Part shown: piece after piece, positions 1 to 64,000 of the stretch
Position numbering within the stretch: position 1 is the first letter of the stretch
Layout: every line of letters starts with the position of its first letter
Source: Kineococcus rhizosphaerae
GTDB lineage: Bacteria; Actinomycetota; Actinomycetes; Actinomycetales; Kineococcaceae
DNA: 64,000 nucleotides
NCBI RefSeq assembly: GCF_003002055.1
Contig: NZ_PVZF01000008.1
Span: 1-64,000 of the forward strand
Direction of reading: 5' to 3'
The notes under the pieces: generated by a model
Databases searched by the model: none
Told to the model about the DNA's origin: nothing
Seen by the model: the letters and a program-made list of their open reading frames with translations, nothing else
Translations under genes and position numbers: made by a program

Positions 1-77
1 GAAGTGTTCCCACGCTCACCGACGCTGCCGTGCCTCACCCCTCTGACCGCCAGACCCGAACGGGTGGGGCACCAACT

Positions 78-1832
78 TCAGCCGTAGATCACTAGGTCGC
101 GCACGAGGTCGGCGGTGGCGGCGTCCTCGACGCCCTCGGCGACGACCTCCATGGACAGCCGGTGGGCCAGGTCCGCCAGGGCCCGCACGATGGCGGCGTC
201 GACGGGGGCCTGCGGGGCGGCGACGACGAAGGAGCGGTCGATCTTCAGCTCGTCCACCTGCAGCCGGCGCAGCATCGTCAGCGACGTGTAGCCGGTGCCG
301 AAGTCGTCCAGCGAGACGCGCGCGCCGGCGGCGCGCAGGGCCGTGAGCACGGCGCCCACGCCGTCGGGGTCGCCCAGCAGCGCCGTCTCGGTGACCTCCA
401 GCGTCAGGACCCCGCGCTCCAGGCCGTTCTCGGCGATGGCCCGGCGCACGGCGTTGACCAGCGAGGGTTCGCCCAGCACGACGGGGGAGACGTTGACCGA
501 GACCGTGACGTCGTGGCCGGCGGCGCGCCAGGCGGCGCACTGGGCCGCGGCGGTGCCCAGCACCCAGTGCGTCAGGCCCACGATGGCGTGGCTGCGCTCG
601 GCCAGCGGGACGAACGCGCCCGGCTCCAGCAGTCCGTGCTCGGGGTGCTGCCAGCGCACCAGCGCCTCCACCCCCACGGTCCGGCCGCTGCCGGCGGCCA
701 CCAGGCGCTGGTAGTGCACGCGCAGCTGGCCCTCGGCGACGGCGGCGGGCAGTTCGGTGTGCAGCCGCAGGGCCGCCACGTCGACGGCGGCCTCGCCCTG
801 GGCCACGGCCAGCCGGTGCTGCTCGTCGGCGGCGCGCACGGCCGCGACGTCGGCCAGCGCGAGCAGCTCGTCGACCTCCCGGCCGTGCTGGGGGGCGCAG
901 GCGACGCCGATCGAGACGTCGGGGCGCACCCGCAGCCCCCGGCCGGGGCCGTCGGCGAGCAGGACGACGTGCTCGCGCAGCACCTGGTGCAGGACGCGGC
1001 CCTCGTCCAGGCCGGTACGCAGGGGGTCGTGGGAGCCGTCCAGCTCGACGGGGCGCACGACGGCCAGGGAGTCCAGGTCCAGCCGGGCGACGAGGGCGCC
1101 GGGCAGCTCGGCGGCGCGGCGCGCGGACTCGGCGAGGACCTCCTCGGCCGCGGCCGGGCCCAGGGCCAGCCGCAGGTCGCGCAGGTCGTCGAAGTGGACG
1201 ACGCTGACCGTCAGCTCGTCGCCCGGGCCCTCGCCGGCCGCCAGCCGGCGGGCGGCGGTCTCCAGCAGCCCGGTGCGGTTGAGCAGCTCGGAGCTGACGT
1301 CGTGGCGGGCCCGGCGGTCGGCCAGCCGCAGCAGCGAGCGCACCCCCACGACGGGCAGGACGGTGGTGGCGGGCAGCGCGAGCACCCAGCCCAGGACCTG
1401 GCCGGGGTGGCCGGAGGCGACGAGCGCGACGGGCAGCAGCACGAACGGCAGGGCGGTGGCGACCACGACGTCGCGCCGTGAGCTCAGGAACGGGACGTGC
1501 ACGGCGCTCGCGGAGTACAGCACGACGAGCACCCCCACGGCGGGGGAGCCGTCGGCGCAGTAGACGCCCACGGTGGTCGTCAGGGCGGCCGAGACGATCG
1601 CGGCGCCGGGCGCGGGCAGCGGCCAGGACTCGGTCAGCATGAGTCCGGCGCCGCTGACGAAGCCCAGGGTGGAGATCGCCAGGATCAGCACCCCGTGCTG
1701 CCCGCTCCAGCCGGGCACCAGGACCACGGAGGCGAAGATGAGGCTGGTGACCAGGTACTCCAGGGCCACCACCCGCCGGCTGAGGCCGGCGTCGCCGAGG
1801 TCGACGGTCTGTTCGCGCTGCGCGTTCACCAC
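78..1832 (-). CDS. Membrane GGDEF-EAL protein, degenerate, EAL end missing
   Basis: Predicted c-di-GMP signalling protein, 584 residues. About six hydrophobic segments fill residues 25-170, a GGDEF-like region follows (about 185-340), and an EAL domain starts near 350. The GGDEF signature is replaced (RLDLDSLAVV lies there), so cyclase activity is unlikely. The EAL domain keeps EALVRW, NVSP, EVTET, DDFGTG, ELKID and AEGVED. It stops directly after LVRDLVIYG and lacks the final QGY...RP segment, which the remaining 77 bases do not encode in any frame. The GTG start was chosen because a GCCGAT promoter element ends 9 nt upstream, which suggests a leaderless mRNA. The gene follows the terminator of the surface-protein operon and has its own promoter. 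Confidence 0.85.
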   Translation of the reverse strand: MVNAQREQTVDLGDAGLSRRVVALEYLVTSLIFASVVLVPGWSGQHGVLILAISTLGFVSGAGLMLTESWPLPAPGAAIVSAALTTTVGVYCADGSPAVGVLVVLYSASAVHVPFLSSRRDVVVATALPFVLLPVALVASGHPGQVLGWVLALPATTVLPVVGVRSLLRLADRRARHDVSSELLNRTGLLETAARRLAAGEGPGDELTVSVVHFDDLRDLRLALGPAAAEEVLAESARRAAELPGALVARLDLDSLAVVRPVELDGSHDPLRTGLDEGRVLHQVLREHVVLLADGPGRGLRVRPDVSIGVACAPQHGREVDELLALADVAAVRAADEQHRLAVAQGEAAVDVAALRLHTELPAAVAEGQLRVHYQRLVAAGSGRTVGVEALVRWQHPEHGLLEPGAFVPLAERSHAIVGLTHWVLGTAAAQCAAWRAAGHDVTVSVNVSPVVLGEPSLVNAVRRAIAENGLERGVLTLEVTETALLGDPDGVGAVLTALRAAGARVSLDDFGTGYTSLTMLRRLQVDELKIDRSFVVAAPQAPVDAAIVRALADLAHRLSMEVVAEGVEDAATADLVRDLVIYG

Positions 1833-1841
1833 GTTCTAGAA

Positions 1842-1881
1842 ATCGGCGGCCCGGAGGCCGGCCTCGATGCGCCGACCGGGT
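1842..1881 (-). promoter_or_regulatory. FliA/WhiG-like promoter of the EAL gene
   Basis: On the minus strand an 18-nt element matching ACCCGNTCGGNGCATCGA (1864-1881) is followed after exactly 16 nt by GCCGAT (1842-1847), then 9 nt, then the GTG start. TCGA-N16-GCCGAT resembles the WhiG/FliA sigma class (TAAA-N16-GCCGATAA). The same arrangement lies before the GAF/GGDEF gene at 6898. The sigma assignment is inference. Confidence 0.6.
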
Positions 1882-1892
1882 GACGCCGGTGT

Positions 1893-1922
1893 CCCGCGCC
1901 CGCCGTCACCGGCGGGCGCGGG
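1893..1922 (-). terminator. Terminator hairpin after wecB
   Basis: A perfect 13-bp GC stem (1893-1905 with 1910-1922) with a 4-nt loop begins 5 nt after the wecB stop. There is no T tract, as is common for actinobacterial terminators. It separates the five-gene operon from the EAL gene. Confidence 0.65.
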
Positions 1923-1926
1923 TCCG

Positions 1927-3039
1927 TCAGAGCGGCTGCAGCGCAGAGGCTCCGTCGCGGGCCAGGACCGCGATGCGCTGCGAGGCCAGACCGTCGCCGT
2001 AGGGGCTGGGGGTGTCCGCCAGCCGGGCCAGGGCCTGCGGCGACGTCATCCGGCGGGCGTGCTCGACGAGGTCCTCCGGCTCGCTGAGCACCGAGAACCC
2101 GGCCGCCACCGACTCCGGGCGCTCGGTGCTGGTCCGCACGACCACGAGCGGCTTCTTCAGCACGGTGACCTCCTCCTGCAGCCCGCCGGAGTCGGACACC
2201 AGCAGCGACGCCGAGCGGGTCAGGGCCAGGAAGGTGCGGTAGTCCACCGGCGGCAGCACCCGCACGGAGTCCGGCACCGGCACGCGCCACGCGCCGAGCG
2301 CCTTGCGGGTGCGCGGGTGCAGGGGCAGCGCCACCGGCGCACCCAGCGCGCCCAGGCCGCCGACCAGCGTCCGCAGCCGCTGCGGGTCGTCGGTGTTCTC
2401 CGGGCGGTGCACCGTGGCGACCACGCCGCCGGGGGCCACCCCGAGGCCGGCCAGCAGCGCGGCGGTCTCCTCCTGCGACGGGCACAGGGCCGTGACGGCC
2501 TCCACGACGGGGTTGCCGGTGACGAACACCGACCCCGCCGGGACCGCCCCGTCGAGGAGGTTGCGCGCGTTCTCCGGGGTCGCGGCGCAGTGCACGTCGG
2601 CCAGCGCGGAGATCAGCAGCCGGTTCGTCTCCTCCGGCATCGCCCGGTCGTGGCTGCGCAGCCCCGCCTCGACGTGGACGACCGGGATCCCCAGGTAGTG
2701 CCCCGCCTGCGCGCCGGCGTTGGCGGTGTTGGTGTCGCCCTGCACGACGACCGCGCGCGGGCGCTGCCGGGTGAAGCGGTCGGCGAGCCGGTCGACCATC
2801 GTGGCGACCTGCTGGGCACGGGTGCCGCCACCGACGCCGTCGACGGCGGGCGCCAGCGGGTCCAGCCCGCAGGAGCGGAACACCGCCTCGGTCAGCTCCT
2901 GGTCGTAGTGCTGGCCCGTGAAGACCCCCGCGCCGTCGGCGCCGAGGGCGTGCAGGACGGGGGCCTGCTTGATGATCTCCGGACGGGTGCCGAAGACGAC
3001 GGCGACCGTGCCGGTGAGGTCGGTGCTCTCGTCAGCCAC
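1927..3039 (-). CDS. wecB: UDP-N-acetylglucosamine 2-epimerase (non-hydrolysing)
   Basis: Interconverts UDP-GlcNAc and UDP-ManNAc in the cytoplasm, supplying ManNAc-type sugars for surface glycans. The 370 residues match the usual family length. Signature stretches are GTRPEIIK at the N-terminus, HVEAGLRSHD, MPEETNR, TVHRPEN and SDSGGLQEE. The start overlaps the end of the secreted-protein gene by 8 nt, so it is the last gene of the surface cassette. Its position beside a glycosyltransferase and an exosortase suggests that the glycan it feeds decorates or anchors the secreted protein; that link is inference. Confidence 0.93.
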   Translation of the reverse strand: MADESTDLTGTVAVVFGTRPEIIKQAPVLHALGADGAGVFTGQHYDQELTEAVFRSCGLDPLAPAVDGVGGGTRAQQVATMVDRLADRFTRQRPRAVVVQGDTNTANAGAQAGHYLGIPVVHVEAGLRSHDRAMPEETNRLLISALADVHCAATPENARNLLDGAVPAGSVFVTGNPVVEAVTALCPSQEETAALLAGLGVAPGGVVATVHRPENTDDPQRLRTLVGGLGALGAPVALPLHPRTRKALGAWRVPVPDSVRVLPPVDYRTFLALTRSASLLVSDSGGLQEEVTVLKKPLVVVRTSTERPESVAAGFSVLSEPEDLVEHARRMTSPQALARLADTPSPYGDGLASQRIAVLARDGASALQPL

Positions 3040-3946
3040 GGAGGGTGCTCCTCGAGGTCAGGGCGTCCAGGACGGGACGGCGCAGGCGCAGGCCCACCGC
3101 CACGAGGGCGGCCGCGCTCAGCGGCAGGGCGGGGCCGGGCAGGGCGCTGGCCGGGACGGTCTGGGCGTTGGCGCCGCAGCGGACGGTGCCGATGTTCACC
3201 GCGGCCACCGCGCCGCTGAGCAGGGTGACCGTCAGGGCGGTGGTCTGGACGCTGCCGGTGCCGGCGGGGGTGCTGGTGGCGCGCAGGGCGAGCTGGGCCA
3301 CGCCGGGGACGGTCACTCCCGAGTTCACGCCCGGCGCAGCGGCCAGGGTGATCGTCGGGACCCCGGCGACGAGCACCGCGGCGTTGGCCAGCGTGACCTT
3401 GCCCGTGGCGGTGCCGTCGGACGTCGCCGTGCAGGAGGCCAGGATCGCGTCGGCCTTGATCACGGTGGCGGGCACGGCGGGCACGAGGACGGCGCCGAAC
3501 GGACCGGTCACGGCGGGAGTCCCCGCGACCAGGGTGATCTGCACCCCGCCGGTCCCACCGCCGGTGACCGTGCACGCGCCGGCCGTGCCGACGGTGATGG
3601 TCCCCCCGGCGCCGACGAGCCCGCCGCAGGCGTCCGAGGACCCGTCGGCGCGGGCGACGGCGGTCTGCACGAGCGTGCCGGCGGTGATGCCGCCCTGACC
3701 GCCGAGCACGGACAGCGCCGGCGTCTGGGCGGTCGTCTGGGTGGTCTGCGAGCCGGAGTTCGACGCGCCCGCCCACCCCGTGGTCACCAGCGGGCTGCCC
3801 AGGGCCCCGACGGTCACGGCGTTCGCGCTCGCCGTCGAGGTGTCGGCCGCGGCCGACCCGGCCGTGGCCAGCACGATCGCGGCGGCCCCGGCGACCCCGG
3901 CGGTGAGCAGCCGCGCCCGGGTGCGGCGGGGGGTGGTCTCGTCCAT
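3032..3946 (-). CDS. Secreted surface protein with exosortase-type C-terminal tail
   Basis: Export is shown by an N-terminal signal peptide (basic RRTRAR, then a hydrophobic stretch ending near AAADT, about residue 35). The 304-residue protein is rich in Ala, Gly, Thr and Val, with paired cysteines near CGG, ACTV, SCTA and RCGA. The middle and end (ADAILASCTA ... TVRCG) resemble the actinobacterial choice-of-anchor P type of surface domain. Near residue 269 come LPGPALP, a hydrophobic stretch and RLRR: the motif-membrane-basic order of a PEP-CTERM-like sorting signal, followed here by 14 more residues. A ribosome site (GAGG) precedes the ATG. It lies 9 nt after the glycosyltransferase and is the obvious candidate substrate of the exosortase encoded two genes upstream. 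Confidence 0.75.
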   Translation of the reverse strand: MDETTPRRTRARLLTAGVAGAAAIVLATAGSAAADTSTASANAVTVGALGSPLVTTGWAGASNSGSQTTQTTAQTPALSVLGGQGGITAGTLVQTAVARADGSSDACGGLVGAGGTITVGTAGACTVTGGGTGGVQITLVAGTPAVTGPFGAVLVPAVPATVIKADAILASCTATSDGTATGKVTLANAAVLVAGVPTITLAAAPGVNSGVTVPGVAQLALRATSTPAGTGSVQTTALTVTLLSGAVAAVNIGTVRCGANAQTVPASALPGPALPLSAAALVAVGLRLRRPVLDALTSRSTLRG

Positions 3947-3955
3947 GTCGGCTCC

Positions 3956-5350
3956 TCAGCTGCTCGGGACGGGGGTGAGGGTTTCCACGACGGGCCGGTC
4001 GTTGGCCCGGGCGGTCTTGTGCCACTCGGTGTGGCCCTTCAGGACGCGGAACAGCGCGCGCCAGGCGCAGATCTGCAGCAGGTAGCCGTAGCCGATGTTC
4101 GCCACGGCCATCCACAGCGCGCCGCGACGGGTGACGAACGTGCCGCAGTGCGTGCGGTAGAAGAAACCCCACAGCGCGTGGGGCAGGACGCCGAACAGCA
4201 GGCCCAGCGGGATCAGGCCCCACGCCCCGGCCAGCAGCCACCGGTCCGCGCCCTGCGGGTCGTGCAGGGCGTACCAGAGCATGACGATCGTGGTGAGCGG
4301 GAACACGACGCTGCCGAACACCTGCGAGAACGGCACCCACATGTAGTGCGCGATCTCCAGCGCACCCGGGATCGAGATGCGCTCGGAGTTCAGGACGCCC
4401 CACAGGTACCGCAGGCACTGGATGTTCCCCTGGGACCAGCGGGTCCGTTGCCGCAGCAGGGGTTTCACCTTGCTCAGCCCGTCCTGGGCGACGAACGTGT
4501 CGTGGCAGTACTCGGTGCGGTGCCCCGCCAGCAGCACGTGCAGGCCGAGTTCGAAGTCCTCCAGCAGCGCCCCGTGCCAGGGGGTGCCGTGCTCGCGCGC
4601 GACGTCGTCGAGGGCGGTGAGCCGGGTGAACTGCCCGTTGCCGCCCATGGCGACGCTGCCGGTGCGCCGGCGCAGGAACTGCATCGCGGCGATGGGCCCG
4701 GCGAACTCCAGGTCCTGCAGGCGGACGAGGATGTGGTCGCCCTTCGTGCGGGCCCGGGAACCGACGAGCCGGTCCAGGTCGGTGCCGACGAGCGCGTCGA
4801 CGTCCTCGGTGATGCGGACCTGCACCTGCACGGCGCCGACGGTCGGGTCGCCGAACATGCCGGGACCGGAGATGACGTCGGGGCAGAACTGCTCCAGGCG
4901 CCCGTCGGCGTCGACGACGCCGACGACGACCCGGGAGCGGTCGGCGCCCTCGGGCAGTTCGGCGCAGATCCGCCGGTAGGCGTCGTTGAGGGCGTCGCCC
5001 TTGCCCTTGCGGGCCTCCGGCGGGCGGCGGCTGACGACGCGGACCTTCTCGTGCCGGGTCGCCAGCCAGGTGATCAGCTCGTGGGTGTGGTCGCGGGAGT
5101 CGTCGTCGATGCACCACACGGTCGCCTCGGGGAACGTGTCCAGCAGGTGCTGGACGGTGCCGACGATGACCGTCTCCTCGTTCAGGCAGGGGATGAGGAT
5201 GTGCCAGTCGAAGTCGGCGCGGTCACCGAGCCCCACCTCGCGGTGGCGCAGGAACGGGCGCAGGACGGTGACGACGTAGCTGAGGAACAGCACGCACAGC
5301 ACGAAGGCGGCGGTGTTCAGCAGCGCCAGGCCGAGGTGGACGCTATCCAC
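3956..5350 (-). CDS. Membrane glycosyltransferase, family 2
   Basis: Processive-type GT2 enzyme, 464 residues, expected to transfer a sugar from a nucleotide donor at the inner face of the membrane. One N-terminal membrane segment (about 8-30) leads into the GT-A domain, with DDDSRD, the DADG metal site, the LLEDFELG acid/base region and the QRTRWSQG motif. Two or three membrane segments follow (about 330-425). The ATG overlaps the exosortase stop by 8 nt, so the two are translationally coupled. The donor and acceptor cannot be told from the sequence. WecB in the same operon suggests a HexNAc-type glycan. Confidence 0.88.
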   Translation of the reverse strand: MDSVHLGLALLNTAAFVLCVLFLSYVVTVLRPFLRHREVGLGDRADFDWHILIPCLNEETVIVGTVQHLLDTFPEATVWCIDDDSRDHTHELITWLATRHEKVRVVSRRPPEARKGKGDALNDAYRRICAELPEGADRSRVVVGVVDADGRLEQFCPDVISGPGMFGDPTVGAVQVQVRITEDVDALVGTDLDRLVGSRARTKGDHILVRLQDLEFAGPIAAMQFLRRRTGSVAMGGNGQFTRLTALDDVAREHGTPWHGALLEDFELGLHVLLAGHRTEYCHDTFVAQDGLSKVKPLLRQRTRWSQGNIQCLRYLWGVLNSERISIPGALEIAHYMWVPFSQVFGSVVFPLTTIVMLWYALHDPQGADRWLLAGAWGLIPLGLLFGVLPHALWGFFYRTHCGTFVTRRGALWMAVANIGYGYLLQICAWRALFRVLKGHTEWHKTARANDRPVVETLTPVPSS

Positions 5351-5909
5351 GGCGCACCACCCGCGCGCCGCGCGTCAGCAGGACGACGAAGGTCAGCCCG
5401 CCGGCGACGATGCCCACGGTGCTGACGATCGAACCGGCCAGGACGTGGGTCACGCCGTACCCGTGCTCCAGGCCCCACAGGTGCATCCCGGTCGCGATGG
5501 TCAGCAGCCGCAGCTGGTTGACGCCCGCCACCACGACGGCGGCGAACCCCAGGGCACCGAGGGTGACGACGGCCGGCATCCGGCGCACCGGCAGCAGCAG
5601 GGTGGCCACGACGACGAACGGCACGATCAGCACGACGGCGCTGCAGCCGATCGTCACCGTCTGCCCCACCAGGCGGCCGTCGATGCGGAACAGGACGTTG
5701 TCGACCGTGCAGGAGGCGTCCGGGCCCCAGGTGCTGCGGACCAGGAACGCCGACGCGCACGCCTCGGCGTGCCGGACGGCGCGGTCGTGGGCCAGCAGCA
5801 CGACGGTGGCCGCCAGCAGAGCCGCGGTGAGGGCGCAGCGCACGGGCCCGACCTGGCGCAGCACCCCGGCGAACCGCGCGGCGCGCGGCGCCGGGACGGC
5901 GGCGCTCAC
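5343..5909 (-). CDS. Exosortase/archaeosortase-family protein
   Basis: A small polytopic membrane protein of 188 residues. The family's three catalytic residues can be placed: Cys89 in TIGCSAVV, Arg134 in NQLR and His155 in YGVTH. Both the C-then-NxxR-then-H order and the roughly 21-residue Arg-His spacing fit EpsH-type exosortases. These enzymes are thought to cut and transfer C-terminally tagged surface proteins outside the membrane. About five hydrophobic segments are present. The GTG start overlaps the stop of the upstream GAF gene (GTGA), and the end overlaps the glycosyltransferase. A likely substrate is encoded at 3032. The subfamily cannot be assigned by eye. Confidence 0.82.
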   Translation of the reverse strand: MSAAVPAPRAARFAGVLRQVGPVRCALTAALLAATVVLLAHDRAVRHAEACASAFLVRSTWGPDASCTVDNVLFRIDGRLVGQTVTIGCSAVVLIVPFVVVATLLLPVRRMPAVVTLGALGFAAVVVAGVNQLRLLTIATGMHLWGLEHGYGVTHVLAGSIVSTVGIVAGGLTFVVLLTRGARVVRRG

Positions 5910-6898
5910 GCGCCGACCCCGTCGCGGCGGGCCCGGTACAGGCGCTGCTCGGCCAGGGTCCACACCTGGCTGAGGTCGTGGGCCTCGCCGGAGGTGGCCC
6001 AGGCGCCGGTGGCCTCGAACCCCGCGGCGCGCAGGGTCGCCGTGACCTCGCGCACGGTCGCCTCGACCTCGTCGGGTTCGGCGTCGGTCACGATCGCGCC
6101 GAACTGGCGGGCGGTGAGGCGGGAGACGGTGGCCTCGGGCAGCGCCCGCACGACGACCTCGGTGGCCTTCTGCAGCCGGGTGGAGGAACGGACGCGGCCG
6201 ACGTCGACGACGAGCAGGGCGACCGGCAGGCCGCGCTCGGCGGTGCGCCGGTCCTCCTGCTGCAGCAGCGCGCCCCACCCGACCCGGCTGGACAGCGCGG
6301 TGACCTTGTCGGCGGCGTCGCGACGCACCGAGAGCCGGTCGGCCTCGCGCTGGGCGTCGTCGGCGGCGACCTCGGCGGCCAGGGCCTGGGTGAGCAGCCC
6401 GGCGAAGGCCTCCAGGAGCGCCTGCAGACCGGGGACCACGACCACGTCGGGGCGCGAGCTCCACCCGGCGAGGGTCCCCAGCAGGCGGCCGTCGTCGTCG
6501 CGCAGCGCGGTGCCGGCGTAGGCGGTCATCCGCAGCGCGGTCGCCGCGGGCGCCCGCACGTAGTTCGGCACGAGGGTGATGTCGGGGGCCACCGCGGGTC
6601 CCAGCCCGTTGACCACGCGCCGGCAGACCGTGTCCGACCAGGGGGTGCGCCGGCCCACGAGCACGCCGGTGGCCTCGTCGGAGACCGCGAGCGGCAGCAC
6701 GGCGGCGCCGTCCAGGCGTCCCACGTACCAGGTCTCCAGGCCGCTGGTGACAGCGAGGGCGTCCACGACCTGGCGGGCGCTGCGGCGCAGCGACGTCCCC
6801 GCCGCCCCCTGCGCGAGGGACGGGCGGGCGACGGTGCGCAGCACCGCCGTCTGCGGGGAGGGGACGGCGCTGCGGGCCGCCAGCTGAACCAGACTCAC
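5906..6898 (-). CDS. GAF domain plus inactive GGDEF-like domain
   Basis: Cytoplasmic sensor-type protein, 330 residues. Residues about 30-175 look like a GAF domain, and about 205-330 follow the GGDEF fold (DKVTALSSRVGWGALL at its start, VALLVVDVGR in the metal-site strand). The GGDEF loop itself is ARQFG, so it should not make c-di-GMP and may instead bind a ligand or partner. It is the first gene of the surface-protein operon and is GTGA-coupled to the exosortase. The GTG start is set by a GCCGAT element 9 nt upstream. What it senses is unknown. Confidence 0.78.
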   Translation of the reverse strand: MSLVQLAARSAVPSPQTAVLRTVARPSLAQGAAGTSLRRSARQVVDALAVTSGLETWYVGRLDGAAVLPLAVSDEATGVLVGRRTPWSDTVCRRVVNGLGPAVAPDITLVPNYVRAPAATALRMTAYAGTALRDDDGRLLGTLAGWSSRPDVVVVPGLQALLEAFAGLLTQALAAEVAADDAQREADRLSVRRDAADKVTALSSRVGWGALLQQEDRRTAERGLPVALLVVDVGRVRSSTRLQKATEVVVRALPEATVSRLTARQFGAIVTDAEPDEVEATVREVTATLRAAGFEATGAWATSGEAHDLSQVWTLAEQRLYRARRDGVGA

Positions 6899-6907
6899 GA
6901 CTGGGAC

Positions 6908-6947
6908 ATCGGCCCGGGCCGGCCGCGGGTCGATGCTCCGAACGGGT
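6908..6947 (-). promoter_or_regulatory. FliA/WhiG-like promoter of the surface-protein operon
   Basis: Minus strand: an element matching ACCCGNTCGGNGCATCGA (6930-6947), exactly 16 nt, GCCGAT (6908-6913), 9 nt, GTG start. It matches 16 of 18 positions of the element before the EAL gene and has the same spacing throughout. It probably drives the whole five-gene operon with a leaderless first gene. Confidence 0.62.
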
Positions 6948-6975
6948 ACTAGAAGATTCGCCCGGCACCCTACTG

Positions 6976-7010
6976 CCCGGTCGCTGCAGGTTCCGGCCGA
7001 GCCGGCCGAT
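6976..7010 (+). promoter_or_regulatory. GCCGAT promoter of the kinase-like gene
   Basis: GCCGAT (7005-7010) sits 9 nt before the GTG start at 7020, the same spacing as at the two neighbouring signalling genes. The upstream part is looser: CCCGGTCG (6976-6983) and GCA resemble the shared element but lie about 4 nt closer. The bases CTAGAA between GCCGAT and the start also occur before the EAL gene. Confidence 0.5.
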
Positions 7011-7019
7011 GACTAGAAG

Positions 7020-8891
7020 GTGACCAGCACTCCCGTCCCGGCCGCCGGACGCGGCTTCCGCCGCCGGGCCGCCGTCGTCGTCCTGCCGCTCGTCGTCCTG
7101 CTCGCCGGGGCCGGCACCAGCGTCGCCATCGCCGTCGAGACCCGCTCCGGCGGGCTCGAGCGCGCCGACCGCCTCGCTCAGGCGGTCGCCGACGAGGAGG
7201 CCGGGGCCCTCGGGGACGCCGTGCGGGACTACTCCAGCGCGCTCGACGCGCTCGGGGCGGGGATCGCGAACCAGCCCGCCATCGACGACGCGCAGTTCCA
7301 GGCCTTGTCCGCGATGGCCGACACCCTGCCCGGTCTGTCGAGCCTGAGCTACACCGTGCCCGTCGACGACACCGCGCAGGCCGTGGCCGCCGCCCAGGAG
7401 CGGCTGCGCGCGCAGTTCGGCACCCCGGTCACCCTCAAACCGGCGCAGACCGAGCTCGGCGAGCACCGCTTCATCGCCGCCTACCACGGTGTCGGCACCC
7501 GCGAGACCCTGCGCGGTGCCGACGCGGCCGCCCTGCCGACGGTCGTCGCCGCCGCGACCGCCGCCCGGTCCTCGGGCAAGCTGGCGGTCAGCGCCCCCTA
7601 CGTCCTGCTCGCCGACCGGGGGCTGCCCGTCGCCGAGCAGCAGCAGTCGGTCGTGTTCACCGCCCCCGTCGTCGGCGGCCGTGACCAGGCCGACGCGGGG
7701 GAGTTCCGCGGCTGGGTCTCCGGCGCCTTCCGCGCCGGCACCGTCCTGGAGGCCAGCACGGACCGGGACACCTCCCGCAGCGCCCACGTGCAGCTCTGGG
7801 ACGCCACCGATCCCGCCCAGCCGGTGCTGTTGGGGTCCCTCGACCCCGAGGGGACCGACTCCGACCGTCCCGCCCGTACCGCCAGCGTCATCGCCGGCAA
7901 CCGCCGCTGGACGCTGTCCGTCGTGCCGACCGCGCAGGCCGTGACCGACGAGGTCGGCGACGGCCCGCTCGTCGCCCTCGTCGTCGGCGGTGGGCTGTCC
8001 CTGCTGCTGGCCGCCCTGCTGTTCTCCGTCACCGCCGGCCGCGAGCGCGCCCAGCGCAAGGTCGAGCAGGCCACCGCCGACCTGGCCCAGGAGGTCGCCC
8101 TGCGCAGCCGCAGCGAGGAGGCGCTGCGCACCCGCGAGTCCGAGCTGGGCGCCTACACCACGGTCGTGGCCGACCGGCTGCGGCTGCCGCTGTCCCGGTT
8201 GTCCGCCCTGTCCGACGCCGCGCGCGAGACCGGGGCCTGGACGGCGGCGGACTGGCACGAGCGCCTCGACGGCGTCGACCGCCGCCTCGACCGCGCGCGC
8301 CGCCTCGTGGACGACCTGCTGCTGTACGCGCAGGTCAGCGAGATGGCCCTGACCGAGCGGGCCGTGGACCTGTTCGCCACCGGCACCCTCGTCGCCGACG
8401 AGCAGGAGGCGCTGAGCGCCCACCTGCCCGTCGAGCTGCAGCCCAGGATCGAGGTCGGTCCGCTCCCGGAGGTCGTCGGGGAGCCGTGGCTGCTGCACCA
8501 GGTGCTCGCGCGCCTGGTGGACAACGCGGTCGTGCACGCCCCCCCGGGGCAGCCGGCCGTCGTCTCCCTGGGGGCGGAGCTGACCGGTTCCCGCTTCCGC
8601 GGGGAGGTGTGGCGCATCGAGGTCCGCGACCGCGGCCTGGGGGTGCCCGCCGACCGCCGCGCCACCGTCTTCGAGCCCTTCGCGGGCGAGCCCGCCGACG
8701 TCGAGCTGGGGGGCAACCACCTGAGCCTGGCCCTGTGCCGGCGCATCGTCATGCGCCTGGGCGGCGACGTCGGCCTCGAGGACGACCCCCGCGGCGGCAG
8801 CGTCTTCTGGTTCACCCTGCCCGTGCGCAGCACGACGGGGCTGGGCGCCGCCGCCATCACCTCGGCGCCCCTGGTGCCCGTCCTCGGCTGA
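7020..8891 (+). CDS. Histidine-kinase-like sensor lacking the phospho-accepting His
   Basis: Membrane sensor of 623 residues. A membrane segment (about 18-38), an extracellular CHASE-like sensing region to about 315, a second membrane segment (about 316-340), a coiled coil, a DHp-like helix and a HATPase domain follow in order. In the DHp helix, where families have xHDLRxPL, this protein reads VADRLRLPL, so the acceptor histidine is missing. The HATPase part keeps an N box (LARLVDNAVVHA), RDRGLGVP and VFEPFAG, but its last glycine loop reads GNHLSLAL. It is probably a pseudokinase or scaffold. No response regulator lies beside it. It diverges from the surface-protein operon. Confidence 0.8.
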   Translation: MTSTPVPAAGRGFRRRAAVVVLPLVVLLAGAGTSVAIAVETRSGGLERADRLAQAVADEEAGALGDAVRDYSSALDALGAGIANQPAIDDAQFQALSAMADTLPGLSSLSYTVPVDDTAQAVAAAQERLRAQFGTPVTLKPAQTELGEHRFIAAYHGVGTRETLRGADAAALPTVVAAATAARSSGKLAVSAPYVLLADRGLPVAEQQQSVVFTAPVVGGRDQADAGEFRGWVSGAFRAGTVLEASTDRDTSRSAHVQLWDATDPAQPVLLGSLDPEGTDSDRPARTASVIAGNRRWTLSVVPTAQAVTDEVGDGPLVALVVGGGLSLLLAALLFSVTAGRERAQRKVEQATADLAQEVALRSRSEEALRTRESELGAYTTVVADRLRLPLSRLSALSDAARETGAWTAADWHERLDGVDRRLDRARRLVDDLLLYAQVSEMALTERAVDLFATGTLVADEQEALSAHLPVELQPRIEVGPLPEVVGEPWLLHQVLARLVDNAVVHAPPGQPAVVSLGAELTGSRFRGEVWRIEVRDRGLGVPADRRATVFEPFAGEPADVELGGNHLSLALCRRIVMRLGGDVGLEDDPRGGSVFWFTLPVRSTTGLGAAAITSAPLVPVLG

Positions 8892-8915
8892 GCGGGCCAC
8901 GCGTCGGCGGGCGGG

Positions 8916-9395
8916 TCAGAGCGCCAGCTTCATGCCCACGTGCGAGGCGGTGAAACCCAGCCGCTCGTAGAACCGGTGCGCCTGCGTCCGCTGCGCGTTC
9001 GAGGTCAGCTGCACCGACCCGCACCCGCGGCGGCGGGCCTCGGCGAGCGTCCACGCGATGAACTGCGAGCCCAGGCCCCCGCCCCGTCGGCCGGCGGCGA
9101 TCCGCACCGCCTCGAGCTGGGCGCGGCTCGCGCCGCGGTGCGACAACCCCGGCAGCACGCTGAACTGCGCCGTGCCGACGACGGTCCCCGCCTCGTCCTC
9201 GAGCACGTACAGCGCGTGGGCGGGGTCGGCCTCGATGGCGTCGAAGGCCGCGAGGTACGGGGTGAGGTCGGAGGTGTCCTCGCGGGTGCGGCCGAGCTGG
9301 TCGTCGGCGAGCAGCGCGACGACCTGCCCGACGTCCTCGCGCCGGGCCTCGCGCAGGACGACCGGTCCGGTGGGGGTGGTGAAGGTGTGCAGCAC
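8916..9395 (-). CDS. GNAT family N-acetyltransferase
   Basis: Acetyl-CoA-dependent transferase of 159 residues with the whole GNAT fold: a strand and helix at VVLREARREDV, the acetyl-CoA loop near AAGRRGGGLGSQFI, and the C-terminal AHRFYERLGF motif. The substrate is unknown. It lies 18 nt after the MocR-like gene on the same strand and may be co-transcribed with it. Confidence 0.85.
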   Translation of the reverse strand: MLHTFTTPTGPVVLREARREDVGQVVALLADDQLGRTREDTSDLTPYLAAFDAIEADPAHALYVLEDEAGTVVGTAQFSVLPGLSHRGASRAQLEAVRIAAGRRGGGLGSQFIAWTLAEARRRGCGSVQLTSNAQRTQAHRFYERLGFTASHVGMKLAL

Positions 9396-9413
9396 CCCTG
9401 CAGTGAACCCTCC

Positions 9414-10787
9414 TCAGAGCGATTCGGCGAGGATCCTCACGGCGGTGGGGATCTGCTGCTCGGTGATCGCGGCGTAGCACAACCGCAGGTGGGCGGCGTC
9501 CTCCTCGGCCACGACGTAGTGCCGGCCCGGTCCGACGGCGAGGCCGCGTTCGCGGGTGCGGCGGGCCACCTCGAGGTCGTCGACGCCGCGGGGCAGGCGC
9601 AGCCACAGCGAGAAACCCCCGCGCGGGCGGTGGAAGCCGCACCCGGGCAGCTGCCGCGCCAGTTCGGTCGACAGGGTGTTCATGCGCGCCCCCAGCGCCG
9701 CGGACAGCGCGCGCAGGTGCGCGTTCCAGCCCGCGCCGGTGACCAGTTCCACGGCGGCCTCCTGCAGGGGCCGGGCCACGATGAGGTGGTCGACGAAGCT
9801 CAGTCCCGCGATGCGTTGCGCGACAGGGCCTCGCGAGACGATGCAGCCGACCCGCAGGCTCGGGCCGGAGACCTTGCTGAGGGAGTTCACGGTGATGACC
9901 CGCCCGTCGGTGTCGTCGCGCAGCAGCGACGGCGGCGGGGTGGAGCCGTGGCCGAGCCAGCGCGCGAAGTCGTCCTCGACGACGAACGCGCCGGCCCGGG
10001 CGGCGATCTCCAGGACGGGACGGCGCCGTTCGGGGGACAGCACCGACCCGTCGGGGTTGGCGTAGGTGGGTTGCAGGTACAGCAGCCGGGCGCCGGACTG
10101 CTCGAAGGCGCGTTCGAGGAGCTCGGGCCGCACGCCGTCGGTGTCGGTGGGCACGGGGACGGGCACGAGACCGGCGCTGCGCAGCAGCGAGATCACGCCC
10201 GGGTAGCCGGGGACGGCGACGAGCACGGGGCTGCCGGCCGGGACGATGGAGCGCAGCACGGTGGACAGGGCGCCCTGGCCGCCGGGGCTGATGAAGACGT
10301 CCTCGTGGTCGGCGCCGAGCTGCTGGGCGAACCAGGTCCGCAGCTCGGGGACGCCGTTCGGGGCCGGGACGGTCCACGCCTCGGGCCGGCGGGCGGCGCG
10401 GGCCATGGCCGAGGCGAGCCGGGACGACGGCTGCAGCGACAGGTCCAGGTAGCCGCGGGCCATGTCGAGCACGTCGTGGGTGGGCACGGTCAGGGCGGCC
10501 GCGACCCCTTCGGTCCGCACGGGGGAGTCCCCGAGGGCGACGCGCTGCCAGTCGGTGTCGACGGTCGCGGTGCGGGTCGCGCGGGCGACGAAGGTGCCCG
10601 CCCCGGGGCGGGTGAGGACGGTGCCGTCGGCGACGAGGGAGTCGATGGCCCGCTGGACGGTGACGGGCCCGACCCCGAGGTCGGCGACGAGGCGGCGGCT
10701 GCTGGGCAGCTTGGCCCCCGGGGCCAGCGTGCCGGCCAGCTCGCGGAGGCTGGCGGTGACGCGCTGCACACTGCTACCGTTCTCCAT
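9414..10787 (-). CDS. MocR-like GntR/aminotransferase regulator
   Basis: Regulator of 457 residues built from an N-terminal GntR winged helix (about 1-75, with LPSSRRLVADLGVGPVTVQR) and a class I aminotransferase-like domain that binds PLP. The PLP lysine is the one in TVNSLSKVSGPSLRVG. Such proteins sense PLP or amino compounds and usually control a neighbouring gene. The ATG lies 8 nt from a TATTGT -10-like box that overlaps the palindrome ATAGCGCTAT, so autoregulation is likely. It diverges from a small membrane-protein gene. Confidence 0.88.
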   Translation of the reverse strand: MENGSSVQRVTASLRELAGTLAPGAKLPSSRRLVADLGVGPVTVQRAIDSLVADGTVLTRPGAGTFVARATRTATVDTDWQRVALGDSPVRTEGVAAALTVPTHDVLDMARGYLDLSLQPSSRLASAMARAARRPEAWTVPAPNGVPELRTWFAQQLGADHEDVFISPGGQGALSTVLRSIVPAGSPVLVAVPGYPGVISLLRSAGLVPVPVPTDTDGVRPELLERAFEQSGARLLYLQPTYANPDGSVLSPERRRPVLEIAARAGAFVVEDDFARWLGHGSTPPPSLLRDDTDGRVITVNSLSKVSGPSLRVGCIVSRGPVAQRIAGLSFVDHLIVARPLQEAAVELVTGAGWNAHLRALSAALGARMNTLSTELARQLPGCGFHRPRGGFSLWLRLPRGVDDLEVARRTRERGLAVGPGRHYVVAEEDAAHLRLCYAAITEQQIPTAVRILAESL

Positions 10788-10795
10788 GAGAAGAG

Positions 10796-10808
10796 ACAAT
10801 AGCGCTAT
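10796..10808 (-). promoter_or_regulatory. Promoter and palindromic operator of the MocR-like gene
   Basis: The perfect palindrome ATAGCGCTAT (10799-10808) overlaps TATTGT (10796-10801, minus strand), a -10-like box 8 nt before the ATG. It lies in the 54-nt divergent gap, so it could also control the small plus-strand gene. Confidence 0.45.
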
Positions 10809-10841
10809 CACCCTCGCCAGCGGTAGCGGTCGGAGCCTGTC

Positions 10842-11033
10842 GTGAGTGCCCTCGTCGTGCTCTGCGTCCTGCTGGCCCTCGCCCTCACAGCCCCGTGGTG
10901 GGGTGCCGACACGCGCTGGCCGGGGTCCGCTACCCGTCCCGACAGGTCTGAGAGGGGAAAGCGCTACCGGAAGACCTGGGACGCCGCTATCGCCGGGAAG
11001 GCCCACCAGGACGACTTCGGCCGCGCGGGCTGA
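10842..11033 (+). CDS. Small single-span membrane protein
   Basis: Unrecognised protein of 63 residues. One hydrophobic segment at residues 3-22 is followed by a charged tail (SERGKRYRKTWDAAIAGK). A GGAG site precedes the GTG by 6 nt. It diverges from the MocR-like gene and lies 34 nt before SURF1. Codon use fits the neighbours, so it is probably real, but nothing shows its job. Confidence 0.5.
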   Translation: MSALVVLCVLLALALTAPWWGADTRWPGSATRPDRSERGKRYRKTWDAAIAGKAHQDDFGRAG

Positions 11034-11055
11034 GGGGACTCCCAGCATCGGCCCG

Positions 11056-11061
11056 TAGCCT
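11056..11061 (+). promoter_or_regulatory. -10 box of a leaderless SURF1 mRNA
   Basis: TAGCCT ends exactly 6 nt before the GTG at 11068, which puts the predicted transcript start at the start codon. The same TANNNT-N6-start pattern recurs at 16896, 28728, 32889 and 54087. Confidence 0.45.
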
Positions 11062-11067
11062 GAGCCG

Positions 11068-11883
11068 GTGCACGAGGACCGCAGGAGCGCCCCCACGGGA
11101 CGCGTCGTCGGCCTGACCCTGGCCGCCCTGCTGGTCGTCGCGGTCTGCGCCGGCCTGGGGGTCTGGCAGTGGCACCGCGGCAACGTCGTCGTCTCCGAAC
11201 CCCCCGCGCGCCAGCCCGTCGTGCCCGTCAGCCGGGTCGTCGACGCCGGCGGCACGGGGGCGGACCGGATCCTGTCCGCCGACGAGGTCGGCCACCGCGT
11301 CGAGGTCACCGGCACGTTCGACCCCGCCGTGAACCTGCTCGTGCCCGGCCGCGCCCTCGACGGCGTCGTGGGGTCCTGGGTCCTGGGCGTCGTCGTGCTC
11401 GCCGACGGGTCGGGGGTGCCCGTGGTCCGCGGCTGGGTGCCGACGGGGCAGCCCGCCCCCGACCTGCCCCCGGGTGCCGTGGACCTCACCGGCGTCGTGC
11501 AACCGCCCGAGAGCTCCGACATCGCGCCGTCCACCTCCGCCCTGCCCGCCGGGCAGACGTGGATCGTCAGCGCCGCCGACCTGGTCAACCGCGTCGACTA
11601 CGCCGTCGCGAACGCCTACGTCACCCAGACCACCCCGGCCGCGGGGCTGAAGGCCGTCCCGCCCGCCGACGCCGGCCAGGCGACCCGCCGGCTGGACCTG
11701 CGCAACCTCGCCTACGCCGGGCAGTGGTGGGTCTTCGCCCTGTTCGCCGTCGTCGTCTGGTTCCGGGCCGTGCGCGACGAGCGCCGCGGCGGCGGGCAGG
11801 ATGACCCGGACGAACCGGCCCCCGGGACGGACGAGGGCCCCGTGAACGACGCTGGAGGACGAGACATGAGTGGTGCCCGGTGA
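11068..11883 (+). CDS. SURF1 family cytochrome oxidase assembly protein
   Basis: Assembly factor for heme-copper (aa3-type) cytochrome oxidase at the plasma membrane, 271 residues. The layout is that of the family: an N-terminal membrane segment (about 12-32) ending GVWQWHR, a periplasm-facing domain with VEVTGTFDP and VVRGWVPTG, and a second membrane segment near 222-240 (WWVFALFAVVVWF). A charged cytoplasmic tail follows. The next gene starts inside its stop codon (GTGA). Confidence 0.88.
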   Translation: MHEDRRSAPTGRVVGLTLAALLVVAVCAGLGVWQWHRGNVVVSEPPARQPVVPVSRVVDAGGTGADRILSADEVGHRVEVTGTFDPAVNLLVPGRALDGVVGSWVLGVVVLADGSGVPVVRGWVPTGQPAPDLPPGAVDLTGVVQPPESSDIAPSTSALPAGQTWIVSAADLVNRVDYAVANAYVTQTTPAAGLKAVPPADAGQATRRLDLRNLAYAGQWWVFALFAVVVWFRAVRDERRGGGQDDPDEPAPGTDEGPVNDAGGRDMSGAR

Positions 11884-12260
11884 GCGCAGGCGCAGCGAAC
11901 GGACTTCGGTCCGCGCCCAAGGTCCGCGCGGCCCTGACCCGGTACCGGGTCATGGCGTGGCTGACGGGCATCGGCCTCGTCGTGCTCGTGCTGGTCGGGA
12001 TGCCGCAGAAGTACTTCGGCGCCTTCGGCGGCGGTGAGCGCGTCGTGGAGGTCGTCGGCGTCGCGCACGGCTGGCTCTACGTGGTCCTGCTCGTCACGAC
12101 GTTCGACCTGGGCAACCGCGTGCGGTGGTCGTGGGGCCGGATGCTGCTCACGGCGCTGGCCGGGACCATCCCGTTCCTGTCCTTCTACGCCGAGCACAAG
12201 AACACCCGCGCCGTCCGCGCGCGGCTGGGCGCCCAGGCCGTCGGCTCCGGCACCGCGTGA
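11880..12260 (+). CDS. DUF3817 membrane protein
   Basis: A 126-residue protein with three or four hydrophobic segments (about 22-42, 54-75, 86-104). The family features are MAWLTGIGLVVLVLVGMP near the N-terminus, the VAHGWLYVVLL helix and FYAEHKN near the end. DUF3817 proteins are common in actinobacteria, and their function is not established. It is GTGA-coupled to SURF1 before it and to NUDIX after it. Confidence 0.85.
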   Translation: MSAGAANGLRSAPKVRAALTRYRVMAWLTGIGLVVLVLVGMPQKYFGAFGGGERVVEVVGVAHGWLYVVLLVTTFDLGNRVRWSWGRMLLTALAGTIPFLSFYAEHKNTRAVRARLGAQAVGSGTA

Positions 12261-13066
12261 GCCGCCTCCAGCGCGTCGCGGTCCACGCCGCCGTCGTCAC
12301 CGACGGCGAGCTCCTCGTCCGGGGCGGTGTCCTGCCCTGGGCCCTGCTCGCCCACGGGGAGACGCCCGCCGCCGCGCTGCAGCGGGTCCTGGGGCCCGGG
12401 GCGACGGTGGGTGAGCTGCTCGCCGTCGTCGACGGCCGGCGCGAGCACGACGGCCTCGACCTGCACACCGTCCACCTCGTCCTGGCCGCCGCCCTCGACG
12501 GCGAGCTCGCGGGCACCGACCGCGTCCCGGTGCCCGAGGGGTGGCCGCTGGCGCCGGACGCCGACGTCGTCCTCGACGAGGCCGAGCGCGCGCGCCTGGC
12601 GCCCGTCGCCGACGCCTCCGCGCCCGTGGTCCGCCAGCGCCTGGCCTGCTACGCCGTCGTCGTCGCCGACGGCGCGCTGCTGCTGACCCGGTTGAGCACC
12701 GTCACCCCGAGCCCGGGGCGCTGGACGCTGCCCGGCGGCGGGGTCGACCACGGCGAGCACCCGCTGACCGCGGTCGTGCGCGAGGTCCACGAGGAGACCG
12801 GGATGGCCGTCACGGTCACCGGGCTCGCCGAGATCGGCGCGGAGCACTTCACGGGACGCTCCCCGCGCGGGGTGCTGGAGGACTTCCACGCCGTGCGCAT
12901 CCTCGTCACGGCCGAACCCGTCGAGGTCCTCGAACCGGAGGTGCTCGACGTGGGCGGCAGCACCGACCTCGCGCGGTGGGTGCCGCTCGCCGAGGCCGAG
13001 ACGATCGGTCTCGTGGGGGTGGCCCAGCGCGGGCTCGCCATCGCCCGGCGGAGCGCGCAGGGCTGA
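12257..13066 (+). CDS. NUDIX hydrolase with extra N-terminal NUDIX-like half
   Basis: Hydrolase of nucleoside-diphosphate-linked compounds, 269 residues. The catalytic NUDIX box starts at GGGVDHGEHPL and ends REVHEETGM (about residues 157-179). The first 115 residues, from AAVVTDGELLVRGG, look like a second NUDIX-type fold without the box. The substrate is unknown. The GTG overlaps the DUF3817 stop. The stop codon lies inside the first unit of a short tandem repeat. Confidence 0.85.
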   Translation: MSRLQRVAVHAAVVTDGELLVRGGVLPWALLAHGETPAAALQRVLGPGATVGELLAVVDGRREHDGLDLHTVHLVLAAALDGELAGTDRVPVPEGWPLAPDADVVLDEAERARLAPVADASAPVVRQRLACYAVVVADGALLLTRLSTVTPSPGRWTLPGGGVDHGEHPLTAVVREVHEETGMAVTVTGLAEIGAEHFTGRSPRGVLEDFHAVRILVTAEPVEVLEPEVLDVGGSTDLARWVPLAEAETIGLVGVAQRGLAIARRSAQG

Positions 13067-13104
13067 GGCGGGGCTGAGGCGGGGCTGAGGCCGGGCTGAG
13101 GCCG
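13061..13104. repeat. Four 11-nt tandem repeats at the NUDIX stop
   Basis: GGCTGAGGCGG occurs twice and GGCTGAGGCCG twice, head to tail. Each unit contains TGA, and the first supplies the NUDIX stop codon, so four TGA codons appear in rotating frames. Confidence 0.8.
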
Positions 13105-13126
13105 CGGGGGCGGTGAGGAGAAGAGG

Positions 13127-13212
13127 CTGGTCGCCCCGAGCGTCGCCTCTCGGCGAGTGGCCGCTCGCAGCGGCTGGAGTTGAGGCCCGGGGACACGTAC
13201 CGGGGCGACCAG
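13127..13212. repeat. Inverted repeat enclosing an inner hairpin
   Basis: CTGGTCGCCCCG (13127-13138) and its exact reverse complement (13201-13212) enclose 62 nt. Inside is a GCCGCT/AGCGGC hairpin (13160-13174). It lies in the gap between convergent NUDIX and VOC genes, and could be a terminator structure or a small structured RNA. Confidence 0.5.
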
Positions 13213-13261
13213 ACTCCACAACCATCGGCCCCGCGCGCTCATTCCTTGAGGGGCGGGCCGC

Positions 13262-13696
13262 TCACGCGTGGGGGAAGTCCTCCCCCGTGAACGGCCGGTT
13301 CTCCACGAGCACCAGCCAGTTCCCCGAGTTGTCCCGCAGCACGGCCTCCACGCCGTAGGGCCGCTCCGCGGGCTCCTGGACGAACTCGACCCCGAGCTTC
13401 GAGAGCCGCTCGTACTCACCGCGGCAGTCGTCCGTCGCGAGGCCGAACCCGCCCATCGACCCCTTGCCCAGGGCACGGCGCACGGCGTCGGCCATGTCCT
13501 CGTCCAGCGGCGGCCCCGGGACCATGAGCGTCACCTCGAGCTCGGGGTGGTCCGGGTGGACGACCGTCGTCCAGCGGAACCCCTCGCCCATCTGCACGTC
13601 GGTGTGCTCACGGAACCCGAGGACGTCCGTGTAGAACTTCTTGGCCTCGTCCTGGTCGTTCACCCAGAGCGTGAACAGGGAGATGTTCTTGATCAT
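13262..13696 (-). CDS. VOC (glyoxalase-fold) protein
   Basis: Protein of 144 residues with two beta-alpha-beta-beta-beta units: the first at ISLFTLWVNDQDEAKKFYTD, the second ending VLRDNSGNWLVLVEN. The glutamate near the end fits a VOC metal ligand. The reaction is unknown; lyase, dioxygenase and resistance proteins share this fold. Its ATG overlaps the stop of the AraC-type gene, so the regulator and enzyme are one unit. Confidence 0.82.
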   Translation of the reverse strand: MIKNISLFTLWVNDQDEAKKFYTDVLGFREHTDVQMGEGFRWTTVVHPDHPELEVTLMVPGPPLDEDMADAVRRALGKGSMGGFGLATDDCRGEYERLSKLGVEFVQEPAERPYGVEAVLRDNSGNWLVLVENRPFTGEDFPHA

Positions 13697-14151
13697 GCGT
13701 CGAGGCTAGGAGGGGGCGTCCCCGGCGCGCTTCTCCCCGATTGCTGGACGTCCCGCAGCCCGTGCATGAGCACGAAGCACCCCGGGACCCGGGGCGCTCC
13801 CGAGGCCCAGCGGGCCTGGTAGGCCGACGGCGTCGTCCCGACGAGCCGGCGGAACGTGGAGCTGAACGAGCCCAGGCTGGAGTACCCGACGAGGTGGCAG
13901 ACCTCGGTGACGGTCAGGTTCGTCGCCCGCAGCAGGTCCTGGGCCCGTTCGACGCGCCGGCGCGTCAGGTGCTCCCCGGGCGTACAGCCGTAGGCGCCCC
14001 GGAACGAGCGCAGGAAGTGGAACCTCGACAGCCCCGCCGTCGCGGCGAGGCGGTCGAGGTCCAGGTCCTCGGCGTAGTGCCGGTCGATCAGGTCACGCGC
14101 CCGCCGCAGGTGCACCAGCAGGTCGTCCGGCGGCCGGGTCACGGGCACCAT
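13693..14151 (-). CDS. AraC-family transcriptional regulator (short)
   Basis: DNA-binding protein of 152 residues, essentially only the two helix-turn-helix units: LDRLAATAGLSRFHFLRSF and VTEVCHLVGYSSLGSFSSTF with the P-S-A-Y signature after it. There is no sugar-binding domain; the C-terminal 45 residues are unrecognised. It overlaps the 3' end of the MMPL gene by 59 nt if the first ATG is used; a GTG 12 codons further in would reduce this. It is ATGA-coupled to the VOC gene. Confidence 0.83.
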   Translation of the reverse strand: MVPVTRPPDDLLVHLRRARDLIDRHYAEDLDLDRLAATAGLSRFHFLRSFRGAYGCTPGEHLTRRRVERAQDLLRATNLTVTEVCHLVGYSSLGSFSSTFRRLVGTTPSAYQARWASGAPRVPGCFVLMHGLRDVQQSGRSAPGTPPPSLDA

Positions 14152-16312
14152 CCTGCCGTTCCAGCGCGGCCCCCTCCACGTCCAGCACCGGCAGCCACCG
14201 CAACCACCGCGGCAGCCACCACGCCGCGCGGCCCAGCAGCGACAGCGCGGCCGGGACCGCGACCATCCGCACCACGACGGCGTCGGCGAGGATCCCGACC
14301 GCCAGCGCGAACGCGATGGGTTTGATCGTCGCGTCCCCCTCGGGGACGAACCCCGCGAAGACCGCGAACATGATCGCCGCCGCCGCCACGACCACCGGCG
14401 CCGCCTGCCGGAACCCCGTCCGCACGGCCTGCAGCGGGTCGGCGCCGTGCGCGTGGGCCTCGTGCATCCGGGAGACGAGGAACACCTGGTAGTCCATCGC
14501 GAGCCCGAAGAGGATCCCGACGACGATGATCGGGGCCAGGCTCAGCAGGGGCCCCGTGGTGTCGGCGCGCACGACGTCCTTCAGCCACCCCCACTGGAAC
14601 ACCGCCGTCGTCGCCCCCAGCGAGGACCCGATGGTCAGCAGGAACCCCAGCACCCCCACGACGGGGACGGCGAGGGAGCGGAACACCAGGACCAGCAGCA
14701 CGAACGCCAGCCCGACGACCAGGGCCAGGTACACCGGCAGGGCGTCGGCCAGCGTCGAGGACACGTCGACGCTCACCGCCGTCTGGCCCGTCACGTACGC
14801 GGGGGTGCCCGCGGCGTCGCGGTGGACGAGGTCGCGCATCCGGTGCACGAGGTCCGTCGTGGCGGGCGCGTCCGGGGCGGTCGTGGGGACCACCGTGACG
14901 AGCGCGGCGCCCCCGTCGGCGCTCGGCCGCGGCGGGGTCACCACGGCGACCCCCTTCAGCCCGCCGAGCTCCTGCGCCAGCTGCGCGCCGCGGGCCGCCG
15001 CGTCCGGGCCCTGGGTCAGCACCAGCAGCGGGCCGCTGACCCCGGCGCCGAAGTGCTCCGAGAGCACCGCCTGCGCGCGGCGCTGGGTGCTGTCGTCGGG
15101 CCACGCCGTCGCCAGCGTCGTGCGCATCGAGAACACCGGGACCGCCACCACGGCCAGCGCCGCGACCGCGAGCACCAGGCTGAGCCAGCGCTGCGTGGAG
15201 ACCGCGCGGCCCCACCGGGCGAAGACCCGGGGCTCGACCGCGTCGGTGGGCACGGCGGCGTGCCGGCCGCTCTCGTGGGCCAGGGCCCGCTTGGCCGGGC
15301 GGGGCAGCGCCCGCAACCCGATGAACCCCAGGACCGCGGGCACGAGGGTCAGCGCGACGAGCACGGCGACGACGATCGTCGCGGCCGCCGCGATCCCCAT
15401 CTCGGTCAGGAACGGGATGCCCGCCACGGCCAGGCCGGCGAGGGCGATGACGACCGTCGTGCCCGCCGTCACGACCGCCGACCCCGCCGTCCCCACGGCG
15501 CGCGGGACGGCCTGCGCCACGGGGCGGCCCGCGAGCAGCTCGTGGCGGAACCGGGTGACGATGAACAGGGCGTAGTCGATGCCGACGGCCAGGCCCAGCA
15601 TGATCGCCAGGATCGGCGTCGTGGACTGCAGGTCCACGAACCCCGTCAGCGTCGTGATGCCCAGCGCCCCGATCCCGACGCCCACCACGGCGGTCAGCAG
15701 GTTCATGCCCGCCGCGACGAGGGAGCCGTAGGTGATGGCCAGCACGACGAGGGCCACGACGACGCCGATCACCTCGGCCGGGCCGCCGACCGTGGAGACC
15801 CCCTGCGTCGCGTCGCCGGTCACCTCGACCCTCAGCCCGTCGGCGTCCGCGCTCCGCACCGCGGCGAACAGCGCGTTGCGCTGGGCGTCGGTGACGTCGG
15901 GGGGCGCGGCGGAGTAGGCGACCGTGCTGTAGGCCGCGCGCAGGTCGCGGGAGACGGTGGGGTTGGCCTGGTCCAGCGGGTTCGTCGCGCCCACGACGGC
16001 GGGCAGTCCGTTCAGGGCCTGCACCGCGGCGAGGACCTTCGCCGCGTTCTGCGGGGAGGTGACCTGCTGCCCGGCGGGCACCTCGAAGACGACCTGCGCG
16101 GTGGCGCCGCTCGCGGTGTCGCCGAACTCCTCGCCGATCAGGCGCAAGGCCGTCGTGGACTCCTGGCCGGGGATCTCGAAGGTGTTCACGGTCTTGCCGG
16201 ACAGGGTGGCGGCGCCCGCGCCGGCCAGGACCAGCAGCAGGAGCCAGACCGCGACGACGAGGCCGCGGAAGCGGAACGCGCCCGCGCCCAGGCGGTGCAG
16301 GGAGGTGGCCAT
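14093..16312 (-). CDS. MMPL/RND family exporter
   Basis: Large membrane exporter, 739 residues, in two repeats. Each repeat has one membrane helix, an extracellular domain of about 150 residues and a block of five helices. The conserved transport aspartates are seen in GLAVGIDYALFIVTR and GLAMDYQVFLVSR. Substrates in the family are lipids, drugs or siderophores; none can be named here. It starts 1 nt after the stop of its TetR-family regulator and is clearly in one operon with it. Confidence 0.9.
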   Translation of the reverse strand: MATSLHRLGAGAFRFRGLVVAVWLLLLVLAGAGAATLSGKTVNTFEIPGQESTTALRLIGEEFGDTASGATAQVVFEVPAGQQVTSPQNAAKVLAAVQALNGLPAVVGATNPLDQANPTVSRDLRAAYSTVAYSAAPPDVTDAQRNALFAAVRSADADGLRVEVTGDATQGVSTVGGPAEVIGVVVALVVLAITYGSLVAAGMNLLTAVVGVGIGALGITTLTGFVDLQSTTPILAIMLGLAVGIDYALFIVTRFRHELLAGRPVAQAVPRAVGTAGSAVVTAGTTVVIALAGLAVAGIPFLTEMGIAAAATIVVAVLVALTLVPAVLGFIGLRALPRPAKRALAHESGRHAAVPTDAVEPRVFARWGRAVSTQRWLSLVLAVAALAVVAVPVFSMRTTLATAWPDDSTQRRAQAVLSEHFGAGVSGPLLVLTQGPDAAARGAQLAQELGGLKGVAVVTPPRPSADGGAALVTVVPTTAPDAPATTDLVHRMRDLVHRDAAGTPAYVTGQTAVSVDVSSTLADALPVYLALVVGLAFVLLVLVFRSLAVPVVGVLGFLLTIGSSLGATTAVFQWGWLKDVVRADTTGPLLSLAPIIVVGILFGLAMDYQVFLVSRMHEAHAHGADPLQAVRTGFRQAAPVVVAAAAIMFAVFAGFVPEGDATIKPIAFALAVGILADAVVVRMVAVPAALSLLGRAAWWLPRWLRWLPVLDVEGAALERQDGARDPAAGRPAGAPAAGA

Positions 16313-16313
16313 C

Positions 16314-16889
16314 TCAGTTCTCCTCGGTGGGGGCGGGGTGGCCGAGCGCGCCGAGGGCGGCGGCGACGAGGTGGGGACGGACCCGGTCGAACGGGAGGTC
16401 GGCGCAGGCGAGGGAGGCGACGGCCAGGCCGCCGACGGCGGTGGTGATGCGGACGCCGCGGTCGTCGGGGGGACCGGCCGTGAGCTGCTCGCCGAAGGCC
16501 CCGAACAGCGCCTCGCCGATGGCCTCGAGCCGGTCGGGGCCCATCGCGCCCTCCTGGCCGCTGAGAGCGGTGAGCGCGAAGGCGACCAGGCCGGGGCGAC
16601 GGGTCGTGAGGTCGGCCAGCGCCTCGACGACCCGCCGGTCCCGCGCGGCGCCGACCGGCACGCCGTCCACGTCCTGCGCCAGGGCCCGCAGCGCGTCGAC
16701 GGTGTGCGCGACGGTCGCGTCCTGCAGGGCGTCCTTGCTGGGGAACCGGTGCAGCAGACCGGTCTTGGAGTAGCCGACCGCGTCGGCGATGCGCTGGACG
16801 GAGGTCTGCTCCACGCCGTGGCGGGCGAACAGAGCCGCCGCGGCGTCGAGGATCTCCTCGTCGATCTCTTCCTTCGTCATCCGAGGCAC
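16314..16889 (-). CDS. TetR-family regulator of the MMPL exporter
   Basis: Repressor of 191 residues with a TetR helix-turn-helix at about 12-58 (ILDAAAALFARHG, then GYSKTGLLHRFPSKDAL). A GTG at 16889 was chosen because a TACAGT box ends 6 nt before it, making a leaderless mRNA; an ATG three codons later is the alternative. The open frame runs on upstream through the 21-nt repeats, but only as repeat-encoded HRDRGT units, so that extension is rejected. Operator-like boxes cover its promoter. Confidence 0.85.
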   Translation of the reverse strand: MPRMTKEEIDEEILDAAAALFARHGVEQTSVQRIADAVGYSKTGLLHRFPSKDALQDATVAHTVDALRALAQDVDGVPVGAARDRRVVEALADLTTRRPGLVAFALTALSGQEGAMGPDRLEAIGEALFGAFGEQLTAGPPDDRGVRITTAVGGLAVASLACADLPFDRVRPHLVAAALGALGHPAPTEEN

Positions 16890-16890
16890 T

Positions 16891-16925
16891 GGACCACTGT
16901 AGACCGAGGTGGACCATTCTGGTCC
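16891..16925 (-). promoter_or_regulatory. Promoter with two TetR-operator-like boxes
   Basis: GGACCATTCTGGTCC (16911-16925, perfect 6-bp arms) and a weaker copy GGACCACTGTAGACC (16891-16905) lie 20 bp apart. The -10-like TACAGT (minus strand, 16896-16901) is inside the weaker copy, so bound repressor would block transcription. Confidence 0.55.
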
Positions 16926-16935
16926 GCTCCCGTCC

Positions 16936-17104
16936 ACCGCCGCGATCGAGGGATTCACCACCGCGATCGAGGAATCCGTCCCTGGGACGTTCCGAGGTGT
17001 TCCTTGATCGCGGTGCATGGTTCCTCGATCGCGGTGCATGGTTCCTCGATCGCGGTGCACGGTTCCTCGATCGCGGTGCACGGTTCCTCGATCGCCGTGG
17101 GTGG
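16936..17104. repeat. Seven-copy 21-nt repeat array with an orientation switch
   Basis: Two copies of a 21-nt unit (16936-16956, 16957-16977) run in one direction. After a 22-nt spacer, five copies (17000-17104) run in the other. The shared core is CACCGCGATCGAGGAA or its complement, centred on CGATCG. Units 2-4 of the long arm differ by a single T/C; the last is decayed. It fills the divergent gap between the TetR gene and pcrA. There are no spacers between units, so it is not CRISPR. Confidence 0.9.
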
Positions 17105-17187
17105 GGGGCGTCGTCCCGGGGGGAGCGCGCGGGGCCGTCCGGCGCGCGGCGGGTCGTGTCGCAGGAGAGGCCTACCCTTGACGCACG

Positions 17188-19527
17188 ATGAGCACTCTCT
17201 TCGACGACCTCCCCTTCGGTTCCCCCGACGGGGGGTCCCGCCGCGTGCCCGCGCCGCAGCCCGCCGTCCCCGCGCGCCGCGGCGGGCTCGACCCCGCGGC
17301 GCTGGTGGAGGGCCTGAACCCGCAGCAGCGGCAGGCCGTCGTCCACGCGGGCTCCCCGCTGCTCATCGTCGCCGGCGCCGGATCGGGCAAGACGCGCGTC
17401 CTGACCCACCGCATCGCCTACCTGCTCGCCGAGGGACGCGCGACGCCGGGGCAGGTCCTGGCGATCACGTTCACCAACAAGGCCGCGGCCGAGATGCGCG
17501 AGCGCGTCGCCTCCCTGGTCGGCGACGTCGTCGGCATGGGCGCGCGCAGCATGTGGGTCTCGACGTTCCACTCCGCCTGCGTGCGGATCCTGCGCCGCGA
17601 GGCCCAGCACCTGGGCATGCGGACGTCGTTCTCGATCTACGACTCCGCCGACTCCCAGCGGCTCATGGCCATGGTCGGGCGCGAGCTGGAGCTGGACCCG
17701 AAGAAGCACGCGCCGCGGGCGCTGTCGAACATGGTCTCGAACCTCAAGAACGAGCTCGTCGACGAGGAGGCGTTCTTCGAGCGCGCGCACTCCGAGGCGG
17801 GCAACGAGACCGAGCGCGTCCTGGCCCGGGTGTACCGGATGTACCAGCAGCGGCTGCGCCAGGCCAACGCGGTGGACTTCGACGACCTCATCATGTCGAC
17901 GGTCCACCTCCTGCAGGCCTTCCCCGACGTCGCCGAGCACTACCGCCGCCGGTTCCGGCACGTGCTGGTCGACGAGTACCAGGACACGAACCACGCCCAG
18001 TACGTGCTGGTCAAGGAACTCGTCGGCACGGGGGAGGGGCCCGTCCCGCGCGGGGAGCTGACCGTCGTCGGGGACGCCGACCAGTCGATCTACGCCTTCC
18101 GCGGCGCCACGATCCGCAACATCGTCGAGTTCGAGCAGGACTACCCCGACGCGACGACCGTGCTGCTGGAGCAGAACTACCGCTCCACCCAGAACATCCT
18201 CACCGCGGCCAACGAGGTCATCAAGCTCAACGACGACCGCCGGCCCAAGAACCTGTGGACCGCCTCGGGCGCGGGGGAGAAGATCGTCGGCTACGTCGCC
18301 GACGACGAGCACGACGAGGCCGCGTTCGTGGCCGAGGAGGTCGACCGCCTCCACGACCGCGCCGACGTGAAGTACAAGGACGTCGCGGTGTTCTACCGCA
18401 CCAACGCCCAGTCGCGGTCGCTGGAGGAGGTGTTCATCCGCACCGGCCTGCCGTACAAGGTCGTGGGGGGCACGCGCTTCTACGAGCGCCGCGAGGTCAA
18501 GGACGCCGTCGCCTACCTGCGCGTCCTGGACAACCCCGACGACACCGTGAACCTGCGGCGGGTCCTGAACACCCCCAAGCGCGGGATCGGGGAACGGGCC
18601 GAGGCGACGATCGCCGTGCTCGCCGACCGCGAGCGCATCAGCTTCAACGCCGCCCTCGAGCGCGCCGACGAGGCGGTCGGGCTGGTGTCGCGGTCGCTGA
18701 ACGCGGTCAAGGGCTTCGCCCAGCTCGTCGCCGACCTGCGGACCCTGGCCGAGTCGGGGGCCTCCCCGGCCGTCGTGCTCGAGGCGGTCCTGGAGCAGAC
18801 GGGGTACCTGACCGAACTGCGCGCCAGCAAGGACCCGCAGGACGAGTCCCGCATCGAGAACCTGTCCGAACTCGTCGCCGTCGCCGAGGAGTTCGCCGAG
18901 GACAACCCCGACGGGACGCTGTCGGACTTCCTGGAACGCGTGTCCCTCGTCGCCGACGCCGACCAGATCCCCGCCGGGGCCGAGGACGACGGGGTCGTGA
19001 CGATGATGACCCTGCACACCGCGAAGGGGCTGGAGTTCCCCGTCGTGTTCCTCACGGGCATGGAGGACGGGACCTTCCCGCACTCCCGCTCCCTGGGCGA
19101 CCCCGACCAGCTCGCCGAGGAACGCCGCCTGGCCTACGTCGGGCTGACCCGCGCCCGCGAGCGCCTGTACCTGTCGCGCTCGGCCCTGCGCAGCGCCTGG
19201 GGTGCGCCGCAGCAGTTCCCGCCCTCGCGGTTCCTCGACGAGGTCCCCGCCGACCTCGTGGACTGGAAGCGCGGGGAGTCGGCGTTCCAGAACGTCTCCT
19301 CCGTCTCGGCCTCGACGCGCGTCGCGCAGCGCCCGGGGGTGCGGACCGCGGGCACCCGTCCGGTCATCGCCCTGAACCCCGGCGACCGCGTCACCCACGA
19401 CTCGTTCGGGATGGGCACGGTCGTGCGGGTCGAGGGGGAGGGCGACAAGACCGTCGCGCACATCGACTTCCGCTCCGAGGGGACCAAGCGCCTGCTGCTG
19501 CGGTACGCGCCCGTCACCAAGCTCTGA
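17188..19527 (+). CDS. pcrA: ATP-dependent DNA helicase PcrA/UvrD
   Basis: Superfamily 1 3'-5' helicase used in repair and in clearing conflicts on DNA, 779 residues. The motifs appear in order: NPQQRQAV, Walker A GAGSGKTRVLTHR, DEYQDTN, GDADQSIYAFRGA, QNYRST, TLHTAKGLEFP and AYVGLTRARERL. The last 55 residues (NPGDRVTHDSFGMGTV) form the Tudor-like C-terminal domain typical of PcrA. The ATG lies 9 nt after TACCCT, a possible -10 box. It is transcribed away from the 21-nt array. Confidence 0.95.
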   Translation: MSTLFDDLPFGSPDGGSRRVPAPQPAVPARRGGLDPAALVEGLNPQQRQAVVHAGSPLLIVAGAGSGKTRVLTHRIAYLLAEGRATPGQVLAITFTNKAAAEMRERVASLVGDVVGMGARSMWVSTFHSACVRILRREAQHLGMRTSFSIYDSADSQRLMAMVGRELELDPKKHAPRALSNMVSNLKNELVDEEAFFERAHSEAGNETERVLARVYRMYQQRLRQANAVDFDDLIMSTVHLLQAFPDVAEHYRRRFRHVLVDEYQDTNHAQYVLVKELVGTGEGPVPRGELTVVGDADQSIYAFRGATIRNIVEFEQDYPDATTVLLEQNYRSTQNILTAANEVIKLNDDRRPKNLWTASGAGEKIVGYVADDEHDEAAFVAEEVDRLHDRADVKYKDVAVFYRTNAQSRSLEEVFIRTGLPYKVVGGTRFYERREVKDAVAYLRVLDNPDDTVNLRRVLNTPKRGIGERAEATIAVLADRERISFNAALERADEAVGLVSRSLNAVKGFAQLVADLRTLAESGASPAVVLEAVLEQTGYLTELRASKDPQDESRIENLSELVAVAEEFAEDNPDGTLSDFLERVSLVADADQIPAGAEDDGVVTMMTLHTAKGLEFPVVFLTGMEDGTFPHSRSLGDPDQLAEERRLAYVGLTRARERLYLSRSALRSAWGAPQQFPPSRFLDEVPADLVDWKRGESAFQNVSSVSASTRVAQRPGVRTAGTRPVIALNPGDRVTHDSFGMGTVVRVEGEGDKTVAHIDFRSEGTKRLLLRYAPVTKL

Positions 19528-19635
19528 GCGCCCTCACGCTGCGCAGTCGCCCGGTGCGCCGGTCAGGTGGTGGTCCCCGCGTGGGCGGGCCGATCGGGTG
19601 AGCCGGTCTGCACCCGCGGGCGCGGGCGGCCGAAC

Positions 19636-19670
19636 CTCTCCGGTGGGCGCACGCCGCGCCCACCGGAGAG
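19636..19670. terminator. Strong hairpin after pcrA
   Basis: A perfect 15-bp stem (19636-19650 with 19656-19670) and a 5-nt loop lie about 110 nt after the pcrA stop. There is no T tract. It most likely ends the pcrA mRNA; the rest of the gap (19528-19749) shows nothing else except the AGGAGG site at its end. Confidence 0.65.
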
Positions 19671-19749
19671 CGCCGGACCCGTCGCGAGGCGGGGACGCGG
19701 AGCCCGGGGGCCTCACGACGTGGGGCGGCCCGGCCACCCAGGAGGAACG

Positions 19750-20313
19750 ATGACCCGCCGCACCACCACCCTCACCCTCTCCCTCGCGCTGGCCGCCGCG
19801 ATCGCGGTGCCCACCGCGGGCAGCGCGGTGGCGGCCCGCCCCGGGACGCCGCAGCCCACGGCGACCTCCACGGCCACCTCCACGGCCCCCGCGACCTCCA
19901 CCGCGACCGCCACGGCCACCGCTCAGCCCGGCAAGGGGTCCGCGCCGGTCGTCACCCGCCGCGTCCGCACGCCCCAGCTCGTCGTGACGGGGACGCTGAA
20001 GGCCGTCGACGCGGCCACGGGCCGGCTGACCGTCAGCGTCCACGGCGGCCGCGACAAGAGCCTGCGCGGCAAGGACCTCACGGTCGTCCTGGGCGCGAAG
20101 ACCGTCCTGCGCCAGGACGGCGCCGTCGTCGCCCCCGCCGCCCTGCGGACCGGCGGTCACGTCAACGTGCAGGGCGCCCGGGCCGCGGACGGGACGCTGA
20201 GCGCGGCACGGGTCACGGTCGAGAGCGGCGAGGACCACGCCACGGATGACCCGACCGCCACCCCGACCGGAACGCCCACCGCCACGGCCACGACCACGCC
20301 CGTCGAGGACTGA
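19750..20313 (+). CDS. Secreted Thr/Ala/Pro-rich protein, DUF5666-like core
   Basis: Exported protein of 187 residues. A signal peptide (about 1-29) is followed by a low-complexity stretch of Thr, Ala and Pro (about 35-60), then a small beta domain (LVVTGTLKAVDAATGRLTVSV ... HVNVQG) resembling DUF5666-type domains, then a second Thr-Pro tail. No anchor is seen, so it may be released or held in the wall. The ATG has a perfect AGGAGG 5 nt upstream. Function unknown. Confidence 0.75.
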   Translation: MTRRTTTLTLSLALAAAIAVPTAGSAVAARPGTPQPTATSTATSTAPATSTATATATAQPGKGSAPVVTRRVRTPQLVVTGTLKAVDAATGRLTVSVHGGRDKSLRGKDLTVVLGAKTVLRQDGAVVAPAALRTGGHVNVQGARAADGTLSAARVTVESGEDHATDDPTATPTGTPTATATTTPVED

Positions 20314-20338
20314 CGGCGGTCCGGGGCCCTCACCAGAA

Positions 20339-20391
20339 CGGCACGTTGACTCCCCGGTCTCGGTGAACGGGACCGGGGAGTCAACGTGCCG
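20339..20391. terminator. Bidirectional terminator, 21-bp perfect stem
   Basis: Arms 20339-20359 and 20371-20391 are exact reverse complements with an 11-nt loop. It lies between the convergent secreted-protein gene and TetR gene and should stop transcription both ways. Confidence 0.8.
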
Positions 20392-20409
20392 GTTCCCCTG
20401 CGTCCGGCG

Positions 20410-21087
20410 TCAGGGGGTGCGCAGGTCGCGGAACGTGTCGAGCAGGTCGTGCACCGAACCCCGCAGGACGGGCAACCGGGACAGGCCCGTGAGCTTCTCC
20501 AGCGCCGGTGCGGTGCGCTCGACCAGCCGGACCGTCCGGCGCTGACCCTCGCTGCGGTCGTGCACCCAGTGCAGCACGATCCCCATGTGCGCCAGCCACA
20601 GCAGGTCGGGCAGTTCGGCGCGCAGGCGGGCGTCCATCTTCGCGTCGCTGCCCTCGACGACGTCGCGCATGATCGCCGTGGCGGCCTCGCGCGCCGGCCC
20701 GCTCTCGGCGCTGAAGGGGGACAGGGGGGAGTCGGGCTGGGCGGCGACGGCGAAGAACGTCCCCGCGAACGGGTGGTACGGGCGGTTCACCTCCAGGAAC
20801 GCCGTCTCGCAGGCGGTCCAGCGCTCGGCCAGCGACCGCGTCGTCATGGCCGCCGCGGCCGCCTCGGCGTGCGCGTCCTGGGTGCGCTCGTAGAACCCCT
20901 GGACGAGGTGCTCCTTGGAGGCGAAGTAGTGGTAGGCGTTGCCGAGGCTGACGTCGGCGCGCTCGGCCACCGCGCGCATCGTCGTGCCGGCGAAACCCTT
21001 CTCGGTGAACAGGTCGAGGGCCGCGTCGACGATGCGCTGCCGGGTGGCCTCGCCCTTCGGGCTCGGAGAACCCTTCGCGGGGCTCAC
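20410..21087 (-). CDS. TetR/AcrR-family regulator
   Basis: Repressor of 225 residues. The N-terminal helix-turn-helix is clear: RIVDAALDLFTEKGFAGTTM, then LGNAYHYFASKEHLV. The ligand domain is unassigned. The GTG overlaps the stop of the membrane protein gene before it. The likely operators are the two identical palindromes at 21529-21570, in front of the operon it belongs to and of the opposite gene. Confidence 0.86.
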   Translation of the reverse strand: MSPAKGSPSPKGEATRQRIVDAALDLFTEKGFAGTTMRAVAERADVSLGNAYHYFASKEHLVQGFYERTQDAHAEAAAAAMTTRSLAERWTACETAFLEVNRPYHPFAGTFFAVAAQPDSPLSPFSAESGPAREAATAIMRDVVEGSDAKMDARLRAELPDLLWLAHMGIVLHWVHDRSEGQRRTVRLVERTAPALEKLTGLSRLPVLRGSVHDLLDTFRDLRTP

Positions 21088-21506
21088 CGCGGCGGCGCCG
21101 GGCGGTAGCCGGGTGCGGGCGGGACCACCGGCGCGAACGCGGGGCCGGGACGGCGGTGCACCGCGCGGGCGTGCCGGCGCATCCTCTGCAGGACGAAGAG
21201 GTTCGTGAAGTGCACGGCCCCGACGACGAGCAGGACCGCGCCGAACTTGCGCGACAACGCCTCGACGGCGGCCCGGGCGTCGGGCACGGAACCGTCGACC
21301 TGCAGGGCGTAGGCGACGAACCCGAGGTTGACCAGCAGGAAGCCGACGACGAGCAGGTGGTTGACCGCGGCGGCGAGCTTCTCGTCCCCCTCGAACACCT
21401 CGACGAGGAACAGGGCGCCGTTGCGGAAGAGGGTGCGGGCGACCCAGAGGGTCAGGGCGACGCTGAGGACGACGTACCCGGCGTAGGTGGCGAGGACGGC
21501 GCTCAC
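21084..21506 (-). CDS. Small polytopic membrane protein
   Basis: Unrecognised protein of 140 residues with three hydrophobic segments (about 5-25, 48-70, 88-110), a basic stretch and a Pro-rich end. It is first in an operon with the TetR gene and its promoter carries one of the two palindromes. It may be the target the regulator controls. Confidence 0.7.
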   Translation of the reverse strand: MSAVLATYAGYVVLSVALTLWVARTLFRNGALFLVEVFEGDEKLAAAVNHLLVVGFLLVNLGFVAYALQVDGSVPDARAAVEALSRKFGAVLLVVGAVHFTNLFVLQRMRRHARAVHRRPGPAFAPVVPPAPGYRPAPPR

Positions 21507-21528
21507 GAGGACTCCCGGGGTTCGTTGT

Positions 21529-21570
21529 TGAACATGTTCAGGACGGTACGCCAGGATGTGAACATGTTCA
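21529..21570. promoter_or_regulatory. Twin palindromic operators in a divergent promoter
   Basis: TGAACATGTTCA occurs twice as a perfect 12-bp palindrome (21529-21540 and 21559-21570), centres 30 bp apart, about three helical turns. The second includes the ATG of the plus-strand gene. A TetR-family gene in the minus-strand operon is the natural binder. Confidence 0.7.
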
Positions 21571-21968
21571 AGAATGAACTCCCCACCCGTCGTCTCGTCG
21601 CCCGCGCCGCGCTGCGCGGTCTCCTGACGGGTGCGGCGGCGGGGGCGATCACGGTCGTCCTGCTCGCCCGCGGCCTCACGGGACTGGAGGTCTTCGGCGT
21701 CGTCGTCGGTGCGCCGGTCGGCCTCGTCGCGGGTCTGCTCGCGGTCTGGGTCCTCGTCGTCGCCGGCGCCGACCGCCGGCGGGAGTGGGGGGTCGACGTC
21801 CTCGCGGCCTGCGTCGCGGGCTTCGTCCCCCCGGCCCTGGTCCTGGGGACCCTCGCCGGGGCGGGCGACCCGCTGTCCTGGCTGCTCCTGCCCGCGGTGG
21901 GGGTCCCCGCGTCGCTGCTCGCCCTGTGGCAGGTGCGCTCCCTCGTGCGCGCACCCCGTCCCGCGTGA
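21564..21968 (+). CDS. Small four-helix membrane protein
   Basis: Unrecognised membrane protein, 134 residues, with four hydrophobic segments (about 14-34, 40-64, 76-96, 100-122). The start codon is either the ATG used here or the GTG at 21558; both lie in or against an operator palindrome. It is divergent from the TetR operon and probably controlled by the same repressor. Confidence 0.65.
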   Translation: MFKNELPTRRLVARAALRGLLTGAAAGAITVVLLARGLTGLEVFGVVVGAPVGLVAGLLAVWVLVVAGADRRREWGVDVLAACVAGFVPPALVLGTLAGAGDPLSWLLLPAVGVPASLLALWQVRSLVRAPRPA

Positions 21969-21972
21969 ACCC

Positions 21973-22881
21973 TCAGCGCGCGCCGCGCCGGGGCGCGCGG
22001 ACGGCGTGCGCGGCGGGGATGTGGTCGGTCAGGGCCCGCGCCGCGCTGGCGCGGGCCAGGGTGAGCTGCGCGACCCGGACGTACAGGCAGTCGACCACGA
22101 GCAGTTGCGCGTGCCGGGCCGCGAAGGGACCCTCCCGGAACGTGGTGCCCCCGGGCGCCACCGTCAGGACCACGTCGGCCAGCCGGGACAGCGCCGACCC
22201 CGGGTCCCCGGTGACGGCCACCGTCGTGGCCCCGCGGCGGGCCGCCAGTTCCGCCGGTTCGATGACCTCCCGGGTCGCGCCGGAGTAGGAGATCGCGATC
22301 ACCACGTCGGCCGGGGTCAGCAGCGCCGCCGACGTCGTCGCGGCGTGCACCTCGGTCCAGGCCCGCACCGGCACGCCGATCCCGAACAGCCGGGTGTCGG
22401 TCTCGGCCGCCATCGCCGCGCTGCCCCCGACCCCGTAGACGTCGACGCGGTGCGCGCGGGCGACGGCCTGCGCGGCCCGCTCCACGGCGTCCAGGTCCAG
22501 CCGGCGCGCCGTGTCCTGCAGGCTGCGGACGTCGGCCGCCGCGACGACGGCCGCGACCCGTTCCAGGTCGTCGTCCGGCCCGATCTCCGGGCCGATCTCC
22601 GAGGTCCCCCACACCGACCCGCCGGCCTCGTGCGCCCGGCGCCCCTGCTCGCGGGCCACCCACCGGACCAGGCCCTGGTAGCCGTCGAGCCCGATGGTCT
22701 GGCAGAACCTCGTCACCGCGGCCTGCGACGTCCCGGCGCGACGGGCGAGTTCGGCGGCCGAGCACTCCTCGACGCTCTCGGGCCGGTCCAGGACGAAGTC
22801 GGCGACCTTGCGCAGGGACGGCGGCAGGTCGGCCCGCAGCGCGAGGATCCGCTGCGCCGGGTCGTGGGCGTCGACGCTCAC
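21973..22881 (-). CDS. MurR/RpiR-family regulator of amino-sugar genes
   Basis: Transcription factor of 302 residues with an N-terminal HTH_6 domain (about 1-80, LARRAGTSQAAVTRFCQTIGL) and a C-terminal SIS sugar-phosphate domain (about 120-260, VYGVGGSAAM and ISYSGATREV). Members sense phosphorylated amino sugars. The start was set at the second of two adjacent GTG codons, 5 nt after GAGGAGG; the frame stays open further upstream without support. It diverges from the SIS-NgcEFG-kinase operon, which is its likely target. Confidence 0.87.
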   Translation of the reverse strand: MSVDAHDPAQRILALRADLPPSLRKVADFVLDRPESVEECSAAELARRAGTSQAAVTRFCQTIGLDGYQGLVRWVAREQGRRAHEAGGSVWGTSEIGPEIGPDDDLERVAAVVAAADVRSLQDTARRLDLDAVERAAQAVARAHRVDVYGVGGSAAMAAETDTRLFGIGVPVRAWTEVHAATTSAALLTPADVVIAISYSGATREVIEPAELAARRGATTVAVTGDPGSALSRLADVVLTVAPGGTTFREGPFAARHAQLLVVDCLYVRVAQLTLARASAARALTDHIPAAHAVRAPRRGAR

Positions 22882-22907
22882 CACGACCTCCTCGGGGGTT
22901 GGGGGAG

Positions 22908-22922
22908 TGGATGACTCATCCA
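22908..22922. promoter_or_regulatory. RpiR-type operator palindrome
   Basis: TGGATGACTCATCCA has perfect 7-bp arms around one base and lies 27 nt upstream of the regulator's start. A half site (CATCCA) recurs near 23027-23032, close to the other promoter. Confidence 0.5.
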
Positions 22923-22998
22923 GTCGGCGCAGGCTAGCACCGGGACGACCGCCGGACGGAAGCGCGCCGCTGCAACAGGAACGTAACGCGGGAACTCC

Positions 22999-23004
22999 TT
23001 GACA
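22999..23004 (+). promoter_or_regulatory. Possible -35 box for the amino-sugar operon
   Basis: TTGACA is a perfect -35 hexamer 74 nt before the first gene. A matching -10 at 17 nt was not found (GAACCA lies there), so the promoter may need an activator or the match may be chance. Confidence 0.3.
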
Positions 23005-23077
23005 CCCCCCGCCCTTTAAGTGAACCATCCATGCAATCCGCAACGACGCGGTGAATCAACTACTCAGGGGGATGCCT

Positions 23078-23845
23078 GTGCCGACCTTCCGGGACCACGT
23101 CGAACGGTTCGAGCACGAGGTGACCGACCGCCTCCGCCGGCTGTCGGCGCTCGCCGCCGCCGGCGGCCTCGACGCGGCCGTGGAACTGCTCGCCGACTGC
23201 GTGGAGGAGGGCGGGATCGTCCACGCCTTCGGCACCGGCCACTCCGAGGCCTTCGCCATGGAGATCGCCGGCCGCGCGGGGGGCCTCATCCCGACGAACA
23301 AGGTGGCCCTGCGCGACGCCGTGCTCCTGGGCGGGCACGAGATCGCCGAACTCACCGGCGAACCCCCGCTGGAACGCGACCCCCGCATCGCCGAGGACGT
23401 GTTCGCCACGGTGGTGCGCGACCCGCACGACGTGTTCGTCATCGCCTCCAACTCCGGCGTGAACGGGTCCGTCGTGGGACTGGCCCTGCTCGCCAAGGAG
23501 CACGGCCACCCCGTCGTCGCCGTCACCAGCCTGGAGCACACCGGCGCCGTCGAACCCAAGCACCCCAGCGGGAAGCGGCTCGCCGAGATCGCCGACGTCG
23601 TCGTCGACAACCTCGCCCCGTACGGCGACGCCACCCTCACCGACGTCACCGACGTCGCGGTGGGTGCGGTGTCGTCGCTGACCGCCGCGTACGTCGCGCA
23701 ACTGCTGACCATCGGCACGGTCAGCGCCCTGGCCGCGCGCGGGCAGCAAGCGCCCCTGTACGTCTCGGCCAACGTCCCCGGCGGCCACGACCGGAACCTG
23801 ACCATCGAAGCGCGGTACGGCGACCGCCTGCGCCGCAGTGCCTGA
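23078..23845 (+). CDS. SIS-domain sugar-phosphate protein (UPF0309-like)
   Basis: Cytosolic protein of 255 residues with a SIS fold: FGTGHSEAFAMEIAGRAGG, ASNSGVNGSVVGLA and AVTSLEHT form the phosphosugar site. Such proteins act on or bind amino-sugar phosphates (isomerase, deaminase or etherase roles in the superfamily); the exact reaction is not visible. Start: GTG at 23078 has AGGGGG 6 nt upstream; an ATG at 23072 is too close to it. It is the first gene of the NgcEFG operon. Confidence 0.8.
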   Translation: MPTFRDHVERFEHEVTDRLRRLSALAAAGGLDAAVELLADCVEEGGIVHAFGTGHSEAFAMEIAGRAGGLIPTNKVALRDAVLLGGHEIAELTGEPPLERDPRIAEDVFATVVRDPHDVFVIASNSGVNGSVVGLALLAKEHGHPVVAVTSLEHTGAVEPKHPSGKRLAEIADVVVDNLAPYGDATLTDVTDVAVGAVSSLTAAYVAQLLTIGTVSALAARGQQAPLYVSANVPGGHDRNLTIEARYGDRLRRSA

Positions 23846-23861
23846 ACCCGGAGGAACCACC

Positions 23862-25268
23862 GTGAGCGAGACCACCAGCCTGCACCGTCGCCGCTTCCTG
23901 GGCCTGGCCCTGGCGGGGACCCTCGTCCCGTTCGGCGCCGCGGCCTGCGCTGCCTCCGGCAGCGACGACGGCCCCTCCGACGCCGGCCCGACGGGGAAGG
24001 TCAGCGACGACAACCCCTTCGGCGTCGCCGACGGCACGGCCGTCGAGGCCGTCATCTTCGACGGCGGGTACGGCACCGACTACGTCTCGGCCGTCGCGGC
24101 CAAGTACGCCGACCTGCACGGCGGCGCGAAGCTGACCGTCGCCCCCTCCACGCAGATCGCCCAGGAGCTGCAGCCGAGGTTCGTCGGCGGGAACCCGCCG
24201 GACCTGCTGGACAACTCCGGCGCCAACGCCATCGGCCTGGCGACCATCGCCGCCCAGCTGGAGGACCTCACCCCCCTGACGAAGGCGAAGAACACCGACG
24301 GCGACGTCATCGCCGACACCCTCTACCCGGGGATGCTCACCGACGGGACCTACGACGGCCGGCTCGTGCAGCTGAACTACGTCCTCACCGTCTACGGGCT
24401 GTGGTACTCCAAGACCCTGTTCGACACCAACGGCTGGAAGGCCCCCACCACCTGGGACGAGGCCCTGGCGCTGGGCGCGGCGGCGAAGTCGGCGGGGAAG
24501 TACCTGTTCTGCTGGGGCAAGGAGGCGGCCTCCTACTACCTGACCCTCGCCGTGGAGTCGGCGATCAAGGAGGGCGGCGACGAGGTGCGCGTCGCCCTGG
24601 GCAACCTGGACGCGAACGCCTGGAGCCACCCCGCCGTCCAGGCCGTGTTCGCCAAGATGGCCCAGGCGGTGCAGGCCGGCTACTTCCGCCCCGGTGGGGC
24701 CGGGACGCAGTTCACCGCCGCGCAGGCCCAGTGGAGCCAGGCGCAGGAGGCGGTCCTGTACCCCTCGGGGTCGTGGATCGAGAACGAGATGAAGTCCCAG
24801 ACGGCCGAGAACTTCCAGATGACGGGCTGCCCGGCCCCGGCGGTCTCCTCGGGCGCGAAGATGCCCGCCACGGCGTTCCACGCCAGCGCGGGCGAGCCGT
24901 TCGTGGTCCCGAGCAAGGCGAAGAACAAGGCCGGTGGCATGGAGGTGCTGCGCCTCATGCTCTCCAAGGAGGGCGCCGCGAACTTCGCCAAGACCAAGCT
25001 GTCCTCGACGATCGTCAAGGGCACCGTGCCCGCCGACGCCTTCGGGTCCACCGCCCTGGCCTCCCAGATCGCCATGCTCGACGCGGCCGGCGAGGACACG
25101 TTCACGTTCAACTTCAACGACGTCTACGGGTTCACCAGCCAGAACAACGTCCTGTGGAACGGGTTCCTGTCCGGCCAGCTCGACGCCGCGGGCCTGACCA
25201 AGGGGCTGCAGGACCAGTTCGACAAGACCCGCGAGGACAGCAGCATCGTCAAGGTCCAGGTGAAGTGA
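23862..25268 (+). CDS. ngcE: GlcNAc/chitobiose ABC transporter binding lipoprotein
   Basis: Extracellular sugar-binding protein, 468 residues, of the NgcE type: NPFGV at the mature start, then VEAVIFDGGYGTDY, QELQPRFVGGNPPDLLDNSG and VQLNYVLTVYGLWYSK all follow that family. The N-terminus has twin arginines (HRRRFLGLALAG) and a cysteine in GAAACAAS, so export by Tat and lipid attachment are likely. A GGAGG site precedes the GTG. The ligand should be N-acetylglucosamine or diacetylchitobiose released from chitin or cell wall. Confidence 0.9.
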   Translation: MSETTSLHRRRFLGLALAGTLVPFGAAACAASGSDDGPSDAGPTGKVSDDNPFGVADGTAVEAVIFDGGYGTDYVSAVAAKYADLHGGAKLTVAPSTQIAQELQPRFVGGNPPDLLDNSGANAIGLATIAAQLEDLTPLTKAKNTDGDVIADTLYPGMLTDGTYDGRLVQLNYVLTVYGLWYSKTLFDTNGWKAPTTWDEALALGAAAKSAGKYLFCWGKEAASYYLTLAVESAIKEGGDEVRVALGNLDANAWSHPAVQAVFAKMAQAVQAGYFRPGGAGTQFTAAQAQWSQAQEAVLYPSGSWIENEMKSQTAENFQMTGCPAPAVSSGAKMPATAFHASAGEPFVVPSKAKNKAGGMEVLRLMLSKEGAANFAKTKLSSTIVKGTVPADAFGSTALASQIAMLDAAGEDTFTFNFNDVYGFTSQNNVLWNGFLSGQLDAAGLTKGLQDQFDKTREDSSIVKVQVK

Positions 25269-26233
25269 GCAGTGTCGTGAAACCCAGCCGCGCCGTCCAC
25301 CGGAGGCTGACGTTCGACCGCGTCAGCCTCATGGTGGTGTTCCTGGGCGTCCCGGTGGCGCTGTACCTGGTCTTCGTGCTCTACCCGTTCACCCAGGCCG
25401 CCTGGTACTCCCTGACGTCCTGGTCGGGGTTCACGTCCACCCAGGAGTTCATCGGGTTCGACAACTACGCCAAGCTCGCCGGCGACCCGCTCTTCCTGAA
25501 GTCCGTCGGCAACAGCCTCGTGCTGCTGCTCGTGGTCCCCGCGCTCACGCTGGTGCTCAGCTTCGCGCTGGCCTGCCTGCTGACCTTCGGCGGTTCCTCC
25601 ACGGGGGCCGTGCGGGGGCTGGGCGGCTCGTCGTTCTACCGCGTCGTGTCGTTCTTCCCGTACGTCGTGCCGGCCATCGTCGTGAGCATCATCTTCGGGC
25701 GCGTCTACGACCCCAGCGCCGGCCTGCTCAACGGCATCCTCACCGGGCTCGGCATCGACCGGGCCGCGAGCTTCGCGTGGCTGGGGGAACCGTCGACGGC
25801 CAAGGCGGCGACGATCGTCGTCATCGTCTGGGCCTTCGTCGGGTTCTACATGGTGCTCTTCGTGGCGGCCATCCGCGGGATCCCGGCCGAGGTGTTCGAG
25901 GCCGCCCGCATCGACGGGGCGGGCCGCTTCCGCACGGCCGTCTCCATCGCCGTGCCGGGCGTGGGCTCGGCGGTGCGGACGGCCTACGTCTACCTGGGCA
26001 TCTTCGCCCTCGACGCGTTCGTCTTCCTGGCCGGCCTGGAACCGGACGGCGGGCCGGCGAACTCCACGCTCGTCATCACCCAGGAGATCTTCCGCACGGC
26101 GTTCAAGGACGGCCGGTTCGGGCTGGCCTGCGCCATGGGGGTGGTGCTGGCGGTGCTGTCCTTCCTGTTCACGGGCATCGTCTTCGGCGTCGGGCGGCTG
26201 CTGGCCCGGCGCTCCGGGGAGGTGGCCCGGTGA
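25265..26233 (+). CDS. ngcF: Amino-sugar ABC transporter permease (NgcF)
   Basis: Inner-membrane permease of 322 residues with six membrane segments. The ATPase-contact loop EAARIDGAGRFRTA lies at about 218-231. It overlaps the ngcE stop by GTGA and the ngcG start the same way. No ATPase gene is in the operon, so a shared MsiK-type ATPase encoded elsewhere is expected, as in other actinobacteria. Confidence 0.88.
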   Translation: MSSVVKPSRAVHRRLTFDRVSLMVVFLGVPVALYLVFVLYPFTQAAWYSLTSWSGFTSTQEFIGFDNYAKLAGDPLFLKSVGNSLVLLLVVPALTLVLSFALACLLTFGGSSTGAVRGLGGSSFYRVVSFFPYVVPAIVVSIIFGRVYDPSAGLLNGILTGLGIDRAASFAWLGEPSTAKAATIVVIVWAFVGFYMVLFVAAIRGIPAEVFEAARIDGAGRFRTAVSIAVPGVGSAVRTAYVYLGIFALDAFVFLAGLEPDGGPANSTLVITQEIFRTAFKDGRFGLACAMGVVLAVLSFLFTGIVFGVGRLLARRSGEVAR

Positions 26234-27123
26234 GCGCCGTCACCACGGCGCGCACGCGCAGCGCCTCGACGGCCCCCGGGGCCGGTCGCGGGCCCTCGGG
26301 CGAGCGGGCGGTCACCGTCGGGTCGCACACGGTCCTCGGGATCTGGTCGCTGATCGTCCTGCTGCCCTTCGCCTGGACGGTCGTCTCCAGCTTCAAGACG
26401 ACGCGGGAGATCTTCGCCTCCCCGTTCTCGCTGCCCGAGCGCTGGCAGTTCGTGAACTACGTCAACGCCTGGCGGACGGCCGGCATCGGCTCGTACTTCC
26501 TGAACTCCGTCGTGGTCGTCGGCTGCGCCCTCGTCCTGACGATGCTCATGGGGGCCATGTCGGCCTACGTCCTGGCGCGGTTCTCCTTCCGGGGCCGCGG
26601 CGTGCTGCGCTTCCTCATCGTCGCGGGGCTGACCTTCCCGGTCTTCCTGGCCGTCGTGCCCCTCTTCTTCATCCTGCGCCAGATGGGGATCCTCAACACC
26701 CTGCCCGGGCTGATCCTCACCTACGCGACGTACGCCTACCCGTTCACGGTGTTCTTCCTCATGAGCTTCTTCGAGGAGCTGCCGGGGGAGATCGCCGAGG
26801 CGGCCTCGATCGACGGGGCCAGCGAGTGGCGCACGTTCTTCCAGGTCATGCTGCCGATGGCCGGCCCGGGCCTGGCGGCCGTCGCCATCCTCAACTTCGT
26901 CGGGTTGTGGAACCAGTACCTGCTGCCGGTGGTGCTGAACTCCAACCGCGACAACTACGTGCTGACCCAGGGGCTGGGGGCGTTCGCCTCGGCCTCCGGC
27001 TACGACGTCGACTTCGGCGCCCTGTTCGCCGGTTCCGTCACGACGATCCTGCCCGTCCTGCTCGTCTACCTCGTGTTCCAGCGCCGGCTGCAGGGGGCGG
27101 TCGCGGCCGGCGGGCTCAAGTGA
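26230..27123 (+). CDS. ngcG: Amino-sugar ABC transporter permease (NgcG)
   Basis: Second permease, 297 residues, with six membrane segments and the contact loop EAASIDGASEWRTF. It is GTGA-coupled to ngcF. A basic, Ser- and Gly-rich N-terminus of about 30 residues lies in the cytoplasm. It pairs with NgcF to form the channel. Confidence 0.88.
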   Translation: MSAVTTARTRSASTAPGAGRGPSGERAVTVGSHTVLGIWSLIVLLPFAWTVVSSFKTTREIFASPFSLPERWQFVNYVNAWRTAGIGSYFLNSVVVVGCALVLTMLMGAMSAYVLARFSFRGRGVLRFLIVAGLTFPVFLAVVPLFFILRQMGILNTLPGLILTYATYAYPFTVFFLMSFFEELPGEIAEAASIDGASEWRTFFQVMLPMAGPGLAAVAILNFVGLWNQYLLPVVLNSNRDNYVLTQGLGAFASASGYDVDFGALFAGSVTTILPVLLVYLVFQRRLQGAVAAGGLK

Positions 27124-27130
27124 GCCGCCG

Positions 27131-28108
27131 GTGAGCCCGGACGGCGTGGTCCTGGCCGTCGACGCGGGCGGCAGCACGACCCGGGCGCTGGTCCTCGACG
27201 CCTCCGGCGAGCCGCTGGCCCGGGCCGTCGCGGGCCCGGGCAACCCCACGGCCGTGGGGGTCCGGGCCGCGCTGGCCGCCCTGCACGACGCGGTGTGCGC
27301 CGCGCTGGCCGAGGCCGGCCGGGCGGCCGCGCAGGTCGTCTCGGCCGTCGTCGCCAGCGCCGGGTCCGACCGGCTCGTCAGCGCCGAGCACCTCACCGGG
27401 CACCTGGGACTGGCCCCCGGCGTGCCGTTCCGCCGCGTCCCGGACCTGCTGGCGATGTACTTCTCGGCCACCGACTCCGACGCCGGCGCGGGCCTCATCG
27501 CGGGCACCGGCTCGGTGGCGGCCCGGGTCGGCGACGGGGCGCTGGAGCGCGTCGTCGGCGGCACGGGCTGGCTGCTGGGCGACGGCGGGTCCGGGTTCTG
27601 GATCGGGCGCCGGGTGGTGCGGGCGGTGGCGGCCGAGCTCGACGGCACCGGCGCGGCCACGTCCCTGACGCCGGCCGTGCTCGCCGACCTGGGCCTGGCC
27701 GACGACCGGCGGCCGCGCGAGGGACGGCCCTTCGTGCTCGGCGAGCTCGTCGACACCGCCTACGGGGCCGAGCCCGTGCGGCTGGCCCGGCTGGCGCCGG
27801 TGTGCTTCGCGGCGGCCGGTGCCGGTGACGCGGTCGCCGCGGGCGTCGTCGCGGCCGCGCAGGACGAGCTCGCGGTCCTGGTGCGGGCGGTCGCCGGCCC
27901 CGGTCCGCTGGTGGTGGGGGGCAGCGTGTGGCGACGGGGCGTGGAGGGCTCCCTCGCGCCGGGGGGCGCCCTGCGCGGGGCCCTCGCCGGGCGCGACGTG
28001 CGCCCCGCCGACGACGGGCTGCTGGGCGCGGCCGTCCTGGCCCTGCGGGCCCTGGGCCGCCCGACGCTCAGGCTCCGCGCAGCAGCTGGACCGCCAGCAC
28101 GACCATGA
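27131..28108 (+). CDS. BadF/BcrA-type sugar kinase (GlcNAc kinase-like)
   Basis: ATP-dependent kinase of 325 residues in the ASKHA fold. VLAVDAGGSTTRALV holds the first phosphate loop, IAGTGSVAARV the second, and GGTGWLLGDGGSGFWIG is the signature of GlcNAc kinases in this family. It sits 7 nt after ngcG, so the operon imports an N-acetylated amino sugar and phosphorylates it. Its last 41 nt overlap the convergent lysE gene. Confidence 0.85.
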   Translation: MSPDGVVLAVDAGGSTTRALVLDASGEPLARAVAGPGNPTAVGVRAALAALHDAVCAALAEAGRAAAQVVSAVVASAGSDRLVSAEHLTGHLGLAPGVPFRRVPDLLAMYFSATDSDAGAGLIAGTGSVAARVGDGALERVVGGTGWLLGDGGSGFWIGRRVVRAVAAELDGTGAATSLTPAVLADLGLADDRRPREGRPFVLGELVDTAYGAEPVRLARLAPVCFAAAGAGDAVAAGVVAAAQDELAVLVRAVAGPGPLVVGGSVWRRGVEGSLAPGGALRGALAGRDVRPADDGLLGAAVLALRALGRPTLRLRAAAGPPARP

Positions 28109-28670
28109 CCAGCGCGACCAGCAGGTCCAGCACCCGCCACGCCGCCGGCCGCGCGAACACGGGCCGCAGGAACCGCGCGCCGTACCCGAGCGCGCTGAAC
28201 CACAGCAGGCTGCCGAGCCCCGCACCCGCCCCGAACCACCACCGCGCCCCGCCGTGCGCGGCGGCGACCGACCCGAGCAGGACGACGGTGTCGAGGTAGA
28301 CGTGCGGGTTCAGCCACGTCAGGGCCGCCGCCGTCGCCACGACCTGCCCGACGCCGGCGGCGGCTCCCGACGCGTCCGCCTGCAGCGCCCCGGGCCGCCA
28401 GGCGCGCCGCAGCGCGAAGGCCCCGTAGGCGAGCAGGAACAGCGCCCCGGCGACCCGCAGCACGGTCAGCACCGCCGGGGCCGCCTCCACGAGCGCACCC
28501 GCCCCGGCCACCCCGGCGCCGATGAGCACGACGTCGCTGGCGGTGCACACGGCGACGACGGCCCCCACGTGCTCACCGCGGACCCCCTGCTTGATGACGA
28601 AGGTGTTCTGGGCGCCGATGGCGACGATGAGGGACAGGCCGAACAGCAGGCCGGACAGCAGGGTGAGCAC
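28068..28670 (-). CDS. lysE: LysE-family amino-acid exporter
   Basis: Exporter of basic amino acids, 200 residues, with about six membrane segments. The first helix GLSLIVAIGAQNTFVIKQG and the loop TWLNPHVYLDT are family signatures. The GTG start at 28670 sits in a short gap shared with a LysG-type regulator on the other strand, the classical LysE/LysG arrangement. The 3' end overlaps the kinase gene by 41 nt. Confidence 0.9.
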   Translation of the reverse strand: MLTLLSGLLFGLSLIVAIGAQNTFVIKQGVRGEHVGAVVAVCTASDVVLIGAGVAGAGALVEAAPAVLTVLRVAGALFLLAYGAFALRRAWRPGALQADASGAAAGVGQVVATAAALTWLNPHVYLDTVVLLGSVAAAHGGARWWFGAGAGLGSLLWFSALGYGARFLRPVFARPAAWRVLDLLVALVMVVLAVQLLRGA

Positions 28671-28727
28671 GTCCCGACGGTAGGTCGGGGCCGAGGTGAA
28701 CTCCAGCTCAGGATTCTTCAGCAGCTT

Positions 28728-28733
28728 TAGCAT
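28728..28733 (+). promoter_or_regulatory. -10 box of leaderless lysG
   Basis: TAGCAT ends 6 nt before the ATG. The 69-nt gap (28671-28739) also holds the lysE promoter and is AT-richer than its surroundings, so the LysG operator should lie here. Confidence 0.45.
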
Positions 28734-28739
28734 CGCTTC

Positions 28740-29594
28740 ATGGACTTGGACCTCGCGCAGCTGCGGGCGCTGGCGGCCGTCGTCGCCGAGGGCACCTTCG
28801 AGGCCGCCGCCCGCACCCTGCACCTCACGCCGTCGGCCGTCAGCCAGCGCCTGCGGGCGCTGGAGTCCTCGGCAGGGCGGGTCCTGCTGGTGCGCAGCAA
28901 GCCCGTGCGGCCGACCGAGGCGGGCCGGGCCGTGCTGCGGCTCGCGCGCGAGATCGAGCTCCTGGCCGCCGACGCCGGCCGGGAGATCGGTCACGACGAC
29001 GGGGTGCCCGTGCTGCCGGTCGCGGTCAACGCCGACTCCCTGGCGACCTGGTTCCTGCCCGTACTGGCCCCGCTGGCCGTCGAGTTCTGCTTCGACCTGC
29101 GCCGGGAGGACCAGGAGCGCACCGGCGAACTCCTGCGCGAGGGGAGCGTGGTCGCGGCCGTCACCACGGAGGCCGACCCCGTCGCCGGCTGCGTCAGCGT
29201 CCCCCTGGGCGTCATGCGCTACCGGCCGTGCGCCAGCGCCGGGTTCGCGCGCCGCTGGTTCGCGGACGGGGTCGACGGGCGGTCGCTGGAGCGGGCCCCC
29301 GTGGTCGTCTTCGACCGCGACGACGACCTGCAGGACGGCTGGCTGCGGCGGTTCGGGACGCCCCGCCCCCCGCGCCACCACGTCCCGGCGACGTCGGACT
29401 TCGGCGAGGCCGTGCGCCGGGGGTTCGGCTGGGGGATGCTCCTGCCCGAGCAGGCGGCGGCGTTCGGGCCGGGGGAGCTGGTCGACCTCGACCCGGGCGG
29501 CGGGATCGAGGTCGCGCTGCACTGGCAGCGGTGGAAGGTCCGCTCGCCGTCCCTGGACCGGCTCACCGACGCGGTGCTCGCCGCCTGGCGGTGA
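28740..29594 (+). CDS. lysG: LysR-type regulator LysG/ArgP
   Basis: Activator of the lysE exporter in response to basic amino acids, 284 residues. The N-terminal winged helix is typical (LAQLRALAAVVAEGTFEAAA, then LTPSAVSQRLRALE). The effector domain follows from about residue 90 and ends with the IEVALHWQRWK stretch common in ArgP/LysG. It is divergent from lysE. Confidence 0.9.
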   Translation: MDLDLAQLRALAAVVAEGTFEAAARTLHLTPSAVSQRLRALESSAGRVLLVRSKPVRPTEAGRAVLRLAREIELLAADAGREIGHDDGVPVLPVAVNADSLATWFLPVLAPLAVEFCFDLRREDQERTGELLREGSVVAAVTTEADPVAGCVSVPLGVMRYRPCASAGFARRWFADGVDGRSLERAPVVVFDRDDDLQDGWLRRFGTPRPPRHHVPATSDFGEAVRRGFGWGMLLPEQAAAFGPGELVDLDPGGGIEVALHWQRWKVRSPSLDRLTDAVLAAWR

Positions 29595-29620
29595 ACCGCG
29601 CGGGGAGGCAGGCTCGGGCC

Positions 29621-30097
29621 GTGACCGAATCCTGCTGGGACTACCCGCGGCCCCCGCGGCTGGAACCCTCGCGCCGCCGGGTGCGCGTCCTCGACCCGGC
29701 CGGGCAGCTGCTCGCCGACGTCCCCGCCGGCGCGGCGTGGCGGGTCCTGGAGACCTCGCACCCGCCGACGTACTACGTGCCGGGCGACGCGGTGGCCGCC
29801 GGGCGGCTGCGGCCCGGCCGGGGCAGCAGCTGGTGCGAGTGGAAGGGGCAGGCCGCGTACGTCGACCTGGTGGACGCCGACGGCGAGCCGCTCGTGCCGT
29901 CAGTCGCGTGGACGTACCCCGCCCCGACCCCTGGTTTCGAGGCCCTGGCGGGGGCGCTGGCCTTCTACCCCTCCCGGGTCCGGTGCCTGCTCGACGATGA
30001 ACAGGTCGCGGCCCAGGAGGGGGACTTCTACGGCGGGTGGATCAGTTCCGAGGTGAGCGGCCCGTTCAAGGGCGGGCCGGGGACCCTCGGCTGGTGA
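29621..30097 (+). CDS. DUF427 family protein
   Basis: Protein of 158 residues, mostly one beta-rich domain with the family features LETSHPPTYYVP, CEWKGQAAYVDL and FYPSRVRCLLDDE near the end. Function is not established. It starts 26 nt after lysG and could be co-transcribed. The GTG was chosen because upstream sequence in the same frame does not resemble the family. Confidence 0.85.
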   Translation: MTESCWDYPRPPRLEPSRRRVRVLDPAGQLLADVPAGAAWRVLETSHPPTYYVPGDAVAAGRLRPGRGSSWCEWKGQAAYVDLVDADGEPLVPSVAWTYPAPTPGFEALAGALAFYPSRVRCLLDDEQVAAQEGDFYGGWISSEVSGPFKGGPGTLGW

Positions 30098-30109
30098 GTC
30101 CGTCCGTCG

Positions 30110-30382
30110 TCAGCGGGTGCGGCTGCGCCCGCGCAGGGAACCGACGATCGAGACGCCGATGGCGGCGATGACGACCTGGAAGATCAGTTCGATCCAGTCG
30201 AAGCCGTTGGTGTCCGCCACGCCGATGGCGCGGGCGAGGGCGGTCCCGATGAGGGCCGCGACGATGCCGACGATGATGGTCAGCAGGATCGAGATGTTCT
30301 GGCGACCGGGCAGGACCAGCCGGGCGAGAGCCCCGATGATCAGACCCACGATGATCGCCGTGATGATTCCGGTGACGGTCAT
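30110..30382 (-). CDS. GlsB/YeaQ/YmgE-type stress membrane protein
   Basis: Small membrane protein, 90 residues, with three hydrophobic segments (about 4-25, 30-52, 62-82) and the family start GIITAIIVGLIIGALARLVLPG. The family is linked to envelope stress. A GGAGG site precedes the ATG, and a possible ECF-type promoter lies about 70-95 nt upstream. Confidence 0.88.
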   Translation of the reverse strand: MTVTGIITAIIVGLIIGALARLVLPGRQNISILLTIIVGIVAALIGTALARAIGVADTNGFDWIELIFQVVIAAIGVSIVGSLRGRSRTR

Positions 30383-30450
30383 GACTTCCTCCAGTTCGGT
30401 GCGACCCGCGAGGAGCTGCGGGTCGTGCGCGGGAAGGGATTCCTCCCCGC

Positions 30451-30477
30451 GACGAGCCCGAACGCTGCCACGGTTCC
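30451..30477 (-). promoter_or_regulatory. Possible ECF-sigma promoter of the stress protein gene
   Basis: Minus strand: GGAACC (30472-30477), then 17 nt, then CGTC (30451-30454), close to the ECF pattern with a spacer one base long. The gap 30383-30622 also has a small GACCCGC hairpin in the 5' leader (30403-30424). Confidence 0.3.
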
Positions 30478-30571
30478 GGCCTGTCCGCGCGCTGGAACCG
30501 TCCGCCCACCGGCCCCGCTCGGTCCGTTCACCTGCGGTGACGACCTCGTCACCGTCTCCTCGCGCGGGGAT

Positions 30572-30608
30572 GACGTCCCACCCGGGGCCGCTGCCCGGGC
30601 GGGACGTC
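30572..30608 (-). terminator. Terminator of the orphan binding-protein gene
   Basis: A 15-bp stem with one A-C mismatch (30572-30586 with 30594-30608) and a 7-nt loop, starting 15 nt after the stop on the minus strand. Confidence 0.7.
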
Positions 30609-30622
30609 GGTGCCTCACCGGC

Positions 30623-31954
30623 TCACACGGCCGCGTTCATGGCGTCGGCGAACTGCTGCGGCGTGACGCTCAGGCCGAACAGCTTCTCGATGTTGTCCAG
30701 CAGCGCCTCGGCCTGGGTGGGGGACAGCGCCTGGTCCCAGGACTGCTGGAAGGACGGCGCCTTCGACGCCAGGTCGTAGACGAACGTCAGCCAGTCGGCG
30801 TCGTCGGAGCCGGCGAACTGGGAGTCCACGCCCGTGACGACCGGCACCGAGCCCGAGGCCGCCCACGCCTTCGTCGTGGCGTCGGTGACGACGCCCTCGG
30901 CGAAGAACTTCTTCGCCGCCGTCTTGGCCTCGTCGGTGGCCTTGGACGACATCGCGTAGTACCCGGCGGGGTTGCCCACGGTGTTCGCCGGGTCGCCCTT
31001 GCCGCCGGTCACGGTCGGGAAGGTCGAGTACGCCAGGTGGCCGCCGGTCACGAAGTCCCCGCCGTCGCTCTTCATCGACCCGTACGTCCACGCCCCGTGC
31101 AGCATCATCGCGGCCTTGCCGCTGAACAGCAGGGCCTGGTCGGCGTTGGAGTCGGCCGTGATCGAGGCGAACCCCTTGACGAAGCCGTTGGCCTTGACCA
31201 GGTCCTGCACCTTGGTGAGGGCGTCGATGGAGTCCGGCTGGGACCAGGCGTCCGGCTGACCGTCGTAGATGGAGGTGAACAGCTCCGGGCCGCCGATGCG
31301 GTCGTAGAGGTACTCCAGCCACATCATGTTCGTCCAGCGCGACTGCCCGCCCAGGGAGAACGGGGCGATGCCCGCGGCGTTGAACGTCGGGACCAGGGCC
31401 ATGACGTCGTCCCACGTGGTGGGCAGTTCCGCCCCCACCTGCTGGAACAGCTTCTTGTTGTAGTACATGACGATCGGGGAGACGTTCTCGCAGGGCAGCG
31501 CGTAGATCTTGTCGTCGACCGTCGCGGCCCCGAAGGCGCTCGCGAACAGCTTGTCCTTCAGCGCCGCGTTGTCGGCGAAGAACGGCGTGAGGTCCTCGAC
31601 CTGGCCGTTCTTGACGTAGTCGCGCAGCCCGCCGCCACCCCAGGTGGGGATGATCGTCGGGGCCTGGTCGGCGCCGATGGCCGTGCGGATCTTGGCCTTG
31701 TACGCGTCGTTCTGGAACGACGACAGGCCGATCTGCGCGTCGGGGTTGGCCTTGTTGAACGCGTTGACGGCGTCGGTGCGGATGCCCTCGGCCGGCTGGC
31801 CGGTGAGGATCCACATGGTGGCCGCGGCGTTCTTCGCGCCGCCACCGCCGCTGCCGGCGGGTCCGGAGTCGCCGCAGGCGGCCAGGGAGGCGGCCACGGG
31901 AGCGCCGAGGGCGAGCGCCAGGAACGCGCGCCGGGGGGTGGTGCGAGGCGACAT
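30623..31954 (-). CDS. Orphan sugar-binding lipoprotein of an ABC importer
   Basis: Family 1 extracellular solute-binding protein, 443 residues. Twin arginines (PRRAFLALALG) and a lipobox-like SLAACGDS give Tat export and lipid attachment. The ligand fold is seen at YALPCENVSPIVMYYNK, TTWDDVMAL and KAAMMLHGAWTYGSMK. A GGAGG site lies 6 nt before the ATG. No permease or ATPase gene is adjacent, so it must work with components elsewhere or act as a sensor. A LacI-type operator lies 75 nt upstream. Confidence 0.88.
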   Translation of the reverse strand: MSPRTTPRRAFLALALGAPVAASLAACGDSGPAGSGGGGAKNAAATMWILTGQPAEGIRTDAVNAFNKANPDAQIGLSSFQNDAYKAKIRTAIGADQAPTIIPTWGGGGLRDYVKNGQVEDLTPFFADNAALKDKLFASAFGAATVDDKIYALPCENVSPIVMYYNKKLFQQVGAELPTTWDDVMALVPTFNAAGIAPFSLGGQSRWTNMMWLEYLYDRIGGPELFTSIYDGQPDAWSQPDSIDALTKVQDLVKANGFVKGFASITADSNADQALLFSGKAAMMLHGAWTYGSMKSDGGDFVTGGHLAYSTFPTVTGGKGDPANTVGNPAGYYAMSSKATDEAKTAAKKFFAEGVVTDATTKAWAASGSVPVVTGVDSQFAGSDDADWLTFVYDLASKAPSFQQSWDQALSPTQAEALLDNIEKLFGLSVTPQQFADAMNAAV

Positions 31955-32028
31955 CTTCGTCCTCCGGGTCGTGGTGCCCTCGCGGGGCACCGGTGCAGGC
32001 CCGGCCACCACGTCGCGGCCCGGCTCTG

Positions 32029-32041
32029 TGTATCGATAACA
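32029..32041 (-). promoter_or_regulatory. LacI-family operator-like site
   Basis: TGTATCGATAACA, centred on the palindrome TATCGATA, stands out in GC-rich surroundings upstream of the orphan binding-protein gene. LacI-family repressors of sugar genes bind such sites. No LacI gene is in the window. Confidence 0.5.
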
Positions 32042-32261
32042 TCCGTCCCGCACAGGCTGCTGTCAAGCACCTCGGGACCCTGCCCGTCAGCGCGGGGATC
32101 TGGAACCGCACGTCCTCGACGTCGGCGAACCTCACGACGAGCACGTCGTGGGGCACCCGCACGCCGTGGGCGGCCGGGGCCCGCACCACCCCGGGGGCCG
32201 GGGTGTCGGTGACGCGGGAGATCCCGTCGCGGCCCAGCCGCTCCGCCCCACCCGGACCGGG
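32042..32261 (-). other. Gap with coding-like remnant after the TsaC/Sua5-family gene
   Basis: The minus strand stays open in frame after the stop at 32262 and has typical GC-rich third positions for about 60 codons (ERLGRDGISRVTDTP, then VPHDVLVVRFADVEDVRF), but it has no start of its own and no ribosome site. It may be the 3' remnant of a lost sugar gene. I do not recognise it. Confidence 0.3.
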
Positions 32262-32882
32262 CTACTCGAAGCGCGCCGGGTCCCCCGCCCCCACCCGCAC
32301 GACCTCGGGGTAGCCGTCGGAGAAGTCGACCACCGTCGTCGGTTCGGTCCCGCACTCGCCCGCGTCCACGACGGCGTCGACGACGTGGTCGAGTTCCTCC
32401 TTGATGGTCCAGCCGTCGGTCAGCGGTTCGTCGTGCCCGGGCAGCAGCAGGGTGCTGGACAGCAGCGGCTCGCCCAGTTCGGACAGCAGCGCCCGCACGA
32501 ACGGGTGGTCCGGGATGCGCACCCCGACGGTCTTCTTCTTCGGGTGCGCGAAGCGGCGCGGCACCTCCTTCGTCGCGGGCAGGATGAACGTGTACGGGTT
32601 GGGGGTCGCGGCCTTCACCGCCCGGAACTGCGCGTTGTCCAGGTGCACGAACTGCCCGAGCTGGGCGAAGTCCGAGCACACGAGGGTGAAGTGGTGGCGC
32701 TCGTCCAGGTGCCGGATGCGGCGGATCCGGTCCGCGCCCGTGTGGCTGTCCAGCCGGCACCCCAGGGCGTAGCAGGAGTCCGTCGGGTAGGCCACCAGGG
32801 CGTCCTCGCGCAGCATCGCGACGAGCTGGGCGACGGCCCGCGGCTGCGGGTTCTGGGGGTGGACCTCGACGAAGCGCGCCAT
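32262..32882 (-). CDS. TsaC/Sua5/YrdC-family threonylcarbamoyl-AMP synthase-like
   Basis: Protein of 206 residues in the YrdC fold. Family members make threonylcarbamoyl-AMP for the tRNA t6A modification. VAYPTDSCYALGCRLD, KKKTVGVRIPDH and LLSSTLLLPG fit the nucleotide/carbamoyl site. This is the short type without the Sua5 C-terminal domain, and YciO-like paralogues of unclear role are possible. The mRNA looks leaderless: TACAGT ends 6 nt before the ATG. Confidence 0.82.
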   Translation of the reverse strand: MARFVEVHPQNPQPRAVAQLVAMLREDALVAYPTDSCYALGCRLDSHTGADRIRRIRHLDERHHFTLVCSDFAQLGQFVHLDNAQFRAVKAATPNPYTFILPATKEVPRRFAHPKKKTVGVRIPDHPFVRALLSELGEPLLSSTLLLPGHDEPLTDGWTIKEELDHVVDAVVDAGECGTEPTTVVDFSDGYPEVVRVGAGDPARFE

Positions 32883-32888
32883 GGCGTC

Positions 32889-32894
32889 ACTGTA
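32889..32894 (-). promoter_or_regulatory. -10 box of the leaderless TsaC/Sua5-family gene
   Basis: TACAGT on the minus strand, exactly 6 nt before the ATG at 32882. Confidence 0.45.
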
Positions 32895-32955
32895 GGACCG
32901 GCGCCCGCCGCACGCCCGGGCCGCGACCGGGTCCTGACCGGGTGATGATGGCCCG

Positions 32956-33591
32956 ATGACCGCCGACGCCGCCGTCCCGCGCGCCAGCCGGCTCGCCGCC
33001 GAGTCCGGCGAACCGCGCGCCCTGCGCAGCCGCCGCCTGCTCGTCGACGCCCTCCTGTCGCTGCTGGCCGAGCGCCCGCTGGAGGAACTGAGCGTCGCGG
33101 AGCTGTGCCGGCGCGCCGGGGTGAACCGCGCCACCTTCTACGGGCACTGGGCCGACCAGCGGGCGCTGGCCGCCGCGGCCTTCACCGAGCTCGTCGACGC
33201 CCTCGCCGAGGTCCCGCACTCCGAGCTGGACGACCTCGACGACCCGGCCGCGGCCGGGCGCTACCACGACTCCCTGCGCGGGCAGCTGCGCTACGTCCTC
33301 GCCCACCGCACGACCTTCCGGGCGCTGTTCGGCTCCTCGGCCGACGCCGGGTTCCGCCGCGCGCTCACCGTCGCCCTGCAGCGCCGCGCCGACCTCGCGG
33401 TCCGGCTGTGGGTCGAGCGGGGCGTGGCGCCGTCCGACACGCCGCCGGAGTTCGCCGACTACCTCGCCGGCGGGCTCGTCGCCGTCCTGGCCCGCTGGGC
33501 CGACGGCGACGACACGGACGTGGACGCCGCCGCGCGCCGCGTGGAGCAGCTGCTGCCCACCTGGTGGCCGCGGCAGGCGCCGAACACCTGA
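32956..33591 (+). CDS. TetR/AcrR-family regulator
   Basis: Regulator of 211 residues. The helix-turn-helix reads LEELSVAELCRRAGVNRATFYGHWADQRAL at about 45-75; the C-terminal region resembles the TetR_C domains of the YsiA/FatR type. It diverges from the TsaC/Sua5-family gene over 73 nt and ends in a strong hairpin before mntP. The target is not evident. Confidence 0.83.
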   Translation: MTADAAVPRASRLAAESGEPRALRSRRLLVDALLSLLAERPLEELSVAELCRRAGVNRATFYGHWADQRALAAAAFTELVDALAEVPHSELDDLDDPAAAGRYHDSLRGQLRYVLAHRTTFRALFGSSADAGFRRALTVALQRRADLAVRLWVERGVAPSDTPPEFADYLAGGLVAVLARWADGDDTDVDAAARRVEQLLPTWWPRQAPNT

Positions 33592-33594
33592 GGG

Positions 33595-33628
33595 ACGGGC
33601 CGCCGAACTCCTGCGTCCGGCGGCCCGT
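33595..33628 (+). terminator. Terminator after the TetR gene
   Basis: Perfect 11-bp stem (33595-33605 with 33618-33628), loop 12 nt, beginning 4 nt after the stop codon. It also lies in front of mntP. Confidence 0.65.
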
Positions 33629-33732
33629 GGAGTTTCCCTCCGCCTGCCCTGCAACCAGTCCCGGAGTTCGCGCGACAGGTGTCGGACGTGCTGTCCTGGC
33701 CGTTCCGCCGCTCCGGGAAGGGCTCCGCCTCC

Positions 33733-34302
33733 GTGTCTGTCTGGACCTTGCTCGTCATCGCCGTCGGCGTCTCCGCCGACGCCTTCGCCGTCGCCCTCGG
33801 CAAGGGGCTGCACCTGCGGCGCCTCACCGCCCGCACCGCGGTGTCGCTGGCCGTCGCCTTCGGGTTCTTCCAGGGGGTCATGCCGCTGGCCGGGTGGGCC
33901 CTGGCCCGCGGCTTCCGCGGCTGGATCACCTCGATCGACCACTGGGTCGCCTTCGCGCTGCTCGTCCTCATCGGGGGCAAGATGCTGTGGGAGGCGTTCT
34001 CCTCCGGTGAGGACGACGAGGAGGACCGCGACGGGGGCATCGGGCTCCGCGAACTGCTCGTCCTGTCCGTCGCGACGAGCGTCGACGCCCTCGCCGTGGG
34101 CATCAGCTTCGCGTTCCTCGACGTCGCGATCGTCCCGGCCGCCGTCGCGATCGGGGTCACCACGGGGGTCATCACGCTCGTCGGGGTCCTCGTCGGCCAC
34201 CGCGTCGGCGCGCGGTTCGGCAAGCCCGCCGAGGTGCTCGGCGGCCTCGTCCTCATCGGCATCGGCACCCGGATCCTGCTCGACCACACCGGCGTCCTCT
34301 GA
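33733..34302 (+). CDS. mntP: Manganese efflux pump MntP
   Basis: Exports Mn(II) across the inner membrane. The 189 residues form two repeats of three helices; the metal-binding aspartates lie in VSADAFAVALGKGL and SVATSVDALAVGISFAF. The frame is open from a GTG at 33679, but the later GTG gives the normal family start and has GGGAAGGG 10 nt before it. I looked for a manganese (yybP-ykoY) riboswitch in 33629-33732 and saw no convincing one. Confidence 0.9.
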   Translation: MSVWTLLVIAVGVSADAFAVALGKGLHLRRLTARTAVSLAVAFGFFQGVMPLAGWALARGFRGWITSIDHWVAFALLVLIGGKMLWEAFSSGEDDEEDRDGGIGLRELLVLSVATSVDALAVGISFAFLDVAIVPAAVAIGVTTGVITLVGVLVGHRVGARFGKPAEVLGGLVLIGIGTRILLDHTGVL

Positions 34303-34313
34303 CCCCGCCCCTT

Positions 34314-34380
34314 CCCGCCGAAGGCACACCTCCCGCCCTGGATCGCCTCCATCCGGGGCGGAAGGTGTGCCTTCGGCGGG
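34314..34380. terminator. Long hairpin, copy 1 of a dispersed element
   Basis: Perfect 18-bp outer stem (34314-34331 with 34363-34380) continuing inward with a further partly paired stem (one T-G mismatch), between convergent mntP and an acetyltransferase gene. The same outer stem recurs at 54405-54473, preceded in both places by a C/T-rich run. Confidence 0.8.
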
Positions 34381-34418
34381 GTGAGGGAACGAGGGGAGGG
34401 CGCGCGGAGCAGGAGGGG

Positions 34419-35111
34419 TCAGAGGGCGCGGAGGCGCACGCTCGCGAAGTCGAGGGTCCGGCGCAGGGTGAACCCCAGGTGCTCGTAGAGGCCGATCGCC
34501 CCGGTGTTCGTCGCCGCGGCGTGCAGGAACGGCAGTTCGCCGCGGTCGCGCACGCCCTGGGCCACCGCCCGCAGGAGCGTCGTCGCCAGACCCCGGCCCC
34601 GTGCCGACGGGTCGGTGCACACGGCGCTGATCTCCGTGGCTGTCCCCACCCGCAACCGCTCCCCGGCCATCGCCAGCAGCTTCCCGTCCTCCCCGCGGAC
34701 CCCCAGGTACGTCCCCAGCAGCCGCGTGCGACGGGCGAAGGGTCCCGGGCGGGTGCGCTCCACCAGGTCGAGCATGTCGTCGACGTCGTGCTCACCGAGC
34801 TCGACCACCTGCTCCGAACGGGACGAGGTGAACGCCTCGGAGGCGACCAGCTGCACACCCGGCAGCCGCCACGTCACCTCGGCACCGGGCGGGGTGTGCT
34901 CCAGCGCGGGGACGACCACCTCCGCGCCCGGCCCGGCCGTCGCGGCCAGGTCCGCCCACGCGCGCGGGTCCCGCTGGTCGGCGAGCCCGCTGAAGGGGGA
35001 GACGTCGGCGGGGTAGCGGCGGGCGAGCCCCGTCCCCTCGGCCAGGTCGGCGTGGACCCCCGTGAGCGCGGACCAGACGGGGTTGTCGAGCGGGTTCGTC
35101 ACGCCCGCCAT
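34419..35111 (-). CDS. GNAT family acetyltransferase (C-terminal FR47-like domain)
   Basis: Protein of 230 residues. The acetyltransferase domain is in the second half: AMAGERLRVG, then SAVCTDPSARGRGLATTLL for acetyl-CoA binding and NTGAIGLYEHLGF at the end. The first 100 residues (WSALTGVHADLAEG ... ADVSPFSGLAD) are the usual N-terminal part of this group. The ATG overlaps the 3' end of the next upstream gene by 13 nt. Substrate unknown. Confidence 0.84.
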   Translation of the reverse strand: MAGVTNPLDNPVWSALTGVHADLAEGTGLARRYPADVSPFSGLADQRDPRAWADLAATAGPGAEVVVPALEHTPPGAEVTWRLPGVQLVASEAFTSSRSEQVVELGEHDVDDMLDLVERTRPGPFARRTRLLGTYLGVRGEDGKLLAMAGERLRVGTATEISAVCTDPSARGRGLATTLLRAVAQGVRDRGELPFLHAAATNTGAIGLYEHLGFTLRRTLDFASVRLRAL

Positions 35112-35572
35112 GGTTCCACGGCCACCACCGGGGTCCCGTCCCCGCAGGACCGGTGCCGAGCCCGCCCCAGCAGCACCAGCGCCGTCACGACCTGGGCCAG
35201 CGTCAGCGCCGGGACCAGGGCCGCGGCCAGCGGGGACGACCCGCCCGCGCCCAGGTCGGTGGCGTGCCCGGCGTGCCCCGCCAGGTCCAGCCGGACCCCC
35301 GAGCCCGCCGGGGCGAGCAGCAGGGCCGCGTGCAGCACCAGCACCGCCGACCCCACGAGGGCCGCCAGCCGCCACGTGCGGCGGCCCGGGTCCCGCCACA
35401 GGTGCCCGGCGCACGGCAGGCACACCAGCGACATCACGAGCAGCAGCAGGGCCAGCGGGAGGGACGCCCCCGCGTGGGCCACCGCGAGCGGGACGTGCAG
35501 GACCGCGGCGAGGGCGCCACCGGCCGCGGAGCACCGGGAGGCCACCACCTCCCGGTGCCCCGGGTTCCTCAC
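35099..35572 (-). CDS. Polytopic membrane protein
   Basis: Unrecognised protein of 157 residues with four hydrophobic segments (about 17-35, 38-56, 68-88, 115-138). It starts 7 nt after the amine oxidase stop and overlaps the acetyltransferase gene by 13 nt, so it belongs to the permease-amine oxidase operon. Its role is unknown. Confidence 0.65.
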   Translation of the reverse strand: MRNPGHREVVASRCSAAGGALAAVLHVPLAVAHAGASLPLALLLLVMSLVCLPCAGHLWRDPGRRTWRLAALVGSAVLVLHAALLLAPAGSGVRLDLAGHAGHATDLGAGGSSPLAAALVPALTLAQVVTALVLLGRARHRSCGDGTPVVAVEPWRA

Positions 35573-35579
35573 GTGCTGC

Positions 35580-37562
35580 TCACGCGCTGCAGCACCCGCC
35601 TCCGGCGGCAGCAGGGGCCGCCGGGGTCCCGGGGACCCCGAGCGCGGGGTTGCGGTCGAAGAACCCCACGGGTCTCAACGTGAACCCGGTGCGGTCGACG
35701 GGCATGACGGGCCAGTCCTCGGGCCGCGGGAAGTGCGTCAGCCCGAACGTGTGCCACAGCACGAGGTCCTGGCCGTCGAGGTCGCGGTCGCCGGCGACGA
35801 ACCGCGGCAGCCCGGCCCCGCCGGGGTTCTGGTTGACGAAGTCCCCCGCGGGGTAGCGCTCCTCGCTGTCGTACCGCGTCACCCACAGGTGCTTGGTCGC
35901 GAACGTCGCGCGGTCGTGGACCGTGGAGGTGTCGTCGGCCAGCAGCAGGGGCTGGTGCTGGGGGTGCAGGGCGTACCCCGTGGGCTGCCCGAGCGCGTTC
36001 GTCCGCTCGGTGTTCAGCACGTGCCACACCCGGCCGCTGGCGCCGTCGGCCTCGCGCTGGGCCATGGCTTCCGACGTCAGGCGCGTCGCCCTGCGCGCGA
36101 ACGCGTTGCCGTACGGGTTGCCCTCCCCGCGCGGGACGCGGACCGCCTCGACCTCCTCGACGGCGTTGGCCAGGCCGTCGACCATCACGTCCAGGCGGGC
36201 CGAGAACAGGTGCTGGTGGAACGGCGCGGCCAGGCCCGGGGCGATCTCGGTGGAGAACTCCAGCCCCTCCTCGGGGTACGCGGCGGTGAACACGACGCCG
36301 GTCGCCTTGGCCTCCAGCTCGATGGTCCCGTCGAGGTAGAGGTGCCAGTAGAACCCGTAGTCGTAGTTCCCGATGGTCGTGAAGAACGAGATGACGAGCC
36401 GGCGCTGACGGCGGGTCTCGTCCATGCCGTTGAACATGTCGGAGTGCTTCCACAGCACCCCGTAGTCCTCCTCGTGCAGGCAGATCGCGTTCTGCACCGT
36501 CCGGGGGCGGCCGTGCTCGTCGGCCAGGACGGCGTCGAAGTACCGGATCTCCCCCAGGCAGTCGCAGCCCAGCGCCAGGGAGTTCACGAACCGCCCGAAC
36601 AGGTACTCGCCGGTGTCGAAGTAGTTCTGCCAGAACCGGACGGGGGAGGGGTCGGCGTAGGGGACGACCATCTCGGCGATGGACGCGCGGTACACGACGT
36701 CGCGCTGGACCGACGGGTCCGGGCCGGTGAAGTCGGCGACCGACAGCTGGTGCAGGGTCAGGCCCTCGCGCGCGTCGAACCCGACCCGCACCTTCCAGCC
36801 CTGCCAGGAGATCACGTCACCCTCGACGGAGAAGCTCGGCCCCTCCGGCTGGGTGATGGAGATGGGTTTGAGGTCGGTGCGCTCGGCCTGGGCGTGCGGG
36901 GCGGCGTCCCAGTTCCCGCTCTGCTGCGGGACGGTGAAGCGCTGGTGGTCCAGAACGTGCAGCACCTTCCCGGCCGACAGGTCGACGTAGGCCACGACCC
37001 CGTCGACGGGGTGCGCCCACGGCAGGGCCGACGGGTCGGGCTGCGCGAACGCGAACACCCGCAGGACGCGGGCGGCCCCGGGGTCGGTCGCGGGGATGTC
37101 GTCGTAGTGCCCGGCCGACAGCGGGACCGTCACGACGTCGGCGGGTTCGAGTCCGCGGGCGGCGAGCGCGGCGGTCCAGCGTTCGTCGGCCAGCAGGATC
37201 GGGTCGATGGCCGCGAACTCCTCCTCGAGGATCGGCAGGTGCCCCTCGACGGCCCCCTCGACCGTGCGGTCGGACACGATCCGGTTCTCGGACAGCGAGA
37301 CGCGGACGTCGCGGCCCTCGCCGGTCGCGGTGTCCAGCAGCAGGACGCGGACGGTGCGCTCGACCGCGTCGCCGGGGCGGAACGCCAGGACGGCGGCCTT
37401 GGGGGGTTCGAGCAGACCGAGGTAGGCGAACCGGGTCGTCGGCGTGAGGGTGGGGCCGAGGACGGCGCGGGTCGCGGAGACCTCGGCGGCGGTGAGCCGG
37501 TCCAGCGGGTGCGACGGGGCCGCGGAGACCGCGTGCGTCGCGGGGGTCTCGAGCAGGCTCAT
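35580..37562 (-). CDS. Copper-containing primary amine oxidase
   Basis: Oxidises primary amines (tyramine, phenylethylamine or histamine in relatives) to aldehyde, ammonia and peroxide. The 660 residues match the family. The tyrosine that becomes the TPQ cofactor is in TIGNYDYGFYW, and the catalytic aspartate is in YFDTGEYLFG. Copper histidines fit HQHLF and LTHFPRPEDWPVMP. No signal peptide is seen, so it is cytosolic. A GGAGG site precedes the ATG, which overlaps the permease stop (ATGA). Confidence 0.93.
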   Translation of the reverse strand: MSLLETPATHAVSAAPSHPLDRLTAAEVSATRAVLGPTLTPTTRFAYLGLLEPPKAAVLAFRPGDAVERTVRVLLLDTATGEGRDVRVSLSENRIVSDRTVEGAVEGHLPILEEEFAAIDPILLADERWTAALAARGLEPADVVTVPLSAGHYDDIPATDPGAARVLRVFAFAQPDPSALPWAHPVDGVVAYVDLSAGKVLHVLDHQRFTVPQQSGNWDAAPHAQAERTDLKPISITQPEGPSFSVEGDVISWQGWKVRVGFDAREGLTLHQLSVADFTGPDPSVQRDVVYRASIAEMVVPYADPSPVRFWQNYFDTGEYLFGRFVNSLALGCDCLGEIRYFDAVLADEHGRPRTVQNAICLHEEDYGVLWKHSDMFNGMDETRRQRRLVISFFTTIGNYDYGFYWHLYLDGTIELEAKATGVVFTAAYPEEGLEFSTEIAPGLAAPFHQHLFSARLDVMVDGLANAVEEVEAVRVPRGEGNPYGNAFARRATRLTSEAMAQREADGASGRVWHVLNTERTNALGQPTGYALHPQHQPLLLADDTSTVHDRATFATKHLWVTRYDSEERYPAGDFVNQNPGGAGLPRFVAGDRDLDGQDLVLWHTFGLTHFPRPEDWPVMPVDRTGFTLRPVGFFDRNPALGVPGTPAAPAAAGGGCCSA

Positions 37563-39064
37563 GCGTGGTCCTCCGGGACGGGGGTGGGACGGACTTGCTG
37601 GGGGACCTCGACCGGGTGGTCGAGCTCGGCCTCGAAGCGGGCGACGGCCAGCGGGTCGGCGGCGGGGTTCAGGACGCCGACGAGCGGTCCGACGAGGTAG
37701 GAGGCGACGGTGAGGACGAGGAACACCGCGCCGACGGTCCAGCCGCCGACGAGGAGACCGAAGTTCGTGGCGGTGAGGTACGCGGCGAACGCCAGCCCGA
37801 GCACGCCGACGACGGGGGCGACCTTCGTGTTCCACAGCCGCGTGTCGACGTGGTTGCGGGCGAAGAACACCAGCACGGCGACGCAGGTCAGCAGCATCAG
37901 CAGGATGAACCCGAGCGTCGCGACCCCCGACATCCAGGTGTAGACCTGCAGGACCGGGTCGAGGCCGCACGCGGCGAAGACGGCGATGAGGACGACGGAC
38001 GCGCCCGTCTGCAGCAGCGAGGCGACGTGCGGGGAGTGGTGGCGGCCGTGGCTGCGGCCCAGCGTGCGGGGCAGGACGCCGGTGTTCGCCATCGAGAACA
38101 CGTACCGGTTGACGACGTTGTGGAACGACAGGACGCAGGCGAACAGGCTCGTCAGCAGCAGGACCTGGACCAGGTCGCCGGCCACGGCCCCGACGTAGTC
38201 GCGGGCGGTCTGCACGACCATGCCCTCCGGGTCGGCCGCGGCCTCGGTCACCGACCCGCCGTCGCCCCAGGCGGAGACGACCGACCAGGCCGAGACGGTG
38301 TAGAAGACGCCGATGATCGCCAGCGAGGCGTACGTCGCCCGCGGGATCGTGCGGTCCGGGTCGCGCGACTCGTCGCGGAACACCGCGGTGCACTCGAAAC
38401 CGATGAACCCCGCCAGGGCGAACATCAGCCCGATGCCCGGGGCGCCGGCGGCGATGCCCGACGGCGTCACCGAGGCGGTGGAGAAACCTTCCGGACCCCC
38501 GCCGGACAGCACGACCCCGGCGTCGACGACCAGGACGATGCCGATCTCGGCGATCAGCAGGACGCCCAGGACCTTGCTGGACAGGTCGATGTGCCGGTAC
38601 CCGAGCAGGCCCACCACGACGATCGCCGCCCCGGCCCACACCCACCACGGCAGGTCCGGCCCGCCCAGGTCGTCGGCGACGACCCCGCCGAGCGCCGCAC
38701 CGAGGTACCCGTACACGGCGGCCTGGATGGTCTGGTACGTCAGCAGGGCGAGGAACGAACCGCCGAGACCGTGCAGCCGGCCCAGCCCGGCGCCGATGTA
38801 GGTGTAGAACGCCCCGGCGTTCGGGACGTAGCGGGTCATCGCGACGAAACCCACGGCGAAGAAGAACAGGACGACCGAGCCGACCGCGTACATCGCGGGG
38901 TAACCGGCGCCGTTGCCGATGCTGATGCCGATGGGCACGCTGCCGCCGACGACGGTCAGCGGCGCGGCCGCGGCGACGACCATGAAGACGATGGAGCCGA
39001 CCCCGAGCCGGCCGCTGAGGCGGCGGTTCGTCGAGGGGGGCGCGGTGACGGTGGTGTTCGCCAT
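37559..39064 (-). CDS. APC-family amino-acid/amine permease
   Basis: Importer of 501 residues with about 12 membrane segments. VVAAAAPLTVVGG and FIGFECTAVFRDESRDP are typical APC signatures. Being coupled to an amine oxidase gene by ATGA, it most likely brings in the amine that the oxidase degrades. It is the first gene of the operon. Confidence 0.9.
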   Translation of the reverse strand: MANTTVTAPPSTNRRLSGRLGVGSIVFMVVAAAAPLTVVGGSVPIGISIGNGAGYPAMYAVGSVVLFFFAVGFVAMTRYVPNAGAFYTYIGAGLGRLHGLGGSFLALLTYQTIQAAVYGYLGAALGGVVADDLGGPDLPWWVWAGAAIVVVGLLGYRHIDLSSKVLGVLLIAEIGIVLVVDAGVVLSGGGPEGFSTASVTPSGIAAGAPGIGLMFALAGFIGFECTAVFRDESRDPDRTIPRATYASLAIIGVFYTVSAWSVVSAWGDGGSVTEAAADPEGMVVQTARDYVGAVAGDLVQVLLLTSLFACVLSFHNVVNRYVFSMANTGVLPRTLGRSHGRHHSPHVASLLQTGASVVLIAVFAACGLDPVLQVYTWMSGVATLGFILLMLLTCVAVLVFFARNHVDTRLWNTKVAPVVGVLGLAFAAYLTATNFGLLVGGWTVGAVFLVLTVASYLVGPLVGVLNPAADPLAVARFEAELDHPVEVPQQVRPTPVPEDHA

Positions 39065-39405
39065 GACGCTCCTGCCGTGGAGGGGGGACGGCCGGGCGGC
39101 CGTCCGCCCGTGATCCTGCTCCGCGCGCGTTTCGGCGGTGTTGCCTGCGCGTGACGTCACGTGAACTGCTCCGGCCGCAACCGGGTGGACTTTCCCCGCC
39201 ACGCGGCTGCTGTGGACGCGTGGCGAAGCGCGACGTGCACCTGCGACGGGGGACCGGGTACCGGACCCCCGCGGTGACGTCGTCGTCCCCGGCCCGCACC
39301 GGCCGGTGGGACGCCCGTACCTGATCGCCCCTCGCGAGCAGAACCCGTGGACGTCCCGCAACCGGCGGGGCGTCCTTTTTTCGCACCCTCGACAGGAGTT
39401 CCCCC
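39065..39405. promoter_or_regulatory. 341-nt divergent control region
   Basis: It lies between the permease operon and the DksA-type gene. It holds a GGACGGCCG inverted repeat with a 2-nt centre (39086-39105), the perfect palindrome CGTGACGTCACG (39150-39161, possible operator), an imperfect inverted repeat around GTA (39248-39270), and a terminator-like hairpin at 39349-39381. No gene is seen in it. Confidence 0.5.
39349..39381 (+). terminator. Intrinsic terminator or attenuator before the DksA-type gene
   Basis: An 11-bp stem with one G-T pair (39349-39359 with 39365-39375), loop 5 nt, then TTTTTT (39376-39381). It ends 24 nt before the start codon of the downstream gene, on the same strand, so it could act as an attenuator. 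T-runs of this length are rare in this DNA. Confidence 0.75.
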
Positions 39406-39771
39406 GTGACCACGAGCACCGCCCCCGCCACCCCGACCGTCGCGCACGGCCTGCCGGGCCCGGCCGCCCTGGACCCGGCGCGGCTGGAGGAGTTCCGCCT
39501 CGCCCTGGAGGCCGACCTCGACGAGCGCCGCGCGCTGCTGCGTTCCCTCACCGCCGAGGACCTGCAGCAGGCCGAGAGCGACCCGACGGCCGGGGCCGAG
39601 GTGGCGGCGGCGCGCCGGAGCGCGCTGGAGGCCGAGCAGGCCCTCGCGCGGTTGCGCGACGGCACCTACGGGCTGTGCGTGCACTGCGGCACGCCGATCC
39701 CCGTCGAGCGCCTGGAGTTCCGCCCGCGGGCGGCCGGGTGCGTCCCCTGCGTGCGCCGGCTGGCGGCCTGA
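39406..39771 (+). CDS. TraR/DksA-type zinc-finger protein
   Basis: Protein of 121 residues that may act on RNA polymerase. A helical hairpin (about 25-85) leads to a C4 zinc finger (CVHCG then CVPCVRR) at the end. The ALDPARLEEFRLALEADLDERR start is like the short actinobacterial DksA relatives. The DxxDxA acidic tip of E. coli DksA is not obvious. A GGAG site lies before the GTG. The 5' leader contains an intrinsic terminator, suggesting attenuation. Confidence 0.82.
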   Translation: MTTSTAPATPTVAHGLPGPAALDPARLEEFRLALEADLDERRALLRSLTAEDLQQAESDPTAGAEVAAARRSALEAEQALARLRDGTYGLCVHCGTPIPVERLEFRPRAAGCVPCVRRLAA

Positions 39772-39776
39772 GGTCC

Positions 39777-39803
39777 GGGACCGGCTGCGCGGCAGCCGGT
39801 CCC
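39777..39803. terminator. Terminator between convergent genes
   Basis: Perfect 12-bp stem (39777-39788 with 39792-39803) and a 3-nt loop in the 40-nt gap between the DksA-type and epimerase genes. Confidence 0.75.
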
Positions 39804-39811
39804 GACCGGTC

Positions 39812-40744
39812 TCAGGTGGCCGGGTCGAGCAGTCCCATGGCCTGCACGGCGGCGCGCGCCGCCTGCAGCGACGTGAACCCGGGGCGGTAGCCGAGCAGGT
39901 CGCGGGCCTTGTCGGTGCTCGCGGAGTGGCTGCGGGACAGGTGCTCCCAGCTCGCGTCGGCGTGCTCGGGGTACGCCGCCCGGAACTCCTCCCACGACAC
40001 CGGCCGCAGGTTCGCCTCCCGCCCCCACCACCGGGCCGCGGCGCGGGCGAAACCCCGCACGGTCAGCGCGCGGTCGGAGACGACGTGGAAGCTGTTGCCG
40101 GCCGCGGCGTCCTGGCGGGCCAGGGCCAGTTCGAAACCCTGGGCCACGTCGTCGGCGTGGACGTGGTGCATCGTCTCCAGCCCCAGGCCCGGGACGAGGA
40201 GCTCGGCGCCGGTCGACAACGCCCGCCAGACCCCGGGGTCGAGGTTGCCCAGCGGGGTGATGACGGGCCAGCCCGGGCCGCTGATGTGGCCCGGGTGCAG
40301 CACCGTGCAGCGCAGGCCGGGTTCGGCGAGCAGGAACTCCTCGATCTGCGCCTTCTGCGTCCCGTACTCCCCGAACGGCTCGCGCGGGTCGTCCTCGCGC
40401 AGCGGGGACGCGTCTGCCGGTCCGTGCACCCAGATCGTGCCGCAGTGCGCGAGGAACGCCCCCGTCGGGCGCAGCGCCTCGACGAGGACGCGGGTGGACT
40501 CCAGGTCGAAGCTCATGAGATCCACGACGGCGTCGGGTCGCAGGGCCGCGACGCGCGCGGCGAACTCCGGCCCCTCGGCGTCCCGGTCGGCGACGACGCG
40601 CTCGACCCGCGTCCACGCGGGGTCCTCGTGGTACGGCTGCCGGGTTCCCCGGCTGACCGCGACGACCTCGTGCCCGGCCCGCACGAGGCGGGGCACGAGG
40701 TAGCTGCCGATGTGGCCGGTGGCCCCGATGACGACGGTCCGCAC
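39812..40744 (-). CDS. NAD-dependent epimerase/reductase (extended SDR)
   Basis: Rossmann-fold enzyme of 310 residues. VVIGATGHIGSYLVPRLV binds the nucleotide. The usual YxxxK appears as YGTQK, with a serine/threonine region near HCGTIW. The C-terminal half (HHVHADDVAQGFELAL ... STDKARDLLGY) is of the nucleotide-sugar epimerase type. It starts 5 nt after the aldehyde dehydrogenase stop, so the two form an operon; both could act on a carbonyl intermediate. Substrate unknown. Confidence 0.84.
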   Translation of the reverse strand: MRTVVIGATGHIGSYLVPRLVRAGHEVVAVSRGTRQPYHEDPAWTRVERVVADRDAEGPEFAARVAALRPDAVVDLMSFDLESTRVLVEALRPTGAFLAHCGTIWVHGPADASPLREDDPREPFGEYGTQKAQIEEFLLAEPGLRCTVLHPGHISGPGWPVITPLGNLDPGVWRALSTGAELLVPGLGLETMHHVHADDVAQGFELALARQDAAAGNSFHVVSDRALTVRGFARAAARWWGREANLRPVSWEEFRAAYPEHADASWEHLSRSHSASTDKARDLLGYRPGFTSLQAARAAVQAMGLLDPAT

Positions 40745-40749
40745 GGCGG

Positions 40750-42153
40750 TCAGTCCCTCAGCTGCTCGGGCAGGGCGGCGGCGGGGACGCCCTGGAACGC
40801 GACCGGGCGCTGCCAGCGCTCGATGGCGGCCAGCCCCACCGACGTGGTGGTCGGCGCGGTCGTCGCCGGCCACGGACCGCCGTGCTGCTGGGCGGCCGAG
40901 ACGGTGACGCCCGTGGGCCACTCGTTCCACACGACGCGGCCGACGTTCTCGGCCAGCAGCAGCGCGACCTCGCGGGCGAGCTCGTCGTCCCCGCCGGCGG
41001 CCTGCACCGAACCGGTCAGCTGACCGGGCAGGACGTCGAGGACCTGTTCCAGCTCCTCGGGCGAGGAGTACTGCACGACCAGACCGGCCGGGCCGAAGGC
41101 CTCGGCGAGCAGGGCCTCGGGGTCGGCGAGCACGTCGGCGGCGGTCGTGGTGAGGACCTGCGCGGCGACGCCCTCGGCGGAGGCGGGGCCCTGCGCCGCG
41201 ACCCGGACACCGGGCTGCTCGCGCAGCGCCGCGGTGGACTTGCCGAAACCCTCGACGATGCCGGGGTTGAGCATCGGGCCGGGCGCCGGCAGGTCCACGG
41301 CCGCCGTGAACGCCTCGGCGTCCGGCACCAGGACGACGCCGGGGTTCGTGCAGAACTGCCCCGCCCCCAGCGTCAGCGACCCGACCCAGCCCGTCACGAT
41401 GTCGGCGCCGCGCTCGGCCCAGGCCGCCGGGGTGACCACGACGGGGTTCACGCTGCCGAGCTCGCCGTAGAAGGGGATCGGGTCCGGGCGCCCGGAGGCG
41501 ATGTCGAACAGGGCCCGGCCCCCGTGCAGCGATCCGGTGAAGCCCGACGCCTTGACGCGGCGGTCCTTCAGCGCGCTGATCGACGCCTCGACGCCCTCGA
41601 TGAGGGCGAAGGCGCCCACGGGGTACCCGACGCCCTCGAGCGCCTCGACGACGAGCGCCGCCGTCGCGCGGGACAGCCCGGGGTGCCCGGGGTGCGCCTT
41701 GACGACGACGGGGCAGCCGGCCGCGAACGCCGAGGCCGAGTCGCCGCCGAAGACGCTGAAGGCGAAGGGGAAGTTGCTGGCGGCGAAGACCAGGACGGGC
41801 CCGATCGGGACGACGGTGCGGCGGATGTCCGGGCGCGGGCCCATGCCCCAGTCCGGGTCGGCGTGCTCGACGGTGGCCGGCACGAGCGAGCCGTCGCGCA
41901 GGCCCTGCGCGAACAGACGGGCCTGGAAGACGGTGCGGGTCAGCTCGCCGTTCAGGCGCGCGTCGGGCAGGTGCGTCTCGGCGGCGGCGAGCGCCACGAG
42001 GTCGGCGCGGGCGTCCTCGAGGGCCTGCGCGACCGCGTCGAGGGCGTCGGCCCGGTCGGCGGGGGAGGTGCGGGCCAGGGGGCGCCGGGCGGCGTCGGCG
42101 GCGGCGAGGACGGACTCGAGGTCAGCAGCGGTGGTGTCCATGGTGCTGGACAT
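40750..42153 (-). CDS. Aldehyde dehydrogenase, ketoglutarate-semialdehyde type
   Basis: NAD(P)-dependent enzyme of 467 residues. FAASNFPFAFSVFGGDSASA, GSLHGGRALFD and GELGSVNPV follow the alpha-ketoglutarate semialdehyde dehydrogenase group, and the catalytic cysteine is in GAGQFCTNPG. This group oxidises 2,5-dioxopentanoate in pentose, sugar-acid or hydroxyproline breakdown. The ATG at 42153 was chosen for its GGAGG 6 nt upstream; the ATG at 42141 is an alternative. Divergent from sucC. Confidence 0.87.
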   Translation of the reverse strand: MSSTMDTTAADLESVLAAADAARRPLARTSPADRADALDAVAQALEDARADLVALAAAETHLPDARLNGELTRTVFQARLFAQGLRDGSLVPATVEHADPDWGMGPRPDIRRTVVPIGPVLVFAASNFPFAFSVFGGDSASAFAAGCPVVVKAHPGHPGLSRATAALVVEALEGVGYPVGAFALIEGVEASISALKDRRVKASGFTGSLHGGRALFDIASGRPDPIPFYGELGSVNPVVVTPAAWAERGADIVTGWVGSLTLGAGQFCTNPGVVLVPDAEAFTAAVDLPAPGPMLNPGIVEGFGKSTAALREQPGVRVAAQGPASAEGVAAQVLTTTAADVLADPEALLAEAFGPAGLVVQYSSPEELEQVLDVLPGQLTGSVQAAGGDDELAREVALLLAENVGRVVWNEWPTGVTVSAAQQHGGPWPATTAPTTTSVGLAAIERWQRPVAFQGVPAAALPEQLRD

Positions 42154-42352
42154 CGTCCACCTCCGCGGCAGGTGGCGCGAGCGGGTGTGACGGGCGTCTC
42201 CACACCTGCCCGACGCGTGCCCGGGGCCCGGGTCTACTGTCGAGACGCCCGGTGCCGGCCGACGAGGACGCCCGCCCAGTGACCCTGGGACGAGCGCCCA
42301 CCCGGCACGAGAAGTCACTTCCGACCGAGGACGAGGAAGACGAGGAACACTG
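42154..42352 (+). promoter_or_regulatory. Divergent region before sucC
   Basis: A 199-nt gap. A 9-bp inverted repeat (GGGCGTCTC at 42192-42200, its complement at 42242-42250) surrounds TACTGT, a possible -10 box about 115 nt before sucC. The rest, rich in GA before the GTG, shows no clear element. Confidence 0.3.
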
Positions 42353-43525
42353 GTGGACCTCTTCGAGTACCAGGCGCGCGACCTGTTCGCCGCGCACGGC
42401 GTACCCGTGCTGGACGGCCGCGTCGCGACCACCCCCGAGGAGGCCCAGGCGGCCGCCGAGGCCCTGGGTGGCGGGACCGTCGTCGTCAAGGCGCAGGTCA
42501 AGGTGGGTGGCCGCGGCAAGGCCGGCGGCGTCAAGCTCGCCCACAGCCCCGCGGAGGCGGCCGAGAGGGCCGGCGAGATCCTGGGCATGGACATCAAGGG
42601 ACACACCGTCCACCAGGTCATGGTCGCCGAGGGTGCGAAGATCGCCGAGGAGTTCTACTTCTCGGTCCTGCTCGACCGCTCCAACCGCACCTACCTGGCG
42701 ATGGCCAGCGTCGAGGGCGGCATGGAGATCGAGCAGCTCGCCGTCGAGCGCCCCGAGGCCCTGGCCCGCGTCCCCGTCGACGCCCTCACCGGCATCGACG
42801 CCGCGAAGGCCGCCGAGATCGCCGAGGCCGCGGGCTTCTCCGACGAGCTGAAGGCCCAGGTCACCGACGTCTTCCAGAAGCTGTGGACCGTGTTCACCGC
42901 CGAGGACGCGACCCTCGTCGAGGTCAACCCGCTGGTGCGCACCGAGTCCGGTGAGGTCGTCGCCCTCGACGGCAAGGTCACCCTCGACGAGAACGCCGAG
43001 TTCCGCCACGCCGGGCACGCCGACCTCGCCGACGCCGCCGCGGCCGACCCGCTGGAGGCCAAGGCCAAGGCCCTGAACCTCAACTACGTCAAGCTCGACG
43101 GCCAGGTCGGCATCATCGGCAACGGCGCCGGGCTGGTCATGTCGACCCTCGACGTCGTCGCGTACGCCGGTGAGAAGCACGGCGGCACCAAGCCGGCGAA
43201 CTTCCTCGACATCGGCGGCGGCGCGTCCGCGCAGGTCATGGCCAACGGCCTCGACGTCATCCTCAACGACCCGCAGGTCGAGAGCGTGTTCGTCAACGTC
43301 TTCGGCGGCATCACCGCCTGCGACGAGGTCGCCAAGGGCATCGTGTCCGCGCTGGGCATCCTGGGCGACGAGGCCACCAAGCCCCTCGTCGTCCGCCTCG
43401 ACGGCAACAACGTCGAGGAGGGGCGCCGCATCCTCGCCGAGGCGAACCACCCGCTCGTCACGGTCGTGGACACCATGGACGGCGCGGCCGACAAGGCCGC
43501 CGAACTGGCGAACGTGGGGAACTGA
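42353..43525 (+). CDS. sucC: Succinate-CoA ligase, ADP-forming, beta subunit
   Basis: TCA-cycle enzyme subunit of 390 residues that binds nucleotide and CoA-linked substrate. It starts [18 protein letters not shown]; the ATP-grasp part has [20 protein letters not shown], and the ligase part has DIGGGASA and [10 protein letters not shown]. Full length. It is followed 3 nt later by sucD. Confidence 0.96.
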
Positions 43526-43528
43526 ACG

Positions 43529-44428
43529 ATGTCGATCTTCATCAACTCCGACTCCAAGGTCCTCGTCCAGGGCATGACGGGTTCCGAGGGCCGCAAGCAC
43601 ACCCAGCGCATGCTGGCCTCGGGCACGAAGGTCGTCGGCGGCGTCACGCCCGGCAAGGGCGGGCAGTCGGTCGACTTCACCGGCGCCGACGGCCAGCCCG
43701 TCGCCGTCCCGGTGTTCTCCTCCGTCGGTGAGGCCCGCGAGGCCACCGGCGCCGACGTCTCCGTGATCTTCGTCCCGGCGAAGTTCACCAAGGGCGCGGT
43801 CGTGGAGGCCATCGAGGCCGAGACCCCGCTCGTCGTCGTCATCACCGAGGGCGTCCCGGTCCACGACTCGGCCGAGTTCTACGCCCTCGCCGCGAAGTCG
43901 GGCACCACGCAGCTCATCGGCCCGAACTGCCCCGGCCTCATCAGCCCCGGTCAGTCCAACGTCGGGATCATCCCGGCCGACATCACGAAGTCCGGCCGCA
44001 TCGGCCTGGTCTCGAAGTCGGGGACGCTGACCTACCAGATGATGTACGAGCTGCGGGACATCGGCTTCTCCTCGGCCGTCGGCATCGGCGGGGACCCGGT
44101 CATCGGGACCACGCACATCGACGCCCTGCAGGCGTTCCAGGACGACCCCGACACCGACGTCATCGTCATGATCGGTGAGATCGGCGGCGACGCCGAGGAA
44201 CGCGCCGCGAAGTTCATCGAGGCCAACGTGACCAAGCCCGTCGTCGGCTACGTCGCCGGGTTCACCGCCCCCGAGGGCAAGACCATGGGCCACGCCGGCG
44301 CCATCGTCTCCGGCTCCGCGGGCACCGCGCAGGCCAAGAAGGACGCCCTCGAAGCGGCCGGGGTCAAGGTCGGCAAGACGCCGTCGGAGACCGCGAAGCT
44401 GGCCCGGGAGATCTTCCAGGCCCTCTGA
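43529..44428 (+). CDS. sucD: Succinate-CoA ligase, alpha subunit
   Basis: Subunit of 299 residues with the CoA-binding Rossmann region ([16 protein letters not shown]), [11 protein letters not shown] and the phosphorylated histidine in GHAGAIVSG. Full length and complete. In many actinobacteria the next genes are DUF6350 and purN; here an island intervenes. Confidence 0.96.
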
Positions 44429-44449
44429 CCGGCCCTCCGGGCCACCGCC

Positions 44450-44483
44450 CGCAGCCCCCGTCGACCCGTCGGCGGGGGCTGCG
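44450..44483 (+). terminator. Terminator after sucD
   Basis: Perfect 11-bp stem (44450-44460 with 44473-44483), 12-nt loop, 21 nt after the sucD stop. The next 126 nt to 44609 show no other feature. Confidence 0.7.
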
Positions 44484-44609
44484 CGGCTGTCACCACCGGT
44501 GGACCTGCTGTGAGGCCGGGGCCGCCGATCGGTGACCCGTGCTGCCCCGCCCGGGTGGTGAGCGCGCCGTGCGGCCCGGCCCCGCCCCCGCTCCGGGGAT
44601 CCTTCGACG

Positions 44610-44909
44610 GTGACCGACCTGCGCCTGGACACGACCGTCCTGCTCGCCGCGTCCCGCCGGCTCGCCGCCGTCGCGGACGCGCTGGCCCCCTGCACCGACC
44701 CGGTCGTGACGGCCGCCTCCGCGACGCCCTCACCCGTGCTCGCCGAGGCCCTGCGGTCCTTCGCCGACGACTCCACCCGCCACCGGCGGCTGCTCGCCGA
44801 CGACGCTCGGACCCTGGGGCGGCAGCTGGGCGACAGCGCCGCCGCCCTCGACCAGGTCGAGGCCGGGCTCGCCGGTGCGGTGTCGGGCGACGCCGGGGCG
44901 ACGCCGTGA
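44610..44909 (+). CDS. Small helical protein, WXG100-like in size
   Basis: Unrecognised protein of 99 residues, predicted nearly all helix (LAASRRLAAVADAL ... DQVEAGLAGAVSG). Size, helical hairpin look and position directly before a large type-VII-substrate-like protein recall WXG100 partners, but it has no tryptophan and no WXG turn, so this is only analogy. It is GTGA-coupled to the next gene and is the first gene of the island. Confidence 0.6.
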   Translation: MTDLRLDTTVLLAASRRLAAVADALAPCTDPVVTAASATPSPVLAEALRSFADDSTRHRRLLADDARTLGRQLGDSAAALDQVEAGLAGAVSGDAGATP

Positions 44910-46480
44910 GCGCACGTCCGTCCGACTGGTCCCCGCTCGCGCACGCCGACCCGCTGCCCGGCGACCCCGCCGCCGTGTCCGGCGCCGCCCGCGACCTCGG
45001 CCGCGTCGCCGGGCTGCTGCGCACCCAGGTCGGCGCCCTGGCCGCCGTCGCCTCCTCCGACGGCGAGGGGGAGGTCGCGGACCGGCTGCGCGAGAGCGCG
45101 GGCGACCTGTCCGGGCGGCTCTCGGCCGCCGTCGGCCGCTACGAGCGGGCCGCCGCGGCGCTGGGGGCCTACTGGCCCGAGCTCGAGCACGCCCAGGCGG
45201 ACAGCCTCGGGGCGCTGCACGACGCGATCGACGCCGAGCACCGGGCGCAGCAGGCCGGGCACCTGCTGTCCGCCACGGGGGTCGCCGCCCCCGCCCCCGC
45301 GGCCGGTGCCGACCCGGCCGTCGTCGCCGCCCACGACCGCGCCGAGGCGCAGCGCGCGAGCAGCCACGCCGCCGCCCGGCGCGACGCCGACGCCGCCGCG
45401 GACGACCTCGCCCGGGCCCGGCGCCGCCTCGCCCTGGCCGAGGACGACCACACCCGCGCCGCGGCGACCGCCGCCGGCCGGATCACCGCGGCCGCCGACG
45501 ACGACCTGCAGGACAGTCCCTGGGACGAGGCGAAGGAGTTCGTCCACGACCACGCCGACGTCATCGGGCAGGTCGCCGACGTCGCGGCCACCGTCGCGAG
45601 CGTCATGGGCGTGCTGGCCCTGGCCGTCGGCTGGATCCCCCTCGTCGGGCAGTTCGCCGCCGCCCTGGCGGGGGCGATCGCGACGGTCGCCGGCGTCGTC
45701 GCGCTCCTCGGGCACCTCGCGCTGGCGCTGTCCGGGGACCGGAGCTGGACCGAGGCCGGCCTCGACGCCGTCGGCCTGCTCACCGCCGGCGTCGGCCGGG
45801 CCGCCGGGTCCGTGCTCAAGGCCGGCGGGAAGGCGCTGCAGGCCAACGCGGGAGCACTGCGTTCGCTCGCCACCGAGGCCGGGGAGGCCGGCGGGAAGGC
45901 CCTGGAGGGCAGGCTCTCCGTGGCCACCGTCAAGCAGCTCGCCGACGGGCCGCTGCTGCCGGCCACGCGCAAGGAGCTCGCCGCCGCGTTCGGCGTCAGC
46001 GGCAAGACGGTCGTCCGCGCGGCGACGCGGGCCCGCGCGGGAGCCGGTGGGATCCGGGCCGCCGCCGAGGAGCTCGCCCGCACCACCCTGCCCGTGAGCC
46101 TGCGCACGACGCTGGTCGGCGACTTCACCAAGGTCGCCGACACCGCGAGGAAGCTCGCCGCGGTCGAGGGCGGCGTGCCGGCCGCCGTCCGCGCCGCGCT
46201 CGAGACCGACGGTCTCGGCTCCACCCTCGCCCACCACGTGACCGGCATCGACGCCGGCGTCCACCGGGCCGACCTCGCCGCGGCCGGGCTCACCCGGGAC
46301 GGGGCGGCCGTGGCCCGCACGATCGCCGCCGCCGCCGTCGTCCGCGGCGCCGTCGGCATCTCCTCCGCGGCGGACAAGGTCAGCACCGTCGGGCACGACT
46401 GGCTCGGCCTGCCCGTGGAGGGCGTCGGCGCCTGGACCCCCAAGGGAGCCGTCAAGCACCTCGCCGGAGCCGCCTCGTGA
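44906..46480 (+). CDS. Large type-VII-secretion-substrate-like protein
   Basis: Protein of 524 residues. The first 110 (LPGDPAAVSGAARDLGRVAG ... ALGAYWPELEHAQ) look like the helical N-terminal domain of putative T7SS-secreted proteins. A long coiled region (about 140-200) follows, then a hydrophobic stretch (about 215-275, LALAVGWIPLVGQFAAALAG), then an Ala-rich C-terminal half that I do not recognise and which has no obvious toxin motif. It is coupled to its neighbours by GTGA at both ends. Secretion is inferred from the N-terminal pattern only; no ESX core genes are in the window. Confidence 0.6.
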   Translation: MSARPSDWSPLAHADPLPGDPAAVSGAARDLGRVAGLLRTQVGALAAVASSDGEGEVADRLRESAGDLSGRLSAAVGRYERAAAALGAYWPELEHAQADSLGALHDAIDAEHRAQQAGHLLSATGVAAPAPAAGADPAVVAAHDRAEAQRASSHAAARRDADAAADDLARARRRLALAEDDHTRAAATAAGRITAAADDDLQDSPWDEAKEFVHDHADVIGQVADVAATVASVMGVLALAVGWIPLVGQFAAALAGAIATVAGVVALLGHLALALSGDRSWTEAGLDAVGLLTAGVGRAAGSVLKAGGKALQANAGALRSLATEAGEAGGKALEGRLSVATVKQLADGPLLPATRKELAAAFGVSGKTVVRAATRARAGAGGIRAAAEELARTTLPVSLRTTLVGDFTKVADTARKLAAVEGGVPAAVRAALETDGLGSTLAHHVTGIDAGVHRADLAAAGLTRDGAAVARTIAAAAVVRGAVGISSAADKVSTVGHDWLGLPVEGVGAWTPKGAVKHLAGAAS

Positions 46481-47054
46481 CCGTCCCCACGACCGTCCCC
46501 ACGGGGTACCGCCTCGTCACGCCCGCCGCGTGGGACCGCGTCGACCTCACCCGCGCCCACCGCGCGGACACCGCGGCCCGGCTCGTCGCCCGCCAGTTCC
46601 GGGGCCTGGACGACCAGCCGGCCGCCCGCGCCCGCGCGACCCGGCTGCTGCAGACCGAGGTCGAGCGCGCCCACGGGATCGGCGGCCTCGAACTGCACCT
46701 GTCGGTCCTGCCCGTCCTCGGCACGGTCGTGCCCGCCTCGTGCTGGTCCACGTCCTGCCCGGCGGGTGGGCACCCGCCGAGCTCGCCCGCCTCCTCGCCG
46801 TCCCCGGGGCCGAGGTGGGGGTCCGCGACCTGCCCGCCGGGCAGGCGGTGCGGCGCGTGCGCCGCCACGCGCTGAGCGCCGGGGAGGACCGCCTGCCGGT
46901 CGTCGCGGTGGAGCACTTCGTCCCCGTCCCCGGGGTGGCCCCGACGTTCCTCGTCGTGTCCGGGCACACCCTCGACGGCCCGCTGGAGGCGGCCGTCGTG
47001 GAGCTGTTCGACACCGTCGTGGCGACCCTGCGCTGGACCGGGGGGACGCGGTGA
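46477..47054 (+). pseudogene. Island protein interrupted by a -1 frameshift
   Basis: The first frame encodes TGYRLVTPAAWDRVDLTRAH ... LHLSVLPVLGTVVPA; near 46740 it becomes nonsense, while the -1 frame takes up LVLVHVLPGGWAP and runs to a clean end at 47054. One extra C in the local C-run would restore a single protein of about 192 residues. The ending (PTFLVVSGHTLDGP, then ELFDTVVATLRW) resembles proteins near actinobacterial type VII loci. V-DLPAG-x-A-RRVR is shared with the next gene, so they look paralogous. The break may be a mutation, a sequencing error or recoding. Confidence 0.65.
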
Positions 47055-47704
47055 CCGGGGCGGTGGCCGACGAGGTCGTGGTGGAGGTGGACGCCCCCGA
47101 CGGCTGGGTCCTGCTGCCCCTGGACCCCGGCGTCGACGCCCTCGCGTGGGCGCTGTCCGCGCACCGCGTGCTGGGCGGCACCCTCCCGCCGGAGCCGGCC
47201 CGGGCCGTGGCCGCCGTCCTGGCCGAGCACGTGCTCCTGGCCCGCCGCGACCTCGACGCCGACCTCGACCTGGCGCTCGTGCTCGTCGCGGACCCCGACG
47301 CCCCCGCGCTCGTGGCCGCGGACGTCAGGGCGGGGCTGGACGACGGCTTCGTCGCGGCGGGCGAGGAGGCCTTCGCGCACCCCGGCCGGGTGCCCGCCGG
47401 GCTGACCTGCCTCGACGCCGAGGCGTCCGACGTCGACCTGCCCGCCGGCCCCGCCCGCCGGGTCCGGCTGGTCGTCGCCGAGGACGCCCCCGGCGGGCGG
47501 GTCGCCGAGAGCCTGAACCTCCTCGTGCGGCCCGCGGCGGGCGGGCGTCTCGTCCTGCGGGCGCGCTGGGAGGCGCTGGGCCGCTCGGCGGAGCTGGCCG
47601 GCGCCGTCGACGCGCTCGCCCGGACCCTGGCCGTTCACCCGTCCGGGGCGCCGCGCCCCGCCAACGCCCCGCGCGGACCGGTCGTGCCCCACCATGGGTG
47701 CTGA
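47051..47704 (+). CDS. Island soluble protein, paralogue of the frameshifted gene
   Basis: Unrecognised soluble protein of 217 residues, alpha/beta in look (WVLLPLDPGVDALAWALSAH, DLALVLVADPDAPALVAADV). DLPAGPARRVR near residue 138 aligns with DLPAGQAVRRVR of the preceding gene. There is no signal peptide or membrane segment. It is GTGA-coupled upstream and overlaps the next gene by 11 nt. Confidence 0.65.
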   Translation: MTGAVADEVVVEVDAPDGWVLLPLDPGVDALAWALSAHRVLGGTLPPEPARAVAAVLAEHVLLARRDLDADLDLALVLVADPDAPALVAADVRAGLDDGFVAAGEEAFAHPGRVPAGLTCLDAEASDVDLPAGPARRVRLVVAEDAPGGRVAESLNLLVRPAAGGRLVLRARWEALGRSAELAGAVDALARTLAVHPSGAPRPANAPRGPVVPHHGC

Positions 47705-49289
47705 CGTGGAACACCTGGGAGCACCCACCTGGACGGCCGGCCCGCCGCTGCCCGTCGTCCCCGGCGACGTCGAGATCGCCCCGGCGAACGGCCCCTCGCC
47801 CTGGACGTGGGTCGGGGCCCGCGTCCGGGCCCGCGTGCGCGGGGGCGCCCTCGTCGTGTCCGGCCCGCGCGGTCAGCTCGACCGCGTCGAGCTCGGGGGC
47901 GGGCGGACCACGCAGGCGTGGCTCGTCGACGCCCGCGACCTGCCGGCCGCCGTGCGCCGCGACCTCGGGGTCGACTGGGCCGCCGTCCTGCTCGCCGGCC
48001 CCGACGGGGTCCACCGCGTCGTCGACCTCGACGTGTGGGGGCGGCTGCGCGAGCGCGAGGTGCAGGGCGACTCCCGCGCGGAGGGCGTCGACACCTTCTA
48101 CACCGACCAGGACGGCGCCGTCGGCCTGGCCGACCCCTTCGACGTCGACCTGCGCACCCCGCAGGAGGCGGCCGCCCCGTGGGCGAGCGCCCTGGCGGCC
48201 GCCGGGCTGCGGCTGCGCCCGCTGGAGCTCGCGCCCGGGGACGTGTCCCTGGCCGCGGCCGGGCACCCCTCGATCGCGGGCGTCGCCCGGCTGCGGACCC
48301 CGCAGGCCCGGGACACCGCCTCGCGGGCCGTGGCGATCACGACCCTGCTCGTCGTCTGCCTGCTGCCCGTGCCCGTGATCGCCGCGCAGGAACTGCTCGA
48401 CGGCCGCTGGGACCGCCGGACGGCCGACCTCGCCCTGGCGGTGCCCGGCGCGCTGTGGGCCCTGGCCGTGCTGATCGCCGCGCTGTGGAGCACCGGGCGG
48501 GCGCTGGCCGACGTGCGCGCCGAACGCGCCGGCGACCGTCCCCGCGACCTCCTCTGGCGGCCGGTCAAGCAGCCCTCCCGGGCCGTGACCGGCGCCTTCG
48601 CGGCCCGGGCCCGCGTCGACGCCGTGCGCGACGAGCACGGTGAGGCCCTCGTCGTCGTCGGCGCCGGCGCGGCCCGGTGGCTGCCGCGCTCGGGCGCGCA
48701 CGCCGTGCGCCGCGCCCGGCTGCTCGACACCGGCGACGGCCACCCCCACCTGCTGCTGGAGTCCGAGCAGGGCCTGGCCTGGGCCGCGCTGCCGACCGCC
48801 GACTGGTGCGCCGGGGGTCCCGACGGCGCTGCGCGGCTGGCCGCGGCGCTGGGGCTCGCGTTCTGCGTCGCGCCACCGCCCGGCCCCCCCGCGCGCCCGT
48901 CCCGCCGTCGGCCCCGCACCGCGACGTCCGCGGACGTGCCGTGGTCGGGCCGCCACGAGGAGTCCGGCTGGGCGCGGCCGGCGACGTTCCGCGGCGACGT
49001 CGCCCCCACCGCCCGCCGCGGCCGCAGCGGCAGCCTGCGCGCCCTGCCGTGGGTGCTGCTCGGCCTCGGCCTCCTCTGGCCGCTGCCCCTGCTCGCCGGT
49101 GCGGTCGACGTCGCCTCGGCCCGGGGGGTGGCCCTGCTCGGCGCGCTGGTCCTGAGCGTCGCGCCGGCGGTCGCGGCCTGCGTCCTCGTGCGCGACCGGC
49201 GGGGACGGGAGCGGTCCCCGCACCCGACCGGGGCGCACCCCGAGGGGCGCGGACGCTCCCCGGTCACCCAGACGACGACCGTCCGGTGA
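47694..49289 (+). CDS. Island membrane protein A (two soluble domains, two helix pairs)
   Basis: Unrecognised protein of 531 residues. The order is a soluble beta-rich domain (about 1-205), two membrane helices (about 214-275), a second soluble domain (about 295-395), two more helices (about 445-495) and a charged tail. ARWLPRSGAHAV with ADWCAGGPDGAARLA in the second domain matches the same region of the next gene, so the two are paralogues. The start is the ATG overlapping the previous gene; GTG at 47706 is possible. Confidence 0.65.
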   Translation: MGADVEHLGAPTWTAGPPLPVVPGDVEIAPANGPSPWTWVGARVRARVRGGALVVSGPRGQLDRVELGGGRTTQAWLVDARDLPAAVRRDLGVDWAAVLLAGPDGVHRVVDLDVWGRLREREVQGDSRAEGVDTFYTDQDGAVGLADPFDVDLRTPQEAAAPWASALAAAGLRLRPLELAPGDVSLAAAGHPSIAGVARLRTPQARDTASRAVAITTLLVVCLLPVPVIAAQELLDGRWDRRTADLALAVPGALWALAVLIAALWSTGRALADVRAERAGDRPRDLLWRPVKQPSRAVTGAFAARARVDAVRDEHGEALVVVGAGAARWLPRSGAHAVRRARLLDTGDGHPHLLLESEQGLAWAALPTADWCAGGPDGAARLAAALGLAFCVAPPPGPPARPSRRRPRTATSADVPWSGRHEESGWARPATFRGDVAPTARRGRSGSLRALPWVLLGLGLLWPLPLLAGAVDVASARGVALLGALVLSVAPAVAACVLVRDRRGRERSPHPTGAHPEGRGRSPVTQTTTVR

Positions 49290-50569
49290 GCGCCGGCGGC
49301 CTCGCGCTGCGCGCGGCCCGCGTCGGCGCCGGCGACGGCCACCTCGCCCGCGCCGGCCGCCTGCACCGGGTCGGCGCCCGGCGGCTGCGCTGGTCGTGCG
49401 GGCGCGTCGAGGTGTCCTGGGACCTGAGCGCCGTCGCGTCCGCGGTGGTCCTCGACGCGGGGGCCGCCCGGCGCTGGTCCGAGGCCGGGCCCGTCGCCCG
49501 GCCCGCGACGGGCGGTGCGCGCGGACGCACCGCCCCGGCCGTCCTCCTGCTGGACCGGGCGGGATCGGTGTGCGCGTGGGTGCCCCTGGAGGCCTGGTCG
49601 CCGCTGGGGTGGTCGGCGGGCCCGGGGGCCGGCGCGCACGCCCTGCACCTGTCCGGCTGGGACCGGCTGCTGCGCGAGCTGCGGGTGCCGTGGACGACCG
49701 TCCAGGAGCCGCGGTTCGAGGTCCCCGCCGTCCTCACCGCGGACGGCGCGGTGCCCCGGATCGCCCCCGAGCTGCCGGCCCGGGCCGAGGGGGCCGGCCC
49801 CGGCCGCGCGCAGGCGTGGGTCGTCGCCGCCGTCGTCCTCACCGGGACCGGCGGGGTCCTCGCCGGGCGGCTGGGACCGGCGGCCGGGACCGCGGCCACG
49901 GCGGTGCTGGCGCTGTGCGCCGTGGCGCTGGCCGTCCTCGACGTCGTCGCGCTGCGCCGGTGGAGCCGGCGCCGGCCCCCGCGCCCGGTCGTGGTCCGCC
50001 ACGCGGCGCGGGGACCGGGCGGGTCCGTGCTCGACACCGGTGACGACCTGGTCGTGGAGCAGGACGGGGCGTGGACGTGCCTGCCCCGCAGCGGCCCCCT
50101 GCGGGTCGCCTCGGCCTGGCCCGAGCGCGGTGGCGTGCACCTGCTGGACGCGGACGGCTGCGGGCTGATCAGGCTGCGGGCCGAGGACTTCTGGCCCGAC
50201 GGACCCGCCGCCGCGCACCGCTGGTGCGAGCGCGCGGGTCTGCCGCGGGCCGACCGGCGGCCCCGGTCGGCCGCCCCGCCCGGCGGCGCGCCGTGGCACG
50301 ACCCCCGGCACCGCCCCGGCCGGGTGCGGCGCGGGGCGCGCGGGATCGTCACCGCCGTGCTCGCCGCGGTGGTCCTCGGCCTGCTCGGCGCGCCCTGGCT
50401 CCTCGTGGCGCTCGTCGCGGCCCCGCTGCCCGTCGCGGTGGCCGCCCTGCGGGCCCGGCACCGGCGCTCGGGCCCGGTGGTGCAGGAGATTCCCGCGGCC
50501 GCGCGCGCGTCGCTGGCCCCGGCGGGCGCGCCCGCGGGGGACCATCGCAGGGATGTCCACCGCCGCTAG
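49286..50569 (+). CDS. Island membrane protein B, paralogue of A
   Basis: Unrecognised protein of 427 residues with the same plan as its neighbour: soluble domain (to about 165), helix pair (about 175-222), soluble domain with WTCLPRSGPLRVA and EDFWPDGPAAAHRW, and a second helix pair (about 350-395). Shared features with protein A include AVLLxxxxGV before the first helix pair and LPRSG in the second domain. It is GTGA-coupled to A; its end overlaps DUF6350 by 17 nt. Confidence 0.65.
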   Translation: MSAGGLALRAARVGAGDGHLARAGRLHRVGARRLRWSCGRVEVSWDLSAVASAVVLDAGAARRWSEAGPVARPATGGARGRTAPAVLLLDRAGSVCAWVPLEAWSPLGWSAGPGAGAHALHLSGWDRLLRELRVPWTTVQEPRFEVPAVLTADGAVPRIAPELPARAEGAGPGRAQAWVVAAVVLTGTGGVLAGRLGPAAGTAATAVLALCAVALAVLDVVALRRWSRRRPPRPVVVRHAARGPGGSVLDTGDDLVVEQDGAWTCLPRSGPLRVASAWPERGGVHLLDADGCGLIRLRAEDFWPDGPAAAHRWCERAGLPRADRRPRSAAPPGGAPWHDPRHRPGRVRRGARGIVTAVLAAVVLGLLGAPWLLVALVAAPLPVAVAALRARHRRSGPVVQEIPAAARASLAPAGAPAGDHRRDVHRR

Positions 50570-51851
50570 CTCCCCGACCACCGGTCCGCGCCCGTCCCCC
50601 CGGCGACCCCGCAGGTCGCAGGTCGCCGCGGACCTGCTGCCGCTGTTCGCCGCGGCCGTGCGCGCCGTGCTGTTCCTGCTCGTCCCGGTCCTCGTGCTCT
50701 GCGTCGTGGGGTGGATCGCCTCCGTGCGCTCCACGTCGTCGCTCGCGGCGGTCGCCCGGGTCGGTGCCGACGTGTGGCTGCTGGCCCACGGCGCCGACGT
50801 CGCGGTCGTCGGCGGGACGATCGGCGTCGCCCCCCTCGGGCTGACGCTGCTCGCCGGGCTGTCCGCCCGGCGCGCGGTCCGGATGTGGATCGCCGACCAG
50901 GTCGAGTCCGGCCGCGGCGTCCCGTTCGGGCCCGCGCTGGGCGCCTTCACCGCCGCCTACGGCGTGCTGACCCTGTTCGTGGCGCTCGTCGCGCGCAGCG
51001 GGGTCGGGGCGGCCTCCCCGGCGGGTGCGCTGCTCGGCGGCTGCCTCGTCGGGGGCCTGGGCGCGCTCGCGGCGCTGTGGCCCTACCGCGGCCCGGCGCC
51101 CGCCGTCCTGCCCGCCTGGGTGCTGGCGGCCTGGCGCCCCGCGGTGGCCGCCGTCGCGGGGCTCGCCGGGGTCGGGGCGCTCGCCGTGGCGCTCGCCCTG
51201 GTCCACGGCCGCGCCGACGTGGCCGCGCTGCACGAGGCCCTGCGGCCGGGGGTGCTCGGCGGCGTCCTGCTGACCCTGGGTCAGGCCCTGCTGCTGCCGA
51301 CGTTCGCCGTGTGGGCGCTGGCCTGGGTGAGCGGGACGGGGTTCGCCGTCGGCACCGGCACGTCGGTGGCGCCCGGCGGCACGTCCCTCGACGTCCTGCC
51401 CACCGTCCCGGTCCTGGGCGCCCTGCCCGCCCCCGGGGTCACCCCCGCCCTGGCCTGGGCCGCGGTCGCCCTGCCGGTGCTGCTCGGGGCGGGCGCCTGG
51501 GCCCTGGCCGCCCGCCGTGGCCCGGCCGTCGCCGGGCTGCTGCACCGCTGCGCCTCGGCGCTGCTGGCGGGGGCGTGCGCCGGGGTCGGTGTCGCCGTCC
51601 TGAGCTCCCTGGCCTCCGGGCCCCTGGGGCACGGGCGGATGGCCGAGGTCGGTCCCCACGCCCTGCTCACCGGGGTCGTCGTGGGCGGTGAGGTGGCCGC
51701 CGGTGCGGTGCTGGCCGTCCTGCTGGGCCGCGCCTGGCGGGCCTGGCGCGGCACGACGCTCGTCGTCTCCCTGCCCGACGCCGACGGCGGCCGGCGCAGC
51801 CGGGGGACCGGTACCGCCCGCCCCCCGCGCAAGCTCCTCAGCGACGACTGA
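50553..51851 (+). CDS. DUF6350 polytopic membrane protein
   Basis: Membrane protein of 432 residues with about ten helices. It is the gene normally found before purN in actinobacteria. [23 protein letters not shown] and [22 protein letters not shown] are family-like. It has been proposed to act in envelope or division processes; this sequence does not decide that. The ATG lies inside the last island gene. Confidence 0.82.
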
Positions 51852-51900
51852 CCCGGCGACCGGTCCCCGGGACGCGTTTCGGCTCGGCAGCGCCGACGGC

Positions 51901-51906
51901 TAGAGT
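51901..51906 (+). promoter_or_regulatory. -10 box of purN
   Basis: TAGAGT lies 8 nt before the GTG of purN, with no ribosome site between, which suggests a short-leader or leaderless mRNA for purNH. Confidence 0.4.
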
Positions 51907-51914
51907 CCGTCCAC

Positions 51915-52505
51915 GTGCCCGCACGAGTGGTCGTCCTCGCCTCCGGATCCGGTTCGACGCTGCAGGCCCTCCTCGACGCCCACGACGACTCCTGGCGGAT
52001 CGTCGCGGTCGGTTCCGACAAGCCGGGGGTGAAGGCCCTCGACCGGGCCGCGAGCGCCGGGGTCGAGACCTTCACCGTCAGCCCCGCCGACTTCGCCGAC
52101 CGCCCGGCCTGGGACGCGGCCCTGGCGGCCGAGGTCGCCGGCCACGAGCCCGACCTCGTCGTCCTCGCCGGGTTCATGCGCATCCTCGGCGCCCCGATGG
52201 TCGAGGCCTTCGGGGGGCGGATGGTCAACACCCACCCCGCGCTGCTGCCCTCGTTCCCGGGGGCCCACGGGGTGCGCGACGCCCTCGCCCACGGCGTGAA
52301 GATCACCGGCTGCACCGTGCACCTCGTCGACGCCGGCGTCGACACGGGCCCCATCCTCGACCAGGCCGCGGTGCGCGTCCTGGACGACGACGACGAGACC
52401 TCGCTGCACGAGCGGATCAAGACCCAGGAGCGCGAGCTGCTCACCCGCGTCGTCGGCCGCCTGGCCGCGACGACCACCCACCCCGAGAGGACGGCACCCC
52501 GCTGA
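51915..52505 (+). CDS. purN: Phosphoribosylglycinamide formyltransferase
   Basis: Third step of purine synthesis: transfers formyl from 10-formyl-THF to GAR. The 196 residues hold the substrate loop [13 protein letters not shown], the active-site [15 protein letters not shown] and the end of the site at [13 protein letters not shown]. Its stop overlaps the purH start (TGATG). Confidence 0.95.
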
Positions 52506-54076
52506 TGGACCCGCAGGCCACCCAGGTCCCCGTGAAGCGCGCGCTGGTCAGCGTCTACGACAAGACGGGCCTGGAGGAGCTGGCCCGGGGCCTGCACACC
52601 GCCGGGGTCGCGATCGTCTCGACCGGCTCGACCGCGACGCGCATCGCCGCCGCGGGCGTCCCGGTGACCCCCGTCGAGGAGCTGACGGGCTTTCCCGAGT
52701 GCCTCGACGGCCGGGTCAAGACGCTGCACCCGCGCGTGCACGCCGGGATCCTCGCCGACCGCCGGCTGCCCGACCACGTCCGCCAGCTCGCCGAGCTCGA
52801 CGTCGAACCCTTCGACCTCGTCGTCGTGAACCTCTACCCGTTCGCGGCCACCGTCGCCTCGGGCGCCGGTTACGACGAGGTCGTCGAGCAGATCGACATC
52901 GGTGGCCCCTCGATGGTCCGCGCCGCGGCGAAGAACCACCCGAGCGTGGCCGTCGTCGTCGACCCGGCGAAGTACGCCGACGTGCTCACCGCCGTCGCCG
53001 CCGGCGGGTTCGACCTGAGCGCCCGCAAGCAGCTGGCCGCGGCCGCCTTCGCGCACACCGCCGCCTACGACACCGCGGTCGCGAACTGGTTCGCGCAGCA
53101 GACGCTCGACGCCTCCGACGAGGGCTGGCCGGCCGTGACCGGCGTGGCCCTGGAGCGCAGCGCGGTCCTGCGCTACGGCGAGAACCCCCACCAGCAGGCC
53201 GCCGTGTACGCGGACCCGACGGCGGCGCCCGGCATCGCCCAGGCCGTCCAGCTGCACGGCAAGGCCATGTCCTACAACAACTACGTCGACGCCGACGCCG
53301 CCCTGCGCGCCGCGTACGACTTCGACGCCCCCGCCGTCGCCGTCATCAAGCACGCCAACCCCTGCGGCATCGCGACGGGTTCGGACGTCGCCGACGCCCA
53401 CGCCAAGGCCCACGCCTGCGACCCGGTCTCGGCCTACGGCGGCGTCATCGCGGCCAACCGCGTCGTGACCGCGGCCATGGCCGAGCAGGTCGCGCCGGTG
53501 TTCACCGAGGTCGTCATCGCCCCCGGGTTCGAGCCGGAGGCGCTGGAGGTCCTGCAGGCCAAGAAGAACGTCCGTCTCCTGCAGCTGCCCGAGGGCTACT
53601 CCCGCGCCGGGCAGGAGTGGCGCCACGTCTCCGGCGGCGTCCTCGTGCAGACCCTCGACGCGGTCGACGCCGACGGCGACGCGCCCGCGAACTGGACCCT
53701 GGCCGCCGGTGAGCCCGCCTCGCCCGAGGTCCTCGCCGACCTCGAGTTCGCCTGGCGCGCGGTGCGCGCCGTCCGCTCCAACGCCATCCTGCTCGCCAAG
53801 GACGGCGCGTCCGTCGGCGTCGGCATGGGGCAGGTCAACCGCGTCGACTCCTGCAAGCTCGCGGTGGAGCGGGCCGGGGCCGAGCGCGCCACCGGTGCGG
53901 TCGCCGCCTCCGACGCGTTCTTCCCCTTCGCCGACGGCGCGCAGATCCTGCTCGACGCGGGCGTGCGGGCCGTCGTGCAGCCGGGCGGGTCGATCCGCGA
54001 CGCCGAGGTCGTCGAGGCCGCCACGAAGGCCGGCGTGACGATGTACTTCACCGGCGCGCGCCACTTCGCCCACTGA
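52505..54076 (+). CDS. purH: AICAR transformylase / IMP cyclohydrolase
   Basis: Bifunctional enzyme for the last two steps to IMP, 523 residues. The cyclohydrolase domain comes first ([29 protein letters not shown]), and the transformylase domain follows with the folate/AICAR motif KHANPCGIA and the PGGSIRD region near the end. Full length, in one unit with purN. Confidence 0.96.
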
Positions 54077-54086
54077 GGACCAGCGG

Positions 54087-54092
54087 TAGCGT
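54087..54092 (+). promoter_or_regulatory. -10 box of a leaderless DUF3017 mRNA
   Basis: TAGCGT ends 6 nt before the GTG at 54099, in the 22-nt gap after purH. Confidence 0.4.
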
Positions 54093-54098
54093 CGGGAC

Positions 54099-54377
54099 GT
54101 GGCGAGCGAACGCGTCCCGACCCCGGGCAACGCGGTCCTGCTGACCCTGGTCGGCGGGATCGCGCTGGCCCTGGGGCTGACCCTGGTCGCCGGGCCGACC
54201 CCGGGCGGGGTGCTGCTGGGGGCCGACCTGGCGGTCGCCGCGGTCCTGCGGCTGGTGCTGCCGGTGCGGGTCGCCGGGGCGCTGGCGGTGCGCTCGCGCG
54301 GTGTGGACGTCGCGATCCTGCTGGTCCTGGCCGTCTCGTGCCTCGTGCTGGCCGGGCTCGTCCCCACCCCCGTCTGA
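54099..54377 (+). CDS. DUF3017 membrane protein
   Basis: Small protein of 92 residues with three hydrophobic segments (about 12-31, 36-52, 68-88). It is the family usually found after purH in actinobacteria, with GGVLLGADLAVAAVLRLVLP as the typical centre. Function unknown. It ends just before a long hairpin. Confidence 0.85.
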   Translation: MASERVPTPGNAVLLTLVGGIALALGLTLVAGPTPGGVLLGADLAVAAVLRLVLPVRVAGALAVRSRGVDVAILLVLAVSCLVLAGLVPTPV

Positions 54378-54404
54378 CCCTTCCCTCTCCCTTTCCCGTC
54401 CCTT

Positions 54405-54473
54405 CCCCGCCGAAGGCACACCTCGCGCCCCCAGAACCGCGTTCCGGGGACGCGAGGTGTGCCTTCAGCGGGG
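54405..54473. terminator. Long hairpin, copy 2 of a dispersed element
   Basis: A 23-bp stem with one A-C mismatch (54405-54427 with 54451-54473), extended inward by a CCCC/GGGG pairing. The outer 16 nt of the left arm equal those of the hairpin at 34314. It lies between the convergent DUF3017 and MFS genes and is preceded by a C/T-rich run. Confidence 0.8.
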
Positions 54474-54481
54474 CGGCGGGG

Positions 54482-55924
54482 TCAGTCGGTGGGGGAGCCG
54501 GTCGCGAGGTCGCGGTGGGGCAGCAGCACGGCCGCGACCACGCCCAGGACGAACGCGAGGGCGACGGCGAGGAAGACGGGTGTGAAGGCGCGGCCGTAGT
54601 CGCCGGCGCCCAGGGCCTGCGGGGCACCCGGGGCCGCGTGCACCAGACCCGCCGCCAGCAGACCCCCCAGCAGCGCCGTCCCGACCGTCGCGCCGGCCTC
54701 GCGGACGTAGGCGATCGTCCCGGTGGTGCCCGCGACGTGCCGGGGCGGCGCCGCGTCCTGGGCCAGGACGACGAGCAGTGCCATGAACGAGCCCGCGCCG
54801 AGGCCGAACGCGACGAGCACGGCGGCGGTCGCGGGCAGCGCGAGGTGGGGGCCGGCCAGGGCCAGCGTCGTGGCGGCGAGCGCGGCCAGCGCGCAGCCGC
54901 CCACGGGGTAGCGGCGCCAGCGACCGGTGCGGCGCACCAGGCGGCCGCTGGTGTTGACGCCCGTCACCAGACCCGCGGTCACCGGCAGCAGGAGCAGGCC
55001 CGACACGGTGGCGGAGGTGCCGTGCACGCCCTGCACCCAGCTGGGGACGTAGGCGATGACGCCGAACATCCCGAAGCCGACGACCCCGGCCAGGAAGGCC
55101 GCCAGGGACACCCCGCGGGTCCGCAGCACCTCGACGGGCAGCAGCGGGGCGCTGCTGCGCAGCTGGTGGGCGGCGAACCCCGCCACGACGACGAGCGTGC
55201 CCACGACCGCGAGCGCCGACACCGGACCCCACCCCTGCCGGGGCACGACGGCCGCGGTCCACGCCAGGGCGGAGGTGACCAGGACCAGCAGGGCGGTGCC
55301 GGCGACGTCGAACCGACCGCCGCGCACGGGGCGGGGCCCGGCGGGCAGCACGGTGCAGGCCAGCAGCAGCGCGAGCCCACCGGTGGGCAGGTTGATCCAG
55401 AAGACCCACCGCCAGGACCCGGTGTCGGTCAGCCAGCCGCCCAGCAGCGGCCCGACGACGGTCGCGACGGCGAAGACGGCGCCCAGCGGGCCGAGCACCG
55501 CGGCGCGCTCGCGGGCCGGGACGACGGCGGCGACGAGGGCCTGCGGCAGGACCAGCATCCCGGCGCCGCCGACGCCCTGCAGCGCCCGGGCCAGCGCCAG
55601 CGCCTCGACGGTGGGGGCGGCGGCGCAGACGACGGACGCCGCGACGAACACCACGACGCTGGCCCGCAGCAGCCGCACGGCCCCGTAGCGGTCGCCGAGG
55701 GAACCGACGACGGGCATCGCGACCGACATCGCCAGCAGGTAGGCGGTCAGCACCCACGCGGCGCGGTCGACGGCGTCGAAGTCGGCGACGATCGTCGGCA
55801 GCGCCGTCGCGACGATGGTCTGGTCCAGGGCCCCGAGGGCGGTGGTGATGACCAGGCACCCCAGCAGGGGACGCAGCCGCACCGGTGCGGTGGTGCGGTC
55901 CTGGACCGGGTCGGGATCGAGCAC
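54482..55924 (-). CDS. MFS exporter, DHA2 (EmrB/QacA) type
   Basis: Proton-driven drug or metabolite exporter of 480 residues with 13-14 membrane segments. The first helix region TALGALDQTIVATALPTIV, GSLGDRYGAVRLL (motif A), ALQGVGGAGMLVLPQAL (motif B) and FAVATVVGPLLGGWLTD (motif C) are all present. The GTG start has GGAGG 5 nt upstream. No regulator gene is next to it, so its control is not visible. Confidence 0.9.
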   Translation of the reverse strand: MLDPDPVQDRTTAPVRLRPLLGCLVITTALGALDQTIVATALPTIVADFDAVDRAAWVLTAYLLAMSVAMPVVGSLGDRYGAVRLLRASVVVFVAASVVCAAAPTVEALALARALQGVGGAGMLVLPQALVAAVVPARERAAVLGPLGAVFAVATVVGPLLGGWLTDTGSWRWVFWINLPTGGLALLLACTVLPAGPRPVRGGRFDVAGTALLVLVTSALAWTAAVVPRQGWGPVSALAVVGTLVVVAGFAAHQLRSSAPLLPVEVLRTRGVSLAAFLAGVVGFGMFGVIAYVPSWVQGVHGTSATVSGLLLLPVTAGLVTGVNTSGRLVRRTGRWRRYPVGGCALAALAATTLALAGPHLALPATAAVLVAFGLGAGSFMALLVVLAQDAAPPRHVAGTTGTIAYVREAGATVGTALLGGLLAAGLVHAAPGAPQALGAGDYGRAFTPVFLAVALAFVLGVVAAVLLPHRDLATGSPTD

Positions 55925-56208
55925 GCGGGCCTCCGTCGTCCGACGGGGCGTTCGGGCGCACTCGGGTCCGGACGGGCCCGGCGACGGGCCGGAGGACCCG
56001 ACCCCACCGTCGTCCCCATCGTGGCGGACGGGGGTTCGCCGTGGTGGTGGCGCACCCATCCGGGTCCGCGATGCGGGGTATACCGACTGGCTATTTCCCG
56101 GACGTGCGCCGGTGCCCGGAGACTCGGCGGAACAGTCACCCTGACGACGAGGTCCCGGGAGTTCGACGTGCACGAGTTCTGGATGTCCCCACGACCCGGG
56201 GTCCGCCG
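55925..56208 (+). promoter_or_regulatory. Divergent region before the sugar permeases
   Basis: A 284-nt gap. An AT-rich patch (GTATAC near 56079 and CTATTTCCC at 56091-56099) is the only base-composition break. CTATTTCCC also occurs before the binding-protein gene of the same cluster. No gene was found here. Confidence 0.35.
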
Positions 56209-57165
56209 GTGAGCCCCGCCGCGGCGGTCCGCCCCGACGCCCCCGGTTCGGCCCAGCCCCCTGCGGCGAACGGCCCGCACCGCGCCGGCCGGCGCCGGCG
56301 CGCCGCCTCCCGGGTGGCCGCGTGGTGGTGGTCGCTGCCCGCGCTGGCGCTCATCGCGGCCGTGCACTACGCGACGACCATCGCGGGTTCGGCCTACGCC
56401 TTCACCGACTTCAACGGGTTCCGCGACCCGGAGTTCGTCGGCCTGGCGAACTTCCGGGAGATCCTCACCGGGGCGGCGCCGTTGCGGGCGCTGCTCAACA
56501 CGGTGGTCATCGCGGTCGCGTTCCTGGTCCTGACGAACGTGCTGGGCATGGCCTTCGCGGTGGCGCTCAACCGGCAGCTGAAGACCCGGTACGTGCTGCG
56601 GACCGTGTTGTTCGCCCCGGTGGTCCTCAGCCCGCTGGCGGTCTCCTACGTCTGGAAGTTCCTGTTCCAGCAGGCCGGCCCGATCAACCAGGTCCTCGGG
56701 GCGGTGGGGCTGGAGTCGTTGCAGCGCACCTGGCTCGGCGATCCGCGCACGGTCGTGCCGGCCATCGTCACGGTGATGGTCTGGCAGCACATCGGCCTGA
56801 CGATGGTCATCTACCTCGCGGGTCTGGCCGGGGTCCCGCCGGAGAACGAGGAGGCCGCGGCGATGGACGGGGCCGGTTCCTGGTCGAGGTTCCGGCACGT
56901 CGTCCTGCCGGCCCTGCGCCCGACGATCCTGGTGGCCAGCACGATGATCCTCGTGCAGGGGTTGCGCGTGTTCGACCAGGTGCAGGCCCTCACCGGCGGC
57001 GGTCCGTTCGGCGCCTCGGACACCCTGGCCACCAGCGTCTACAAGGAGACGTTCGTCAACGGCCGGTTCGGCTACGGCTCGGCCCTGGCCCTGGTGATGA
57101 CGGCGATCGTGCTGCTGTGCGCCCTCGTGCAGATGCTCCTGCTTCGCGAACGCAAGGAGAAGTGA
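56209..57165 (+). CDS. Sugar ABC transporter permease (MalF-like)
   Basis: Permease of 318 residues with six membrane segments and the contact loop EEAAAMDGAGSWSRF at about 215-230. The first 40 residues are Pro- and Arg-rich and cytoplasmic. It pairs with the next gene 4 nt downstream. No ATPase is encoded nearby, so a shared ATPase is expected. The transported sugar is unknown. Confidence 0.88.
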   Translation: MSPAAAVRPDAPGSAQPPAANGPHRAGRRRRAASRVAAWWWSLPALALIAAVHYATTIAGSAYAFTDFNGFRDPEFVGLANFREILTGAAPLRALLNTVVIAVAFLVLTNVLGMAFAVALNRQLKTRYVLRTVLFAPVVLSPLAVSYVWKFLFQQAGPINQVLGAVGLESLQRTWLGDPRTVVPAIVTVMVWQHIGLTMVIYLAGLAGVPPENEEAAAMDGAGSWSRFRHVVLPALRPTILVASTMILVQGLRVFDQVQALTGGGPFGASDTLATSVYKETFVNGRFGYGSALALVMTAIVLLCALVQMLLLRERKEK

Positions 57166-57169
57166 CCCC

Positions 57170-58006
57170 GTGTTCCGCTACACCCGCCGCACCGCGGTCC
57201 GTGAGGTCCTCGTCGTCCTCGCCGCGCTCGTCGTCTTCTCGCCGTTGCTGATCCTGGTGAACGTCTCGCTGAAGACGAGCCAGGACTCGGTCAGCACGTC
57301 GGCGTTCTCGCTCGCGTCCCCGACGTCGCTGGACGGCTTCCGGCAGGCGCTGGGCGGCGAGGGGCAGAACAGCCTCCTCACCGGGGCGCTGAACAGCGCG
57401 ATCATCACCGGGTGCAGCGTCCTGCTGCTCATCGCCCTCGGGTCGATCACGGCGTTCACGCTGACGCGCATCACGACCGGCTGGAGCCGGGCGGCCTTCG
57501 CCAGCTTCCTGATCGCCATCGTCCTGCCGGCCCAGCTCGGGCAGGTCCCGCTGTACAGCGCCATGCGGCACCTGGACCTGCTGGGGACCCGCACCGGCAT
57601 GGTCCTGGCGTACTCCGGGATGCTCATGCCGCTGGCGGTGTTCCTGTACTCGGGGTTCACCCGCTCGCTGCCGCAGGAGTACGAGGAGGCGGCCCAGATG
57701 GAGGGGGCGAGCCGGTTCCGGATCTTCACCCGGATCGTGTTCCCGCTGCTGGCCCCGGCGACGGGCACGGTCGCGATCCTCGCCGGGCTGATCATCTGGA
57801 ACGACTTCTTCACGTCGCTGGTCTTCCTCAACGGCTCGGACGCGGTGACGCTGCCGGTCGTCGTGTACAGCTTCGTCGGCACGCTCGTCTCGAAGTGGAA
57901 CGTGGTGTTCGCCGCGGTCCTGCTGTCGATGGTCCCCGTCCTGGTCCTCTACCTGCTGGCGCAGAAGAAGTTCATCCAGGGCTTCGCGGGCGGGGTCAAG
58001 GGATGA
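57170..58006 (+). CDS. Sugar ABC transporter permease (MalG-like)
   Basis: Permease of 278 residues with six membrane segments and the contact loop YEEAAQMEGASRFRIF at about 181-196. An AAGGAG site precedes the GTG. It ends KKFIQGFAGGVKG, a usual C-terminus in the family. It is ATGA-coupled to an unknown gene. Confidence 0.88.
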   Translation: MFRYTRRTAVREVLVVLAALVVFSPLLILVNVSLKTSQDSVSTSAFSLASPTSLDGFRQALGGEGQNSLLTGALNSAIITGCSVLLLIALGSITAFTLTRITTGWSRAAFASFLIAIVLPAQLGQVPLYSAMRHLDLLGTRTGMVLAYSGMLMPLAVFLYSGFTRSLPQEYEEAAQMEGASRFRIFTRIVFPLLAPATGTVAILAGLIIWNDFFTSLVFLNGSDAVTLPVVVYSFVGTLVSKWNVVFAAVLLSMVPVLVLYLLAQKKFIQGFAGGVKG

Positions 58007-58734
58007 GCACCGCGGCACGCCTCACCGAGGTCGAGATCACCACTCCCGCGCCGCGGGCGGACGCCGGGCTGCTGGCCGACCTCGGGTTCTGGCCCACCCG
58101 GGACCCGGGCGCCGGGCCGGACGCGTCCGTGCTGCGGACGTGCGCGGACCCCTACGGCTGCCGGGTCGTGCTGCGGCCCGGGCCGCGCGCCGAGGTGACC
58201 CGCCTGACGTGGCGCCCGGCCGACGGCGACCACCTGCAGCGCCTGGTGGAGCGCCTGGAGCAGCGCCGGGGCCCGGACGCGGAGCTGAGTGCCGTGGTGC
58301 TCTCGAGCGGGTGGGCCGGGGACGACTACCGCGTCGTGCACCCCGGTGGGGGCGAGTCGGTGCTGCTGTGGCGCCAGGACCGGGCGTGGGCGGTGGGGTC
58401 GGCGCTGAGCTGCCCGCTGCACCCGGACGGCAGCACCCGGCTGTGCGTCGAGGACCCGCCGTTGATCGTGGGGGTGGACGTCCCGGTCCCGGCCGCGCTC
58501 CTGGAGCTGTGGACGTCGCAGGTGCTGGGGCCGGCACCGCAGAGCCCCGCCCCCGCCGCCCGCGGGTCCCGGGGGCCGGCGCTGCGGGCGGGGGAGGGTC
58601 CGCCCCGGCTGCGGGTGAGCTGCGACCGCTCGCAGGACGGGCGGGAGTGGGCGACGCCGGGCGGGTGGGTCGTGAGCGCCGTGGCGGGGGAGCCGGTGCG
58701 GTCCGGACGCCTAGAATCAGAAGTCTTCTTCTGA
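58003..58734 (+). CDS. Unknown protein coupled to the permease gene
   Basis: Soluble protein of 243 residues that I do not recognise. The beginning, LTEVEITTPAPRADAGLLADLGF, looks like the first unit of a VOC fold, but no metal set is clear. A second part has VHPGGGESVLLWRQ and CPLHPDGSTRLCVEDPP. The ATG overlaps the permease stop, so it is made with the transporter. Its stop codon lies inside the palindrome that probably controls the LysR gene. Confidence 0.65.
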   Translation: MSTAARLTEVEITTPAPRADAGLLADLGFWPTRDPGAGPDASVLRTCADPYGCRVVLRPGPRAEVTRLTWRPADGDHLQRLVERLEQRRGPDAELSAVVLSSGWAGDDYRVVHPGGGESVLLWRQDRAWAVGSALSCPLHPDGSTRLCVEDPPLIVGVDVPVPAALLELWTSQVLGPAPQSPAPAARGSRGPALRAGEGPPRLRVSCDRSQDGREWATPGGWVVSAVAGEPVRSGRLESEVFF

Positions 58735-58735
58735 T
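58712..58735 (+). promoter_or_regulatory. Promoter and operator of the LysR gene
   Basis: TAGAAT (58712-58717) is a good -10 box. ATCAGAAG (58716-58723), 4 nt, and its exact complement (58728-58735) form an inverted repeat at the expected transcript start. The site lies in an AT-rich patch. Confidence 0.55.
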
Positions 58736-58799
58736 ACGGTCCCGGGGCAGACGCGGACCACCGGGGTCCGAGCCGGACGACGACGTCGGGAGCCGCCTC

Positions 58800-59753
58800 G
58801 TGGTCAACCTGCTCAACACCGACCTCAACCTGCTGGTGCCCCTGGACGCCCTCCTGACCGAGCGCAACGTCACCCGGGCCGGGGCGCGCATCGGGGTCAG
58901 CCAGCCCGCCATGAGCGCCGCCCTGGGCCGCCTGCGCCGCCAGTTCGACGACGAGCTGCTCGTGCGCGTCGGGTCGCAGTACGCGCTGACCCCGCTGGCC
59001 GAGGACCTCGCCGGCCGCGTCCGCGACGTGCTGCGCCGGGCGGAGGAGACCCTGCGGCCCACCCCGGGATTCGACCCCGCCAACTCCACCCGCGAGTTCA
59101 GCCTCATCTCCTCCGACTACGCCGTCGCCGTCCTCGCCCCGCTGTTCATGGCCCGGTTGCGCCACGAGGCGCCCGACGTCAAGGTGCGGATCGCCAGCGT
59201 CGACGCCACGGCCATCGAGTCCCCGCAGACGGTCCTGCGCTCGGCGGACCTGCTGTTCACCCCCCGGGGGCAGACCTCCGGCATCCCCAGCACCGACCTG
59301 TTCGGCGACCACTGGGTCTGCATCAGCGGCACGCCCCGGCCCGCCGGGCGGCTCGACGAGCAGGGGCTGCGGCGTTCGCGCTGGGCCCGGGCCTTCGCCG
59401 ACCACGGCGGGACGGCCGCCGACCGGCAGGTCGACGAACTCGTGGTGGGAGCCCGCGTCGACCTCGTCGTCGACAGCCTGGCCCTGCTGCCCACCGCCAT
59501 CGCCGGGACCGACCTGCTGGCGCTGGTGCCGAACCGCCTCGTGGCCCGCGCGGAACTGCTCGCCGTCGTGCACCGCGTCGAGGTCCCCCTGCCGCCGATG
59601 ACGCTGCGCGAGGCGGCCTGGTGGCACCCGTCGGTCCACGACGACGCGGGACACCGCTGGTTCCGGCGCCTGGTCCGTGACGCCGCGCGGGAACTCCCCC
59701 CGGACTCGCCTGCGTCGCAACCGGAGCCGGTGGGTGTCGGCGTCCTCACCTGA
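58800..59753 (+). CDS. LysR-type regulator (NodD/LinR-like)
   Basis: Regulator of 317 residues. LNLLVPLDALLTERNVTRAG and VSQPAMSAALGRLRRQFDDELLV form the winged helix of the NodD-like subgroup; a periplasmic-binding-like effector domain follows from about 90. It sits between the permeases and the binding protein of one transporter, which it probably controls; LysR control of sugar ABC genes is uncommon. GGGAG precedes the GTG. Confidence 0.86.
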   Translation: MVNLLNTDLNLLVPLDALLTERNVTRAGARIGVSQPAMSAALGRLRRQFDDELLVRVGSQYALTPLAEDLAGRVRDVLRRAEETLRPTPGFDPANSTREFSLISSDYAVAVLAPLFMARLRHEAPDVKVRIASVDATAIESPQTVLRSADLLFTPRGQTSGIPSTDLFGDHWVCISGTPRPAGRLDEQGLRRSRWARAFADHGGTAADRQVDELVVGARVDLVVDSLALLPTAIAGTDLLALVPNRLVARAELLAVVHRVEVPLPPMTLREAAWWHPSVHDDAGHRWFRRLVRDAARELPPDSPASQPEPVGVGVLT

Positions 59754-59976
59754 GGGTTCCGAAGGGGTTCCCCGCGAGGTTTCCCGGAGTTCCCAGAGGT
59801 TTCCCGAGGGTTTCGAGCGGGTTCCTCGCGGCATCACCGGTGACGATGCGCACCATCCCGAACCACTATTTCCCCGTCGGTTCCCCGGCTCGGCACAATC
59901 GGGGCAGGCGCCGGGGAACCGGCGCACGGGACCCGGTGTCGTCCGGGGCCGCCCGACAACGCTGTCAGGAGATTCC
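59754..59976 (+). promoter_or_regulatory. Repeat-bearing leader of the binding-protein gene
   Basis: Two identical 11-nt repeats GAGGTTTCCCG (59776-59786 and 59796-59806) lie 20 nt apart with a weaker third following. CTATTTCCC (59866-59874) matches the sequence before the permease genes. Together they look like activator sites. Confidence 0.4.
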
Positions 59977-61314
59977 ATGACCACGTCGAAGTCCTCGCCC
60001 CTGCCCTCCCGCGGACCGGCGGGCCGTCGCCGCGCCGCGGCGGCCGTCCTGGCCGGGGTGGTCCTGGCGACCACCGCGGCCTGCTCGTCGGGCGACAAGA
60101 GCGCCTCCGGCAGCGGGCCGGTGACCATCCGCTTCGCGACCGAGACGCCGACCAACGGCGACGGTCCCTACCGTGCCCTGGCGAAGGCCTTCGAGGCCGC
60201 GAACCCCGACATCAAGGTCGAGGTCGTCGAAACCCCGCTGGACTCCTACGCGAACGTCCTGCGCACCCAGTTGCGCGGCGGGAACGCCCCCGACGTCTTC
60301 TACGGCTCGCCCGGCACGGGCAACACCAACGCCCTGCTCACCCTGGCCGACGCCGGACTCGTCGAGTCCCTGAGCGACCAGGCGTGGGCCGCGGACGCGG
60401 TCCCGGCCAGTTCCAAGAAGCTCTTCGAGAAGGACGGCAAGATCTACGCCGTCCCCCTCGACCTCTCGCCCAGCACCGAGATCATCAACCAGAGCGCCTA
60501 CCAGGCGGCGGGTCTGCAGCCCGCGACCACGATGGACGAACTGCTGCAGCAGTGCGCCACCCTGAAGAAGGCCGGCAAGTCGCTGTTCGCGGTGGCCGGG
60601 TCGAACCCGGGCAACCTGTCGCTCATGGCGATGGAGTTCGCCTCCAGCTCGGTCTACGCGGCGGACCCGGAGTGGAACACCGAACGTGCCGACAAGAAGG
60701 TCACCTTCGCCGGCAGCGCGGAGTGGAAGCAGGTCCTCGACGACGTCGTGGCGATGAAGGACGCCGGCTGCTTCCAGGAGGGGGTCGCCGGTGCCGGTTT
60801 CGCCGAGATCACCCAGGCCCTGACCAGCGGCTCGTCCCTGGGCATCTTCGCTCCCGGCGGCGCGGCGGTGGAGATCGCCGCGTCCACCCCGGGCCAGGAG
60901 TTCGCCGTCGCGGTGCCGCCCGGCAAGACCGCCGACGACACCCGCCTGACCGTCACGACGTCCAACGCGATCGCCGTCTCGGCCGAGAGCGAGCACCTCG
61001 AGGCGGCCAAGAAGTTCGTCGAGTTCGCCACGCAGCCCGCCCAGCAGGACGCGTTCGCGAAGATCTCCGGCAACCTCTCCCTGACGTCGCTGAGCGACGA
61101 GGGGTCCGCGGCCGTGTCCCCGCAGCTCGCGAACATCTCCCCGTTCCTGGCCGACCAGGAGAAGCAGACCCCGCTGGGCTACATCACCTGGAGCTCGGGC
61201 GCCGTCACCGACGCCGTCGGCACCGGGGTCCAGGGGCTGCTCACCGGGCAGACGACCCCCGCGGACGTGCTGAAGGCCATGGACGCCGCGTACGACGCGG
61301 GTGCCCAGGGCTGA
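59977..61314 (+). CDS. Sugar-binding lipoprotein of the split ABC importer
   Basis: Family 1 solute-binding protein, 445 residues. A basic start (GRRRAAAAVLAG) and a lipobox-like TTAACSSG (cysteine near residue 36) show export and lipid attachment. IRFATETPTNGDGPYRALA, LRGGNAPDVFYG and GIFAPGGAAVEIA follow the family fold. AGGAG precedes the ATG. With the two permeases 1.9 kb upstream it should form one importer. Confidence 0.88.
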   Translation: MTTSKSSPLPSRGPAGRRRAAAAVLAGVVLATTAACSSGDKSASGSGPVTIRFATETPTNGDGPYRALAKAFEAANPDIKVEVVETPLDSYANVLRTQLRGGNAPDVFYGSPGTGNTNALLTLADAGLVESLSDQAWAADAVPASSKKLFEKDGKIYAVPLDLSPSTEIINQSAYQAAGLQPATTMDELLQQCATLKKAGKSLFAVAGSNPGNLSLMAMEFASSSVYAADPEWNTERADKKVTFAGSAEWKQVLDDVVAMKDAGCFQEGVAGAGFAEITQALTSGSSLGIFAPGGAAVEIAASTPGQEFAVAVPPGKTADDTRLTVTTSNAIAVSAESEHLEAAKKFVEFATQPAQQDAFAKISGNLSLTSLSDEGSAAVSPQLANISPFLADQEKQTPLGYITWSSGAVTDAVGTGVQGLLTGQTTPADVLKAMDAAYDAGAQG

Positions 61315-61320
61315 GGTCCC

Positions 61321-61363
61321 GTCACCGGCGCGGGGCCACGACGTGGTGGCCCGCGCCGGTGAC
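61321..61363 (+). terminator. Terminator after the binding-protein gene
   Basis: 14-bp perfect stem (61321-61334 with 61350-61363) with further pairing inside, 6 nt after the stop codon. The remaining gap to 61486 has TTCAGT 6 nt before the next start, a weak -10 box. Confidence 0.75.
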
Positions 61364-61486
61364 CGGGCAGCGGGTTCGACGCCCACCTGCGCTCCCCGTC
61401 TCACGCGGGTGGCGCGGGCCGGCCCCGTCGGCCCACCGCGCACGCTTCGCCGCGCCCCCGCGACCGGTACCTGGTTCAGTGGTCGC

Positions 61487-62521
61487 GTGGGAACGCACAC
61501 GGGAGGCAGCACGGGGTACGTGAACCCGACGGGGGACTTCCGCCGGGACCAGCGGTACCTGGAGACCCGCATCACCGCGGACGGTCGGGACGGCTACCCC
61601 GTCGAGGGGGGCCGCTACCGCCTCGTCGTCAGCCGCGCCTGCCCCTGGGCGAACCGCGCGATCGTCGTGCGCCGTCTCCTGGGGCTCGAGGACGCCCTGT
61701 CGATGGGCATCTGCGGCCCCACCCACGACGAGCGGTCGTGGACGTTCGACCTCGACCCGGACGGCCGCGACCCGGTCCTGGGCATCGAGCGCCTGCAGGA
61801 GGCGTTCTTCGCGCGCGTCCCCGGCTACGACCGCGGCATCACCGTCCCCGCCATCGTGGACGTGCCGACCGGGCAGGTCGTGACGAACGACTTCGACCGC
61901 ATGACGATCGACCTGTCCCTGGAGTGGACGCAGTTCCACCGCGAGGGGGCGCCGCAGCTGTACCCCGAGCACCTGCGCGCCGAGATCGACGCCGTCAACC
62001 GCGACGTGTTCCGCGACGTGAACAACGGGGTCTACCGCGCCGGGTTCGCGGGGACGCAGGAGGCGTACCAGAAGGCGTTCGACCGGTTGTTCGGGCGGCT
62101 GGACGCGCTGTCGGAGCGGCTGTCCACCCAGCGCTACCTCGTGGGGGACACCATCACCGAGGCCGACGTGCGGCTGTTCACGACGCTCGCGCGGTTCGAC
62201 CCCGTCTACCACGGGCACTTCAAGTGCAACCGCCAGAAGCTGGCCGAGATGCCGATCCTGTCGGCCTACTTCCGCGACCTGTACCAGACCCCGGGGTTCG
62301 GCGACACCATCGACGTCGAGCACATCAAGGCCCACTACTACGTCGTGCACCGCGACATCAACCCGACGGGCGTCGTCCCCGTCGGTCCGGACCTGTCCGG
62401 CTGGCTCGAACCGCACGGTCGCGAGGAGCTCGGCGGCCGGCCCTTCGGCGACGGCACCCCGCCGCCCCCGCCGGTGCCCGCCGAACTCGTCCCGGCCGGT
62501 CACGCCCCCGCGCGCGACTGA
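61487..62521 (+). CDS. Glutathionyl-hydroquinone reductase-like (Xi-class GST)
   Basis: Enzyme of 344 residues in the YqjG/ECM4 family, which reduces glutathionyl- or mycothiol-type hydroquinone adducts. The active cysteine is in SRACPWANRA; NDFDRMTIDLSLEW and GDTITEADVRLFTTLARFD follow the family. The C-terminus is Pro-rich and variable. In an actinobacterium the thiol may be mycothiol instead of glutathione; that is inference. GTG start; leaderless mRNA possible. Confidence 0.9.
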   Translation: MGTHTGGSTGYVNPTGDFRRDQRYLETRITADGRDGYPVEGGRYRLVVSRACPWANRAIVVRRLLGLEDALSMGICGPTHDERSWTFDLDPDGRDPVLGIERLQEAFFARVPGYDRGITVPAIVDVPTGQVVTNDFDRMTIDLSLEWTQFHREGAPQLYPEHLRAEIDAVNRDVFRDVNNGVYRAGFAGTQEAYQKAFDRLFGRLDALSERLSTQRYLVGDTITEADVRLFTTLARFDPVYHGHFKCNRQKLAEMPILSAYFRDLYQTPGFGDTIDVEHIKAHYYVVHRDINPTGVVPVGPDLSGWLEPHGREELGGRPFGDGTPPPPPVPAELVPAGHAPARD

Positions 62522-62536
62522 CCGGGACGAGACCCC

Positions 62537-63493
62537 TCAGAGCCCCAGGCGGTGCTTCGCGCACCAGCCGTTGAGCATGACGCTCGAGGCCGGGTTCGGG
62601 GTCTGCTCGCTCTCGAACACCACCCAGCCGTCGTACCCGGCGCCGCGCGCGGCGTCCAGGACCGCGGGGGCGTCGACCAGTCCGTCGCGGGTGCCGACCT
62701 CGAAGAACCACCGTTCGACCTCGCGGTCGCCGCCGGCGGTGAGGAAGGCGTGCTCGGCGTGCGGGCGCAGCCGTTCGCCGGCGGTGTCGACGTACCGGGT
62801 GTCCTTCAGCTGCAGGTGGTCCAGCCGCGCCGCGTGCCGGTGGACGACCGCGACCGGGTCCAGCCCGGCCAGGGTGAGTTCGCCGGTGTCGACGGTCAGG
62901 CCGACCACGGCCGGATCGGTCGCGGCCAGCAGCCGGTCCAGCACCTCGTCGTCGGCGGCGGCCGACAAGACGTCGGCGTGCAGGCTGACGCGGACCCCGT
63001 GCCCGGCGGTCATCGCGCCCAGCGCGTCGAAGCACTCCGCGGCGGTCGCGATCGCCGCGTCGTCCACGGCCCCGACTTGCCAGGCCGCGGGCAGGGCCCG
63101 CACCACCAGGCGCGACCCGCCGAGTTCGGCCAGGGCGGCGGCGAAGGGGCGGGCCCACTCCACGATCGCGGCGTGCTGGCCGCGCTCGAGCACCGAGCGG
63201 CCGTGCGAGAGTTCTTCGTCGACGGGTTCGCCCGGGTCCACGGCCCAACTGCTCACCGCGGTCAGGCCCACGTCGGTGAGGAGCTTGCCGAACGTGGCCA
63301 GGGAACCGTAGGTGGCCTCAATCGAGGAGGGCCGGCCCAGCGGGTCCCACCGCCCCGTGCCCCCGCGCAGCTCCACGCCGGTGAAACCGGCCGCGACGAC
63401 CGTCTTGAACGCGCGCAGGTGCGCGTCGGGCCGGCAGAAGTCGTCGAAGTTCGGCTTCCACTGGTTGAGCGCGTACGAACGGCGGATGCTCAC
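62537..63493 (-). CDS. Sugar-phosphate isomerase/epimerase (AP endonuclease 2 fold)
   Basis: TIM-barrel enzyme of 318 residues. GVELRGGTGRWDPLG, SLHADVLSA, GLTVDTGELTLAG and HLQLKDTR carry the metal ligands expected in this family, and VVFESEQTPNP is the last strand. It probably isomerises or epimerises a free or modified sugar. It is GTGA-coupled to a related gene upstream, so the two act in one pathway. Confidence 0.83.
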   Translation of the reverse strand: MSIRRSYALNQWKPNFDDFCRPDAHLRAFKTVVAAGFTGVELRGGTGRWDPLGRPSSIEATYGSLATFGKLLTDVGLTAVSSWAVDPGEPVDEELSHGRSVLERGQHAAIVEWARPFAAALAELGGSRLVVRALPAAWQVGAVDDAAIATAAECFDALGAMTAGHGVRVSLHADVLSAAADDEVLDRLLAATDPAVVGLTVDTGELTLAGLDPVAVVHRHAARLDHLQLKDTRYVDTAGERLRPHAEHAFLTAGGDREVERWFFEVGTRDGLVDAPAVLDAARGAGYDGWVVFESEQTPNPASSVMLNGWCAKHRLGL

Positions 63494-64000
63494 GACGCCA
63501 CCTTCCCCAGGACCTGCTTCGCGTACCACATGGACAGCGCGGTGCTCTCGGCGTAGTCGCCGCCGATGTTGGCCTTGTCGTGCTCGACGGTGACCCAGCC
63601 GTCGTAGCCGTGGGCGTCCATCGCCCGCACCAGGCGCTGGAAGTCGACCAGGCCGCCCTCGGTGCCCATCTCGTGGAACCAGCGGTCGGTCTGCGGCGCC
63701 ATGAGCTCGGCGTCGGGACGGTGCTGGTAGGCGCCCGTGGTGTCCTGCTCACGGGTGTCCTTGAAGTGGAACCCGCTCACCCGGTCGTGCAGCCTCTCGT
63801 ACAGCTCCACCGGGTCGACCCCGGCGATGCAGTGCTGCGCGGTGTCGCAGAAGAAGCTCACGTAGCGCGGGTCGGTCAGCTCGTAGAACCGCACGATGTC
63901 CTCGAACGTGCGGATCGCGCAGAAGAACTCGTGGTGCCCGGTGGTGCGGACGCCGAACTCGGTGAGGGACATCTCGCCGACCCGCGTCCAGCACTCCGCC
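63490..64000 (-). CDS. Sugar-phosphate isomerase/epimerase, 5' end outside window
   Basis: The visible C-terminal 170 residues run through the window edge (CWTRVGE and onward). GHHEFFCAIRTFEDIV, FFCDTAQHCIAG, HFKDTREQDTTG and VTVEHDKANIGG hold metal-ligand histidines, aspartates and glutamates of the TIM-barrel family. It is related to the downstream gene and coupled to it, with a similar C-terminal end (SMWYAKQVLG). The start is not in the window. Confidence 0.82.
   Translation of the reverse strand, partial: AECWTRVGEMSLTEFGVRTTGHHEFFCAIRTFEDIVRFYELTDPRYVSFFCDTAQHCIAGVDPVELYERLHDRVSGFHFKDTREQDTTGAYQHRPDAELMAPQTDRWFHEMGTEGGLVDFQRLVRAMDAHGYDGWVTVEHDKANIGGDYAESTALSMWYAKQVLGKVAS

Follow-up and report, generated by a model that had tools for sequence, protein, structure and literature searches.

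A five-gene exosortase cassette headed by a degenerate GAF-GGDEF protein in Kineococcus rhizosphaerae

A five-gene cassette of Kineococcus rhizosphaerae places an exosortase-family protein, a GT2 glycosyltransferase, a secreted cargo protein and a WecB-type epimerase behind a lead gene whose product is a degenerate GAF-GGDEF protein. The cassette occupies positions 1927-6898 of the window, by which we mean the whole 64,000-nucleotide stretch analysed (GCF_003002055.1, NZ_PVZF01000008.1, positions 1-64,000, forward strand). Our tentative reading, to which we give nearly an even chance, is that this is a single-cargo exosortase-GT2-WecB surface-anchoring cassette related to XrtP/R/S, with an output gated by a GAF/dead-GGDEF lead protein that probably acts independently of c-di-GMP. 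Sequence comparison establishes the gene set and its order, the conserved catalytic residues, the degeneration of the lead protein, the clustering of the lead gene within one clade and the co-occurrence of the cargo. What is new is the gene at its head, which encodes a GAF protein whose GGDEF domain is degenerate. The features of the cassette and of its two neighbours were as follows:

78..1832, minus strand: neighbour, degenerate GGDEF + EAL protein, with matches next to the cassette in genus loci only
1927..3039, minus strand: WecB-type non-hydrolysing UDP-GlcNAc 2-epimerase, 370 aa (TIGR00236)
3032..3946, minus strand: secreted cargo protein, 304 aa (choice_anch_P, 24.4 bits, cut-off 27)
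3035..3154, minus strand: candidate C-terminal sorting tail of the cargo, residues 265-304, with PxxAxP, hydrophobic helix and Arg (alignment of 11 cargos)
3956..5350, minus strand: GT2 glycosyltransferase, 464 aa, QxxRW motif (NF053846, 510.1 bits; Pfam GT2)
5343..5909, minus strand: exosortase/archaeosortase-family protein, 188 aa (TIGR04178 above cut-off)
5445..5447, minus strand: His155 of the exosortase, invariant in 11/11 aligned and 14/14 cassette proteins
5508..5510, minus strand: Arg134 of the exosortase, invariant in the same 11/11 and 14/14
5643..5645, minus strand: Cys89 of the exosortase, putative nucleophile, likewise invariant in 11/11 and 14/14
5906..6898, minus strand: lead gene, GAF + degenerate GGDEF-like protein, 330 aa (open reading frame call, alignments, structure model)
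5915..6301, minus strand: GGDEF-fold domain of the lead protein, about residues 200-328, catalytically degenerate (structure model)
6098..6112, minus strand: ARQFG, residues 263-267, at the GGDEF motif position (alignment to homologous cyclases)
6329..6796, minus strand: GAF domain, about residues 35-190, limits approximate (Pfam GAF in orthologues; homologous region of GAF-GGDEF cyclases)
7020..8891, plus strand: divergent neighbour, CHASE histidine-kinase-like protein without the phospho-acceptor His

All five open reading frames were found where a sequence-only reading had placed them, on the minus strand. Consecutive genes are spaced by -4, -8, +9 and -8 nt from the lead gene to wecB, and these overlaps of 4-8 nt with a single 9-nt gap agree with the tight coupling and gene order claimed there. 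The same order was found in 13 of the 14 loci of the lead-gene clade, the window counted, across three families; the stretch read at the remaining locus (L057) held no wecB. The conserved co-occurrence proposed as a check on the operon was thus observed. The core order exosortase-GT2-cargo-WecB was also present in 12/12 further loci (Mangrovihabitans family), and at one sister locus (L128) a single open frame covers both WecB and GT2. These loci are not a random sample, because they were picked up by their resemblance to the GT2 or exosortase of the window. The between-locus distances of the five proteins correlate (Spearman 0.45-0.80), which we do not count as proof because shared ancestry alone yields such a correlation.

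The exosortase was recognised by TIGR04178 (26.5 bits, cut-off 23), and all 11 aligned members matched this model at E 0.001. Pfam PF09721 gave 18.3 bits, under its gathering cut-off of 25.7, and a search of the organism's own genome with PF09721 at E 0.001 returned zero matches. The search of 5343-5909 against exosortase models, set beforehand as a test, therefore returned model matches and not a blank; together with the invariant triad, this upholds the assignment of an exosortase with Cys89-Arg134-His155. The protein scored below every curated actinobacterial subtype cut-off, with 67.2 bits against 200 for XrtP, 58.0 against 150 for XrtR and 74.4 against 145 for XrtS, that is, a third to half of the value required. 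A sequence search for a solved relative gave only a chance-level ribosomal protein (E 0.67).

The two carbohydrate enzymes were also as predicted. The glycosyltransferase matched Pfam GT2 and came just under the cut-off of the XrtP-associated glycosyltransferase model NF053846 (cut-off 520), and its EDFEL and QxxRW motifs were kept in 14/14 cassette proteins; a sequence search for a solved structural relative (E limit 0.001) found none. WecB scored 254.3 bits against TIGR00236, above the cut-off of 210.15, and retained its motifs in 13/13 proteins.

We then consider the cargo. A signal peptide was judged by eye, and the protein ends in a Pro-rich motif, a hydrophobic stretch and Arg residues, as had been described. 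Four Cys residues are invariant in 11/11 cargos, as are P265, A268, P270 and R289, the Arg being only nearly so in an alignment of the tail alone; the PxxAxP motif is short, and the surroundings of its fixed residues are loosely conserved. The suggested comparison of 3032-3946 with choice-of-anchor models gave a partial answer: choice-of-anchor P (NF040603) matched, just under its cut-off. Cargos of two relatives lacking the lead gene exceeded that cut-off (L161, 42.3 bits; L165, 32.8 bits), and at E 0.01 the model matched 2/11 cargos, so the cargo is mostly unrecognised. The structure model of the cargo had a mean pLDDT of 61.7 and no match in the PDB at E 0.001, and a sequence search for a solved relative (E limit 1) found none.

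Several genome-search profiles, including the one used to search exosortase-negative genomes for cargo, were built from cassette members. The genome searches scored part of the first-look candidates (150 of 677 in the own-genome search, at most 43 per genome, and 5, 8 or 13 elsewhere), and the absences and tallies are therefore lower bounds. Within the 150 candidates scored, the tail search of the own genome gave significant matches to two cassette cargo genes and no third protein with the same tail. With at most 43 candidates scored per genome, strong cargo matches occurred in 5/5 exosortase-positive genomes and 0/53 others. Homologues of the cargo in genomes lacking the exosortase, which would have spoken against a dedicated pair, thus amounted to two weak 17-bit matches among the 53, all of them related genomes.

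The lead protein carries ARQFG where homologous cyclases read GGDEF, as the sequence-only reading had noted. Taken alone, the window protein scored 13.8 bits for GGDEF, under the cut-off of 23.8, and its GAF domain was not recognised; among 11 orthologues at E 0.1, Pfam GAF was found in 8 and GGDEF in 10. Arg followed by Gln or His replaces Asp-Glu in 14/14 cassette lead proteins, and the loop after the first GGDEF strand is also missing in 14/14, which rules out an active diguanylate cyclase. The motif is intact in 17/21 non-cassette relatives from other genera and in 8/13 from the host genus. Residues 200-328 of the model align to GGDEF domains (Z about 16, rmsd about 2), indicating that the fold is kept. 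The GAF half was modelled poorly, and the 50 rows of VIA-align results were filled by GGDEF domains, with PelD not among them, and thus barely probe that half. Outside the genus, lead proteins of six compared loci share 26-42% identity with the window protein, and the alignment has 30 invariant columns.

We also looked for the RxxD c-di-GMP site, presuming its usual register before the GGDEF position. RxxD stood in this register in 0/14 lead proteins, the window included, leaving canonical c-di-GMP binding unsupported. Over the 14 residues that precede the motif, ten of the 14 had no RxxD, L058 among the 14 having RLVD farther upstream; three (L156-L158) carried RNND or RHHD shifted by one residue, which keeps c-di-GMP binding conceivable for these three. 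With neither a catalytic motif nor an in-register RxxD, the 'second-messenger-like' control that had been proposed is unsupported as stated, and a non-catalytic GAF sensor is the likelier role. Other parts of the wider proposal fared better, namely a sorting cassette dedicated to one cargo, its company of sugar-nucleotide and glycosyltransferase genes, and the conservation of the pseudo-GGDEF protein that leads it.

The lead gene lies directly before the exosortase in 14/14 sampled loci of one GT2 clade, at -55 to +16 nt by predicted start codons. In the GT2 tree these loci form a single clade (support 100/100) with one label change, a number as low as which arose in 0/500 shuffles. The tree excludes the exosortase-less GT2 relatives (L051-L055, L130-L133) and L161, the latter because its GT2 splits between two frames. 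The stretches representing the 21 sister rows of the tree yielded no lead gene, though of these rows L056 has no exosortase match and L048, L126 and L127 are short (6-12 kb); the lead gene is thereby ruled out as a general marker of exosortase loci. It was also absent from 9/12 new core loci and from 12/12 more distant exosortase loci, indicating that the core does not need it. Within the genus, the same 4 of 11 genomes contain the exosortase and the lead protein.

Comparison with known systems showed that the combination is less foreign than first thought, because NCBIfam already models exosortases P, R and S (NF012139, NF012138, NF033767), the glycosyltransferase (NF053846) and the cargo (NF040603), enzyme families common to the cassette. 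Given the near-matches of GT2 and cargo to these models, the exosortase-GT2-cargo-WecB core is a relative of this kind, to which the window cassette adds the pseudo-GGDEF lead gene. Among the open-licence papers searched, none was found in which an exosortase is combined with a GAF/degenerate-GGDEF-type regulator. The PEP-CTERM/EpsH system with PrsK/PrsR, as far as its description was drawn on here, has the same Cys, Arg and His, a tail of motif, helix and basic cluster, polysaccharide genes nearby and a histidine kinase among its regulators; its cargo genes are mostly scattered single-gene operons, whereas here one dedicated cargo is in the operon (PMC1569441). The PEP motif is missing from the window cargo tail. 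For Archaeosortase A, a published model that calls itself speculative has the cleaved C-terminus transferred to a lipid by way of a Cys-linked intermediate, much as we propose for the cassette; unlike the single-cargo cassette, this archaeal enzyme has diverse substrates with a PGF motif, and the portions of the source used here do not mention GT2/WecB coupling (PMC7157517).

In the mechanism we envisage, WecB would produce UDP-ManNAc, and the membrane GT2 would use the sugar so derived to build a glycan or glycolipid. The signal peptide would export the cargo, and the C-terminal helix would hold it while Cys89 cuts at or near PxxAxP; the exosortase may then pass the new C-terminus to a GT2-provided acceptor, so that the cargo stays displayed on the surface of the cell. 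The lead protein, presumably cytosolic, would make no c-di-GMP and would probably not bind it through the standard site. Its GAF domain could sense a ligand or partner, alter the contact of the pseudo-GGDEF with GT2 or the exosortase in response and thus gate the output.

Four other explanations were weighed. The exosortase might merely release the cargo while GT2 and WecB make an independent surface polymer, co-regulated but not part of one pathway. Some exosortase-less stretches do contain GT2 relatives, usually close to kinase-like genes (the scan of the exosortase-less stretches named above gave no exosortase or lead-gene match), and when exosortases were first tied to exopolysaccharide loci, attachment was not proven, according to the part of that work consulted (PMC1569441). 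The four-gene core order is nevertheless fixed across distant loci, and exosortase and GT2 stand together in 12/12 more distant exosortase loci, so we consider this unlikely, if the strongest of the four. Far less plausible is that mere linkage carries the lead gene along and that it plays no part in the cassette; its absence from related core loci would fit, but it is kept in 14/14 loci of a deep clade despite the divergence noted above, with reading frames overlapping or nearly so and 30 invariant columns. We regard this as very improbable.

The remaining two concern c-di-GMP, and we judge both improbable to the same degree. In one, the degenerate GGDEF would bind c-di-GMP and switch on the adjoining glycosyltransferase, as in PelD of the Pel loci, a GAF + degenerate GGDEF protein encoded beside polysaccharide genes that, in the part of the account used, controls its polysaccharide synthase after translation (PMC7112168). 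Foldseek ranks a PelD structure 28th for the lead protein, after active cyclases; the shifted RxxD of L156-L158 and the EAL protein located after the operon in the window and in three loci of the genus point the same way. However, PelD binds through RxxD, which is in register in none of the 14 lead proteins and lacking from the 14-residue stretch ahead of the motif in 10, and the EAL neighbour is matched in the genus only. The lead protein also differs from PelD in adjoining an exosortase and a sorted cargo, and the likeness is one of architecture, not established orthology. In the other, the lead protein would pair with an intact GAF-GGDEF cyclase and damp or direct it, tying the cassette to the c-di-GMP network of the cell and not to a ligand of its own. 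The nearest outside relatives are mostly such cyclases, including one from this genome (L113), and the GGDEF fold is retained; against this, the lead gene is tightly coupled to the exosortase in 14/14 loci, and no recurring cyclase gene was seen at the loci, whose neighbours are partly annotated.

If the surface-anchoring reading with a gating lead protein is true, exosortase action in Gram-positive bacteria would come under direct allosteric control, and one operon would bring together a sensor, a source of sugar, a glycosyltransferase, the sorting enzyme and its dedicated cargo. In a set this compact and self-contained, the acceptor of the exosortase reaction could be put to a direct test. 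PelD would also gain a counterpart, another GAF + dead GGDEF protein linked to a glycosyltransferase, in this case mostly lacking the c-di-GMP site. A bolder and rather unlikely extension is that two dead signalling enzymes, the GAF pseudo-cyclase bound directly to the exosortase/GT2 complex and the His-less CHASE kinase, together switch the surface display of one protein by ligand binding and not by catalysis. The GGDEF-EAL neighbour ends without the C-terminus present in its relatives, and the CHASE histidine-kinase-like protein has lost its phospho-acceptor His in 6/6 loci.

The five consecutive minus-strand open reading frames that the sequence-only reading had placed at 1927-6898 are present in the window sequence, which has a G+C content of 75% and forms the start of contig C8 of the source genome G000. 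The spacings within the set are -4, -8, +9, and -8 nt, as would fit translational coupling. In a family search of the window proteins, the 188-aa protein scored above the cut-off of TIGR04178 (exosortase/archaeosortase), in line with its proposed identity as an exosortase, but below that of Pfam PF09721. WecB was above its family cut-off, the GT2 scored 510.1 against NF053846 'XrtP-associated glycosyltransferase' (cut-off 520), and the secreted cargo protein scored 24.4 against choice-of-anchor P (cut-off 27). The core of exosortase, GT2, cargo, and WecB is of a kind already covered by NCBI models, and the pseudo-GGDEF lead gene (5906-6898) sets off a new variant of it. We found no pairing of an exosortase with such a regulator in titles or abstract starts of the open-licence literature, and nothing there on exosortase with choice-of-anchor; the search also covered any two of exosortase, Actinobacteria, and XrtP, exosortase with GGDEF, and exosortase with GAF domain.

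EDFEL and QxxRW were found in 14/14 cassette GT2s and the WecB motifs in 13/13 cassette WecBs, and we take these motifs to be catalytic. Cys89, Arg134, and His155 of the exosortase, as read earlier, were all present in 14/14 cassette proteins. For EpsH, absolutely conserved Cys, Arg, and His have been proposed as the catalytic residues (PMC1569441). GT2 relatives also occur in nine stretches without exosortase (L051-L055 and L130-L133); a histidine-kinase-like match lies nearby in 8/9 of these loci, and a short response-regulator-like gene was seen by eye in several.

Taken alone, the window lead protein scored 13.8 bits for GGDEF (cut-off 23.8) and showed no GAF match in the family search; across 11 orthologues, Pfam at E 0.1 detected GAF in 8 and GGDEF in 10. 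The protein model was moderate overall (pLDDT 64.5), and its residues 200-328 matched GGDEF structures with Z ~16 and rmsd ~2 over some 125-130 residues. The cyclase Asp-Glu position reads Arg followed by Gln or His in 14/14 cassette lead proteins, and the loop after the first strand is absent in the same 14/14. Among 21 non-cassette relatives outside the genus whose motif region was aligned, which represent the loci returned by the relatives search and not all matches, 17 read GGDEF, one GGDAF, and three were otherwise degenerate. Thirteen distinct non-cassette places in Kineococcus (duplicates counted once, one weak GGDEF-reading place set aside) comprised eight with GGDEF and five altered (GPDRF, APDRF, AGDRF, and GSDQF twice), and none carried the cassette-type Arg-Gln/His. 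The strong lead form (>380 bits) occurred in exactly the 4/11 genus genomes that have the exosortase, and the next best genus match to the profile (200 bits) reads GGDEF. Because the lead proteins of three cassettes, L156-L158, reached only ~197 with the same profile, score alone cannot separate the forms; the motif does.

The role of RxxD has been described for PelD, a known GAF and degenerate-GGDEF c-di-GMP receptor (PMC7112168). None of the 14 cassette lead proteins has RxxD in the register that it normally occupies ahead of the motif. We presume this register relative to the GGDEF position, and since RxxD is missing from it, c-di-GMP binding is unlikely in the window protein. The lead proteins of L156-L158, in which RNND or RHHD lies one residue off the register, may bind it; in L058, RLVD lies farther upstream of the motif.

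The exosortase search of 59 related genomes gave 5 positives, the GT2 search covered 297 genomes of the order, and a further genome collection yielded two loci from Mangrovihabitans endophyticus. Besides the window, ten loci share the order lead gene, exosortase, GT2, cargo, with WecB also in nine of them (L057 shows none). One of the ten, L037 (7793-12992), is another cassette of the source genome, complete and diverged from that of the window, and its nearest neighbors in the GT2 tree are the family f8 loci (support 94/94). Searching 250 genomes of the Mangrovihabitans family identified 13 with exosortase; all 12 newly fetched loci hold exosortase, GT2, cargo, and WecB in that order, with the lead gene heading three and the other nine being without it. 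More distant exosortase loci (L045-L050 and L123-L128, n=12) all have exosortase and GT2, nine with WecB, and no lead gene was found in the stretches read. In the class sample, such an exosortase occurred at E 1e-8 in at least 7 of 394 genomes, a lower bound because eight candidates were scored per genome.

A GT2 tree with 35 rows separates the 14 lead-gene loci from all the others at a single branch supported at 100/100. The tree requires one change of the lead-gene label, which does not amount to proof of a single origin, and long branches were flagged among the rows without the lead gene. The simplest reading is a single gain of the lead gene upstream of an older core of four genes, none of the 14 sampled loci having lost it since. 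The core locus L161 was excluded from the tree because its GT2 (6394-7898, minus strand) is broken into two frames.

The secreted protein had been proposed as a probable exosortase substrate. Strong cargo matches were found in 5/5 exosortase-positive genomes and in 0 of the other 53 among 58 genomes; two weak 17-bit matches lie in G010 and G024, both without exosortase. WecB is not specific, being present in 34/58 genomes, and scores >370 bits were confined to the five exosortase-positive ones. Four cysteines of the cargo, and P265, A268, P270, and R289 of its tail, are invariant in 11/11 aligned proteins. A tail-profile search of the source genome, with 150/677 candidates scored, matched only the two cassette cargo genes and found no third significant tail (next match, E 0.125). 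A possible multi-cargo case is L125, where three open frames in tandem (10594-13098), whose C-terminal tails resemble one another, adjoin a sister exosortase.

Given the observed gene set and residues, the best-supported chain is one in which WecB would supply GT2, which would act on a putative acceptor to give a presumed product, one cargo would be cut and joined by the exosortase, and a non-catalytic GAF sensor may gate the process. In the sister locus L128, a single 931-codon open frame (2102-4897, minus strand) adjoining the exosortase encodes GT2 with a WecB domain; this fusion supports the WecB-to-GT2 link, as a single case and possibly an error.

The following gene precedes the lead gene:

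7020-8891, plus strand: divergent CHASE histidine-kinase-like gene

This divergent gene is found in the window, three genus loci, and both Mangrovihabitans loci (L038, L039, L040, L057, and L058 with the window). In 6/6 loci, Asp, Ser, or Thr stands in place of its phospho-acceptor His, and the ATP-binding Asn and Gly boxes, at the positions we assume for them, look intact in all six. Only the window and the three genus loci have an EAL gene downstream of the operon. The window GGDEF-EAL gene (78-1832, minus strand) ends early compared with its genus relatives, the region after LVRDL being missing; as the gene lies at the contig start, either a genuine truncation or an assembly artifact could account for this. 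A chemoreceptor-like GAF-MCP gene lies near three cassettes, assigned by Pfam in L037 (13005-14561) and L041 (11398-12927) and by similar sequence ends only in L043 (4876-6399).
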